Source: an uncultured Methanomicrobiales archaeon (GTDB taxonomy: Archaea > Halobacteriota > Methanomicrobia > Methanomicrobiales > Methanospirillaceae). Taken from it: a DNA stretch of 40,354 nt. The stretch lies in contig CAIKOD010000181.1 of the NCBI GenBank assembly GCA_903828975.1, forward strand, positions 1-40,354, in the 5' to 3' direction. A program made the translations under genes and the position numbers. Below are positions 1 through 40,354 of the stretch, in pieces. The notes under the pieces were generated by a model. It saw only the letters and a list, made by a program, of their open reading frames with translations. It made no database searches and was not told where the DNA came from. Numbering within the stretch: the first letter of the stretch is position 1; the number at the start of each line of letters is the position of its first letter.

Positions 1-161
1 CATGATACATCACATGTTGCTGCAACAAGGAAATTGATGTAGTGTAAGTCAGAAATCTGGATCCTATTAACCACGTAATATATTCAGTTATTTATATATA
101 TTGATCTTTCTATTTGCTTCTGTCTTTGCGTAACTCCTATATCTGAAATTATTTTACCAAT

Positions 162-659
162 CTAATCTTCCAGGTATCCGGATTGAATTTCTATTATCTC
201 GGTGCTGTCTTTTGCTGCAGCGTATAACCGGAGTGGCTCTTCGTTTACTTCGAGAAATCGTATTCCCCACCCGAAACAACCGAGTAATCCTTTTGCCTGA
301 ACGGGCTCGCCGAGAATCACCAGGGTGGCCGCAAATGCCTCAACTGAATTGAGTCTCCATGGCCTTCCAAAATTAACCGGGTTCGCCGCCAGCAGGAAAG
401 GAAGTGCTCTTTTAAGCCGCCAGCCTGATACCACACCGGTGTCAAGCACCTCCCAGGAACAATCCAGCGCTGTTACCGATTGTACCGGGGAATCCGCAGG
501 TGAGAGTGCCTGTTCCGCTGTCGGGTCAAGAAGAAGAGTATTTTTTGATATCTGTGATATTTTGTTGAATAGTGTCACCATGCCCCGCCGCTCAAGTTTT
601 TTGACAGTGCATTTTCTCGGGTCACAGCTGTTGTCCCGGTAGGCATAGAGAGGAATCAT
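162..659 (-). CDS. tsr3: Tsr3-type rRNA aminocarboxypropyltransferase (DUF367)
   Basis: A 165-residue protein of the Tsr3/DUF367 family, which transfers the 3-amino-3-carboxypropyl group of S-adenosylmethionine to a small-subunit rRNA uridine during ribosome maturation in the cytoplasm. The N-terminal block with NSCDPRKCTVKKLERRG (about residues 10-26) is the family's CDP-KKCT-KKL signature, and FGRPWRLNSVEAFAA (about 97-111) matches the conserved SAM/substrate-binding segment. Length is normal for archaeal members. The ATG at 659 begins directly at the conserved N-terminus. It is divergent from the next gene with only a few tens of bases between starts, so the promoters must overlap. Family assignment is by recognised motifs; no close alternative. 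Confidence 0.88.
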   Translation of the reverse strand: MIPLYAYRDNSCDPRKCTVKKLERRGMVTLFNKISQISKNTLLLDPTAEQALSPADSPVQSVTALDCSWEVLDTGVVSGWRLKRALPFLLAANPVNFGRPWRLNSVEAFAATLVILGEPVQAKGLLGCFGWGIRFLEVNEEPLRLYAAAKDSTEIIEIQSGYLED

Positions 660-689
660 CTATGTTTTGTGAGAGCCTACATTCTATCA

Positions 690-1532
690 ATGTATGTGTT
701 GATGTGCCCGTGTATAACTGCCCCTTCATTGAGGGCGGAGGGGATCACCAGCGAGGCAGACCTCGACCTGTTCAGCCGCGCAAGGGCACGGTGCAAGCGT
801 TTTGGAATAGAAATAGTAACTCTGCCCTGCCCTGAAACATTGTATCTCGGAAGGGACCGTTTGCCCGGGACATTTCTTGAACGGCTGAATAAACCCGGGT
901 TCTTCGATCTCCTCGCAAAACTCGAAACCGAAGTCCGCGACGTGATCCGGACCAGCGGGCCACCTCTTTGTATCGTTGGTGTCAATTCATCCCCCACGTG
1001 CGGTACCACTTCGACTCACTACGGCAGTGTGGACGGTTCCCCAACAAAAAGACCGGGCAGAGGGGTTTTTCTTGACCGGTTTCCTGACATAAAAGTCATC
1101 GATGTCTCGGTGTTTGCCATGTACAACGTGTATCTTGCAGCCCCTCTCTTTTCAGATGCAGAAAAACAGTTTAACCTGGTAATTTCAGAACTGCTCACCA
1201 GCCACTTTTTTCAGGTCTACCTTCCACAGGATGTTGGCGACGACAACCATTGCAGGGACGGGGAGGAACATAACCACATATTTGAAAGCCATATTCATGC
1301 GCTTGACTCAACCGATCTCCTTGTTGCAGTTATTGATGGTGCTGATGCAGACTCGGGGACTTCCTGGGAGATGGGTTACGCATACCGGCGTGGTATACCG
1401 GTTTATGCAGTGCGCACAGATTTCCGAATCGCCGGGCACCATGAGCTCGTGAACCTGATGCTCGAACAGTCCTCAACCGTGGTCAGGAACCCGTCAGACC
1501 TGCCGGCTGTGATGAAGTCCCCACGTTGCTGA
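690..1532 (+). CDS. TudS-like (DUF523) domain fused to nucleoside 2-deoxyribosyltransferase domain
   Basis: Two domains are visible in about 280 residues. The C-terminal half (about 126-280) is nucleoside 2-deoxyribosyltransferase-like: YLAAPLFSDAEKQF opens it and DGADADSGTSWEMGYA carries the Asp and catalytic-type Glu. The N-terminal part resembles DUF523/TudS thiouracil desulfidases: an early Cys (MCPC, residues 6/8), a CPET (Cys47) and SPTCG (Cys104) match the three cluster-ligand positions of that family (SCLLG, CPE, SPSCG). The inferred role is salvage or desulfuration of modified pyrimidines. Possible starts are GTG 669, ATG 690 and ATG 702; I chose 690, since the conserved Cys follows at once and 669 nearly touches the divergent tsr3 start. 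The NDT call is firm, the TudS call moderate. Confidence 0.72.
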   Translation: MYVLMCPCITAPSLRAEGITSEADLDLFSRARARCKRFGIEIVTLPCPETLYLGRDRLPGTFLERLNKPGFFDLLAKLETEVRDVIRTSGPPLCIVGVNSSPTCGTTSTHYGSVDGSPTKRPGRGVFLDRFPDIKVIDVSVFAMYNVYLAAPLFSDAEKQFNLVISELLTSHFFQVYLPQDVGDDNHCRDGEEHNHIFESHIHALDSTDLLVAVIDGADADSGTSWEMGYAYRRGIPVYAVRTDFRIAGHHELVNLMLEQSSTVVRNPSDLPAVMKSPRC

Positions 1533-1668
1533 ACCGACACACGATGCCCCGCCCGGCAATAACCCCTCTTCTCTTATTTTGTGGCTGACAGGTAGAAGCA
1601 CCTGTCCTGTCTGGTAACCGGACTCCTTGGATAAAACCTATCTTCATTAGAACCGTACGTTGTATGCA

Positions 1669-2637
1669 ATGTCTAACCTGAATGTGGCGATTATCGGGTC
1701 CCCTGACTATTCAAAAGAACTCGGAAAGATCGGGACTATCAGCGATATCACGTTTTTTAACCTGAAAAAGGAAGAGGTCACGGTCACCATCCTTGAACCA
1801 AGCAGGTACCCTGAGAAACTGTCTTCGCTGTTCTATGCCATCTCGATGGCACAAAAAGCGGTCCTGGTCGTGGATGAGATTAACTCCCAGTTCGGGGAAT
1901 CTGTCCTTATGCTCAATTGTGCCGGGCTCTCCAATGGTATCCTGATATTGCGGAACTACATCACCCCTGAGCAGGTCGCACCCCTGATCAAGGATACAGT
2001 TGTCGGGGGCTACGAGCTCTTCGAGGATGACCGTATGCAGCTCCGCGAGCACCTCCTTGATGAAGCTGCAAAGATTGAGGAGAAGCCCCCTACCGCGACG
2101 ACCCCGCCTGGTGCGATGCCCATTGATCATTCGTTCCCGGTAAAAGGGATCGGGACGGTCGCACTCGGCTGTGTTGTAAACGGGGTGATCAGGCGCCATG
2201 ACAACCTCCATGTGCTCCCGACAAAACACATGGCCCTTATCCGCTCAATTCAGAAACATGATGCCGATGCTGACATCGCATACCCCGGAGACCGCATAGG
2301 GTTTGCGCTGAAAGGCGTGGAAGCAGAAGACCTGGAACGGGGCTATGTCCTATCAAAGGACCCTGCCCTGACATCCTCCTCCACGATCCACGGCAGGGCG
2401 GACCTGATAAAATACTGGCCTTCAGCGTTAAAAGAGGGAATGGTCCTGTACATCGGGCACTGGATGCAGTTCCTCCCCGCAAAAGTTGCCTATGTAAATA
2501 ATGCAGGTGACTGGCACCGGCCTGAGCTGACATTGAAGACCGAGAAAGAACTGGTATATCCCCCGGGAGCCCGTGCGGTCCTCCACTATCTTGAAGGGGG
2601 AAAATTAAGGGTCGTCGGGACCATTATTATCGAATAA
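1669..2637 (+). CDS. SelB-like EF-Tu-family protein with degenerate G domain (aSelBL type)
   Basis: A 322-residue protein with translation-factor domains II and III but no recognisable GTPase motifs. The segment with HSFPVKGIGTVALGCVVNG (about 157-175) is the typical opening of EF-Tu/SelB domain II, followed by the R-H-D-L-P motif region and a GDRIGFALKGVEAEDLERGYVLS block. The N-terminal 130 residues have the shape of a G domain (MSNLNVAIIGSPDYSKELGK) but lack GxxxxGKS/T and NKxD. This matches the archaeal SelB-like (aSelBL) family, known from methanogens with or without selenocysteine, with a disrupted GTPase domain and no C-terminal SECIS-binding domain. Role unknown; tRNA or ribosome binding is likely. 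ATG 1669 is preferred over TTG 1660. Confidence 0.75.
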   Translation: MSNLNVAIIGSPDYSKELGKIGTISDITFFNLKKEEVTVTILEPSRYPEKLSSLFYAISMAQKAVLVVDEINSQFGESVLMLNCAGLSNGILILRNYITPEQVAPLIKDTVVGGYELFEDDRMQLREHLLDEAAKIEEKPPTATTPPGAMPIDHSFPVKGIGTVALGCVVNGVIRRHDNLHVLPTKHMALIRSIQKHDADADIAYPGDRIGFALKGVEAEDLERGYVLSKDPALTSSSTIHGRADLIKYWPSALKEGMVLYIGHWMQFLPAKVAYVNNAGDWHRPELTLKTEKELVYPPGARAVLHYLEGGKLRVVGTIIIE

Positions 2638-2673
2638 AAAAGCGGCAGGAAGCTAATTACCCGCCCCCATCTC

Positions 2674-2680
2674 TTTTTTT
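2674..2680 (+). terminator. Oligo-T terminator after the SelB-like gene
   Basis: A run of seven T lies 36 bases past the stop, in a pyrimidine-rich stretch. Oligo-T tracts are the usual archaeal termination signal. Confidence 0.5.
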
Positions 2681-2766
2681 GTCCGGGTCAACGGAACTAT
2701 TCTGCTCGTTGCACCGCCCAATGAATTTAAACGTAATACCTTCTCATCGTACACTGGTGAAGAAAT

Positions 2767-3336
2767 TTGCTTGAAGGATTGATACCCTGGATCGTCGGGG
2801 GAGTAATAGTTCTTGTCCTCGTTATTCTGGTCCTCTACTTTGTAGGGATCTATAACCGCCTGTACACTCTTAAAAATTCATCAGAGGCGACCTTAGGTCA
2901 GATCAGGGTAGCGATGAAGAAACGGCTCGACATGATCGACCAGCTCCTCGGGGCCGTTAAAAGCTATGCAAAGTTCGAACAGGAGACACTGACGAAAGTA
3001 ACCGCGATGCGGGCCAGCGTGGGTACTGCCGGTCCCGGGGACCTGAATAAGATCGAGCAGGAATCCCGGTCCCTCTTTGGAAGACTTATCGCTGTCGCCG
3101 AGAATTACCCCGACTTAAAGACCAATACTACAGTACTGAACCTCCAGGAAGCGATCAAGAGCATTGAAGATGAGATTGCCCGCCAGCGCTATACGTACAA
3201 CAACATCTCACAGCAGTTCAATATTCTGTGCGATACGATACCGTCCAGCTTCGTTGCCCGGATGATCGGGATGATGAAGTTAGATTACCTCCAGTTTGAA
3301 GAGCAGATCAGTACACCCCCGAAGATTGAGTTTTAA
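2767..3336 (+). CDS. lemA: LemA family membrane protein
   Basis: A 189-residue LemA-family protein with one N-terminal transmembrane helix (about residues 6-28), then a helical cytoplasmic or extracytoplasmic domain. YNRLYTLKNSSEATLGQIRVAMKKRLDMIDQLL matches the family's YN.LV...N.V..AWS.IDV.LKRR.DLIPNLV pattern, and RYTYNNISQQFN with a late PSSFVA is the conserved C-terminal block. The start is a TTG at 2767 placed six bases after a GGTGA ribosome binding site; a GTG at 2757 is out of frame. It lies 12 bp before the DUF2207 gene. LemA/DUF2207 neighbours are common in prokaryotes. Function in archaea is not established. Confidence 0.85.
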   Translation: MLEGLIPWIVGGVIVLVLVILVLYFVGIYNRLYTLKNSSEATLGQIRVAMKKRLDMIDQLLGAVKSYAKFEQETLTKVTAMRASVGTAGPGDLNKIEQESRSLFGRLIAVAENYPDLKTNTTVLNLQEAIKSIEDEIARQRYTYNNISQQFNILCDTIPSSFVARMIGMMKLDYLQFEEQISTPPKIEF

Positions 3337-3348
3337 GGTTGAAGACCC

Positions 3349-5160
3349 ATGAGCGAGCTGAAGCAGATCGTATCCCTCGTCATTATCTCGTTACTGCTGA
3401 CCGCAGGGTTGGTCCTCGTTGCTGGTGCGTTACCGGGGCTGATCGAGGGTGACCTCGTGGTCGGTCAGTACGATGTAGTTCTGCACGAAAACGGTACCCT
3501 GGCAGAGCGTTATGATTATGTTGTAAAAAACAGCGGGCAATACCGGATGCTGTACCGGTTCTGGGAAGCCTCTCTTCTGACAACCCCCTCAGATTCACCA
3601 AATATAGAATTTGTGAGCCTGACAAACCCGCCTGGTACAACGGGTTACCTGAAGGACGCCGGTTCCAGTGTGATAATCGTTGGAAATGGCGGGGACCCGG
3701 CCCAGAAGGGAAAGATCCAGCAGCTCGCCGAGCTCAACGAGATGGGGGCCTTCCTGCCATCCTATTTTAACGCGGGGACCTACACGCTCGAAACAGTCGT
3801 GATAGTGCATCCACCGCTGGAATATGATGGATCTAATGCACACCTGAACCTCAAGCTGGTCGACCAGCACATCCCGTACCGGGATATTAGGATTGTTATT
3901 CCTGCCCGCTACGTGAAGGAAGTATACCCCCACCCGGCACACCTGAAGGTGGAGAAAAGCGGGGACCAGATCCTGGTAACCGGGTCTGCGGCAGCTGATG
4001 AGACTGTTGGTATTGAACTCCTCCTCTCGAAGGATGCGATCCAGGTAATGGATGGTTACCCTGTATTTGTGGAGGACGTTGCCGGTAAGACGCGTTCTGC
4101 AAACCCCTGGTATAATAGTTTCCCCTACCCGCTTGCCGAATTCCTCAGAGCCCTCGGGATCGCAGCACTGGTACTCACGCCGTTCGTTTTTATCGGGATA
4201 TTCTACCGGTACGGGAGAGAGAAACCGTTTACGGTTCCAAAATACCTGAGTTTCGTACCCGACCCGGCAAAAAAACCCTGGGTCGTGAATCTCCTGTTCA
4301 AGGGGGATGCGATGACGTTTGACGAGGACGGTTACTACGCCACCCTCATCGACCTTCACCGCAGGGGCATTATCCGGATTTCCGAGAAGGAGGGTGACAA
4401 GGGTGTTACCATTGCACTGCTGGAAAAGGTACCGGATGATGCCTATGAACAGCGGGTGCTCGGATTTTTACAGGATATTGCAAAAGACGGAGTTGTGGAT
4501 ACTGCTGTCATCCAGGAACTGGCCAAAGAGGCAAAGAGCAGCACGGGTTCCCAGTCTAAGATCCTGCAATACCAGCGGGAATTATCTGATGTGACGAAGC
4601 GCGTTGACCCGAAACTGATAAATGAATATATCGTCGATGGTCGCGATCACATTATTCCCGTTGCATTAACAGGGGCCGTATTCCTCGCTCTCTCTGTCCT
4701 TCTCCTGATTATATCCCCGGTTCTTGGCCCGGTCCTGGTCCCTGCCGCATTCCTCTGGGGCGGGGTGATTGTTCTTGCAGGAATTGCGTTTGCATACCCG
4801 TCAACACTGTTCGGGCAGTGGAAGGATGACAAATACAAAGAAAAGCTGGAGTGGGACGCATTTTCATATTTCCTGTCCGATCTCGCCCTGATCAAACAAT
4901 ATTCCCCCGCCGATATCTCGCAGTGGGGTGACTGGCTGGTATACGGGACTGCACTCGGGGTCGGGAAGCACGTTGAAATGGCAATGAAAGAGTTGAATGT
5001 CCATATCCCGGAAGCCGGAGTGCCGCTTGGACTGATGCACGGGGCGTTTATCCCCATCATGGCATTCTCTCCCCCGTCACAGGGAGGCAGCGGAGGATTC
5101 GGGGGAGGGGGATTTGGTGGCGGTGGCGGGTTCGGTGGTGGCGGCGTAGGTGGACGCTGA
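3349..5160 (+). CDS. DUF2207 family membrane protein with Gly-rich tail
   Basis: A 603-residue integral membrane protein. It opens with a signal/anchor helix (about 6-30), followed by an extracytoplasmic beta-rich region (about 35-250), a transmembrane helix near 265-285, a soluble domain containing DEDGYYATLIDLHRRGIIRI (about 325-345, winged-helix-like in the family), two further hydrophobic helices near 435-480, and a C-terminal tail of Gly/Phe repeats (GGGGFGGGG type). This order is the DUF2207 layout, including the Gly-rich end that often follows a Ser/Ser motif. It is in an operon with lemA. The biochemical role is unknown; envelope maintenance is a guess from the topology. Confidence 0.85.
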   Translation: MSELKQIVSLVIISLLLTAGLVLVAGALPGLIEGDLVVGQYDVVLHENGTLAERYDYVVKNSGQYRMLYRFWEASLLTTPSDSPNIEFVSLTNPPGTTGYLKDAGSSVIIVGNGGDPAQKGKIQQLAELNEMGAFLPSYFNAGTYTLETVVIVHPPLEYDGSNAHLNLKLVDQHIPYRDIRIVIPARYVKEVYPHPAHLKVEKSGDQILVTGSAAADETVGIELLLSKDAIQVMDGYPVFVEDVAGKTRSANPWYNSFPYPLAEFLRALGIAALVLTPFVFIGIFYRYGREKPFTVPKYLSFVPDPAKKPWVVNLLFKGDAMTFDEDGYYATLIDLHRRGIIRISEKEGDKGVTIALLEKVPDDAYEQRVLGFLQDIAKDGVVDTAVIQELAKEAKSSTGSQSKILQYQRELSDVTKRVDPKLINEYIVDGRDHIIPVALTGAVFLALSVLLLIISPVLGPVLVPAAFLWGGVIVLAGIAFAYPSTLFGQWKDDKYKEKLEWDAFSYFLSDLALIKQYSPADISQWGDWLVYGTALGVGKHVEMAMKELNVHIPEAGVPLGLMHGAFIPIMAFSPPSQGGSGGFGGGGFGGGGGFGGGGVGGR

Positions 5161-5179
5161 AACCCTGAAAATCAATCTC

Positions 5180-5185
5180 TTTTTT
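5180..5185 (+). terminator. Oligo-T terminator after DUF2207 gene
   Basis: A run of six T begins 20 bases after the DUF2207 stop in CTCTTTTTTGG, consistent with archaeal T-rich termination of the lemA-DUF2207 unit. Confidence 0.45.
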
Positions 5186-5359
5186 GGAATTAAATCGTGG
5201 GCCTGTTTTAAGAAAATATATTCACACATTGTACATGAGGTCCAAATAGTATGTCGAAAGAAACCATAGCTGGACAGTATCCCCAAATCATCGAACCCGG
5301 TTTTTTGTCCAATCAATCAGTTTAAGTTGAGTCCGGTAGTAGTTCCTGATCAGATCATC

Positions 5360-5806
5360 ATGCAATACACCGAAGGAAAACCGGGCAGGGTTTTTATCGT
5401 CCGGGTAGACCATGGAGAAGACCTTATCGCGACCCTGTTGCAGTTCATTAAGGACCACCAGGTAAACAGTGGCTATATCAGGTTCATGGGAGCGCTTGAG
5501 TCGGGACAGATTGTCACGGGGCCGGAAGTCCTCTGTCTCCCCCCCGACCCGCACTTTGAATCATTTTCGGGGGGCTGGGAAGTGATCGGGATGGCCACAA
5601 TTACACCGGAAAAGAACGGCCCTCACCTCCATATCCATGCATCCATAGGTCGTGGCGAACAGGTACTTACCGGGTGCCTCCGGGGAGAGATAATTACCTA
5701 TATTGTCATTGAGGCAGTTATCACCGAATTGATCGGGGTCGATGTTCAGAGAGCACAGGACCCTGTAACCGGACTACTCCTGCCAGAACTGAAACACGAG
5801 AGATAG
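5360..5806 (+). CDS. PPC-domain (DUF296) putative DNA-binding protein
   Basis: A 148-residue single-domain protein of the PPC/DUF296 family. The start MQYTEGKPGRVFIVRVDHGEDL, the IKDHQVNSGYIRFMGALE block and the metal-site-like GPHLHIHASIGRG (two His) followed by GCLRGEIITYIVIEAVI are all typical. Archaeal members form trimers and may bind DNA or a metal; function is not known. A TTG at 5327 would add 11 residues, but homologues begin at the ATG used here. A TATA-like AAAATATATT near 5213-5222 would give a leader of about 110 nt, which holds a 24-codon reading frame (5251-5325) with a good GAGGT site. Confidence 0.85.
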   Translation: MQYTEGKPGRVFIVRVDHGEDLIATLLQFIKDHQVNSGYIRFMGALESGQIVTGPEVLCLPPDPHFESFSGGWEVIGMATITPEKNGPHLHIHASIGRGEQVLTGCLRGEIITYIVIEAVITELIGVDVQRAQDPVTGLLLPELKHER

Positions 5807-5885
5807 TTGCGATGAAGACCTGCAAAGAGCTCCATCTATTCATTGTCTTCCAACTACCGCAGGATAATGAGAGCTCCCAATAACC

Positions 5886-7799
5886 ATGACACTTCCCCAG
5901 CCCCGTTTTCTGCCGATGACCGAAAAGGAGGGAACGAAGCTTGGTATCGGACAGTTTGACATCATCCTCGTCACCGGTGACGCATACGTGGACCATCCTT
6001 CGTTTGGCACGGCACTAATCGGGCGTGTCCTGTGGGATGCCGGGTTCTCGGTCGGAGTAATTGCACAACCAGACTGGCGTGGTCCGGATGACCTTGCGAA
6101 ACTTGGAAAACCCCGTTTGTTTTTTGGGATAAGCTCCGGGAATGTCGACTCGATGGTGAATAATTACACCCCGGCACTAAAGGTCCGGAATGATGATGTC
6201 TATTCTCCGGGTGGAAAGGGAATGGGAAGGCCGGACCGGGCTACCACCGTTTATACTGACCGGTTGCACGCTCTCTTCACAGGGACCCCCCTGGTAATCG
6301 GGGGTATTGAAGCGAGCCTGCGCAGGTTTGCCCACTATGATTACTGGTCGGACTCAGTCCGTCATGCAATCCTTGCGGATGCACCGGCAGAACTCCTGGT
6401 ATTCGGGATGGGAGAAAAACCGGTCGTTGCGATTGCACAGGCTCTTTCACGCGGGGAACCGGTTGGGAGCCTCAGGAATATTTCCGGTACCTGTTACCGG
6501 ATGCCACTATCAGAATGGCGGGGTTCTTGTCATGAGGGCTATGTCGTCCTTCCGTCGTTCAGCGAAGTATCAGCTGATAAACTGGCCTATGCGAGGGCTT
6601 TCTCTCTTCATTACCGCGAGCAGGACCCCCTCAGGGGCAGACCGGTTACACAGGTCCACCCGAAAACCGTAATTATACAAAATCCCCCGGCACAACCGCT
6701 GACAACGGACGAACTCGACCATATCTATGAACTGCCCTATTCGAGAAAACAACACCCGTTGTACCGGGAGCCCGTTCCTGCACTAGAACCCGTCAGGTTT
6801 TCGGTAACCAGCCACCGGGGGTGCTTCGGGGGGTGCTCTTTCTGTGCGTTAACACATCACCAGGGGAGAATTGTGCAAAGCAGGAGTGCAGACTCTATCG
6901 TCCGGGAGGTTGAGGCGATAACACGCATGCCAGGGTTTACCGGTATCATCCAGGACGTCGGGGGTCCCACAGCAAATATGTACGGTGCGTCCTGTGCCTC
7001 ATGGAACCGTTCCGGCGCCTGTGCTGACCGTAATTGTACTTCCTGCGATAACCTGGCAACCGCACACGATCTCCAGGTTACCCTCCTGCGGCGGTTGCGG
7101 GAGCTCCCCGGTGTGAAACAGGTATTCATCAGTTCAGGTATCCGGTATGACCTCTTCGATACCGATCGGGATGGCTACCTGAAGGAAATCGTGGCTTCCC
7201 ACACATCCGGACACCTCAAGGTGGCGCCGGAACATATTGTCAGCCATGTTACTGACCTGATGAATAAACCCGGGAAAGAGTCATTCGAACACTTTTGCCA
7301 GAAATTCGAAGCATTGGGCAAGGTTACCGGGAAAGAACAATATATTCTCCCATATTTTATGTCAGGACACCCTGGTTGCAGGATGGAAGACATGATTGCG
7401 CTTGCATTGTATTTACGGGACCACTCCCTGTATACCGAGCAGGTGCAGGACTTCACCCCGACCCCGATGAGTATCTCCACCTGCATGTACTACACGGGCC
7501 TGGACCCGTTTACCCTGAAACCTGTGTATATCCCTAAAGGACGGGAGAAACAGGTGCAGCGTGCGATGTTGCATTACCGGGACAGGGAGAAACAGGAACT
7601 CGCCAGGGAAGGGTTAACAATGGCCGGGAGGAGCGACCTCATTGGTCCCGGGAAACAATGCCTGGTCGCGCCTTCATATGGGGGATCCCAATTAAAAAGA
7701 GATCTGCAAAAGAGCCCTGTTTCTATTTCCGGGAAGGCAGGAACTGTCGGTCGGAATACAACACCAGACCCCGCTACCGGGAGAAAAAAGAAAAGGTAA
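5886..7799 (+). CDS. YgiQ family radical SAM protein (UPF0313)
   Basis: A 637-residue radical SAM protein of the YgiQ/UPF0313 family. It has a B12-binding-like N-terminal region (DIILVTGDAYVDHPSFG, about 25-41), then the radical SAM cluster motif CFGGCSFC (Cys313, Cys317, Cys320), the ASCASWNRSGACADRNCTSC Cys-rich segment characteristic of the family, and a basic C-terminal tail ending GRKKKR. Length is in the family range. The reaction is unknown. It appears monocistronic, 79 bp after the PPC gene, and ends upstream of a dispersed repeat. Confidence 0.9.
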   Translation: MTLPQPRFLPMTEKEGTKLGIGQFDIILVTGDAYVDHPSFGTALIGRVLWDAGFSVGVIAQPDWRGPDDLAKLGKPRLFFGISSGNVDSMVNNYTPALKVRNDDVYSPGGKGMGRPDRATTVYTDRLHALFTGTPLVIGGIEASLRRFAHYDYWSDSVRHAILADAPAELLVFGMGEKPVVAIAQALSRGEPVGSLRNISGTCYRMPLSEWRGSCHEGYVVLPSFSEVSADKLAYARAFSLHYREQDPLRGRPVTQVHPKTVIIQNPPAQPLTTDELDHIYELPYSRKQHPLYREPVPALEPVRFSVTSHRGCFGGCSFCALTHHQGRIVQSRSADSIVREVEAITRMPGFTGIIQDVGGPTANMYGASCASWNRSGACADRNCTSCDNLATAHDLQVTLLRRLRELPGVKQVFISSGIRYDLFDTDRDGYLKEIVASHTSGHLKVAPEHIVSHVTDLMNKPGKESFEHFCQKFEALGKVTGKEQYILPYFMSGHPGCRMEDMIALALYLRDHSLYTEQVQDFTPTPMSISTCMYYTGLDPFTLKPVYIPKGREKQVQRAMLHYRDREKQELAREGLTMAGRSDLIGPGKQCLVAPSYGGSQLKRDLQKSPVSISGKAGTVGRNTTPDPATGRKKKR

Positions 7800-7977
7800 T
7801 CCTGGCACTGTTGAAACACACATGAACGGGACGTCCATACCCGGACCATTGAAAATGCCTCGTTCTAAATCTCTTCATATTGGTGGTCTTTCAGGCATTT
7901 AAATGGGAAAACCTGCGAATTTTTAAAAAAAGGGCTCTGTAGAAATCCTGCGCTTAAAAAAATTAACAGAACTGCTC

Positions 7978-8180
7978 AGACAGGAGAGGTTTTCACCCCC
8001 TCCCTGTCCCACCCCCGTTAAGATACTCTCGGGCAGGGTTTGCTGAAATCATTTGCATATTAAGAGATTCAAGTCCAGTCCCCATCCCCGCCGGGGTGTC
8101 ACAGCGGCGGGGCGGAGCCCCGGGAGCAGGATTAAATTTTGGAATACCCTCATCTAAAAGATAGATTTGAGAGCATCTCA
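7978..8180 (+). repeat. Dispersed structured repeat, copy 1
   Basis: A non-coding block of about 200 bp, recognisably the same as 35224-35420 in the same orientation. Shared parts are a GACAGG...CCTGTC hairpin over roughly 7979-8008, a following CCCACCCCC with T/AAAGATA, the GC-rich GCGGAGCCCCGGGAGC (8112-8127), and GGAATACCCTCA/GGATACCCTCA near 8141-8152. This copy also has CCCCGCC/GGCGGGG inverted repeats (about 8084-8112). It fills most of the 400-bp gap between two convergent genes. No reading frame is visible in it. It could be a small mobile element (MITE-like), a structured RNA or a bidirectional terminator. Confidence 0.7.
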
Positions 8181-8199
8181 ATAAATCCGTGATCTTTGG

Positions 8200-8652
8200 T
8201 TATTCGTGCCCACCGGTATGTGGCACATCCATCCCCTGGTTATCGCACGGTGCACACCGTTCAAGCTTTTCATCGATAATACGGTAGGCGTTTGCAAGTA
8301 CCGACGAGTTGGAGATCAGACCGGCAATGAGGATCACTTCAAGGATCTCGTCCCGCGTTGCTCCTTTCTTTAATGCGGCCTGCATGTGGTACCCGGTACA
8401 GTGCTGACACTTGAGTGCTGCCCCGACGGCCATGCTGATCAACTCCACATATTTTGGGTCGAGGGCATTTGTCTGTGTCACGGTTCCCTTGTAGAGCAGA
8501 TGGGAGATGAGGACTTCAGGCCGTTCAGCCATTCTTTTAAAAATGAGGGGTGTCCGCCCATACTCGTGTTCAATATCGTCCAGCCATTGACGTGAGGTTT
8601 CGAGTGCCCCCTTCGCAACAATCCCGTTCAGAGTATCTTCAAATTCTGACAT
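8200..8652 (-). CDS. Carboxymuconolactone decarboxylase family (AhpD-like) protein
   Basis: A 150-residue alpha-helical protein of the CMD/AhpD superfamily. The active-site motif KCQHCTGYHMQAALKKGAT (Cys82, Cys85, His89) is the peroxidase-type CxxC..H redox centre, followed by the usual EILEVILIAGLISNSSVLANAYRI helix pair. Likely a thiol-dependent peroxidase or related reductase; the substrate is unknown. ATG 8652 follows a GGTGA ribosome binding site with five-base spacing and is preferred to GTG 8661. The tail has a CxxC (CAPC) and ends with His-rich residues. Confidence 0.85.
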   Translation of the reverse strand: MSEFEDTLNGIVAKGALETSRQWLDDIEHEYGRTPLIFKRMAERPEVLISHLLYKGTVTQTNALDPKYVELISMAVGAALKCQHCTGYHMQAALKKGATRDEILEVILIAGLISNSSVLANAYRIIDEKLERCAPCDNQGMDVPHTGGHE

Positions 8653-8917
8653 ATCATTCACCAGTTTAGTACTCAGGTATCATACGTCTGGTGTTGAAAA
8701 TACCTGTGGAGGAATTGGGACAGGGTATTCCCACAGGGATTGGGAAACGCTATCCAGCATTAATCATTGAAAAACCAGAGGGACAATGATTTTTTTCCTG
8801 CAATTGCCGGATCCTCCAATCTTAAAGCTGCCACCTCTTTAACCCGGAGGTACTATTTTCGTACGTATATACACATATTTAACCGAGATTTGTAATACCC
8901 ACCAATGGAGAATTTTC

Positions 8918-10075
8918 ATGAGATTCAAGCGAACTTCAATACTTATCCTAGTAATCATCCTGTGTATCTTTTACAGCTGTTTTGCTGCGGCATCCCCGCA
9001 AACAATGGGTGAACGGGTGGGCCCCGGGCATGACCTGGTAAAAAAGCCTTCACTGGAAGGACCAACGGGCCTGAAAGGGAACCTGGTCAGTAACGGTGTA
9101 ACTAACAAGTTCGTCAGTGCGGGAACGGATAATGGATTCAAAGCCAGGTATGATGTCCCATATCGAAATGCTTCTGCAACCGGCTGGGGATATGCGACGT
9201 CAGGTACCCGGCCATGGCCTTCGTCCCAGGTAATTTCCTTATCCCTTGGTGGGACAGAAATTATCCAGGGGACTGGGACGGTCAGGTGTATTGATAGTGA
9301 AGGCGGCATTTACGGGATCATTTCTGGTGACGGTACTTATTATATCCCATCAAATCTCCCAAAACAATATGCAAAAGACGGGCTCAATGTTAAATTCAAA
9401 GCCTATAAAATGCCTATTAATCCAGCCGTTCGTATGAGGGGCAGCCCGATACGGATCATCTCCATCTCCCTGGATCAAACGAAATCCGGATTAATTCAAG
9501 CCACCGGAACGGTGACATGGGTCCCGCTTGAAGGAGGTTTTTATGGAATCATCTCTGATGACGGCACACAATATGACCCCCTCAACCTCCCGAAAGAATA
9601 TGCACAGGACGGGTTCCGGATTGGGTTTACGGCTATAGAAGAGCAGAATATGGCCAGCATTCACATGTGGGGCACGATTATAACCATCACAGGCACTACA
9701 CCAATCAGTCAGGACGGGACCTATAAAAAGGGTGTACTTGTTGATTACAAACGCACCGGTGGTTTTGCAGGGTTTGACGATCACCTGACGGTATATGAAA
9801 ATGGGGCCGCTGTCGTTACGACAAAAAACGGAGGGTACCGCTCTACACTATCCTCAAAAGAGTTGAATAATCTTATAGCACTTTTCGAGTCATCGGGATT
9901 TAAATCGGTCAATCAAATAGACCTCCCGATGATCAAGGTCAGTGGCAACGACTTCTTCTTTTATTCCATTGAATTCAGGGGCCATAAGATTGAAGCAATT
10001 GAATACGCCTTCCCAGACACACTTGATCCCGTAATCCAAGGTCTCAATAACCTCGTGTTTCAGGGTACGGGGTAA
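8918..10075 (+). CDS. Secreted protein with two tandem ~75-residue repeats and an emfourin-like C-terminal domain
   Basis: A 385-residue exported protein with a clear signal peptide (residues 1-26, hydrophobic ILILVIILCIF). Residues about 103-180 and 180-258 are tandem repeats, each containing IISISL-type, ATGTV, EGG-YGIIS-DGT-Y-P-NLPK-YA-DG and -F-A motifs. The C-terminal part starts with DYKRTGGFAGFDDHLTVYENG, reminiscent of the emfourin/protealysin-inhibitor-like fold found in many exported proteins. ATG 8918 has a GGAG site seven bases upstream and a TATA-like stretch near 8866-8881. Function unknown; cell-surface or protease-inhibitor roles are only suggestions. Confidence 0.7.
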   Translation: MRFKRTSILILVIILCIFYSCFAAASPQTMGERVGPGHDLVKKPSLEGPTGLKGNLVSNGVTNKFVSAGTDNGFKARYDVPYRNASATGWGYATSGTRPWPSSQVISLSLGGTEIIQGTGTVRCIDSEGGIYGIISGDGTYYIPSNLPKQYAKDGLNVKFKAYKMPINPAVRMRGSPIRIISISLDQTKSGLIQATGTVTWVPLEGGFYGIISDDGTQYDPLNLPKEYAQDGFRIGFTAIEEQNMASIHMWGTIITITGTTPISQDGTYKKGVLVDYKRTGGFAGFDDHLTVYENGAAVVTTKNGGYRSTLSSKELNNLIALFESSGFKSVNQIDLPMIKVSGNDFFFYSIEFRGHKIEAIEYAFPDTLDPVIQGLNNLVFQGTG

Positions 10076-10102
10076 CCAGGACCAATTTTTTCAAAGTTAT
10101 CA

Positions 10103-10140
10103 GCCCTGGATGTGGTCAGCACAGACCAGGGCATATTTTT
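10103..10140 (+). terminator. Hairpin plus oligo-T terminator
   Basis: GCCCTGG (10103-10109) pairs with CCAGGGC (10126-10132), followed by ATATTTTTTT. It ends the secreted-protein transcript. The rest of the gap to 10355 shows no gene. Confidence 0.65.
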
Positions 10141-10355
10141 TCCGCTTCATATCACCGAGACCAAATCGTTGTGGCAGGGCCAGAACCAGATTAACGCGGA
10201 GGGCTGGATGAGTATCCGGTTTTACTGCAGATGCGGTCTCTCTGCCCGTTTGTAATCAGGGATCACGATCCACAAGGCCATGGAAGCTGCACATCAATTA
10301 GTCCAGACACAATTTAAACGGTGAAATTATTTTTTAAAAAAAATAATTGGATCAA

Positions 10356-10371
10356 AATAACAATTGTGAAC
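10356..10371 (+). promoter_or_regulatory. Operator-like palindrome before the desulfurase-cysK operon
   Basis: AATAACAATTGTGAAC matches the near-perfect palindrome ATTCACAATTGTGAAT found before the HTH regulator and tRNA-Cys; its right half and centre are identical over ACAATTGTGAA. It lies 70 bp before the ATG and just downstream of an A/T-rich stretch (10329-10347) that probably holds the TATA box, so a bound protein would block initiation. Confidence 0.6.
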
Positions 10372-10440
10372 ATTTTTAACTACGGCGATTCTTATGAGTA
10401 ATGCATATCATGGGGGCAATTTTTCTCCAGGTGACAATAT

Positions 10441-11607
10441 ATGTATGATCTTCAAAAATTACGCCATGAATTTCCGATACTCTCAAAGTGCGTCTATCTC
10501 GACAGCGCCTCGACAAGCCAGACCCCCAAATGTTCTGTCGATGCCATGTGTGAATATTTCTTCGAATACGCAGCGAATCACGGAAGAGGCGCCCATCACC
10601 TCGCCCGGAAGACCACGGAGAAGTACGAAGAGACCAGGACACGGTTAGGAAATTTTCTAAAGGTCTCCCCGGATCACATTATTTTCACAAAAAATACGAC
10701 GGACGCAGTAAATACGGTTGCAAACGGGCTTACATGGAAACGAGGTGACGAAATAATTACCACCTGGCTGGAACACCATTCGAATCTTCTTCCGTGGATG
10801 AACCTTAAGAAAAAGGGTGTCCGTGTTACTTTCGTCCAGCATGAGAATGGATATCTCAATCCCCAGAACATCCAGGAGGCTATCTGCTCTAAGACGAGAT
10901 TGGTTGCTGTCACCCATATGCCCAATATTCTCGGGACAGTCCAGCCGGTAGGGGCTATCGGCCGCATCGCCCACGATGCCGGGGTTCCGGTCATAGTAGA
11001 TGGAGCACAGTCTGTGGGGCATTTCCCGGTTGATGTTACCTACATCGATTACCTCGCAATTCCCGGGCATAAAGGACTTCTCGGACCTCAGGGGACGGGG
11101 GCACTCTATATGAAAGATCCAGAGTCCCTGAATTGTTCGATCTTCGGGGGTGGGATGGTGGTATCGGTATCCCATAAGACTGTAAAATTACTACCTCCTC
11201 CTGCAAAATTTGAACCCGGGACACCCAATATCCCCGGGGTTATCGGTCTCGGGCCAGCAATCGACCTCGTCAGTTCACTCGGTGTCAGGAATATCCATGC
11301 ACATGAAAAGCAGCTCGGCTCCCGGATGTACGAAGGACTCGTGAAGATACCAGGTGTAAGTGTCTACAGCCCGAACGGGACTGGTGTCGTTTCCTTCAAT
11401 GTCGCAGGGGAGAATCCCAATGAATTTTCCCGTAAGCTTGACGATTACAAGAAGATCTGCGTGAGAAGTGGCATGCACTGCGCAGAACCACTTGCAAGCA
11501 GTTATCATTGCGAAGGCACAATCCGGGCCTCCGTTGGTTGTTATACCACGAACGATGAGGTCGATGCCCTGATTGAGAGTGTCCGGTATCTGACCGGAAA
11601 CATGTAG
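10441..11607 (+). CDS. Cysteine desulfurase-like class V aminotransferase (SufS/Csd type)
   Basis: A 388-residue PLP enzyme. Residues 17-24 (CVYLDSAS) open the fold, EHHSN (about 111-115) is the cofactor-contact block, DGAQSVGH (187-194) holds the PLP Asp, Lys211 in PGHKGLLGPQGTG is the Schiff-base lysine, and Cys347 in RSGMHCAEP is the persulfide-forming Cys position of SufS-type enzymes. It would take sulfur from cysteine for Fe-S or thio-cofactor synthesis. The start has a GGTGA site six bases upstream. Only seven bases separate it from cysteine synthase, so the two are one operon, apparently under the palindrome at 10356. A role as a cysteine or selenocysteine lyase cannot be excluded. 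Confidence 0.85.
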   Translation: MYDLQKLRHEFPILSKCVYLDSASTSQTPKCSVDAMCEYFFEYAANHGRGAHHLARKTTEKYEETRTRLGNFLKVSPDHIIFTKNTTDAVNTVANGLTWKRGDEIITTWLEHHSNLLPWMNLKKKGVRVTFVQHENGYLNPQNIQEAICSKTRLVAVTHMPNILGTVQPVGAIGRIAHDAGVPVIVDGAQSVGHFPVDVTYIDYLAIPGHKGLLGPQGTGALYMKDPESLNCSIFGGGMVVSVSHKTVKLLPPPAKFEPGTPNIPGVIGLGPAIDLVSSLGVRNIHAHEKQLGSRMYEGLVKIPGVSVYSPNGTGVVSFNVAGENPNEFSRKLDDYKKICVRSGMHCAEPLASSYHCEGTIRASVGCYTTNDEVDALIESVRYLTGNM

Positions 11608-11614
11608 GTCTCCC

Positions 11615-12544
11615 GTGATCCCTGTGAATCCAACGCGAACGGTTCTCGATGCCATTGGGAATACCCCGCTCATCGAGATCAGGAACCTCAATCCCTATCC
11701 GGCGATTCGTATCTTTGCAAAGTTTGAAGGCTGCAACCCCGGGGGATCAATCAAGGATCGTATAGCCCTTTACATGATCCTGGCCGCGGAACGATCCGGG
11801 GAACTCACGCACGATAAGATCATTATGGAACCGACCTCCGGGAATACCGGTATAGCGCTCGCCATGATTGGAGCTGCGAAAGGCTACCAGGTAATGCTGG
11901 TGATGCCGGGTTGTGTAAGTGTCGAACGAAGACGAATTATCGAGGCGTTCGGTGCTGAAGTAGTGATGACTCCGGCAGAAGAGGGAACTGATGGAGCGAT
12001 TCGGCGTGCATGGAGATTTGTAGAGGAGAACCCGGATAAATATTATATGCCTGATCAGTTCTCAAATCCTGCGAATATCCAGGCCCATTATGAGACCACG
12101 GGTCCTGAAATATATCATGAACTGGATGGGAAAATCGATTGTTTTGTTGCAGGCATGGGGACCACCGGGACTCTGATGGGGGTAGGGAAGTACTTAAAGG
12201 AAATGAACCAGGGGATACGCATCATCGGAGTAGAACCGGAACTGGGACATGCGATCCAAGGATTGAAAAACATGGAGGAAGCAATAGTTCCTGATATTTA
12301 CAAGGCAAATTTCCTCGATCAAAAGATACGGATCGGGGACGAGGAAGCGTATGTAATGGCACGGAAGATTGCGACACGCGAAGGGATTTTCACGGGGATG
12401 TCGAGCGGTGCGGCACTGGCAGGCGTGCTTAAAGTCGCAGAGTCGCTCGGGTCAGGAACCATTGTCACCATATTTCCGGACAGGGGGGACCGCTATCTCA
12501 GTACTACGCTTTTCCGTTCCATTTGCAGCGATTGTAACCCTTAG
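11615..12544 (+). CDS. cysK: Cysteine synthase family PLP enzyme
   Basis: A 309-residue fold-type II PLP enzyme. Lys47 in NPGGSIKDR is the Schiff-base lysine, PTSGNTGIA (about 73-81) binds substrate/cofactor, and GMGTTGTLMG holds the phosphate-binding loop. It would join sulfide to an activated serine (O-acetyl- or O-phosphoserine) to make cysteine; the NP-GGSIKDR form resembles CysM/CBS-type enzymes, so O-phosphoserine is a realistic donor in a methanogen. The C-terminus ends in a CSDC motif. The start is GTG 11615, seven bases after the desulfurase stop. The organism thus has a free-cysteine route as well as the tRNA-dependent one. Confidence 0.88.
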   Translation: MIPVNPTRTVLDAIGNTPLIEIRNLNPYPAIRIFAKFEGCNPGGSIKDRIALYMILAAERSGELTHDKIIMEPTSGNTGIALAMIGAAKGYQVMLVMPGCVSVERRRIIEAFGAEVVMTPAEEGTDGAIRRAWRFVEENPDKYYMPDQFSNPANIQAHYETTGPEIYHELDGKIDCFVAGMGTTGTLMGVGKYLKEMNQGIRIIGVEPELGHAIQGLKNMEEAIVPDIYKANFLDQKIRIGDEEAYVMARKIATREGIFTGMSSGAALAGVLKVAESLGSGTIVTIFPDRGDRYLSTTLFRSICSDCNP

Positions 12545-12738
12545 GTAGCGGATTAATATTCGTATGTAAATCCGGGGATACGGGGAAGCAACCGGGGATA
12601 TTCTTCCCTTGTTTCCAAACAGGTTAGTCTGAAAGTGCCTGCCCAAATCAAGATCGCTGCTTCTTGTACTCTTTTTAATTCATTTCCCTGCCAGGATGAG
12701 ACTTTTTGTTTTCCAGGTCGAGGGATATTGATACAATA

Positions 12739-13047
12739 TTAATAGTATGCTTGTATACCCGGGACCCAGTTCGCAAGCATCGTGGTGAACAATTCATGGG
12801 ACTCTTCCAGATGCTCTTCATGGTACCTGACATAAAGGGTCTGATCGCCTACCATACCCTTGATGCTGAAATAGTCCTGCTTGGAGAATGAGAAGAAGGG
12901 CTGTTTCAGGTTATCCAGGATCTTTACCGTGCCAAACTCCCCGAAATATGTAATGAGATCCCTAGTGACCTCTGCGTCTACTGAGTATTCTTTCAGCACG
13001 GTCCCGTCAACACACCGTTTGAATTTATTGGTTTTGAGGATCTGCAT
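12739..13047 (-). CDS. Small conserved-looking protein after a cysteine desulfurase, function unknown
   Basis: A 102-residue protein I do not recognise. It is soluble, with no signal peptide or transmembrane segment, mixed alpha/beta in appearance, and has one Cys (residue 12, KRCVDG). It contains an aromatic-rich middle (QPFFSFSKQDYFSIKGM) and a charged helix (RYHEEHLEESHELF). It begins 18 bases after the stop of the class V aminotransferase on the same strand, so co-transcription is likely. The placement suggests a sulfur-transfer partner or specificity factor of that enzyme; this is inference from position only. Confidence 0.7.
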   Translation of the reverse strand: MQILKTNKFKRCVDGTVLKEYSVDAEVTRDLITYFGEFGTVKILDNLKQPFFSFSKQDYFSIKGMVGDQTLYVRYHEEHLEESHELFTTMLANWVPGIQAYY

Positions 13048-13065
13048 GATTTCACCAATTAATTA

Positions 13066-14205
13066 TCAGATGGTAGCAGCAATTTCTTCAACTGCAGCTA
13101 CAGTCGCCTCACATTCTTCGATCGTATTCATGCATGAAAGGCTTATCCGGACTCCCCCCGAGGCATTGATCCGCTCGTGAATCAGCGGGGAACAATGGAG
13201 ACCGGTCCGGACCACGATCCGGTATGCTTTCCAGAGGATAAACCCGATATCTTCACTTTCCATGCCTTTAACCGTGAACGTAAGCACCGGTATATCAGGA
13301 GACGAATTGTATAACCTGACCCCGTCGATCTCCCCGAGCGCCTTAACAAGGTACGAGGTCATAGTGCGGGAGTGCGAAAGGATTGTGTCAACCCCTCTCC
13401 TTTCTACAAACCCTGTCCCGGCATCGAGAGCGGCTATCCCCGGATAGTTTGGTGTCCCTGGCTCGAATTTCAGGGGCAACTCTTCTGGCTGGTACTGACT
13501 AGCCGAGTCGACCCCGGTACCCCCCTGCCGGATTGGATCAACCTGTTCCGGGCTCCTGATGTAGAAACCCCCCGTTCCCGGCAGGCCGAACAATGATTTA
13601 TGGCCGGTGAATACGAACGCGTCAACCGGGAGTTTCCCGGGCTTTGCCGGGTATTGTCCGGCGGTCTGGGCACCGTCCACCAGGAAAAATACTCCTGATG
13701 ATCTCACCAGGTTTCCAATGGGTTCAATGTCCTGCACAGAACCAAGCACATTCGAACCATGCCCTATTACCACCAGTGCGGTGTCATCCGTCATTATTTC
13801 CCCGATCTCTTCCGGTTTCACGTGAGGGTCGGTTGTCCGGATAATAGAGAGCGAACACTTCCCCTCCCGCTCAAGCGTCCGGAGCGGCCGTAGTACAGAG
13901 TTATGTTCAAGATCCGTGGTGATCGCATGGAATGGCTTGCCGTAACGTTTCGCAAAGCCATGGATCAGCAGGTTCAACGAGTCTGTCGCGCTCGATGTGA
14001 AGATAATATGTTCCGGGCTGGAGACCCCGAAGAAATCTGCAACAGTCTGCCGGGTTGTTCCGATGTAATCCGGTGCATCCTTGACCGTCGTGCGGCCATG
14101 TTCATAGAAAGGAGAGGAGAACACATCAGCTGCAGCTTTCAGGACCTCGGGGGGTTTGGGCCAGGTTGTCGCGGCGTTGTTCAGATAGATTAATGGTTCA
14201 GTCAC
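13066..14205 (-). CDS. Cysteine desulfurase family protein (second class V aminotransferase)
   Basis: A 379-residue PLP enzyme of the cysteine desulfurase family, of the YLNNAATTWPKPPEV subtype (residues 7-21). LEHNS (99-103), DGAQTAGQ (177-184), Lys203 in FTGHKSLFGLPGTGG and Cys338 in RTGLHCSPL are the expected cofactor, Schiff-base and persulfide positions. It is only distantly similar to the enzyme at 10441, and has a longer KAYRIVVRTG loop. GTG 14205 is chosen because the family starts here and a GGTG site precedes it; the frame is open to 14250. It is followed by the unknown 102-residue protein. Likely a dedicated sulfur donor; the acceptor is unknown. Confidence 0.85.
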   Translation of the reverse strand: MTEPLIYLNNAATTWPKPPEVLKAAADVFSSPFYEHGRTTVKDAPDYIGTTRQTVADFFGVSSPEHIIFTSSATDSLNLLIHGFAKRYGKPFHAITTDLEHNSVLRPLRTLEREGKCSLSIIRTTDPHVKPEEIGEIMTDDTALVVIGHGSNVLGSVQDIEPIGNLVRSSGVFFLVDGAQTAGQYPAKPGKLPVDAFVFTGHKSLFGLPGTGGFYIRSPEQVDPIRQGGTGVDSASQYQPEELPLKFEPGTPNYPGIAALDAGTGFVERRGVDTILSHSRTMTSYLVKALGEIDGVRLYNSSPDIPVLTFTVKGMESEDIGFILWKAYRIVVRTGLHCSPLIHERINASGGVRISLSCMNTIEECEATVAAVEEIAATI

Positions 14206-14365
14206 GGGAGCACCGGAATACAATTCCTGATTTTTTGAGTAACCCAACAATTTGCTAATTGCCGGAATCTCTTAGGATCCCGGCATTTTAACAATAAAAT
14301 TTGCATTCTCTTCCTGAGTATGGTGGATTGGGTTGAAGAGGTCATGTCCGGGTATTCATGTGTAT

Positions 14366-15163
14366 TCATAATACCTCGTCCATACTTCCACTCCGGTAGC
14401 CGGCAAGGTCGAGCGTCACATAGTCTATTCCGATTCCCCTGAAGGACTGAATTATCTCTTCACGAATGATCAGGAGTTTTTCAAAATCTGCAGCAGGGAC
14501 CTCGATCCTGGCAACCCCGCCATGCAGCCGGACTCTTATCTGTATAAAACCCTTCCCGACAAGAAACGCTTCAGCCTCCTCAATCATCATGAGTTTTTTT
14601 GCAGTAATCTTATCCCCATATGGGAACCGGGATGCAAGACACGCGGCTGATGGTTTATTCCAGACCCGAAGTCCGTAATCATGTGCAACCTGCCTGATAT
14701 CTTCCTTGGTGATACCTGTCATGATGAAGGGATGGATTATACCCTCTTCGGTAGCAGCGGTAAGACCTGGCCGGTATTCTCCCATATCCGAAACATTGAT
14801 CCCGTCAGCGATACATGCAAGGCCATAGTTCATTGCAGCTTCCTTCAGGTACCTGGCCGAGATTTTTTTACAGAGGTAGCAGCGGTCAGTCGGATTTTTG
14901 CGGAGGTTTTCGTGTTCCATGTGCGGGACTTCAACAATATCGAGCAGTAATCCAAGGTCTTCTGCAATCTGTTTCGCCTCTGCCAGCGCTAATCTCGGCA
15001 CCAGCGGGCTGTCAAGAAGAATGGCACGGCTCCGGTCCCCCAGCACATCGCGGGCAAGTACTGCGAGGAGGGTGCTGTCAACACCACCTGAAAAAGAGAC
15101 AAGCATCGACCCGCATCCGGCGATGATATTTTCAAGGGCTTTTTTCTTATGTGCAATGGGCAT
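14366..15163 (-). CDS. larE: LarE-family ATP-dependent sulfurtransferase (PP-loop)
   Basis: A 265-residue PP-loop protein with SFSGGVDST (residues 23-31), the LarE-type NPTDRCYLCKK block (Cys95, Cys98) and SAACLASRFPYG (Cys175). Lactobacillus LarE gives up its own single Cys sulfur to make the nickel-pincer nucleotide, whereas three-Cys members carry a [4Fe-4S] cluster at CxxC plus a third Cys and can act catalytically. The pattern here is the three-Cys one. It lies 61 bp after the Cys-rich HTH gene and may be co-transcribed with it. LarC is encoded at 36320-37549; I see no LarA or LarB, so the thio-product in this organism is open. Confidence 0.85.
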   Translation of the reverse strand: MPIAHKKKALENIIAGCGSMLVSFSGGVDSTLLAVLARDVLGDRSRAILLDSPLVPRLALAEAKQIAEDLGLLLDIVEVPHMEHENLRKNPTDRCYLCKKISARYLKEAAMNYGLACIADGINVSDMGEYRPGLTAATEEGIIHPFIMTGITKEDIRQVAHDYGLRVWNKPSAACLASRFPYGDKITAKKLMMIEEAEAFLVGKGFIQIRVRLHGGVARIEVPAADFEKLLIIREEIIQSFRGIGIDYVTLDLAGYRSGSMDEVL

Positions 15164-15224
15164 TAATCACCAGGAATCAGGAAATTCGAATTTAAAACCA
15201 TAAATGATAATTTTCCGGTATCCA

Positions 15225-15566
15225 TCAGGTGCTGCACGGTCCAAGTCCGGTTTCCGCGCCACCACACTGGTTCTCCTCGCCTTCACGAAGTTGCTGGCAG
15301 ATTGTACAGATACGCTTGACGAGGTTCACATCTTTTTTATCCCTCAAATCCACTGCAAGCTGCTCAATAGACCGCTTGACATAGTTCTCAAACTCAATCC
15401 GGTACCCCCGTTTTCCGGAAAGGTACTGTGAGACAGCAGAGGGTGCGATCTCGAGCATCCGTGAGGCTTCAACCTGGGAGACCCCGCACTTCACAAGTTC
15501 AACAGCTATCGCAGCCCTTATTGCAGGAAGGATATCCCAAACTACTTTCTGACATGGAGCTTCCAT
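15225..15566 (-). CDS. Small HTH transcriptional regulator with Cys-rich C-terminus
   Basis: A 113-residue protein with an XRE/lambda-type helix-turn-helix: GVSQVEASRMLEIAPSAVSQYLSG at residues 28-51. A C-terminal Cys group follows (Cys87, Cys90, Cys101, Cys111: CxxC-x10-C-x9-C), plus Cys5 and Cys27 around the HTH. Four spaced Cys suggest a metal or Fe-S site able to sense sulfide, cysteine or redox state. ATG 15566 is chosen over the adjacent GTG. It is divergent from tRNA-Cys/SepCysS, and the perfect palindrome at 15613-15630 lies 47 bp before its start, fitting autoregulation. I propose it binds the ACAATTGT palindromes; this is inference. Confidence 0.78.
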   Translation of the reverse strand: MEAPCQKVVWDILPAIRAAIAVELVKCGVSQVEASRMLEIAPSAVSQYLSGKRGYRIEFENYVKRSIEQLAVDLRDKKDVNLVKRICTICQQLREGEENQCGGAETGLGPCST

Positions 15567-15612
15567 CACATCACAACCCTTATGTTATTCCAGTCGTGAC
15601 ATAATAACAACG

Positions 15613-15630
15613 CATTCACAATTGTGAATG
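15613..15630. promoter_or_regulatory. Perfect 18-bp palindrome before the HTH regulator gene
   Basis: CATTCACAATTGTGAATG is a perfect inverted repeat centred at 15621.5, in the 260-bp divergent gap between the regulator and tRNA-Cys. It has the same core as the palindromes at 15773, 15801 and 10356. Its position 47-64 bp upstream of the regulator start suits autoregulation. Confidence 0.7.
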
Positions 15631-15765
15631 TGCTTTTCAAGAAGAAAAACATTCGGTTCCTTTTATCCGTAAAATGTGCTGGACTGGATTGCTATCATCA
15701 ATAGGAACAAATTGTAATCACCAGTTCCTGGGATTTTTCTGTGAAAACTCGCCGAAAAGATAACC

Positions 15766-15773
15766 TATAAATA
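15766..15773 (+). promoter_or_regulatory. TATA box of the tRNA-Cys/SepCysS unit
   Basis: TATAAATA preceded by a purine-rich AAAAGATAACC BRE-like stretch. Transcription would start about 25 bases on, near 15795, giving a roughly 30-nt leader before the tRNA. The palindrome at 15773 begins at its last base. Confidence 0.65.
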
Positions 15774-15788
15774 TTCACAATTGTTATC
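15773..15788. promoter_or_regulatory. Operator-like palindrome, tRNA-Cys promoter, site 1
   Basis: ATTCACAATTGTTATC keeps one perfect half of the palindrome and the AACAATTGT core; its reverse complement, GATAACAATTGTGAAT, closely matches the site at 10356. It abuts the TATA box, so a bound regulator would compete with TBP/TFB or RNA polymerase. Confidence 0.65.
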
Positions 15789-15800
15789 TATTATGATAAG

Positions 15801-15816
15801 ATTCACAATTGTGAAT
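15801..15816. promoter_or_regulatory. Operator-like palindrome, tRNA-Cys promoter, site 2
   Basis: ATTCACAATTGTGAAT, a perfect 16-bp palindrome identical to the core of 15613-15630. Its centre is 28 bp from site 1, just downstream of the expected start point and nine bases before the tRNA. The roughly three-turn spacing would allow cooperative binding. Confidence 0.7.
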
Positions 15817-15825
15817 TTCAATCGT

Positions 15826-15897
15826 GCCAGAGTGGCGGAGTGGCTACGCGGCTGACTGCAGATCAGCTACAACCCGGTTCGAATCCGGGCTCTGGCT
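15826..15897 (+). tRNA. tRNA-Cys (anticodon GCA)
   Basis: A complete 72-nt cloverleaf: acceptor GCCAGAG/CTCTGGC, three-pair D stem GCG/CGC with a GG-containing loop, anticodon stem GCTGA/TCAGC around CTGCAGA (anticodon GCA), variable loop TACAA, T arm CCCGG-TTCGAAT-CCGGG, and discriminator U73, a Cys identity base. CCA is not encoded. It is the substrate for phosphoseryl-tRNA synthetase and then SepCysS, whose gene starts 12 nt downstream, so the two are probably one transcript. There is no intron. Confidence 0.95.
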
Positions 15898-15909
15898 TGT
15901 GGATTGACC

Positions 15910-17274
15910 ATGAGTATCAGGATCCAGAAAACATTTGAAGCACTCTTCGCACTCGAAGAAGTCCGGGGTCTATTTCGCGAGTCCCTTCCTACAGGTTTCG
16001 ATGCACAGGAAGAGTCCGCGTTCAGGCAGCGGATTGCCGATATTAAGGCAATCCTTGCTGATCTCGAGGCGGGTACCGGAACACCGAAGGTGACAAAGAT
16101 CGCCGGTTCCATCGACCTCCGCACGCGGGAAGAAGAGGCAATCAACATCCAGCCGATCCAGGCAGCAGGGCGATTGACAACGGAGGCGAGGAAGGCCCTC
16201 ATCTCCTATGGTGACGGGTACTCAACGTGTGACGCCTGCCGGAAGCCATTCCGGCTGGACAAGATCACCAAGCCAGGGATCGCGGAGTTCCATGCAGAAC
16301 TAGCAAAGTTCGTCAACATGGACCATGCCCGGGTCGTACCCGGTGCTCGCCGGGGGTTCCAGGCAGTGGCCGGAACGCTAGTTAACAAGGGCGATAGTGT
16401 GATAGTTACCGCCCTGGCCCACTATACCGAGTTCCTCGCTGTTGAGAACGCTGGTGGGAATGTCAGGGAAGTACCACTGGATGATAAGAATATTGTAACC
16501 GGTGAAGCAACAGCACTGAAAATCGAAGAGATCAGACAGGAGACAGGAAAACTCCCCGTGCTTGTCATGATCGACCATTTCGATTACCAGTTCGCAAACG
16601 AGCACGAAGTAAAAGAGATCGGGAAAGTTGCTCACCAGTATGATATCCCGTTCCTCTACAACGGTGCCTACACGGTAGGTGTCCTCCCTGTGGATGGAAA
16701 GAAGATCGGAGCTGATTTTGTAGTCGGCTCAGGCCATAAGAGTATGGCATCGGTCGCACCGTCGGGTGTACTTGCGATGACCGATGAATGGGTGCCGAAG
16801 GCACTCCGCACAACCGCGATGGTTGGTGACCTGACAAAACGCAGATTTGGGATAAAAGAGGTCGAAATGCTTGGTTGCACGCTGATGGGAGGGACGCTGC
16901 TCTCGATGATGGCATCATTCCCGACAGTAAAAGCCCGGACCCTAATGTGGGAAGACGAAGTAAAGAGATCCAACTACTTTATCGACCGGCTCCTGAAGAT
17001 AACCGGGACCAAGGTGCTCTCCGAGTACCCCCGGAAGCATACATTAACCAAGGTTGATACAACCGGAAGCTTTGATAAGATTGCCCAGACTCACAAACGT
17101 CGAGGGTTCTACCTCAGCGATGAGTTGTCCACCCGTGGCATTGTCGGGGAGTTTGCCGGCGCAACAAAGACCTGGAAGCTGAACACCTATGGTCTCTCGG
17201 ACAAGAAGATCCACTATCTTGCCGATGCCTTTGAAGAAGTGGCGGAGAAACACGGCCTTGTCGTTGAAAAATAA
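15910..17274 (+). CDS. pscS: O-phospho-L-seryl-tRNA:Cys-tRNA synthase (SepCysS)
   Basis: A 454-residue PLP enzyme that converts Sep-tRNA-Cys to Cys-tRNA-Cys. GSIDLRTREEEAINIQPIQ (residues 66-84), GDGYSTCDAC (Cys107, Cys110), PGARRGF, the AHYTE block, Lys277 in GSGHKS and Cys323 in LGCTLMGG match the family. The CxxC pair and the distant Cys are the three sulfur-handling residues known to be essential in SepCysS. It has about 60 extra N-terminal residues compared with shorter family members, in a helical, charged segment. ATG 15910 follows the tRNA-Cys 3' end by 12 nt with only a weak ribosome binding site, so the processed mRNA would be nearly leaderless. SepRS is not in this window. Confidence 0.93.
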   Translation: MSIRIQKTFEALFALEEVRGLFRESLPTGFDAQEESAFRQRIADIKAILADLEAGTGTPKVTKIAGSIDLRTREEEAINIQPIQAAGRLTTEARKALISYGDGYSTCDACRKPFRLDKITKPGIAEFHAELAKFVNMDHARVVPGARRGFQAVAGTLVNKGDSVIVTALAHYTEFLAVENAGGNVREVPLDDKNIVTGEATALKIEEIRQETGKLPVLVMIDHFDYQFANEHEVKEIGKVAHQYDIPFLYNGAYTVGVLPVDGKKIGADFVVGSGHKSMASVAPSGVLAMTDEWVPKALRTTAMVGDLTKRRFGIKEVEMLGCTLMGGTLLSMMASFPTVKARTLMWEDEVKRSNYFIDRLLKITGTKVLSEYPRKHTLTKVDTTGSFDKIAQTHKRRGFYLSDELSTRGIVGEFAGATKTWKLNTYGLSDKKIHYLADAFEEVAEKHGLVVEK

Positions 17275-17388
17275 TTAAGGGATAAGTGCAGCGAAACGCC
17301 CGTGAAATCCGGCCAGGAAATTCGAGGTTAACATACCTTCCCTTGTATGGAACAGAAGGTGAATCCCTCCTCTTGGCAATTACCATAA

Positions 17389-18705
<1,317 letters not shown>

Positions 18706-18791
18706 GGCAGAATTACTCATTAATTAACGAGAATAAGGACATCCGGGATACCATTGCAGCATATACCCGGACATAGCCAGGGGATATTCAG

Positions 18792-20282
18792 ATGATCAAA
18801 GGATCAGTAGGACTTGTAACTACGCAATATTATCTCCATTCCTCCCCGCTTGAACTTGAGAGCGGGGAAACACTCCCCTTATTTACACTCGCGTATGAGA
18901 CATACGGGACCCTGAACAAGGAAGCGAGCAATGCTATTCTCTTATGCCATGCCTTGTCCGGTGATGCCCATGCAGCAGGGTTTCATGCTGGTGACGAAAA
19001 ACCGGGATGGTGGGATTCGGTAATTGGTCCCGGGAAGGCATTTGATACCGACAAGTACTTCGTCATCTGTTCGAATGTGATCGGCGGATGTAAAGGTTCG
19101 ACGGGGCCATCGTCTGAAAACCCGGAAACAGGTGAACCGTACGGGATTGCCTTTCCCGTCATAACGATTCGTGACATGGTTAATGCCCAGAAACTCCTGG
19201 TTGAACAACTCGGGATCAACCTGCTCTATGCCGTGGCAGGTGGATCTATGGGCGGTATGCAGGTACTCCAGTGGACGGTAAGCTGGCCTAAGCACGCAAG
19301 TAAGGCGATTGTAATCGCAGCGACCGCCTATTCGACCCCCCAGCAGATCGCATTCAATGAAGTGGGAAGGATCGCCATCACATCTGACCCCGCCTGGGAG
19401 AACGGGGACTACTACCAGCAGAAATCGTACGATTCAAATGGGCCGTTCCAGGGACTTGCACTGGCACGAATGGTCGGGCATATCACCTACCTTTCGAATG
19501 AGTCTATGCACGAGAAGTTTGGCAGGGCGTTGCAGGACAAAGACCGGATAGGTTATAATTTCTCAACTGATTTTGCCGTGGAGAGCTATCTTCATCACCA
19601 GGGTGACACGTTCACGCATCGGTTCGATGCCAATTCATACCTCTACATTACCAAGGCAATTGATTACTTCGACCTGACAAAGGACGGCTCGCTCAGAAAA
19701 GGACTTGCGGGAGTAAACGCAGCCTTCCTGGTCATCTCGGTCTCTTCCGACTGGCTGTATCCCCCGTACCAGTCACAGGAGATCGTATCCGCACTGGCGG
19801 CGAATGACCGTGAAGTCCGTTATAGCGAGATCCAATCCAACTTTGGCCATGACGCGTTCCTGCTGGAATCAGGCCAGATAAATTACCTGATCTCACAGTT
19901 CCTGTCAAAGACCATTGTTGGCGATGTCATGATCCGGGATGTCCCGACCATTGAGGAAGGGGCAACAACTGCGGTGACGGCACGGCGGTTAATCAACCTC
20001 GAGGTAAATCACCTGCCAGTACTCTCATGCAGTGGTCAGCTGGTGGGAATCGTCACATCATGGGATATCGCAAAAGCAGTCGCAAAAAATTTCCTATGGC
20101 TTGATGAAATCATGTCAAAAAATGTCATCACAACGGTCCCGGATGAACCGATCGAATCTGCTGCGAAGAAAATGGAGGAACACTCAATTTCTGCCTTACC
20201 GGTTATCGATGAGGATCAGCATCTTATCGGCCTTATTACCAGTGATGCAATCAGCACGCTTATCGGGAGGAGCAATTCATGA
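18792..20282 (+). CDS. metX: Homoserine O-acetyltransferase fused to two CBS domains
   Basis: A 496-residue protein. Residues 1-370 are a MetX alpha/beta hydrolase: Ser152 in AGGSMGG is the nucleophile, Asp320 (SSDWLYPP) and His353 (GHDAFL) complete the triad, and [21 protein letters not shown] is characteristic. Residues about 378-494 are a pair of CBS motifs ([12 protein letters not shown]..., [14 protein letters not shown]...), which usually bind adenosyl ligands such as ATP, AMP or SAM. The fusion suggests allosteric control of the first methionine-specific step. The stop overlaps the next ATG by four bases (ATGA). Plain MetX enzymes lack the CBS tail. Confidence 0.93.
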
Positions 20283-20863
20283 GAATCCTCTCGATTCATG
20301 CGTCTTCGATGTGGTACAATGCAACCCGGAAGACAAAGATGGCAGAGCCCGTCACCGTCCGCGAAGACAGGATGGAGGAATGCGTAGTCCTCTTCTGCTG
20401 TGTTGAGAAACTCGATGAGAAAAATCCTGGTCAGGTAGTCAGGGGTGCATCTTCGGGTGTCATGGAACGGCTCGGTAAATTAAAAGTGAACAGGGTGATG
20501 ATCTATCCCTATGCCCACCTGGCAAGCTCACTCGGGCAACCTGGTGTCGCACTTGGGATACTCAAGGGGCTTGAGAGCTCTCTCAGGGAGTCATCGGTCG
20601 AGGTCAAAAGGGCTCCTTTCGGGTGGTACAAGGAATTCGAGATCAAGGGGAAAGGGCATCCCCTTGCGGACCTCTCGATGACGATCTGCCCATATGAAGG
20701 GTCCGAACGAGACTTTTCATGCCCGTACTGCAACCACCCGATAATGACTGCAGATCTCTCTTGTGCAAATACCGGTGCAGACCGGAAACAACTGGTTGCC
20801 AGAACCAACGGTTGCAGTCCCGGACCTGACTGTGAATGTGGATTGGTGAAACATCATGACTGA
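20279..20863 (+). CDS. Freestanding archaeal ThrRS editing domain protein with Cys-rich tail
   Basis: A 194-residue protein whose first ~135 residues match the archaeal threonyl-tRNA synthetase N-terminal editing domain: [24 protein letters not shown] (His80), [22 protein letters not shown] (Tyr117, Lys118, Asp131). This fold hydrolyses Ser-tRNA-Thr; the His and Tyr-Lys positions are kept, while the usual Glu of LAEL is Asp. There is no synthetase catalytic core. The C-terminal ~60 residues hold CPYC (148/151), Cys162, Cys179 and CEC (185/187), resembling a zinc or cluster site. It is translationally coupled to metX and overlaps DUF1890 by eight bases. It may be a trans-editing factor; the misacylated tRNA it acts on is unknown. 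Confidence 0.78.
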
Positions 20864-21326
20864 AGACGTAAACAAACAAGAACATGCTACCCTCTTTCTT
20901 GGGTGCCCGGAGGTCCCGGTGCAAATGGGAATCTCGCTGTATCTCTCCCACATGCTCAGGAAGAGTGGCCGGCAGGTGACAATTGCGGCGAACCCGTCCG
21001 TGATCAAACTCGCACGGGTTGCAGACCCGGAGCGGCATTACATGGACAAGATGATCGACCTTGACCGCTGTATCGGGGATATTGCCGAAAAAAAGCGGAG
21101 CACGGATATTGCGATCCTATTTGCCCATAACGACGCCGGGATTACCTATGCAGCGACAGTCCGGTATCTCCACCCGGGCCGGCTGGTTCTGGTCCTCTTC
21201 GGGCGTCATGCTGAAGAGCTCGTTTCATCAGTTGATTTCCCCTGCGAAATGATCGTGGAAAAGGCAGTCCATGACCCGTCCGGCCTGAGAAAGAAAATCG
21301 ATGAGGTATTTCAATGGCCTGCGTAG
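20856..21326 (+). CDS. DUF1890 family protein
   Basis: A 156-residue protein of the methanogen-centred DUF1890 family. FLGCPEVPVQMGISLYLSHMLRKSGRQVTIAANPSVIKLAR (about 14-54) is the conserved N-terminal block, with one Cys in LGCPE. HNDAGITYAATVRYLHPGRLVLVLFGRHAEEL (about 89-120) suggests a Rossmann-like alpha/beta fold. It overlaps the editing-domain gene upstream and DUF1894 downstream, so the three are tightly coupled. No biochemical function is known to me; the operon places it in sulfur or methionine metabolism or tRNA thiolation. Confidence 0.8.
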   Translation: MTEDVNKQEHATLFLGCPEVPVQMGISLYLSHMLRKSGRQVTIAANPSVIKLARVADPERHYMDKMIDLDRCIGDIAEKKRSTDIAILFAHNDAGITYAATVRYLHPGRLVLVLFGRHAEELVSSVDFPCEMIVEKAVHDPSGLRKKIDEVFQWPA

Positions 21327-21610
21327 AGGACCTCAACAAGGAGATTGTCCTGTCGGGTGCCAGTTTCAAGGAGGCACGGGAATACGTGGAGGCCCATTGT
21401 AAAGAGATCTATTATGTCGAGCCCGGTTTCCGGCTATTTGAAAAGCATATCATCGGGATCCCGCCTATCGCTATAGGCCTTGACGGTGACATGGTCCTCT
21501 TTCCGTTTACCAAGCCCTGTTATGGAACATTCCTGATCAGGGCAGAACACGCCGAAGAAGCATCAAGGCTCCGGTCACTCGGTCTGAAGACAACAAAGGA
21601 AAAGAAGTGA
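21314..21610 (+). CDS. DUF1894 family protein
   Basis: A 98-residue protein of the DUF1894 family, restricted largely to methanogens. The core is EAHCKEIYYVEPGFRLFEKHIIGIPPIAIGLDGD followed by FPFTKPCYGTFLIR; the two Cys (about residues 29 and 69) sit in conserved-looking positions. It overlaps DUF1890 by 13 bases and the thiI start by four (GTGA). Function unknown. The gene pair DUF1890-DUF1894 directly before thiI suggests that they help ThiI or deliver sulfur to it; this is inference. Confidence 0.8.
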   Translation: MACVEDLNKEIVLSGASFKEAREYVEAHCKEIYYVEPGFRLFEKHIIGIPPIAIGLDGDMVLFPFTKPCYGTFLIRAEHAEEASRLRSLGLKTTKEKK

Positions 21611-22752
21611 CCGAAGGGGAAAGCGCCGGCCGGGTCTTCCCCTACTGGAAACACGCGGTTGTCTGGCTCGTCCGGTATGGCGAGATCGCCCTGAAATCTC
21701 CGGGTGTCCGGGACATGTGGGAACGGCAACTCATGACCAACATCCGTGAAGGACAGCCAGATGGATGCAAGGTCAGCCGGGACCGGGGCCGAATATGGGT
21801 AACCGGGGCTGTTGACCGATTAAGGCTTGGAAAGGTCTTTGGGATTGTTTCGGTCTCCCCTTGCCGGACCTGCAGCCTTGAAGATATAACTGCTGAACTT
21901 ATCAGGTACATGGGAGACCTGCTTCCAGGGACCGGGAGTTTTGCACTCCGGGTCAGGAGGACCGGAAATCATACCCTGAGTTCGCAGGAGTATGCCCGGG
22001 AACTTGGTGAGGCTGTCAGGGATGCATTTCCGGAAATTTCGGTAGATCTTACGAATCCTGGAATATCCATTCATGTCGAGATCCGGGATGACCGCTGTTA
22101 CCTGTATCACGAAATATTCCCCGGTCCCGGAGGCCTGCCTCTCGGTGTAGAAGGGACCCTCGTAGCGCTTCTTTCTGGCGGTATTGATTCTGCCGTTGCC
22201 ATCTGGATGATGATGAAGCGTGGATGCCGGATCGTACCGGTCTTTATTGACATGCCACCGTTTCTTGGTGACTCAGCCCTGAAAAGAGTCCAGGCAGTCC
22301 TCGGAATCCTTTCAGAGTACCAGCCCGGGATTACCCTGCATACAATCGAGGATACCTATGTTGCAAGGGCACGGGAATCGCTCAGGGCAAGCGGTGATGA
22401 AAAATACGTATGCCTCCTCTGTAAACGCCGGATGTACCGGATCGCAGAAGACCTTGCCTCGGAAATACACGCCGGCGGGATCGTCACCGGGGAGTCTATG
22501 GGCCAGGTGGCCTCGCAGACGCTTGACAACCTCAAAGTACTTGACAGGGTCTCCGTCTTGCCCATTTACAGGCCCTTAATCGGCTTCGATAAGACTGAAA
22601 TTATCACGATCGCCAGGAAAATTGGTACATTTGAGCATTCAATCATGCCGGTGAGCAGTTGCTGCTGTGCAGTGCCGAACCGGCCAGCTACAAGTGCGGA
22701 TCCGCTTGTTATCGAGGCACTTGAAGAGAGACTGGCCAATAATACCGGGTAA
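21607..22752 (+). CDS. thiI: ThiI tRNA 4-thiouridine synthetase, archaeal type
   Basis: A 381-residue enzyme for 4-thiouridine in tRNA: an N-terminal ferredoxin-like and THUMP region (about 15-170, with RVRRTGNHTLSSQEYARELG) and a PP-loop ATPase domain starting at SGGIDSAV (190-197). There is no rhodanese domain. Instead it has CLLC (Cys269/Cys272) and Cys352-354 (SSCCCAVP), matching the CxxC plus distant Cys that methanogen ThiI uses, probably to hold an Fe-S cluster that takes sulfide directly. The start is GTG 21607, overlapping the DUF1894 stop. It ends the six-gene metY-to-thiI run. Confidence 0.93.
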   Translation: MTEGESAGRVFPYWKHAVVWLVRYGEIALKSPGVRDMWERQLMTNIREGQPDGCKVSRDRGRIWVTGAVDRLRLGKVFGIVSVSPCRTCSLEDITAELIRYMGDLLPGTGSFALRVRRTGNHTLSSQEYARELGEAVRDAFPEISVDLTNPGISIHVEIRDDRCYLYHEIFPGPGGLPLGVEGTLVALLSGGIDSAVAIWMMMKRGCRIVPVFIDMPPFLGDSALKRVQAVLGILSEYQPGITLHTIEDTYVARARESLRASGDEKYVCLLCKRRMYRIAEDLASEIHAGGIVTGESMGQVASQTLDNLKVLDRVSVLPIYRPLIGFDKTEIITIARKIGTFEHSIMPVSSCCCAVPNRPATSADPLVIEALEERLANNTG

Positions 22753-22776
22753 GATTACCAGAGTAACCTTATTTTT

Positions 22777-22793
22777 CCGGTTGCAATAACCGG
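22777..22793 (+). terminator. Small hairpin after thiI
   Basis: CCGGTT-GCAAT-AACCGG follows a CTTATTTTT stretch 25 bases after the thiI stop, between convergent genes. It is a plausible terminator or 3'-end structure. The remaining ~110 bases before 22907 show nothing. Confidence 0.4.
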
Positions 22794-22906
22794 GTGTTCA
22801 ACATCGCTATTCCTCCTATCTGTTACCCGGAATCTTTACGATCGGTGTTAGTGGTGCTTGAAAGTCGGAACAGGAAGGGAGCAATAATTCGTGGCTAAAA
22901 AGAGAG

Positions 22907-23308
22907 TTATCCCCTGTATATATAGGGATAACTGAGAAGGGCGAACCTGCCGGTGTATGCGGCAGTGGCTGGCCGATAGTAGCCTGAATTACTCTTTTTT
23001 ACAGTCTGAAAAGACTGCTGGCCTGACTGGCATGTTGCACCATTCGTGCATGCTGTTGTAGCGCAGTAGGCACTTGTAGCACATCCACCGTTTAAACATC
23101 CCTGTCCGTTGTCCGGGCAGAGCGAACTGTCAGCGCATGACTGCTGACCTGTACATCCGGCAGTACCTGCTGGGCAGGCGATTGAACATGACTGGGCTGT
23201 TGAACAGGACTGCGCCTGGGCACTGTTCCCGCAGCTTCCTCCGCATGCCATTACACTGGCAGGGAGCAGGAGGAGCATCGCCAGAGCGATGATGAGTAGT
23301 TTCTTCAT
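22907..23308 (-). CDS. Small exported Cys-rich protein, function unknown
   Basis: A 133-residue protein with a clear signal peptide, MKKLLIIALAMLLLLPASVMAC; the VMAC at the cleavage point resembles a lipobox, so it may be a lipoprotein. The mature part has 13 Cys in about 75 residues, spaced irregularly (SC, AC, GC and TC pairs) among Ser, Ala, Gly and Thr, with no canonical heme or ferredoxin motif. The last 35 residues are Tyr-rich and without Cys. ATG 23308 is chosen because the frame upstream (to 23356) would put 16 charged residues before the signal peptide. It is divergent from a Cys-rich membrane regulator. Possible metal binding or redox buffering outside the cell. Confidence 0.72.
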   Translation of the reverse strand: MKKLLIIALAMLLLLPASVMACGGSCGNSAQAQSCSTAQSCSIACPAGTAGCTGQQSCADSSLCPDNGQGCLNGGCATSAYCATTACTNGATCQSGQQSFQTVKKSNSGYYRPATAAYTGRFALLSYPYIYRG

Positions 23309-23550
23309 ATTGTTTCTGACTCCTTGATCTTCCGGGTCTTCCCGGTAAAAATTCATTTCTCACCATGTAATAAACCATTTCTCGCAGATCACTCTTATTC
23401 AACAGACCCGTGGATTACTGGAAGTTTTAATGGCATAAGAAGACCTTGTGAAAACACTGGAAACCCAAAAATGAGTAAATTTCGCCACGAGAATAAGCTG
23501 GAACATTCAGAAAGGCTAAATAGAAGAATTTCAGACATGTAAGATTAGCA

Positions 23551-24366
23551 ATGAATATCTCATCATGGCTGGTCGTACCAATCCTTATACTCTCACTCGC
23601 TCTTGCAGCAGTGCCGGTATACCAGCCGGTACCCTCGTTCACACCCATAATGCCTGGCTCCGCAGGGGAATGCAGGACAAGCATGCCATGTTGCGCGAAT
23701 GGAGGGTCCTCAAATATGGTTCCCCCGGCAACCCCCGCCAGGGTCCCGGTTGTCCCACCGGGCTGCTGCCTGCCCTGCCAGGTCCCGGCCGCTGTACCGG
23801 TGGTGAACAGCCCAGCCTGTTCCACTATTGACTCAAGGTTCCGCGGGTTCCGTAGGATTACAGCATCCAATGTCCTCGATCATCCCGAACGAAGCCTGAT
23901 ATTCGGAATTATAAGGGATAATCCGGGGATTGAGTTTTCCGGCCTGACCCGGGATTCAGGGATGAATATCAATACCCTGCGGTACCATATCGATACACTC
24001 GTGTATCATGGAAAGGTGACGGTATCGAGAGCCAGGGGGATATTCCGGTATTTCGAGAACCATGGCAGGTATTCGGAGTTTGAGAGGCAGGCCCTCCCGT
24101 ATACCAGGAACCCTGTATCAAAGAGTCTCCTGGCAGTCATCGAAAAATTCCCGGGTGTTACCCAGAATACTCTTGCAGACTATATCGGTATTACGTGCCC
24201 TACTGTCCGTTGGCATATGCAGCGGTTTGAATCTGACAGGATTGTCCGGGCAGTGAGAAAGGGGAGGAACGTATGTTATTACCTTACCCCCGAAGCATCT
24301 GTATTCTTCATGCAGCTGGAAAACCTACCTGAAGAAACAGGTACGGGTGGCCGTGCAGGGAATTAG
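23551..24366 (+). CDS. Membrane-anchored winged-helix regulator with Cys-rich linker
   Basis: A 271-residue protein. Residues 6-24 are one hydrophobic segment, 25-92 a Pro/Val/Cys-rich linker (Cys41, 47, 48, 72, 73, 76, 90), and about 108-255 two winged-helix domains: GIIRDNPGIEFSGLTRDSGMNINTLRYHIDTLVYHG, and VIEKFPGVTQNTLADYIGITCPTVRWHMQRFESDRIV. With one membrane segment, linker and HTH lie on the same side, so the Cys group should face the cytoplasm. It could sense metal or redox state at the membrane and control the divergent Cys-rich exported protein. The antisense frame 23427-23870 is rejected. Start context is weak. Confidence 0.75.
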   Translation: MNISSWLVVPILILSLALAAVPVYQPVPSFTPIMPGSAGECRTSMPCCANGGSSNMVPPATPARVPVVPPGCCLPCQVPAAVPVVNSPACSTIDSRFRGFRRITASNVLDHPERSLIFGIIRDNPGIEFSGLTRDSGMNINTLRYHIDTLVYHGKVTVSRARGIFRYFENHGRYSEFERQALPYTRNPVSKSLLAVIEKFPGVTQNTLADYIGITCPTVRWHMQRFESDRIVRAVRKGRNVCYYLTPEASVFFMQLENLPEETGTGGRAGN

Positions 24367-24370
24367 ACCG

Positions 24371-24376
24371 TTTTTT
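24371..24376 (+). terminator. Oligo-T after the winged-helix regulator
   Basis: Six T begin four bases after the stop codon, between the regulator and the convergent mmp7 end; a likely archaeal T-tract terminator. Confidence 0.45.
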
Positions 24377-24404
24377 CCCCAGGTACGTCTCTGCGCCTCC
24401 CCGG

Positions 24405-25343
24405 TCAGACGACGATATTGGTATCAGAAAACGGTTTGATCGTTATCAGGATATAGTCCCGCATGCGTGAGGGCCTGATATCCGCAACAGCCCCGATTGT
24501 TATGCCGTTTTCGATCTTGCATTCCCTGACGAGTCCTGCGTACACGTCATACGGTAACTTGATGCGGAGCCCGGCGATCTGGACGGTTATCGGGGTCGGG
24601 GATGTTACACCTTCTATATCCGGGACCTGTTCCGTAATGATATCCATGAGTCGTGCTGGGGAAACCGAGAGCGGGTCTTTTGCGATCTCTTCCCGCCGGA
24701 TGTCAAGGACACGGGTGATCTCTGCCACAATCTCCTCCAGTTTTTCAATCTCATCCGACTCTTTCGTCCTGTGCATGAACCTGCCCACGTTCCCCACGTA
24801 TCCGGAAACCGGCGGGTCGATGATCTTCTGGAGTGCCTCCTTTGACGGGCCCCCGCAGACCACAATCGGGACCTCAATGCCCCTTCTTAAAACGGGTAGT
24901 TTCTTCTCAATACAGGTCTCAAAATTGCCGAGCATGAAGAGTGCGAGGTCGTGCTCGTTGATCACATCACGTTCCTCGTCATTTAACTGGGCAATCCGCT
25001 TCCCGAATCCCCTTGCGAGCCCGACCATGTTGGTCTTTGCACCATTTCTCCTGATATATTCTGCCACGTCGCAGGAGGCATGGGGGAGGTGGTGGATCTC
25101 AAGGCTCATGGTGACGACGGCGATCTCGGTCCCTACCAGCGATGCAGGGAGGATATCGCCCATGAGGGGCTTTCCGATGGCACGGATGAGTTCTATGTCA
25201 TCCCGTGGCACAAGTGCCTGGAGCACTACTTCCTGGGCGACAAAATGTTTCTGGATAATATAGCCGCCGACATCCTCGATAAGGTCGACAATCTCATCAT
25301 GGCGGTATATTCCCCCTTTGTAGGTAACCGGGACCAGGATCAT
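24405..25343 (-). CDS. mmp7: Methanogenesis marker protein 7
   Basis: A 312-residue protein of the methanogenesis marker 7 family, found in methanogens and related alkane-oxidising archaea. Characteristic stretches are MILVPVTYKGGIYRHDEIVDLIEDVGGY, HHLPHASCDVAEYIRRNGAKTNMVGLARGFGKR, and PIVVCGGPSKEALQKIIDPP with CGGP. It is the last gene of the atwA operon and overlaps mmp17 by four bases. Mmp7 is reported, with Mmp3, Mmp17, McrC and component A2, in the ATP-driven MCR activation complex, so it probably helps reduce Ni(II)-F430 to Ni(I). Confidence 0.9.
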   Translation of the reverse strand: MILVPVTYKGGIYRHDEIVDLIEDVGGYIIQKHFVAQEVVLQALVPRDDIELIRAIGKPLMGDILPASLVGTEIAVVTMSLEIHHLPHASCDVAEYIRRNGAKTNMVGLARGFGKRIAQLNDEERDVINEHDLALFMLGNFETCIEKKLPVLRRGIEVPIVVCGGPSKEALQKIIDPPVSGYVGNVGRFMHRTKESDEIEKLEEIVAEITRVLDIRREEIAKDPLSVSPARLMDIITEQVPDIEGVTSPTPITVQIAGLRIKLPYDVYAGLVRECKIENGITIGAVADIRPSRMRDYILITIKPFSDTNIVV

Positions 25344-25921
25344 AGACTCTCACCCATTAATCTGAATTTTTCTGAAAGCAGCGGGGTAATGTCCTCATCA
25401 AGGGTATTTTCACTCGCGACATAGTAGAACTTCCCGTTTCCATAGTATTGTCGCCGTACCTTGAACCCTTCCGGGGCAATAGTCTGCAACGCGTAGATAA
25501 GGTCTTTGTAGAGGGCTTCACCCGGGTCACTCACGACCATGTCAGGCAGGTTCTCCGATTCATTTCGTTCGATGGGCATGATGATTGTCAGCCTGTCCGG
25601 CTGGTCGACCCTGGCCTGCCCAAATTTATCCCAGAGTATTTTGAGCAGCGGTGCGAGGTAGGCTTCGTTGGCTATCGAAATCGTCACCTTGTGATCCTCG
25701 ATATTTAAGTCGGAAAAGTCCCTGACAGTAACAAGACCTGGCAATTTCCTCGTGGTCCCGGTGGCAACAAATATCGGCACTGACGGATCAATGAACACGT
25801 GGATTTTTGCGACGACTCTGACGAGATCATGGTCCAGGAGCACCGTGGAGACGATCCGCTGGTAGTACTCCCCCCCGAGCGGTTCCGGGCATTCCACCTC
25901 AAAATAATCGAGCGCCCCCAT
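25340..25921 (-). CDS. mmp17: Methanogenesis marker protein 17
   Basis: A 193-residue protein of the methanogenesis marker 17 family: YFEVECPEPLGGEYYQRIVSTVLLDHDL near the N-terminus, GKFYYVASENTLDEDI near the C-terminus, one Cys (Cys11). It has no recognisable catalytic motif; the fold looks alpha/beta. It abuts the mmp15 stop exactly (ATG at 25921) and overlaps mmp7. It is reported as part of the MCR activation assembly, where it probably has a structural or cluster-holding role. Confidence 0.9.
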   Translation of the reverse strand: MGALDYFEVECPEPLGGEYYQRIVSTVLLDHDLVRVVAKIHVFIDPSVPIFVATGTTRKLPGLVTVRDFSDLNIEDHKVTISIANEAYLAPLLKILWDKFGQARVDQPDRLTIIMPIERNESENLPDMVVSDPGEALYKDLIYALQTIAPEGFKVRRQYYGNGKFYYVASENTLDEDITPLLSEKFRLMGESL

Positions 25922-27160
25922 CTACTTCTCCCTTATGAACCCGGATGAAAGGAGTGCAGAACCCACGGCACCGATATACTGCGAATAGGGGGGCACGACG
26001 ATTTCAACCTGCAACAGTTCTCCCATCGCAAATACAAGCCCCTTGATTAACGAGGTTCCGCCCACCATGATAACGGGCTCCCGGATGTCCACTTCCTGCA
26101 ACTGCTGCTCAAATACCTGTTCAGCAACACTATGGCAGGCGGCAGCAGCAACATCTTCTTTTGAACTACCGGCTGCAAGGGCGTTCACGAGGCTCTGGGT
26201 ACCAAACACGATACAATAGCTGTTCATCGCTACCTGTTTTGACATGCCTTTGAGCGCAAGGGGCCCTAGCTCGGTGATATCAACACCAAGACGCTTTGCA
26301 GTCATTTCAAGGAACCTGCCACTTGCCCCTGCACAGATACCTCCCATGGTAAAGGTCCCCGGGATCCCGTCCTGGACACTGATTGCCTTGTTGTCCATCC
26401 CGCCGATATCGATAACAGTCGAAGGCCCGTGCTGGCAGTCTGCAAGGAATACCGCCCCTTTGGAGTTCACCGTCAGTTCTTCCTGGATAAGGTCTGCCTT
26501 GATCTTTTCACCGACAAGGAACCGCCCGTACCCGGTTGTGCCGACTGCCTGGATCTCTTCCCGTTTAACTCCTGCCATATCGAGGGCCTGTTGTATCGTG
26601 GCATTGGCACTTTCGAGTACATCGGTAGTTGGTAACCACCCGGTGCCGATAATTTTGTTATCCCTCATCACCACGGCTTTCGTGGTACTGGAGCCGGAAT
26701 CAAGCCCAAGTGTAAGCCCGACCTGGGTCTCCCTGGCAAGCAGTGCCCTCCGCCGTGCAATAGTGGTCAGGGCCTCCATACGGGTGAGTAAGGTCCCCGA
26801 GGTGGTGCGTTCGGTAAATGAATAGCTGACAACCGGGAGTTTCGAGTTCTCATGGATGTACCTTCGGAGCTCGTTCCGGACAATAGCCGCCTCGGCACAG
26901 CGGAAACAGGTCGCGATAAAGACCGCATCAGCCTCGACCCGCCCCTCAACAAGTGCCTTCGCACGGGCAATTGCCAGCTTAAGGTCAGGGCTGCGGACAT
27001 CAAGGCCAAACGCGGTGAAATCCCTTCTGATATCTGCGAGACTGATATCAGGGTAAAAAATCTCTGCATCAACCGCTTTAGCGGCCTGGTCAATCTCTTT
27101 CTGGACACCGCTGTATTCAGGACCGCACGAGAGTTGTGCAATACGTACCGGGGTGGTCAT
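25922..27160 (-). CDS. mmp15: Methanogenesis marker protein 15 (BadF/HgdC-type ATPase)
   Basis: A 412-residue ASKHA-fold ATPase. [17 protein letters not shown] (about 147-163) is the phosphate-1 motif, [12 protein letters not shown] (about 245-256) the second, and [20 protein letters not shown] keeps a Cys like the cluster ligand of the 2-hydroxyacyl-CoA dehydratase activators. An N-terminal ~140-residue domain has [12 protein letters not shown] with a CxxC pair. Relatives use ATP to drive low-potential electron transfer, which fits a role in activating MCR or its cofactor. It overlaps mmp5 by four bases (ATGA). Confidence 0.9.
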
Positions 27161-27603
27161 TTCTCCCTCCCAAGTCCTACGAGGAAATCCCTGATCGCTG
27201 CAACGAACTCTGCCCCTTCTGCGTCAGTTTTAGGATAATTCAGTTCCAGCACAGGAATATCGCGTTTCTTGAGAAGGAATATGATCAGTTCGTTTGTCCG
27301 GGCACAACCCATGCACCCGAAGGCGAGGTCGGCATCATGGATGATGATACCGGCTTCAGCGTCCTCGATCATCGGTCCGTAGAGCGACATCCGGCCCCGG
27401 ACACCTGATGGGACTTCAACTGCTGCATACTTGAGGCCTTTTTTCGGGTCTTCTGGGCTGATCTGGAGTGGGGGGGATTCAAGGCCTGCGGTCTGGATAT
27501 GCTCCCGTATTGACTGGGCTGCACTCAGGGGTGTGTGACCAAACCGGGCTACAAGGTCAGAGAGGATCAGGCTGGTAGCGGGATAAATAAAAACTTTCGC
27601 CAT
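27157..27603 (-). CDS. mmp5: Methanogenesis marker protein 5
   Basis: A 148-residue protein of the methanogenesis marker 5 family: [23 protein letters not shown] at the start, [32 protein letters not shown] in the middle with a CxxC (FGCMGCART), and [13 protein letters not shown] near the end. The CxxC in a short loop could bind a metal or cluster. It lies four bases downstream of mmp6 and overlaps mmp15. Role in methanogenesis not defined. Confidence 0.9.
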
Positions 27604-27607
27604 TTTT

Positions 27608-28066
27608 TCAGGGCTCCTGTGCTTCGACTAATTTTTTCAGCTTGTCAACATCGAGTTTTGTTTCCGGGCTGGGAGTTGGCGGGTGAGGGATCGACGTTGC
27701 ATCACGCCCGGTGAGTTCATGGAGCCCGTACGATACATGGCGGATAAGGGAAATTTCAAACTCGTGCCCGAAAAACCCGGGCCTCGCACCGCCAAGGTTC
27801 GCCCGGCAGCGCCGCGGGTCCCCGGGAGGGAACCCCCTGTCTTTTACAAAGATATGATCCGGATCAAGCTCCCGTAATGCGACGATTATCTTCTCCACTC
27901 CCTCAGCAGTTCCCGTGACCTGGAGCCCGAAACAGGTCTCCTTGATCATCGCACCTTCCGAGATCTCGTATGCCCTGACGGCTAGGTCCTGTGGTGTCAT
28001 CTCCGGTGACTCTACGAAAACGTATTTCGTCACCGTCCCCTGGTAACGGGGGATATATGCGCTCAT
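27608..28066 (-). CDS. mmp6: Methanogenesis marker protein 6
   Basis: A 152-residue protein of the methanogenesis marker 6 family. Recognisable blocks are TKYVFVESPEMTPQDLAVRAYE, MIKETCFGLQVTGTAEGVEKII, HIFVKDRGFPPGDPRRCRANLGGARPGF and EFEISLIRHVSYGLHEL. The pairs PPGDPRRCR and GGARPGF are highly conserved-looking. It overlaps mmp3 by four bases. Function unknown beyond association with the MCR activation gene set. Confidence 0.9.
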   Translation of the reverse strand: MSAYIPRYQGTVTKYVFVESPEMTPQDLAVRAYEISEGAMIKETCFGLQVTGTAEGVEKIIVALRELDPDHIFVKDRGFPPGDPRRCRANLGGARPGFFGHEFEISLIRHVSYGLHELTGRDATSIPHPPTPSPETKLDVDKLKKLVEAQEP

Positions 28067-29589
28067 CCCTTCACCTCCCTGATAAACACGATATCTTTCT
28101 CCCTGATATTTTTCAGCACGCCGGGGTTCACGACCCTGCCGATGATATTGGTCCCCTCAAACGGCTCTGATGTCGGCCCGAACTCTTTATGTGCAGATAC
28201 CCGTATCCCGACAAGTCCCACCCCTTTTCTCGACTCATTGGTAATGGCCAGGGCCCCTGCCGGCACCTCGTCCTGCGGGATATTTTCAGGGATAATCTTC
28301 ACCCCTTTTGGTATAGCTGGCTTGAACAGGTATACATCGTCAAAAATAAAAAAAGCCGGGACCTGACCGACATCATGTGACCAGAGGCCTGTAAGGAAAC
28401 GGAATATTTCGGAGGAGTCAGGGGCTTTTGCATCATCGAGGACAATGTCAATCACCCTGGAGAGTGGCTCTGTAATCAGCGATACCGTTCCGCTGGCAAG
28501 CACCTCCAGTGTTGTCCCCGGGACCTGCCCGACGACCACGCGGTCTCCTGCCTGGCTGTCGACCTGGGTTTTTACACCTCTTGCTGCCGCAACCCGCAGG
28601 GCTTCCCCGAGTGGAAGTCCGATAAGGTCAAAACGTGCCGGTGATGCCCTGATACAGAATATATCATCAGCCTTTGCAAGCCGGGCAATCTCTATCCCGT
28701 GGACCACCTGCGCTACGACGGTGTGGGCGGGGTTACTCGGGACATCGGCGGTGTATATATACACGCCACCCTTCGACTGGCCTTTTGTCCGGACGGTCAC
28801 GGTACCCTCCCGTCTTGGCCCTTTCAACTCGGGGGGTACATCAATCTGGGTCCGGCGGCCATCAAAAATATGGGTGCTCGCGGCCCTGCCGACATGAAAC
28901 GTCCCGTCTTCCAGTGCGAGGAGCAGGTGTTCCACACTTGCTGCGCAATCTGTAACAATATGGTCTTCTCCATACCCCTGCACGGCGAGATCGACGTGGG
29001 TGACAATCTGCATCCCTTCTTCAAGCAGCAGTTCCTGGTCAGTAGTTGTAAAAGAACGGGCGGTGTCGGCCCATGAGATAACGGGGATCACTTCCGTAAC
29101 CCTGTCCCCAGTGCCCCAATGGTCCAGTACCCCGCGACCGGACACAACTCTTCCGATAACTCCCCCGTTTTCACCGGTGCCGTGGTCTGCAGAATGTCGC
29201 ATCCTTGAGAAAATGAGGTATGACTGCTTCGGGTCATACCCCCCGCACCCCAGGATGAGGTCCCCCCGCTCGTACAGATGGGGTCTCCTGTCGGGAATAT
29301 TTTCAGAAGGGAACGGACCAAACGCAGCACTATACCTGTCTTCCCAGTGCAGTTTCAGGCTCTCGATAAAACCAGGGCCTTCCAGGGGTATACGGCCCGA
29401 TGCAGAAATCTCAACCCGTATTTCACCTTTCGTGGTCAGGATCTGGAGATTTTCAGTTGTTTCCTTTTCCTGCGTACCGGGCCGGATCACTGCCACACAA
29501 CAGAGCGGGTCCCTGCCAGTGAATACCGAAGCGAGACTGCTTTCCTCTGGTACCTCGCGGCTCTCCCCGTCGATCCGGATCGTGACCAT
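28063..29589 (-). CDS. mmp3: Methanogenesis marker protein 3 (UPF0288)
   Basis: A 508-residue multidomain protein. The N-terminus (1-60) resembles a ubiquitin-like beta-grasp domain (MVTIRIDGESREVPEESSLASVF). Next come a region with LILGCGGYDPKQSYLIFSRMRHSADHG (about 110-137) and EGTVTVRTKGQSKGGVYIYTADVPSNPAHTVVAQVVHGIEIARLA (about 260-304, cyclophilin-like peptidyl-prolyl isomerase fold), then a C-terminal domain ending IIGRVVNPGVLKNIREKDIVFIREV. Reported as a component of the MCR activation complex. It is separated by 19 bases from atwA upstream and overlaps mmp6. Confidence 0.9.
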   Translation of the reverse strand: MVTIRIDGESREVPEESSLASVFTGRDPLCCVAVIRPGTQEKETTENLQILTTKGEIRVEISASGRIPLEGPGFIESLKLHWEDRYSAAFGPFPSENIPDRRPHLYERGDLILGCGGYDPKQSYLIFSRMRHSADHGTGENGGVIGRVVSGRGVLDHWGTGDRVTEVIPVISWADTARSFTTTDQELLLEEGMQIVTHVDLAVQGYGEDHIVTDCAASVEHLLLALEDGTFHVGRAASTHIFDGRRTQIDVPPELKGPRREGTVTVRTKGQSKGGVYIYTADVPSNPAHTVVAQVVHGIEIARLAKADDIFCIRASPARFDLIGLPLGEALRVAAARGVKTQVDSQAGDRVVVGQVPGTTLEVLASGTVSLITEPLSRVIDIVLDDAKAPDSSEIFRFLTGLWSHDVGQVPAFFIFDDVYLFKPAIPKGVKIIPENIPQDEVPAGALAITNESRKGVGLVGIRVSAHKEFGPTSEPFEGTNIIGRVVNPGVLKNIREKDIVFIREVKG

Positions 29590-29608
29590 CCTTTGTCCTC
29601 CACGTGGC

Positions 29609-31222
29609 TCAGGGTGCTGCCGGCTTACTCATGACTTCACGTTCTTCCTCTGTGAGGATTGCAAGGACATCGGCGGTTTTTCCAATTGAAACAATCTTGC
29701 CGCCCCGCATCAGTGCCACCCGGTCACAGACTTCCCTGACAAACTCCATGTCATGGGAAACAACGATGAACGTCTCCTCCATTTCGTCCCGTGAATGCAG
29801 GATTGAGTGTTTTACATCGAGTTTTGTGATCGGGTCCATTGTCCCCGTGGGTTCGTCCAGAACGACAAGCCGTGGCTCACGGATCAGTACCTGGGCGAGT
29901 GCTACCCGGTGACGTTCTCCCTCGGAGAGCTGAGATGGGTACCGGTCGAGGATCTCTCTGCCCTTCTCTTCGGAAAAACCTGACATCCGGAGTGTAATAA
30001 CCGCTTTCCTTATTGCGAGCTCTTTAGGGAACTCAAGGCCGATTGCATCGGTTAAGTTATCAAGCACCGTGCGGTGTGGGAACAGGTCATATTCCTGGTG
30101 GAGCAGCCCGATATAACCCTTGGCCCGTCCCCGGTACTCAATACCGGGTTTTGTCATATCGATCCATTCGTCCCCGATCTTAATGTTCATCTCACCTGAT
30201 GTTGGTTCGATGATCCCGGAAATGATCCGGGAAAGCGTGGTCTTTCCTGCGCCACTTTTACCGATGATACCGAATATCTCCTTGGTGAAGACCTCGAACG
30301 TCACCCCGTTCACTGCCTTGACTACCCCGCGGTCAACTGAGATGTACCGTTTGATGACATCCCTGGCAGAGAGGAGCTGTTCCCCAATTTCGGCTGCCTC
30401 AAACTCTTCCTGGTCATGGTAGTCCTTCATGAACTGCTGTATGACCTCGGCAGGAGTGCCTAGTGCAAGTATTTTTCCATCCACAAGGAGCATGGCCCTG
30501 TCAGCAACATCCTCGATTACCTGCGAGAAGTGGGAGGTTACGACCATTCCCATGTTCTCCATTCTTGCAGCCTCGAGGAGCATGGTATGTACTACTTTCG
30601 CGGTGCCGGGGTCAAGGGTACCGGTCGGTTCATCCGCAAAAAGGGCGAACGGCTCTTTCGCCAGCTGGCGGGCAAGAACAACCCGTTGTTTTTCTCCGCC
30701 GGAAAGGTCACGGGCGATATGCATCATCCGGTGGGAGAGGCGGACCTGGTCGAGGAGGTCTGCCGCACGGTTGATGGACTTATCAACCGGATAATTGATA
30801 TCATCGAGTGCATGAAGGACGTTTTCGATAACCCTGTCGTCCCCGTAGAGAGCAAATGTCCTCTGGAACATGATCGCCGTACGGTTCATAATACGGCGTT
30901 TCATTGCAGTATTGGCCTCGTTCCAGAAATCAACGTCGATCGATTTGAGTGATCCACCACATTTTGGACATGCCTGGCCATTTTTACTCGGGACATCCAG
31001 GTAATCGCAGCCATCACATGCCGCAACATGGTAGATGATCGTTCCACTCGTGGGTGGTGTCTCCACCCCTCTCATGAGCTGCATCAGGACTGTTTTTCCT
31101 GCGCCGCTCCTGCCGATAATTCCAAGGATTTCTCCCTCTGAAAGTTCAAAAGAAATGGTATTGAGGACTCGTTTTCCGTCAAAATCCATGCACAGATTGT
31201 TAACGGTTATCAGTGGGGCCAT
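29609..31222 (-). CDS. atwA: MCR activation component A2, twin ABC ATPase
   Basis: A 537-residue soluble protein with two ABC domains. Walker A motifs are at GRSGAGKT (37-44) and GKSGAGKTT (about 324-332); signatures DLSGGEKQRVVLARQLA and QLSEGERHRVALAQVL; Walker B segments FALFADEPTGTLDP and RLVVLDEPTGTMDP. A zinc-ribbon-like insertion CDGC...CPKC (Cys69, 72, 85, 88) lies between Walker A and signature in the first domain, a mark of AtwA. It has no membrane partner. It supplies ATP energy to the MCR activation complex that reduces F430 nickel. It is the first or second gene of the marker operon. Confidence 0.95.
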   Translation of the reverse strand: MAPLITVNNLCMDFDGKRVLNTISFELSEGEILGIIGRSGAGKTVLMQLMRGVETPPTSGTIIYHVAACDGCDYLDVPSKNGQACPKCGGSLKSIDVDFWNEANTAMKRRIMNRTAIMFQRTFALYGDDRVIENVLHALDDINYPVDKSINRAADLLDQVRLSHRMMHIARDLSGGEKQRVVLARQLAKEPFALFADEPTGTLDPGTAKVVHTMLLEAARMENMGMVVTSHFSQVIEDVADRAMLLVDGKILALGTPAEVIQQFMKDYHDQEEFEAAEIGEQLLSARDVIKRYISVDRGVVKAVNGVTFEVFTKEIFGIIGKSGAGKTTLSRIISGIIEPTSGEMNIKIGDEWIDMTKPGIEYRGRAKGYIGLLHQEYDLFPHRTVLDNLTDAIGLEFPKELAIRKAVITLRMSGFSEEKGREILDRYPSQLSEGERHRVALAQVLIREPRLVVLDEPTGTMDPITKLDVKHSILHSRDEMEETFIVVSHDMEFVREVCDRVALMRGGKIVSIGKTADVLAILTEEEREVMSKPAAP

Positions 31223-31287
31223 TCTTCACCTCTTGTAGATCATGTAACGTACGGGCATATTACTTTTTATATACAGATATGTCCGGA

Positions 31288-32117
31288 TCATGAACACTGG
31301 AGTCTTCTCACGATCTCGACTACTTCGCTTACGTTTTTGACCACATGCCCCGCCGTCTTGTATAACTCGTCGGGTTTTCCCCCCGACTGTTCCTCAGTGA
31401 GGATTGCAATATCGGCTTTTTTCATTGCACAAAGGTCGTTGATGCTGTCACCGACCATTACCACCTGGTCAAATTCACACTGGAGGTCTGATACGATCTG
31501 CGCTTTCATGGAAGGTGTCGCCACCCCGTACACCCTGTCACGCGGAATACCCAGGTAATCCGCCATCCGTTCAAGTTTTGCGACCCTGTCACCAGACGCG
31601 ATATAGGTAGGCACACCCATCCTGTGCAGGGTTGAGATGGCCTCCTTTGCACCCTCAAATGGCCTTCCACCGGTTGTAATCGTAAATTCAATGCCGTGTA
31701 AGGCCATGTTCAGGATGACCCCGCTGTTCATCGTCACAACAGCCTCACGGCTGCAGTTTCTCCATACGTCACGGATACACTGCTGGAGGTCACCGACCGT
31801 TGCATAGGTGTCGTTATACAGGGTGTCCCCCACCTCCTCGGCGGCAAGGACCTTCCGTGTGCAGCTGATACCAAACCCGATATTGCTCTCGACAAGGAAC
31901 CCAGACAGAAGTTTTTCCGGTGATGTGTCCATTACCTCCCTCGAATGGAGGTGCATCACGACAAGCACCCGTTCAGGTGAACTGAACGTGAGCATTGTTG
32001 TCTCGATACCAGGCAACAGGTGGTTGTTCAGCACATCCTTTGCCACCCGGTAGGTATGCAGCAGGGTACCGGCACTATCAAAGACTACCGCGACTGACGT
32101 TGCAAATCACTCCCCAT
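31288..32117 (-). CDS. HAD-family phosphatase with apparent frameshift at its start
   Basis: From GTG 32046 the frame gives 252 residues with HAD motifs II (IASGDR), III (Lys in PSMKAQIV) and IV (VMVGDSINDLCAMKKADIA), but not the nucleophile motif I. Motif I, VVFDSAGTLL, is in the same frame just upstream (about 32088-32059), beyond which no ATG, GTG or TTG occurs before a TGA at 32109-32107. ATG 32117 and TTG 32105 are in another frame and stop at TAG 32087-32085, so one added base near 32088 would join them to motif I. Read that way the protein has about 276 residues. It sits 65 bp before atwA. The true start or integrity is undecided. Confidence 0.75.
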
Positions 32118-32158
32118 AAACTCTTTCTAGTTATTTATCCTTGAATAAATGAAGATGG

Positions 32159-33115
32159 ATGGTCCTTACTGATACTGCAGACAAGATAAAGAGCATGGAG
32201 ATCAGGGGGGCCGGGCGGATCGCCCGGGCTGCCGCAATCGCTCTGGCAGAGCATGCCGAATCACTTGATCTCACTGATATTACTATATTTTCCGGTGAGA
32301 TGAAGCGGGCAGCGGACCTTATGGCAGGGACAAGGCCAACCGCTGTTTCGCTCCCGAATGCAGTAAATATTGTCATGGCATCAATAGCCCAAGCGACTAC
32401 CGTACCCGGGGCAAAAATGGCAATTGGTTCGAAAGCCCGTGAATTTGTCCAGTCCTCGAACCAGGCGGTCGAACGCATCGGGAAAATAGGGGCCCGCCAT
32501 ATCAGGGACGGGGATGTTATCCTTACCCATTGTAATTCTGAGGCTGCGCTCGCCTGTCTTATCGAGGCGAAAAGGAGCGGCAGGGATTTTTCCGTTTTTG
32601 CAACAGAAGTCAGGCCAAGAAACCAGGGCCTTCTCACCATTCGTGTGCTCAACGAAGCGGGGATCAAAACAAGATTTATCGTTGATTCCGCGGTCAGATC
32701 GTTTATCAACGACATCGACCTGGTGATAACCGGTGCAGATGCGGTAACCGTGAATGGTGCGGTGGTCAACAAGATCGGGACCTCCCAGGTTGCGCTTGCC
32801 GCCCATGAAGCACGGACAAACTTTGTTGTTGCCGCTGAGACCTACAAATTCGCGCCACGGACGATCCTCGGAGAACTGATCGAGATCGAAGAGCGTCCGG
32901 CAGGTGAAGTGCTCCCTGATGATATTGCGAAAAGTCTCCCGTATGTAACCGTGAGGAACCCCGTGTTTGACGTGACCCCCGCGGAGTACGTTGACCTGAT
33001 TATCACTGAAACCGGAGCCATTCCCCCCCAGATGGCCTACATTATTATCCGGGATTACCTCGGCTGGGACATATCGGAATTCGGGAAGGAATTCGATATC
33101 GACCACCATGATTAG
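32159..33115 (+). CDS. Ribose 1,5-bisphosphate isomerase (eIF2B-alpha-like)
   Basis: A 318-residue protein of the eIF2B/5-methylthioribose-1-phosphate isomerase superfamily. ILTHCNSEAAL (Cys125) and VITGADAVTVNGAVVNKIGTSQVALAAHE (Asp194) match the catalytic Cys and Asp of archaeal ribose-1,5-bisphosphate isomerase. It makes ribulose 1,5-bisphosphate for RuBisCO, encoded 13 bases downstream, so the two form an operon. A translation-factor role is less likely given this context. ATG 32159 is only 41 bases from the divergent HAD start, so the promoter must be within or near that gene. Confidence 0.92.
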   Translation: MVLTDTADKIKSMEIRGAGRIARAAAIALAEHAESLDLTDITIFSGEMKRAADLMAGTRPTAVSLPNAVNIVMASIAQATTVPGAKMAIGSKAREFVQSSNQAVERIGKIGARHIRDGDVILTHCNSEAALACLIEAKRSGRDFSVFATEVRPRNQGLLTIRVLNEAGIKTRFIVDSAVRSFINDIDLVITGADAVTVNGAVVNKIGTSQVALAAHEARTNFVVAAETYKFAPRTILGELIEIEERPAGEVLPDDIAKSLPYVTVRNPVFDVTPAEYVDLIITETGAIPPQMAYIIIRDYLGWDISEFGKEFDIDHHD

Positions 33116-33128
33116 GAGATAAACAATC

Positions 33129-34328
33129 ATGTCAGATGTCATTGCATCATACTATTTCAGGCCCCGGGGGGACACCACCCCCGAAGAGGCAGCTCAGGCC
33201 CTTGCCGATGAAGAGACCACCGGCACATGGACCGGGATAACAACGCGGATGGAATATGTGAAACATCTTGACGGTTCTGTGCTTGATGTAACACCTTCAG
33301 GTAAGGGGTATATCACCCGGATCAGTTACCCTGCAGATGTCTTTGAGCCGGGGAACGTCCCCCAGTACCTTTCAGTCGTTGCAGGAAACCTTTTCGGCCT
33401 GTCGAGGCTGGAAGTAGTAAGGTTCCTTGATTTCGCACTTCCTGACAGCCTCGTTCCGTTCAGGGGGCCAAAATACGGGATCCCTGGTGTACGCCGGATG
33501 ATGGGTACAACGAAGAGGCCGCATGTCGGGACTATCATAAAACCGAAAGTGGGGCTCACTCCGGATGATACCGCCGCGGTTGCCTACCAGGCAGCAATTG
33601 GTGGGGTTGACCTCATTAAGGACGATGAGACCCTTACCGACCAGAAATTCTGCCCGATAGAAGAACGGCTGCCGAAAGTGATGGCGAAACTTGAGGAGGC
33701 CAGGGATGAGACCGGTCACCAGGTCCTTTATGCGGTCAATATCACTACCCGGGGAGACCAGATCGTAGAACGTGCAGAACACGCCATTGAACTCGGGGCG
33801 AATATGATCATGATCGACGTGATTACCGCCGGGTTTGGTGCACTCCAGGCGCTTGGGGAGGAACCCGGGATCAGGGTACCGATCCATGTCCACCGGACGA
33901 TGCACGCGGCAATGACAAGAAACCCCGAACATGGTATCGCAATGAGGCCCCTTGCACGCCTGGTCCGGATGCTTGGCGGGGACCAGCTCCATACCGGGAC
34001 GGTGAGCGGGAAGATGGCCCACGCCGCTGAAGAAGTCACCGGTGATAACCGGGTACTGACCGAACAGGCATTCGGGATGCAACCCACATTCCCGGTTTCA
34101 AGCGGGGGCCTTCATCCTGGAAAGGTCGAAAAGGAGCTCGCTACGCTTGGTACTGACATGATCCTCCAGGCCGGAGGGGGCATCCACGGGCATCCCGCAG
34201 GGACTGCCGCAGGGGCCCGGGCCATGAGGCAGGCAGTTGATGCGTTCATGGCAGGTATTCCTGCCCGGGAATATGCAAAGGATCACTTTGAACTGGAACA
34301 AGCCCTCAAATTATGGGGTACCGGCTGA
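33129..34328 (+). CDS. rbcL: RuBisCO large subunit, form III
   Basis: A 399-residue archaeal form III RuBisCO. Active-site motifs: GTIIKPKVGL (Lys138/Lys140), GGVDLIKDDE (Lys164, the carbamylated position, with Asp166 and Glu167), HVHRTMH, LHTGTVSGKM, SSGGLHPG and LQAGGGIHGHPAG. It is some 25-45 residues shorter than many form III proteins, mainly at the ends. With the isomerase it carboxylates ribulose 1,5-bisphosphate from nucleotide breakdown or from a reductive hexulose-phosphate route. Neither AMP phosphorylase nor phosphoribulokinase is encoded in this window, so which route applies is open. Confidence 0.95.
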   Translation: MSDVIASYYFRPRGDTTPEEAAQALADEETTGTWTGITTRMEYVKHLDGSVLDVTPSGKGYITRISYPADVFEPGNVPQYLSVVAGNLFGLSRLEVVRFLDFALPDSLVPFRGPKYGIPGVRRMMGTTKRPHVGTIIKPKVGLTPDDTAAVAYQAAIGGVDLIKDDETLTDQKFCPIEERLPKVMAKLEEARDETGHQVLYAVNITTRGDQIVERAEHAIELGANMIMIDVITAGFGALQALGEEPGIRVPIHVHRTMHAAMTRNPEHGIAMRPLARLVRMLGGDQLHTGTVSGKMAHAAEEVTGDNRVLTEQAFGMQPTFPVSSGGLHPGKVEKELATLGTDMILQAGGGIHGHPAGTAAGARAMRQAVDAFMAGIPAREYAKDHFELEQALKLWGTG

Positions 34329-34347
34329 GTAGCAGAGAGGTGCGTTT

Positions 34348-35169
34348 GTGGAGATCGAATTTACAAAATTACATGGCAACGGCAATGATTTCATCCTGAT
34401 CGATGAGCATGAACGGGTAATTATTCCCGACCCGATGAAAGGAGAATTTGCCGTATCATTCTGTGACCGCCATTTTGGCATCGGGGCAGATGGTGTGCTG
34501 TACCTCTCAAAGGCTGCTGCCACGGGTGACCTGCGGATGCGCCTGTTCCAGCCTGACCAGAGCGAGGCGGAGATGTGTGGGAACGGGGTTCGGTGTTTTG
34601 CAAAATATGCATATGACCATTCCCTGATTGGTACGAAAGGTGTTATCGAAACAATGGTAGGTCTGATACCCGTTGAACTGCATTGTTCCGATGAAGATTT
34701 CATGATAAAAGTCCTCATGCCGGAACCGAAATTTGACAGGAAGGAGATACCGGCAACCGGTTCCGGGGACTTTGATGAGAAGATTGGAGAGTATGAAGTA
34801 TTTGCAGTGAATACAGGGGTCCCTCACGCGGTCATTTTTGTTCCGTCGGTTGAGGCAGTTGATATTACTGCGGTATCCCCGGGTATACGGCACTACAAGA
34901 CCTTCCCCACCGGTACAAATGTCAATTTCGTTGAAAAGACCGGGAGCGATGGGATACGGATCCGGACTTACGAGAGGGGCGTTGAAAATGAGACCCTGTC
35001 GTGCGGTACGGGGGCAACCGCGTGCGCCGCTATGGCGCATAAGCTTGGGTATACCGGAGCAACAGTCCACGTGGAAACAGAGGGGGGACCACTGAATATC
35101 TACCTCGGAAAGGAGACGTTCATGGAAGGCCCCGCGAGCACCGTGTTTACCGGAACCATCATATTCTGA
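34348..35169 (+). CDS. dapF: Diaminopimelate epimerase
   Basis: A 273-residue enzyme that converts LL- to meso-diaminopimelate in lysine synthesis. Cys77 (EMCGNGVRCFAKYA) and Cys219 (LSCGTGATACAAMAH) are the two catalytic acid/base Cys, and KLHGNGNDFILID is the family N-terminus. GTG 34348 has a good AGAGGTG ribosome binding site. It follows RuBisCO by 19 bases and could share its transcript. Lysine is the likely end product, since pseudomurein or peptidoglycan use is not expected here. Confidence 0.94.
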   Translation: MEIEFTKLHGNGNDFILIDEHERVIIPDPMKGEFAVSFCDRHFGIGADGVLYLSKAAATGDLRMRLFQPDQSEAEMCGNGVRCFAKYAYDHSLIGTKGVIETMVGLIPVELHCSDEDFMIKVLMPEPKFDRKEIPATGSGDFDEKIGEYEVFAVNTGVPHAVIFVPSVEAVDITAVSPGIRHYKTFPTGTNVNFVEKTGSDGIRIRTYERGVENETLSCGTGATACAAMAHKLGYTGATVHVETEGGPLNIYLGKETFMEGPASTVFTGTIIF

Positions 35170-35176
35170 TTTTTTT
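35170..35176 (+). terminator. Oligo-T terminator after dapF
   Basis: A run of seven T begins directly after the dapF stop codon (TGATTTTTTTG), ending the isomerase-RuBisCO-dapF transcript. Confidence 0.55.
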
Positions 35177-35223
35177 GCTAACATTGACAGCCTGCGTTGT
35201 ATTGGAAAAAAAGGAGTTATATA

Positions 35224-35420
35224 GACAGGATGGGGTTTCACCCCGTCCCTGTCCCACCCCCATAAAGATATTCTGTGGGCAGGACTCAGTCGAAGTTCAG
35301 AGATGTAAGGAACTGTCTCTTTCACAACCGGGGCCGCCAAAGCAGCGGAGCGGAGCCCCGGGAGCGTGAGTAAATTTCAGGATACCCTCAAATCTCTAAT
35401 ATTGATTTTATAGTCTCTCA
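35224..35420 (+). repeat. Dispersed structured repeat, copy 2
   Basis: The second copy of the block at 7978-8180, same orientation. The hairpin GACAGG-ATGGGGT-TTC-ACCCC-GTC-CCTGTC (35224-35253) is better paired here than in copy 1, and one pair changes from G-C to T-G between copies, so pairing is kept. GCGGAGCCCCGGGAGC (35350-35365) and GGATACCCTCA (35380-35390) are shared. It lies between convergent dapF and radB. The rest of the gap (35421-35655) holds only a 58-codon frame at 35471-35647 that I do not accept as a gene. Confidence 0.7.
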
Positions 35421-35655
35421 AAACAGCCATTTCTTTGTTATAATACGGTAATTACAAAGGTCAAGAATAAATGGGTCGTTCGTTCGTAGGGATACATACC
35501 GGTGTTATGCCTCAACAAATCATGATTTTCTTCAATGGAACCTGGCGGAACAAAGGAACCGGCAGGAGGTGTTCAACCCTCTGGATGCGGGTTAATGGTA
35601 ACAATGTTAACAAAGTTTGGACAAGAACAATCCGGTCCTTTATTTGATATTCAGA

Positions 35656-36372
35656 TTATTGCTCCAGATCCGGTTTAACATCCCCGATGTTTCGTATCCC
35701 GGTCCCGGTTATTTCGAAAACAAAGAAACCCCCTGCAGGTAGTGAGCGGTGTTTCATAAGGGTGGCACGACGCACCGTGCCCTGCTCCCGGTTGAACCTG
35801 ATGATTGCCTTCGATATGTGCTCGAGTGCCGTACCACCAAGCCCGGAATAGGTATTTTTTACCACATCCATGTAGACCTGGTTGGTCACAACCACCGGTA
35901 TACGGTACCGTTTGGCAAATCCAAGGAGAAGTACGATCTGCCTGGTAAGTTTCTGCATGGCGTCCCTCCCCTTCTCAAGGTTCGTCCGGTAGAGTGCCGT
36001 TGCAGAATCCACGACGATCAGGCCGACATTCCTGGTCCGGAGCACGGTATCCATCCCGGCAATCATGACACCCTGCTGGTCAAAATCGGTTGGCTCGTAA
36101 ATATAGAGGTGTTCTGCAAGATTTGCCGCATTTGCACCCCCGATCTGCCGGAACCGCTCAATGGAGAAACCTTCGGTATCGATGAAAACGACCGATTTCC
36201 CTGATAGAAGGCAGTTTACGGCGGCGAGTATGCAGGCTGAACTTTTTCCGCTCGCCGGTTCCCCGAAAAACTGGGTGATGGTACCAGGTTCAAACCCCCC
36301 GTTCAGCAACAGGTCCAGGTCAGGGCTTCCGCTCGGTATTCTTCCCGGGTCCGTTGATATCACCTGCCACAC
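35656..36372 (-). CDS. radB: RadB recombination protein
   Basis: A 238-residue RecA-fold protein, the length of RadB paralogues rather than RadA (no N-terminal HhH domain). Walker A is GEPASGKSS (about 37-45) and Walker B VGLIVVDSAT; IPSGSPDLDLLLNGGFEPGTITQFFG is the typical N-terminus, and VVVTNQVYMD and GGTALEHISKAIIRF follow. It assists RadA and Holliday-junction processing in homologous recombination. The frame is open to 36468, but the added 32 residues would overlap LarC and lie outside the family; GTG 36372 (or 36363) is the likely start, overlapping the end of larC by about 50 bases. Confidence 0.9.
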   Translation of the reverse strand: MWQVISTDPGRIPSGSPDLDLLLNGGFEPGTITQFFGEPASGKSSACILAAVNCLLSGKSVVFIDTEGFSIERFRQIGGANAANLAEHLYIYEPTDFDQQGVMIAGMDTVLRTRNVGLIVVDSATALYRTNLEKGRDAMQKLTRQIVLLLGFAKRYRIPVVVTNQVYMDVVKNTYSGLGGTALEHISKAIIRFNREQGTVRRATLMKHRSLPAGGFFVFEITGTGIRNIGDVKPDLEQ

Positions 36373-37549
36373 GTCCAGGGAGTGTCTCCCATGCCCGTTG
36401 CTCGATTTGCCTGATGAGTTCCCTTGCGGGAATTCCCAGTTTTTCTGCCTGGGTGCGGGCCTCATCAAATTCGGTCTTAAGGGTGTAACACCTGTCCCCG
36501 ATCCACCCGTATTTTACCGGGACTTCTACGGTCGTTCCCCCTACGTCCAGCCTGACCACCCCCATCGTTCGCCCCGCAATAAAACGGTGGACCGAAGGGC
36601 TGCAGCGGACACCGAGCGTGCCAAGTTCTGAGGCCATCACTCCAGCAAGCCGGACCGAGTCCTGTTCCCGGCAGATCACCCTGACAAGGTAACCGCCCCG
36701 GCCCTTTTTCATGATGCAGGGGATTGCGCTGGCATCCCTTGCCCCGGCGTGCATAAGCACGGAGATTGCGTTGCCGATGATCTCCCCGCTGACATCATCA
36801 ACATTCGTCTCGAGCACATCAACCTGGTCCGAGCTGAGTTCCCCGGCTTTCTCCAGCAGCAACACCCGGAGGACATTCGGAATACTGGGGGGGTCCCGGG
36901 TTCCTGCCCCGTATCCGATACCGGTAACATTCACCGGGCCAATCCCCTCCGGATTTATGGTTGTAAATTCTGCGAGGAGTGCTGCGCCGGTTGGCGTGCA
37001 CAGCTCACCGTCCGACTGGGTCCCATGCTTACACGCGAGTCCTGATCCCTTCAGTATCGCAATTGTCGCGGGTGCCGGGACTGGCATCGTCCCGTGGGCT
37101 CCGGTAATAATACCTCCACCAGCTGCGACAGGTGTTACCGCAACGCCATCCGGTTTAAGGAGATAAAGGGCGGTACAGGCACCAATCACATCCGCAATCG
37201 CATCATCAGCACCTACCTCGTGAAAGTGGGCCCGAGTCCCATGTACTGACTGCTCGGCTTCCGCTATCCTCCGGAACACCCTTACCGCCATCTCGATTGC
37301 AGGTTCCGGTGCCCGGGCGCTCCTTACCCGTGCGAGGACCTCCTCAAGTGTCCGGGAACACTTTGTGGCATGGGTCTCTACCCTGACAGCCTGTATTCCC
37401 GCCCGGTCCACGATGGAAAAAGACGGGTCTGCCACAACCGAACGCATCGCAACCGCCACGGTTTCCCTGTCGGCACCGAGAGAAAGCAGGGCACCGGTGA
37501 CCATGTCCCCGGCGGCACCATGGAACGGTTCAAAGAGAAGATATCGCAT
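36320..37549 (-). CDS. larC: LarC-family nickel-pincer cofactor protein (DUF111)
   Basis: A 409-residue LarC/UPF0272 protein. MRYLLFEPFHGAAGDMVTGALLSLGAD, HFHEVGADDAIADVIGACTAL, TPVAAGGGIITGAHGTMPVPAPATIAIL, CTPTGAALLAEF and LETNVDDVSGEIIGNAISVLMHAGARDASAIPCIMKKGRGGYLV are the conserved blocks. In lactate racemase maturation LarC inserts nickel into the pincer nucleotide made by LarB and LarE, using CTP. It is encoded here as one piece, not split by frameshift as in Lactobacillus. A LarE homologue is at 14366-15163. No LarA or LarB is in view. ATG 37549 is chosen over the upstream frame. Confidence 0.9.
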   Translation of the reverse strand: MRYLLFEPFHGAAGDMVTGALLSLGADRETVAVAMRSVVADPSFSIVDRAGIQAVRVETHATKCSRTLEEVLARVRSARAPEPAIEMAVRVFRRIAEAEQSVHGTRAHFHEVGADDAIADVIGACTALYLLKPDGVAVTPVAAGGGIITGAHGTMPVPAPATIAILKGSGLACKHGTQSDGELCTPTGAALLAEFTTINPEGIGPVNVTGIGYGAGTRDPPSIPNVLRVLLLEKAGELSSDQVDVLETNVDDVSGEIIGNAISVLMHAGARDASAIPCIMKKGRGGYLVRVICREQDSVRLAGVMASELGTLGVRCSPSVHRFIAGRTMGVVRLDVGGTTVEVPVKYGWIGDRCYTLKTEFDEARTQAEKLGIPARELIRQIEQRAWETLPGRVAGDINGPGKNTERKP

Positions 37550-37564
37550 GATTCTAACAGTACA

Positions 37565-37570
37565 TATAAA
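37565..37570 (+). promoter_or_regulatory. TATA box of the CDC48 gene
   Basis: TATAAA inside CATATAAATT, in the 46-bp divergent gap with larC. Initiation about 25 bases on would fall at 37590-37596, so the CDC48 mRNA is probably leaderless, supporting the ATG at 37596. Confidence 0.55.
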
Positions 37571-37595
37571 TTCCTGCATATATGATCTTTCTGGG

Positions 37596-40016
37596 ATGCC
37601 TGAAATTCACCTAAAAGTCGATAGTGCCTACCCTGGTGACCAGGGAGGCGGAAAGGCCCGGCTTGACCCGGAGACGATGCTGTTTTTAAAAATCTCTCCC
37701 GGCGACCTTGTGGCCATCGAAGGAAAGCGAAGGACTGTGGTGAAGGTGTGGCGTGCATTGCTCGAAGACTGGAACCAGCATAAAGTCCGGATCGATAATT
37801 TTTCGCGGACGAATGCCGGGGTCAGTATCGGGGACACGATTAAGATCACCAGCCTGAAAGAAGAGATCGAGGCGAAACGTGTCTTACTTGCCCCCCCCGA
37901 AGACCTGCCGAAGAATATCCAGGTCTCGAATAACCCCCACGTCATCAACAGCCTGATTGATTTCCCTGTGGTAAAGAACGATCAAATCCCGATCATGGTG
38001 GGACTGCCCTTTATCCAGCCCCAGATCGTTGCCTATAAAGTGGTCGATATTGAGCCCGAACAAGCCGTGATTATCACAAAAAATACCATTATCGAGTTCT
38101 CGGAGAAGCCGGCTGCAGGGTTCGAGGGTCTGAAACGGATCTCCTACGAGGATATCGGTGGTCTCAAGGATGAACTCCAGCGCCTGCGGGAGACCATTGA
38201 GCTCCCGATGCGTCACCCCGAACTATTCCAGAAACTCGGGATAGAACCCCCGAAGGGTGTACTCTTATACGGGCCCCCGGGGACAGGTAAGACGCTGATT
38301 GCAAAGGCAGTTGCGAGTGAAAGCGGTGCCCACTTCATCTCCATCGCCGGACCGGAAGTGATCTCCAAGTATTACGGGGAGAGCGAACAGCGGCTCCGCG
38401 AGGTATTTGAAGAGGCCCGGGAAAATGCACCCTCGATCATCTTCATCGACGAGCTGGACTCGATTACCCCGAGAAGGGAAGAAGTGACCGGGGAGGTCGA
38501 ACGGAGGGTTGTCGCACAGTTGTTAACGATGATGGACGGTCTCGAGGAACGGGGCCAGGTGGTCGTCATTGGGGCCACGAACCGGATTGATGCGGTTGAT
38601 CCTGCGTTAAGAAGGCCGGGAAGGTTTGACCGGGAGATCGAGATTGGTGTCCCGAGTGAACTTGACCGCATAGAGATTATGAAGATCCATACCCGTGGAA
38701 TGCCGCTTGCCGAGGACGTGAAACTCGAGGACCTGTCACAGCAGACCCACGGGTTTGTGGGTGCTGACCTTGCAGCACTCGCCCGGGAGGCAGCCATCCG
38801 GGCGCTACGCCGGTACCTCCCCAGAATCGACCTGGATGAAAAGGAGATCCCATCGGAGATCCTCGATACGCTCCGGGTGAAGGCGACAGATTTCAGGGGT
38901 GCACTCCGTGACGTGAGCCCGAGTGCGATGCGTGAGGTCATCATAGAAGTGACCCATATCAGGTGGCAGGATGTCGGAGGACTGGAATCGGCAAAAGAGG
39001 AGATCCGCGAAACGGTGGAATATCCTCTCACCGAGCGGCAGCGGTTTGATGACCTCGGGATCCAGCCACCAAAAGGGGTCCTGCTGTACGGGCCTCCCGG
39101 CACGGGAAAGACCCTTATTGCCAAGGCAGTTGCCAACGAGAGCGGTGCGAATTTCATTGCAATCCGTGGACCGCAACTGCTCTCAAAATACTGGGGGGAG
39201 AGCGAACGGGCAGTCCGTGATATATTCAAGAAAGCACGGCAGGTAGCGCCGGCCATTATATTTTTCGATGAGATGGACGCCATAGTCCCGCACCGCGGGG
39301 CTAACCAGAACTCCCATCTCCTGGACAGTGTCCTGAACCAGATACTGACGGAAATCGACGGGCTGCAGGAATTAAAAGATGTCATTATCATGGGTGCGAC
39401 AAACCGCCCTGACATGATAGACCCTGCGCTGCTCAGGGCCGGACGCTTTGACCGCCTGGTGTATATCGGTGAGCCCGGTCTTGAAGACAGGCAGAAAATA
39501 GTAAGGATCTACCTCCTTCAGATGCCCATCGATGAGTCTGCCCTCTATGAAGTGATTAACCTCACGGATGGTTTTGATGAAGCTGCACTTGAATCCCTTA
39601 TTGAAAAAATGGGGACGAATACAACGGTTACACTCGGTGAAGCCAGGGTATTCATTGGTTCAGTTGAGAAAAAAGACGGGGTTTCGCTCGACAGGGGTAC
39701 AAGAAGAAAAGTCCTGTGGGAAATGATGAAACAGAACGGTCTCTCATTTGATGACCCGAAACTGCTGGAATTTATCAGGCACCTTGCACTAATGACTGAG
39801 GGGTATGTGGGATCAGACCTCGAACTGTTATGCCGTGAAGCAGGGATGCTCGCACTCCGGGAGAGGAGCACCGTCGTCACCCTGAAGCACTTTGAATCGG
39901 CCAAGCAGAAGATCCACCCGACGATGAACCAGAATATCAGGGAATGGTATAAAAAGATCCAGGACTCCTTCAAAGGTGGCCTGCCAAAGGAAGTGCAGCC
40001 ACCGGAATACCAGTAA
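37596..40016 (+). CDS. CDC48/VCP-type AAA+ ATPase with an insertion in D2
   Basis: An 806-residue twin AAA+ unfoldase. Residues 1-90 are the double-psi-barrel N domain ([25 protein letters not shown]), about 100-180 the second N subdomain. D1 has Walker [10 protein letters not shown] near 226 and [26 protein letters not shown]2 has Walker A near 499 and [24 protein letters not shown]. Between MPIDESAL and [21 protein letters not shown], where D2 normally continues directly, lie about 80 extra residues (roughly 650-727). It unfolds or segregates proteins, probably for the proteasome. The start at 37596 replaces a longer open frame (from 37365) that overlaps larC antisense. Confidence 0.92.
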
Positions 40017-40023
40017 TTTTTTT
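40017..40023 (+). terminator. Oligo-T terminator after CDC48
   Basis: A run of seven T immediately follows the CDC48 stop. From here to the window end (40354) I see no gene or repeat, only A/T-rich spacer. Confidence 0.5.
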
Positions 40024-40354
40024 ATGTCTTTCGGACATGGATTTTTTTCGGTGCATGTAGTCATTTCCAAAGAATTATTGGGCATAATTAATTATTTGTC
40101 CTCGTTTTGGCTGGTATGAAAAAACTCCGGTCAAACATCTGAAAGACCACCTTTTTCAAAATCATCCGGGAACCCAAAGGCTCATGACACACTTTTTATT
40201 AACCCTGCGGATACTAAAAAAACACCTATGAGACCTGCGGTCACAGGCCTTACGCATGAAAATCATCAAGCAGAATAAACTCTTTTAGGATTATGGGCAG
40301 AGCAGGCTGTCTTCTTTTTAGGACTTGGATCCTGGTAAAAAAACTAACCGAAAA

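Follow-up and report, generated by a model that had tools for sequence, protein, structure and literature searches.

A conserved palindrome and a small cysteine-containing regulator suggest a sulfur control circuit that reaches a spare tRNA-Cys in a Methanomicrobiales archaeon

Control of cysteine, Fe-S and sulfur supply in methanogens is largely open, though Fe-S enzymes carry methanogenesis, and the locus described here raises the question of whether a palindrome shared by several promoters puts cysteine genes under one regulator. In the window (the whole stretch of DNA analysed, 40,354 bases), ATTCACAATTGTGAAT has four matches at up to three mismatches, compared with a mean of 0.15 and a maximum of one in 100 shuffled windows, a number well above chance, as an earlier note on this DNA had claimed. 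The matches, two perfect and two with three mismatches, are those the note had listed, apart from one start given as 15613 that lies at 15614, and its claim that the window holds no further copy stands at this threshold. The imperfect half said to be common to the sites at 10356 and 15773 is also there, the inner 14-mer at 10357 (+) being the exact reverse complement of the 14-mer at 15774. Family searches uphold the gene identities, with all four sites lying before cysteine genes or the linked regulator (Table 1).

Table 1. Palindrome copies and neighbouring genes in the window
Feature	Position	Strand	Remarks
Operator copy before SufS-like desulfurase and cysteine synthase pair	10356..10371	+	AATAACAATTGTGAAC, 3 mismatches
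SufS-like cysteine desulfurase	10441..11607	+	TIGR01979 3.8e-107, under curated cut-off; Pfam Aminotran_5 over cut-off
Cysteine synthase (CysK/CysM family)	11615..12544	+	TIGR01136 378.7 bits, cut-off 344
102-aa ORF	12739..13047	-	no family found in Pfam or NCBIfam
Second cysteine-desulfurase-like aminotransferase V	13066..14250	-	TIGR01977 2.3e-103, under cut-off
LarE-type ATP-dependent sulfur transferase	14366..15163	-	TIGR00268 297.7 bits, cut-off 150
Small HTH (HTH_3-like) regulator with conserved cysteines, candidate palindrome binder	15225..15569	-	
Perfect operator before regulator-larE-desulfurase genes	15614..15629	.	0 mismatches; place conserved in relatives
TATA box of tRNA-Cys	15766..15773	+	TATAAATA, abuts first operator; same layout in relatives
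Operator copy 1, tRNA-Cys-SepCysS promoter	15773..15788	.	3 mismatches
Operator copy 2, tRNA-Cys-SepCysS promoter	15801..15816	.	perfect (0 mismatches)
tRNA-Cys (GCA), U73/G37, extra operator-linked copy	15826..15897	+	
SepCysS with N-terminal extension	15904..17274	+	TIGR02539 391.2 bits, cut-off 365.25; match from residue 73
MetY, O-acetylhomoserine sulfhydrylase, downstream of SepCysS	17407..18705	+	TIGR01326 658 bits, over cut-off; putatively co-transcribed
MetX-like acyltransferase with CBS domains, downstream	18792..20282	+	NF001209 520 bits, over cut-off; putatively co-transcribed

Our preferred reading, to which we assign a probability of about 0.75, is that the palindrome (core TTCACAATTGTGAA) would be the operator of the cysteine-containing HTH regulator encoded at 15225-15569, and that this protein would repress sulfur genes together with a spare tRNA-Cys and SepCysS. 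Most likely acting as a dimer, the regulator would repress its own gene along with larE and a desulfurase (autoregulation), and further repressed units would be the desulfurase-cysteine synthase pair, two divergent desulfurase-like genes on a different contig, and the operon of the spare tRNA-Cys and second SepCysS, whose likely start is the ATG at 15910. Judging from gene order, the aminotransferase V gene at 13066 possibly belongs to the regulator operon, and the 102-aa ORF is possibly its last gene. A drop in the supply of sulfur, cysteine or Fe-S clusters would make the regulator release the DNA, so that all targets switch on together.

The genome of the same organism (2.58 Mb in 186 contigs, 97.8% complete) contains 14 palindrome sites at up to three mismatches, compared with 4 for a reversed control pattern. 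Only three are perfect, two in the window and one at C9:5570-5585, so that the search for scattered copies proposed earlier turned up a single further perfect copy, and this one sits between two divergent desulfurase-like genes, with a NifU_N/IscU-like gene behind one and FdhD behind the other. Nine sites with three mismatches outside the window were considered as additional targets and set aside, with no tested sulfur-gene homologue within 1.5 kb of them.

Footprinting in relatives, also proposed in the earlier note, found the palindrome at up to two mismatches in the 200 bp preceding the regulator at 68 of 80 named loci (no mismatch in 33, one in 20 and two in 15), and the reversed control pattern in none of the 80; the remaining 12 loci have at least three mismatches, seven of these at least five. 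At the seven loci examined in genus g13, whose regulators share ~49-56% identity with the query, the regulator is preceded by no site at up to three mismatches. The position of the operator is conserved across many genera, and the pair at 15773 and 15801, with its 28-bp spacing, is seen again in seven relatives. Across all sites of 19 genomes (G058, with 2 sites, left out; G056 included though no close regulator was found there), 71 of 113 precede desulfurase, cysM, SepCysS, regulator or tRNA-Cys genes, counted as lying no more than 300 bp before a sulfur or regulator gene homologous to one in the window or C9, or no more than 150 bp before tRNA-Cys, whereas random positions drawn from the same stretches satisfy this in 1,636 of 20,000 cases (8.2%). 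A previous count of 73/110 used a simple gene caller, omitted three sites and was circular, in that extra labels (nadA, pdxS, thiF, radical SAM etc.) had been picked for adjoining sites; the present labels are confined to window and C9 genes and tRNA-Cys. At the level of sequence, these comparisons establish that the palindrome is conserved and tied to cysteine and sulfur genes. Neither outcome that the earlier note had named as counting against its reading, copies at random places or a lack of conservation, was seen.

What the regulator would sense is a separate matter. We give about even odds that its conserved cysteines hold the signal, be it an Fe-S cluster, a metal or a thiol. Alternatively, the cue may lie outside sulfur, cysteine and Fe-S status, for instance in oxidants or a metal, and the sulfur genes would then serve in stress response or repair. 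Oxidants could be sensed by the conserved cysteines, and nadA, pdxS, radical SAM, ThiF and LarE genes are also found behind sites; the commonest targets among the 113, with overlaps possible, are tRNA-Cys (26), SepCysS (23), desulfurase-type (~21) and cysM-like genes (11), which supply cysteine or mobilise its sulfur, and we therefore regard a non-sulfur signal as rather unlikely. Sites with no target from the strict list number 42, and some sites precede genes without a known part in sulfur metabolism, for example one for a 94-aa winged-helix protein (10 sites).

The layout of the promoters bears on the sign of control. Scanning the 60 bases before each of 60 unambiguous sites (of 85), we saw TATA-like boxes centred 29–35 bp before the site start in 24 cases, against ~3.6 expected, and 10–13 bp before it in 8, against ~2 expected, both ranges having been chosen after the counts were known. 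In the promoters of tRNA-Cys genes, a first site directly adjoins the 3' end of the TATA box, with a second 28 bp downstream of the first. Sites just downstream of TATA boxes suggest repression, which we consider the probable mode of control. Could the regulator activate the same genes instead? The sequences settle the operator and not the sign of control, and in the 10–13 bp class the site is close to the TATA box; at the same time, archaeal activators usually bind upstream of TATA/BRE, while here the boxes found lie upstream of the site, and the tRNA-Cys promoters have the same order, making activation improbable.

The identity of the binder can be approached through co-occurrence. Among 61 genomes of the family, 31 score as regulator-positive at 90 bits or more and 30 do not; the former hold 126 near-perfect sites and the latter 12, and two or more sites occur in 23 of the 31 compared with 3 of the 30 (Fisher p 3.5e-7). 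Four of the 31 (G012, G019, G023 and G045) have no site at up to one mismatch, and a search of G023 for sites gave none. Because site number tracks its presence across the 61 genomes, the linked regulator is the best binder candidate, and very probably binds the palindrome. Another DNA-binding protein might do so, for example a widespread paralogous HTH protein, with the neighbouring regulator merely one of its targets. A weaker homologue (<41 bits) is indeed listed for 48 of the 61 genomes, the window genome included, and the four examined (29–43% identity) keep the N-terminal Cys and CxxC; moreover, seven of the 30 genomes without a close regulator have 1–4 sites, three of them being incomplete (64–84%) and G007, G015, G016 and G033 at least 98% complete. 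The weaker homologue is, however, also listed for site-free genomes, the number of sites follows the close regulator, and a site in the regulator's own promoter at most of the 80 loci is as expected of an autoregulator, so that we find a different binder highly improbable. That the palindrome, short and AT-rich as it is, reflects chance or a dispersed repeat and is no operator can be rejected, being contradicted by the shuffles, the reversed-pattern and random-position controls, and the conserved position in many genera. In these methane-making archaea the palindrome travels with the one small regulator gene, pointing to a sulfur control circuit as yet without a name.

The regulator could not be assigned to a known family by sequence or fold. 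Its Pfam match to HTH_3 (PF01381) is weak, at 20.8 bits against a gathering cut-off of 23; NCBIfam has no family for it; a PDB profile search gave weak matches to lambda-repressor-like proteins (best E 0.034); and Foldseek with the predicted structure found no fold match at E <= 0.001. That model has five helices and a cysteine-rich tail of low confidence (pLDDT <50 at residues 98–113), and is unable to reveal a metal site. Across the 80 named loci, the N-terminal P-C, the CxIC motif and a further Cys are each present in 79, with CxIC missing at L173. In the window protein, counted from the GTG, the cysteines concerned are C6, C88, C91 and C102. Five genomes have a second close copy of the regulator.

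The tRNA-Cys genes of the family sort into three groups by genomic setting. With identical copies within a genome collapsed, and L240 and L316 unscored for too little upstream sequence, the operator precedes 23 of the 32 scorable extra U73 genes, 0 of 34 genes in rRNA operons and 0 of 12 CysRS-linked G73 genes; five of the nine operator-free extra genes are from genus g13. Assignment to the rRNA-operon class was from conserved sequence preceding the tRNA, and Rfam placed 23S and 5S rRNA at the flanks of all five such loci tested and at neither of two loci of other classes scanned. The classes cover 68 of 72 tRNA-Cys matches. The four left unclassed are a degenerate copy in G009 that is preceded by nothing better than a 3-mismatch site, a copy truncated by a contig end (G026:C311), and two copies missed by ARAGORN which nevertheless have an operator immediately upstream (G026:C327 and G017:C134). 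Two added tRNAs, drawn solely from motif-fetched stretches (L054 and L104), both have the operator. The G73 form of tRNA-Cys is found in 12 of the 61 genomes, precisely those in which CysRS scores over cut-off. Its pairing with a co-evolved CysRS is known from Methanospirillum and Methanoregula (Perona et al. 2018, as cited in PMC8762117); new beside this are the operator-free state of the G73 genes and the operators of most extra U73 copies.

The window genome has SepRS and no CysRS over cut-off. It has two SepCysS loci: the operator is present at the locus headed by the extra tRNA-Cys and absent from the second, at C57. A second tRNA-Cys in this genome is likewise operator-free. The regulated unit is therefore a spare set and not the sole tRNA-dependent route, a point the earlier note had not seen; its view that free-cysteine and tRNA-dependent synthesis share one control is otherwise supported. 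The spare tRNA would serve as a carrier for making extra cysteine, a role that we consider about equally likely to prove right or wrong, and ordinary translation would be served by the operator-free rRNA-operon tRNA-Cys and the other SepCysS locus. More tentatively, one tRNA-Cys gene may have been set apart from translation, leading a sulfur operon under a dedicated repressor that responds to sulfur or Fe-S status, and carrying extra cysteine synthesis, with the rRNA-operon and any G73 tRNA-Cys outside that control. If so, a metabolic repressor would control single members of a tRNA family by biosynthetic role; it would be unusual for one tRNA isogene to answer to a metabolic regulator while its sisters do not. 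The arrangement would also offer a way of finding out if cysteine made on tRNA contributes to the pool of free cysteine as well.

Among archaeal proteins, SurR and ThiR regulate sulfur or cofactor genes, but are not known to share the operator or domain make-up seen here. In its proposed logic the regulator resembles IscR, the bacterial Fe-S sensor of the Rrf2 family, which has conserved cysteines and represses its own gene together with those for desulfurase and cluster assembly; for R. sphaeroides IscR, the cluster-bound form is reported to repress (PMC4618611). Unlike IscR, the window regulator has no Rrf2-family match in Pfam or NCBIfam at E <= 0.001, its cluster binding is putative, and its proposed targets include tRNA-Cys and SepCysS. 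The gene neighbourhood is like that of clade VII SepCysS loci, in which tRNA-Cys adjoins SepCysS and sulfur genes (Mukai et al. 2017, PMC5424206); the main text of that paper does not contain the terms 'regulat' or 'transcription', and its section on genetic loci and its discussion describe no operator or regulator. The open-licence literature yielded no recognisable description of the regulator or palindrome, which is weak evidence of absence.

Both the operator and the candidate regulator reach Methanosarcina, where genetics works, making the proposal directly testable. In Methanosarcina acetivorans, iscSU2 is clustered with methionine and NAD genes as isc2, for which the passages of PMC7585200 consulted name no regulator or operator. 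Beside the regulator at one Methanosarcina locus (L198), the gene order is metY-SepCysS-tRNA-Cys-nadA-thiF-iscU-iscS, which we infer to be the same cluster.

With no mismatches, the 16-bp palindrome ATTCACAATTGTGAAT, the proposed binding site of the small HTH regulator, was found in our search of the window at 15614-15629 and 15801-15816, and with three mismatches at 10356-10371 and 15773-15788, while shuffled windows gave a mean of 0.15 matches and a maximum of one. The earlier note had taken four such copies as defining a putative cysteine/sulfur regulon; those at 10356, 15773 and 15801 are present as described, and the fourth starts at 15614, not 15613. Extending the search to the whole genome (2.58 Mb, 186 contigs) yielded 14 sites with up to three mismatches, compared with 4 for the reversed control pattern. 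The third of the genome's three perfect palindromes, at C9:5570 on another contig, sits in the gap separating two cysteine-desulfurase-like genes that point away from each other and whose called starts are 120 and 130 bp distant; a NifU_N/IscU-like gene follows one of them and FdhD the other. No homologue of any sulfur gene tested lay closer than 1.5 kb to the nine three-mismatch matches outside the window.

Features of the window, and examples of a 94-aa winged-helix protein in stretches from relatives (L handles)
Feature	Position	Strand	Followed by
SufS-like desulfurase and cysteine synthase	10441-12544		
114-aa protein (the regulator), weak HTH_3 match	15225-15569	minus	larE, another desulfurase-like gene
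tRNA-Cys	15826-15897		
SepCysS with N-terminal extension	15904-17274		metY, metX
94-aa winged-helix protein	L116:821-1105		
94-aa winged-helix protein	L123:3586-3870		
94-aa winged-helix protein	L101:4166-4444		
94-aa winged-helix protein	L106:3865-4143		

A close regulator (at least 90 bits, a cut we set on the search results themselves) is present in 31 of the 61 genomes of the family, and at up to one mismatch TTCACAATTGTGAA has 126 sites in these 31 versus 12 in the 30 others, its reversed control having 10 across all 61. Two or more sites occur in 23/31 genomes with a close regulator versus 3/30 without (Fisher p 3.5e-7); as exceptions, four of the 31 have no site, and between one and four sites occur in seven of the 30. 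For the best 80 of 158 relatives from named genomes (including Methanoregula, Methanolinea, Methanocalculus, Methanolobus, Methanococcoides, Methanosarcina and others), we took the best match in the 200 bp upstream of the regulator gene. It was perfect in 33 loci, had one mismatch in 20, two in 15 and 3 to 6 in the remaining 12, and the reversed control matched at up to two mismatches in none, so that the site proposed from the window recurs in related species. In genus g13 of the family no site with up to three mismatches was found before the regulator at the seven loci examined; g13 regulators are ~49-56% identical to the query, some g13 genomes have perfect palindromes elsewhere, and the palindrome-regulator relation fades in this genus.

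We then counted targets for 113 degenerate sites in 19 genomes, including the window's own, of which 18 have a close regulator over 130 bits (none was found in the nineteenth, G056). For 71 of the 113, a homologue of the window or C9 sulfur genes or of the regulator follows at no more than 300 bp, or a tRNA-Cys at no more than 150 bp, compared with 1,636 of 20,000 random positions (8.2%) in the same stretches. By target, with one site sometimes counting for several and desulfurase labels overlapping, there are 26 sites for tRNA-Cys, 23 for SepCysS, 22 for the regulator, about 21 for desulfurase types and 11 for cysM-like genes. Also found behind sites are nadA, pdxS, thiF and radical SAM genes. 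The 94-aa winged-helix protein follows 10 of the sites, spread over seven genomes, and is a possible further regulator of the circuit.

Searching the 61 genomes with two queries, the window tRNA-Cys and a second, divergent tRNA-Cys from relatives, and scoring operators within 150 bp at up to two mismatches, distinguished three classes of tRNA-Cys gene. U73 and methylated G37 are reported as SepRS identity elements (PMC9499178; PMC8762117), and a G73-type tRNA-Cys is already reported for Methanospirillum and Methanoregula (Perona et al. 2018, as cited in PMC8762117). A single DNA query yielded classes (i) and (iii) and may miss very divergent copies: in class (i), the rRNA-operon tRNA-Cys (flanked by 23S and 5S rRNA at all five loci checked), the operator was seen in 0/34 scorable genes, and in class (iii), other U73 tRNA-Cys genes, often heading SepCysS or radical-SAM genes, in 23/32 scorable genes; class (iii) includes two genes taken from stretches that had been retrieved for their motif. 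Class (ii), the G73 tRNA-Cys, has the operator in 0/12 and A37 in ten of twelve; the genomes that have it are exactly the 12 whose CysRS exceeds the cut-off, and in several (e.g. G027, G003) the cysS match begins some 20 bp past it. Classes (i) and (ii) serve as an internal control.

In several genomes a further tRNA-Cys heads a radical SAM gene (L128:2822-3995 and L126:3691-4815) or, in L052:606-1741, an open frame of equal length; the palindrome is present in L126 and L052 and only in decayed form in L128. With a palindrome at one mismatch, a tRNA-Cys directly precedes a ThiF gene (L104:4033-4935) or, in Methanococcoides, a Thi4 gene (L202:6776-7743), which suggests that the circuit has a link with thiamine or with other pathways that use sulfur carriers. 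Directly behind a palindrome and ahead of desulfurase or SepCysS genes, L046:7074-7145 (minus strand) and L117:3249-3320 are tRNA-Cys-like stretches that ARAGORN does not call; they share 74-75% identity with the tRNA of the window and are read as decayed or unusual tRNA-Cys copies.

The window's genome encodes SepRS on contig C142, where no operator was found at up to three mismatches, and has no CysRS over the cut-off (best E 7e-8); because the assembly is fragmented, absence of CysRS is likely, not certain. Its rRNA-operon tRNA-Cys (contig C140) is without operator. Of its two SepCysS genes, the one in the window is fused to its N-terminal extension and preceded by the operator-linked tRNA-Cys. 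The one on contig C57 has no operator and is preceded by a short separate open frame, which we take for the split form, SepCysSn, of PMC5424206.

A scan for TATA-like boxes at 60 unambiguous sites out of 85 placed box centres 29-35 bp before the site start in 24 cases (about 3.6 expected from shuffles) and 10-13 bp before it in 8 (about 2 expected), both ranges having been chosen after the counts were seen. In the tRNA-Cys promoter of the window, the first site directly adjoins the TATA box (15766-15773), with the second 28 bp further on, a spacing found exactly in seven relatives and as 27 bp in an eighth; Methanosarcina two-site loci keep the order with 19-20 bp. Archaeal transcription starts about 25-30 bp past the TATA box, so many sites would lie at or just past the start, which would suit a repressor.

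Comparison across genomes shows the palindrome, the regulator and these genes to be linked, while binding of the regulator to the palindrome, the sign of control and the signal are what we infer. On the favoured account, the regulator would act as a dimer repressing its own gene, its cysteines holding a cluster, metal or thiol signal, and loss of that signal in sulfur or Fe-S shortage would open the regulon. We rate this as a presumably ordinary operator-regulator circuit, the unusual part being its apparent target, one tRNA isogene. The SepCysS neighbourhood with tRNA-Cys and sulfur genes, and the clustering of M. acetivorans iscSU2 with methionine and NAD genes, are already described in PMC5424206 and PMC7585200, respectively; in the open-licence literature we found no regulator or operator described for SepCysS/tRNA-Cys/sulfur or iscSU2 clusters.

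A proline-cysteine near the regulator's start, a CxIC motif and a further cysteine beyond it are each kept in 79/80 named relatives. The predicted fold has five helices and a cysteine-rich tail modelled with low confidence (mean pLDDT 78 overall, under 50 for residues 98-113), and profile and fold comparison found no close solved structure. A single continuous open frame spans regulator and LarE in L169:5016-6206 and L029:634-1827 (G060 and JAKPPB010000121.1, contigs of equal length and probably one and the same genome), which may mean that the two proteins are fused or that the assembly is wrong there. Another small HTH protein, its cysteines arranged much as in the regulator (N-terminal Cys, CxxC), occurs in L298:1-1001 and other genomes, as a weaker match in 48/61 of the family. 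Finally, a MetX-like homoserine acyltransferase in the window (18792-20282) carries two CBS-domain stretches, which suggests that a nucleotide or an S-adenosyl compound controls it allosterically.

Follow-up and report, generated by a model that had tools for sequence, protein, structure and literature searches.

IscR is the bacterial Rrf2-family Fe-S repressor of the isc genes; it is autoregulated and carries a cluster held by cysteines. Bacterial regulators of the CymR and CysB types place the genes for cysteine and methionine synthesis under one factor, and we know of no tRNA-Cys gene under their control. In archaea, SurR and other redox regulators are HTH proteins with a CxxC motif. A further group of uncharacterised archaeal XRE-like proteins, which we take to be COG2522, has to our knowledge no known function, and COG2522 was not mentioned in the open literature that we searched. 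Methanogens depend heavily on Fe-S proteins, and little is known about how their cysteine and Fe-S supply is controlled (PMC8351635, PMC8516115). Gene clusters of tRNA-Cys and clade VII SepCysS were described by Mukai et al. 2017 without discussion of their regulation (PMC5424206). In the open literature that we searched, which includes few subscription journals, we found no published account of the HTH protein studied here or of its control of SepCysS, tRNA-Cys or isc genes.

We analysed a stretch of 40,354 nucleotides (the window) and computed an operator, its pairing with a regulator, the targets, the promoter geometry and the conservation of the regulator's cysteines. Like IscR, the putative regulator is a small HTH protein that adjoins iscS-iscU and is predicted to control both these genes and itself, and its conserved cysteines could hold a cluster. 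It differs from IscR in having an XRE-like HTH with no Rrf2 match, a different operator, and a predicted regulon that is centred on tRNA-dependent cysteine synthesis and includes a tRNA gene. As with CymR and CysB, a single factor is predicted to act on cysteine and methionine genes, but the protein families are unrelated. The protein also differs from SurR in its HTH family, operator and four-cysteine pattern. With its COG2522-type paralogues it has in common the HTH, an N-terminal cysteine and a CxxC(xC) motif. By its gene content the locus is a cluster of the clade VII SepCysS kind, combining sulfur genes and tRNA-Thr-ED with tRNA-Cys and SepCysS; the regulator, the operator and the split between constitutive and switched tRNA-Cys copies are all absent from PMC5424206. 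The features of the locus are listed below; the 14-bp palindrome that we take as the operator reads TTCACAATTGTGAA in the regulator's own promoter.

10357-10370, no strand: predicted operator before SufS-CysK, 12/14 positions
10441-11607, plus: SufS-type cysteine desulfurase
11615-12544, plus: cysteine synthase, CysK/CysM family (TIGR01136)
13066-14250, minus: class-V aminotransferase/cysteine desulfurase family, same direction as LarE and the regulator
14366-15163, minus: LarE sulfurtransferase (TIGR00268, 298 bits against a cut-off of 150)
15225-15566, minus: HTH regulator gene, 113 aa from ATG, HTH at about residues 25-54
15580-15607, no strand: putative degenerate second element in the regulator leader, TTATGTTATTCCAGTCGTGACATAATAA, judged from the sequence and from relatives
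15615-15628, no strand: predicted operator at the regulator promoter, exact copy (14/14), 48 bp upstream of the regulator ATG, kept in orthologues
15766-15773, plus: TATA box for the tRNA-Cys, TATAAATA, centred 56 nt upstream of it
15774-15787, no strand: predicted upstream tRNA-Cys operator, 12/14, directly 3' of the TATA box
15802-15815, no strand: predicted main tRNA-Cys operator, 14/14, centred 17 nt upstream of the gene
15826-15897, plus: tRNA-Cys (GCA), predicted operator-controlled copy
15910-17274, plus: SepCysS (NF006810 and TIGR02539 over cut-off), 12 nt after the tRNA-Cys
17407-18705, plus: MetY-type O-acetylhomoserine sulfhydrylase (TIGR01326)
18792-20282, plus: MetX homoserine acetyltransferase with a C-terminal CBS pair
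20279-20863, plus: tRNA-Thr_ED editing-domain protein (PF08915)
20856-21326, plus: DUF1890
21314-21610, plus: DUF1894
21607-22752, plus: ThiI-type sulfurtransferase

SepCysS is probably co-transcribed with the tRNA-Cys, and LarE, which the earlier note on this DNA had correctly placed 61 bp downstream of the regulator, is likely part of the regulator's operon. Two proteins of the window without a Pfam match are also recorded here: a 102-aa protein between cysK and the cysteine desulfurase gene (12739-13047, minus), 81% identical in the relative L075, and a Cys-rich protein with a signal-like N-terminus (22907-23356, minus).

The four palindrome sites of the earlier note, three of them beside the regulator gene and one in its own promoter, were recovered at 10357, 15615, 15774 and 15802. 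Two of the three regulator-adjacent sites belong to the promoter of the tRNA-Cys, a gene absent from that note. Only three exact copies of the palindrome occur in the whole 2.58-Mb genome, against about 0.008 expected by chance, and all are at sulfur genes or the regulator. Two of them are in the window; the third separates iscS-iscU-thiF-moaE from a sufS-fdhD pair, and nadA is close by. The two 12/14 copies in the window, taken alone, are not above chance, and we count them as real because the same places hold sites in relatives. L075 has an exact copy at the position equivalent to the SufS-CysK operator, and the 28-bp spacing of the two tRNA-Cys operators recurs in relatives. The second element of the regulator leader reads GTCACAATTGTGATAA in many Methanoregula. 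A search with Rfam near the palindrome sites returned no RNA element except the tRNA.

The open reading frame and cysteine positions given earlier for the 113-residue HTH protein (Cys87, Cys90, Cys101 and Cys111) hold; a GTG at 15569 is an alternative start that would give 114 aa. The protein has six cysteines in all, at positions 5, 27, 87, 90, 101 and 111. In a Pfam profile search it matched HTH_3 at E = 4e-4 and 20.8 bits, under the cut-off of 23, while 57 of 60 homologues matched HTH_3 at E < 0.01 (best 2.5e-7). Rrf2 was matched neither by the regulator in Pfam or NCBIfam nor among the families listed for the 60 homologues. A known structural relative was sought and rejected, as none was significant by sequence or fold: the best phmmer hit in the PDB had E = 0.48, and Foldseek found nothing at E <= 0.001, its best hit having E = 0.56. 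A PDB profile search reached E = 0.0024 with a lambda-repressor-like chain, in the HTH only. In the AlphaFold model (pLDDT 82), Cys5 stands where helix 1 begins, Cys87 and Cys90 lie in the last helix, and the tail at 98-113 is unstructured. No ligand domain is evident in the 113 residues.

The link between this protein and the palindrome was examined in 159 genomes of the class, each at least 85% complete, counting sites with at most one mismatch. Two or more sites were present in 54 of the 83 genomes with a close orthologue and in 3 of the 76 without one (Fisher p = 3e-17, a value that ignores kinship and overstates the case, as related genomes are not independent). Recurrence of the association inside several families is stronger evidence than the p value. 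A control with the reversed pattern gave counts near zero. In 92 of 127 distinct orthologue genes the palindrome (at least 12/14) stands no more than 200 nt from the start codon, mostly at 41-48 nt, so that the operator is conserved in the regulator's own promoter in these 92, to which 13-mer variants can be added. Methanospirillum-type regulator promoters carry the 13-mer TTCAC-N3-GTGAA near the place of the missing 14-mer, and 13-mers of this sort also occur in some promoters of the Methanocorpusculum type. We take G024 to be M. hungatei and genus g24 to be Methanocorpusculum. The spacer of the 13-mer, seen in the regulator promoters of L305-L314 and L055-L072, is one base shorter, and the recognition helix is unchanged in Methanospirillum.

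Some genomes (for example G023, G019 and G082) keep the protein without a recognisable palindrome, and a few have sites with no orthologue found; one of these, G172, has five sites and a fragmented assembly. The co-occurrence, the conserved placement and the parallel change of the operator together indicate that the 113-aa protein is very probably the cognate factor of the palindrome. Another factor might bind it instead, such as a paralogue of about 38% identity that has a similar HTH (AAVSQYLSRKRG) and is present in nearly all these genomes, leaving the 113-aa protein a mere neighbour. We consider this very unlikely: sites are very rare where the paralogue occurs alone (two or more in just 3 of 76 genomes), and the palindrome stands in front of the gene of the 113-aa protein in genus after genus.

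Orthologues with about 55-66% identity were found in Methanosarcina, Methanolobus, Methanococcoides, Methanomethylovorans and Methanocalculus, and in most cases the palindrome is at the corresponding genes. The predicted regulon in Methanoregula, Methanosarcina, Methanolobus and Methanocalculus includes tRNA-Cys with SepCysS-MetY-MetX, IscS-IscU-ThiF, CysK-CysE, SufS, NadA, PdxS, ThiI and the regulator. Along the DNA of Methanosarcina sp. Ant1, MetX-MetY-SepCysS-tRNA-Cys is followed by nadA-thiF-iscU-iscS, then the regulator and cysK-cysE, with sites between them. In both Methanoregula-type and Methanosarcina genomes the regulator and iscS-iscU diverge, and the palindrome occupies the gap between them. 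LarE is the usual neighbour of the regulator in Methanoregula and its relatives; Methanosarcina and Methanolobus have CysK or SufS next to it instead.

In the complete genome G004, presumably M. boonei, six of the seven palindromes detected genome-wide are at cysteine/sulfur targets or the regulator (cysK-cysE; sufS-thiF; thiI; tRNA-Cys-SepCysS; another tRNA-Cys accompanied by a radical SAM gene; regulator/iscS-iscU), and the seventh has no evident target gene. Across all loci compared, 191 of 237 distinct strong sites have the regulator, a tRNA-Cys or a listed sulfur gene no more than 260 bp away, a fraction inflated by the choice of many loci via the regulator; the whole-genome scans are the unbiased evidence. 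SepRS, which opens the tRNA-dependent route to cysteine, was rejected as a target, as it had no palindrome in 12 genomes. The earlier proposal of an HTH regulator acting through the palindrome on sulfur genes is thus supported in its pairing (co-occurrence, placement and operator variant) and in its cysteine, sulfur and Fe-S targets, and corrected in its set of cysteines.

A radical SAM protein lies repeatedly next to an operator or an operator-bearing tRNA-Cys (L215:5694-6677, L204:4556-5590) and is a possible regulon member. In the Methanolobus-type loci L151, L156, L163 and L172, a tRNA-Arg(CCG) near 7.3 or 12.6-13.1 kb adjoins the region with the operator and may share it.

The palindrome (at least 12/14) occurs within 150 nt upstream of 43 of 66 distinct tRNA-Cys genes. 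No other tRNA gene that we saw has one upstream, except four tRNA-Arg genes beside the tRNA-Cys site in the Methanolobus-type loci. The second tRNA-Cys of the source genome, on contig C140, lies between the 23S and 5S rRNA genes and lacks the palindrome. The rRNA-operon tRNA-Cys of G004 (L253) likewise lacks it, and further relatives also have such copies without an operator. Since the rRNA-operon copy has no operator while the other copy has one, we infer a constitutive tRNA-Cys in the rRNA operon and a switched, operator-bearing one. Its presence before 43 of 66 tRNA-Cys genes could also mean that the palindrome is a promoter or RNA element of tRNA-Cys and not an operator; this is highly improbable, because housekeeping tRNA-Cys genes lack it and it also stands, in both orientations, ahead of many protein genes.

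Most tRNA-Cys promoters of Methanomicrobiales have the TATA box centred 51-58 nt before the tRNA and the main site 13-19 nt before it, and a second palindrome often follows the TATA box directly. In regulator promoters the best TATA-like stretch is mostly 22-30 nt before the site, with weak TATA matches in some. No palindrome was consistently upstream of the TATA box in the tRNA-Cys and regulator promoters examined. Archaeal transcription starts about 25 nt after the TATA box. Because the sites mostly lie between the TATA box and the gene start, a bound protein would cover the start region in the manner of a repressor, and we have good confidence that the regulator acts as one. The Methanosarcina tRNA-Cys sites are further upstream, at -27 to -54, where an overlap with the transcription start is less clear. 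Their distance from the tRNA and the frequency of paired sites would suit an activator or a dual-acting factor; the position of the site in most tRNA-Cys and regulator promoters, never consistently upstream of TATA, makes this unlikely.

The earlier note had proposed Cys87, Cys90, Cys101 and Cys111 as the site of an Fe-S cluster, zinc or persulfide. Conservation upholds the first three and replaces Cys111 with Cys5. Of the 127 orthologues, 126 have Cys5 (the single change is to Trp) and 124 have the CxxC of Cys87 and Cys90, where the exceptions are two assembly gaps and one apparent frameshift. A third C-terminal cysteine follows the CxxC by 9-11 positions in 112 of 127. Cys111 or any later cysteine is absent in 54 of 127, and the set with Cys111 was rejected on that ground; Cys27 was rejected as a ligand because it is not conserved. 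Orthologues lacking the cysteines and keeping the operator, which the note had named as evidence against its idea, were not found among the 127 beyond the two gaps, the frameshift at the second CxxC cysteine and the Cys5-to-Trp change.

Judged by sequence conservation, the candidate ligand site is Cys5-Cys87-Cys90-Cys101. Paralogues from several families with no link to the operator share the N-terminal cysteine and the CxxC, mostly as CxxCxC, which suggests that the four-cysteine pattern is a family-wide zinc or Fe-S site. Because these paralogues outside the regulon have the same pattern, it is no proof of cysteine sensing by itself. The site probably binds a cofactor, and whether this would be an Fe-S cluster rather than zinc is an even call. 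The four cysteines may also be the likeliest place of sensing. A structural zinc site in a regulator that responds to a small molecule (cysteine, O-phosphoserine, O-acetylserine or homocysteine) or to a partner protein is a possible but somewhat doubtful alternative. The shared cysteines of the operator-unlinked paralogues are what a structural site would predict; against it, no ligand domain is apparent in this small protein of 113 aa, and Fe-S genes (iscS-iscU, nadA) are among the targets.

We think it likely that the protein is an autoregulated master regulator of a cysteine and sulfur-mobilisation regulon in Methanomicrobiales and Methanosarcinales, acting as follows. Most likely the regulator, presumably dimeric, occupies ATTCACAATTGTGAAT a short distance 3' of the TATA box. 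Once bound, it would block RNA polymerase at its own gene, tRNA-Cys-SepCysS-MetY-MetX, iscS-iscU, cysK-cysE and further sulfur genes. Cys5, Cys87, Cys90 and Cys101 probably hold an Fe-S cluster or zinc. A shortage of cysteine or Fe-S would lift the block, so that the enzymes and the dedicated tRNA-Cys copy would rise. The switched copy would be the scaffold on which cysteine is made, and the rRNA-operon copy would sustain basic translation. More tentatively, there may be two tRNA-Cys pools, one constitutive for translation and one switched with SepCysS as scaffold by a repressor responding to Fe-S or cysteine, with that repressor a new, non-Rrf2 counterpart of IscR and CymR with a Cys5-Cys87-Cys90-Cys101 cluster site.

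With a named regulator, operator and target list, the prediction is directly testable in laboratory strains of Methanosarcina. Either cysteine or sulfide can supply the sulfur of M. acetivorans, and its growth on cysteine is somewhat reduced when iscS2U2 is missing (PMC10500019), which makes it a suitable test organism. Control of a tRNA gene by a dedicated metabolic repressor would agree with the two functions of tRNA-Cys, adaptor and biosynthetic scaffold, and leads one to ask whether its copies are specialised.

A third kind of tRNA-Cys (GCCGGYGTGGCAGAACGG...), operator-free and sometimes near cysK/metB-like genes, was seen at L214:12703-12780 and L218:3857-3929 and also in L046, L113, L120, L191, L207 and L220. 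It is perhaps the G73-type tRNA-Cys that has been reported for Methanoregula and Methanospirillum (PMC8762117).
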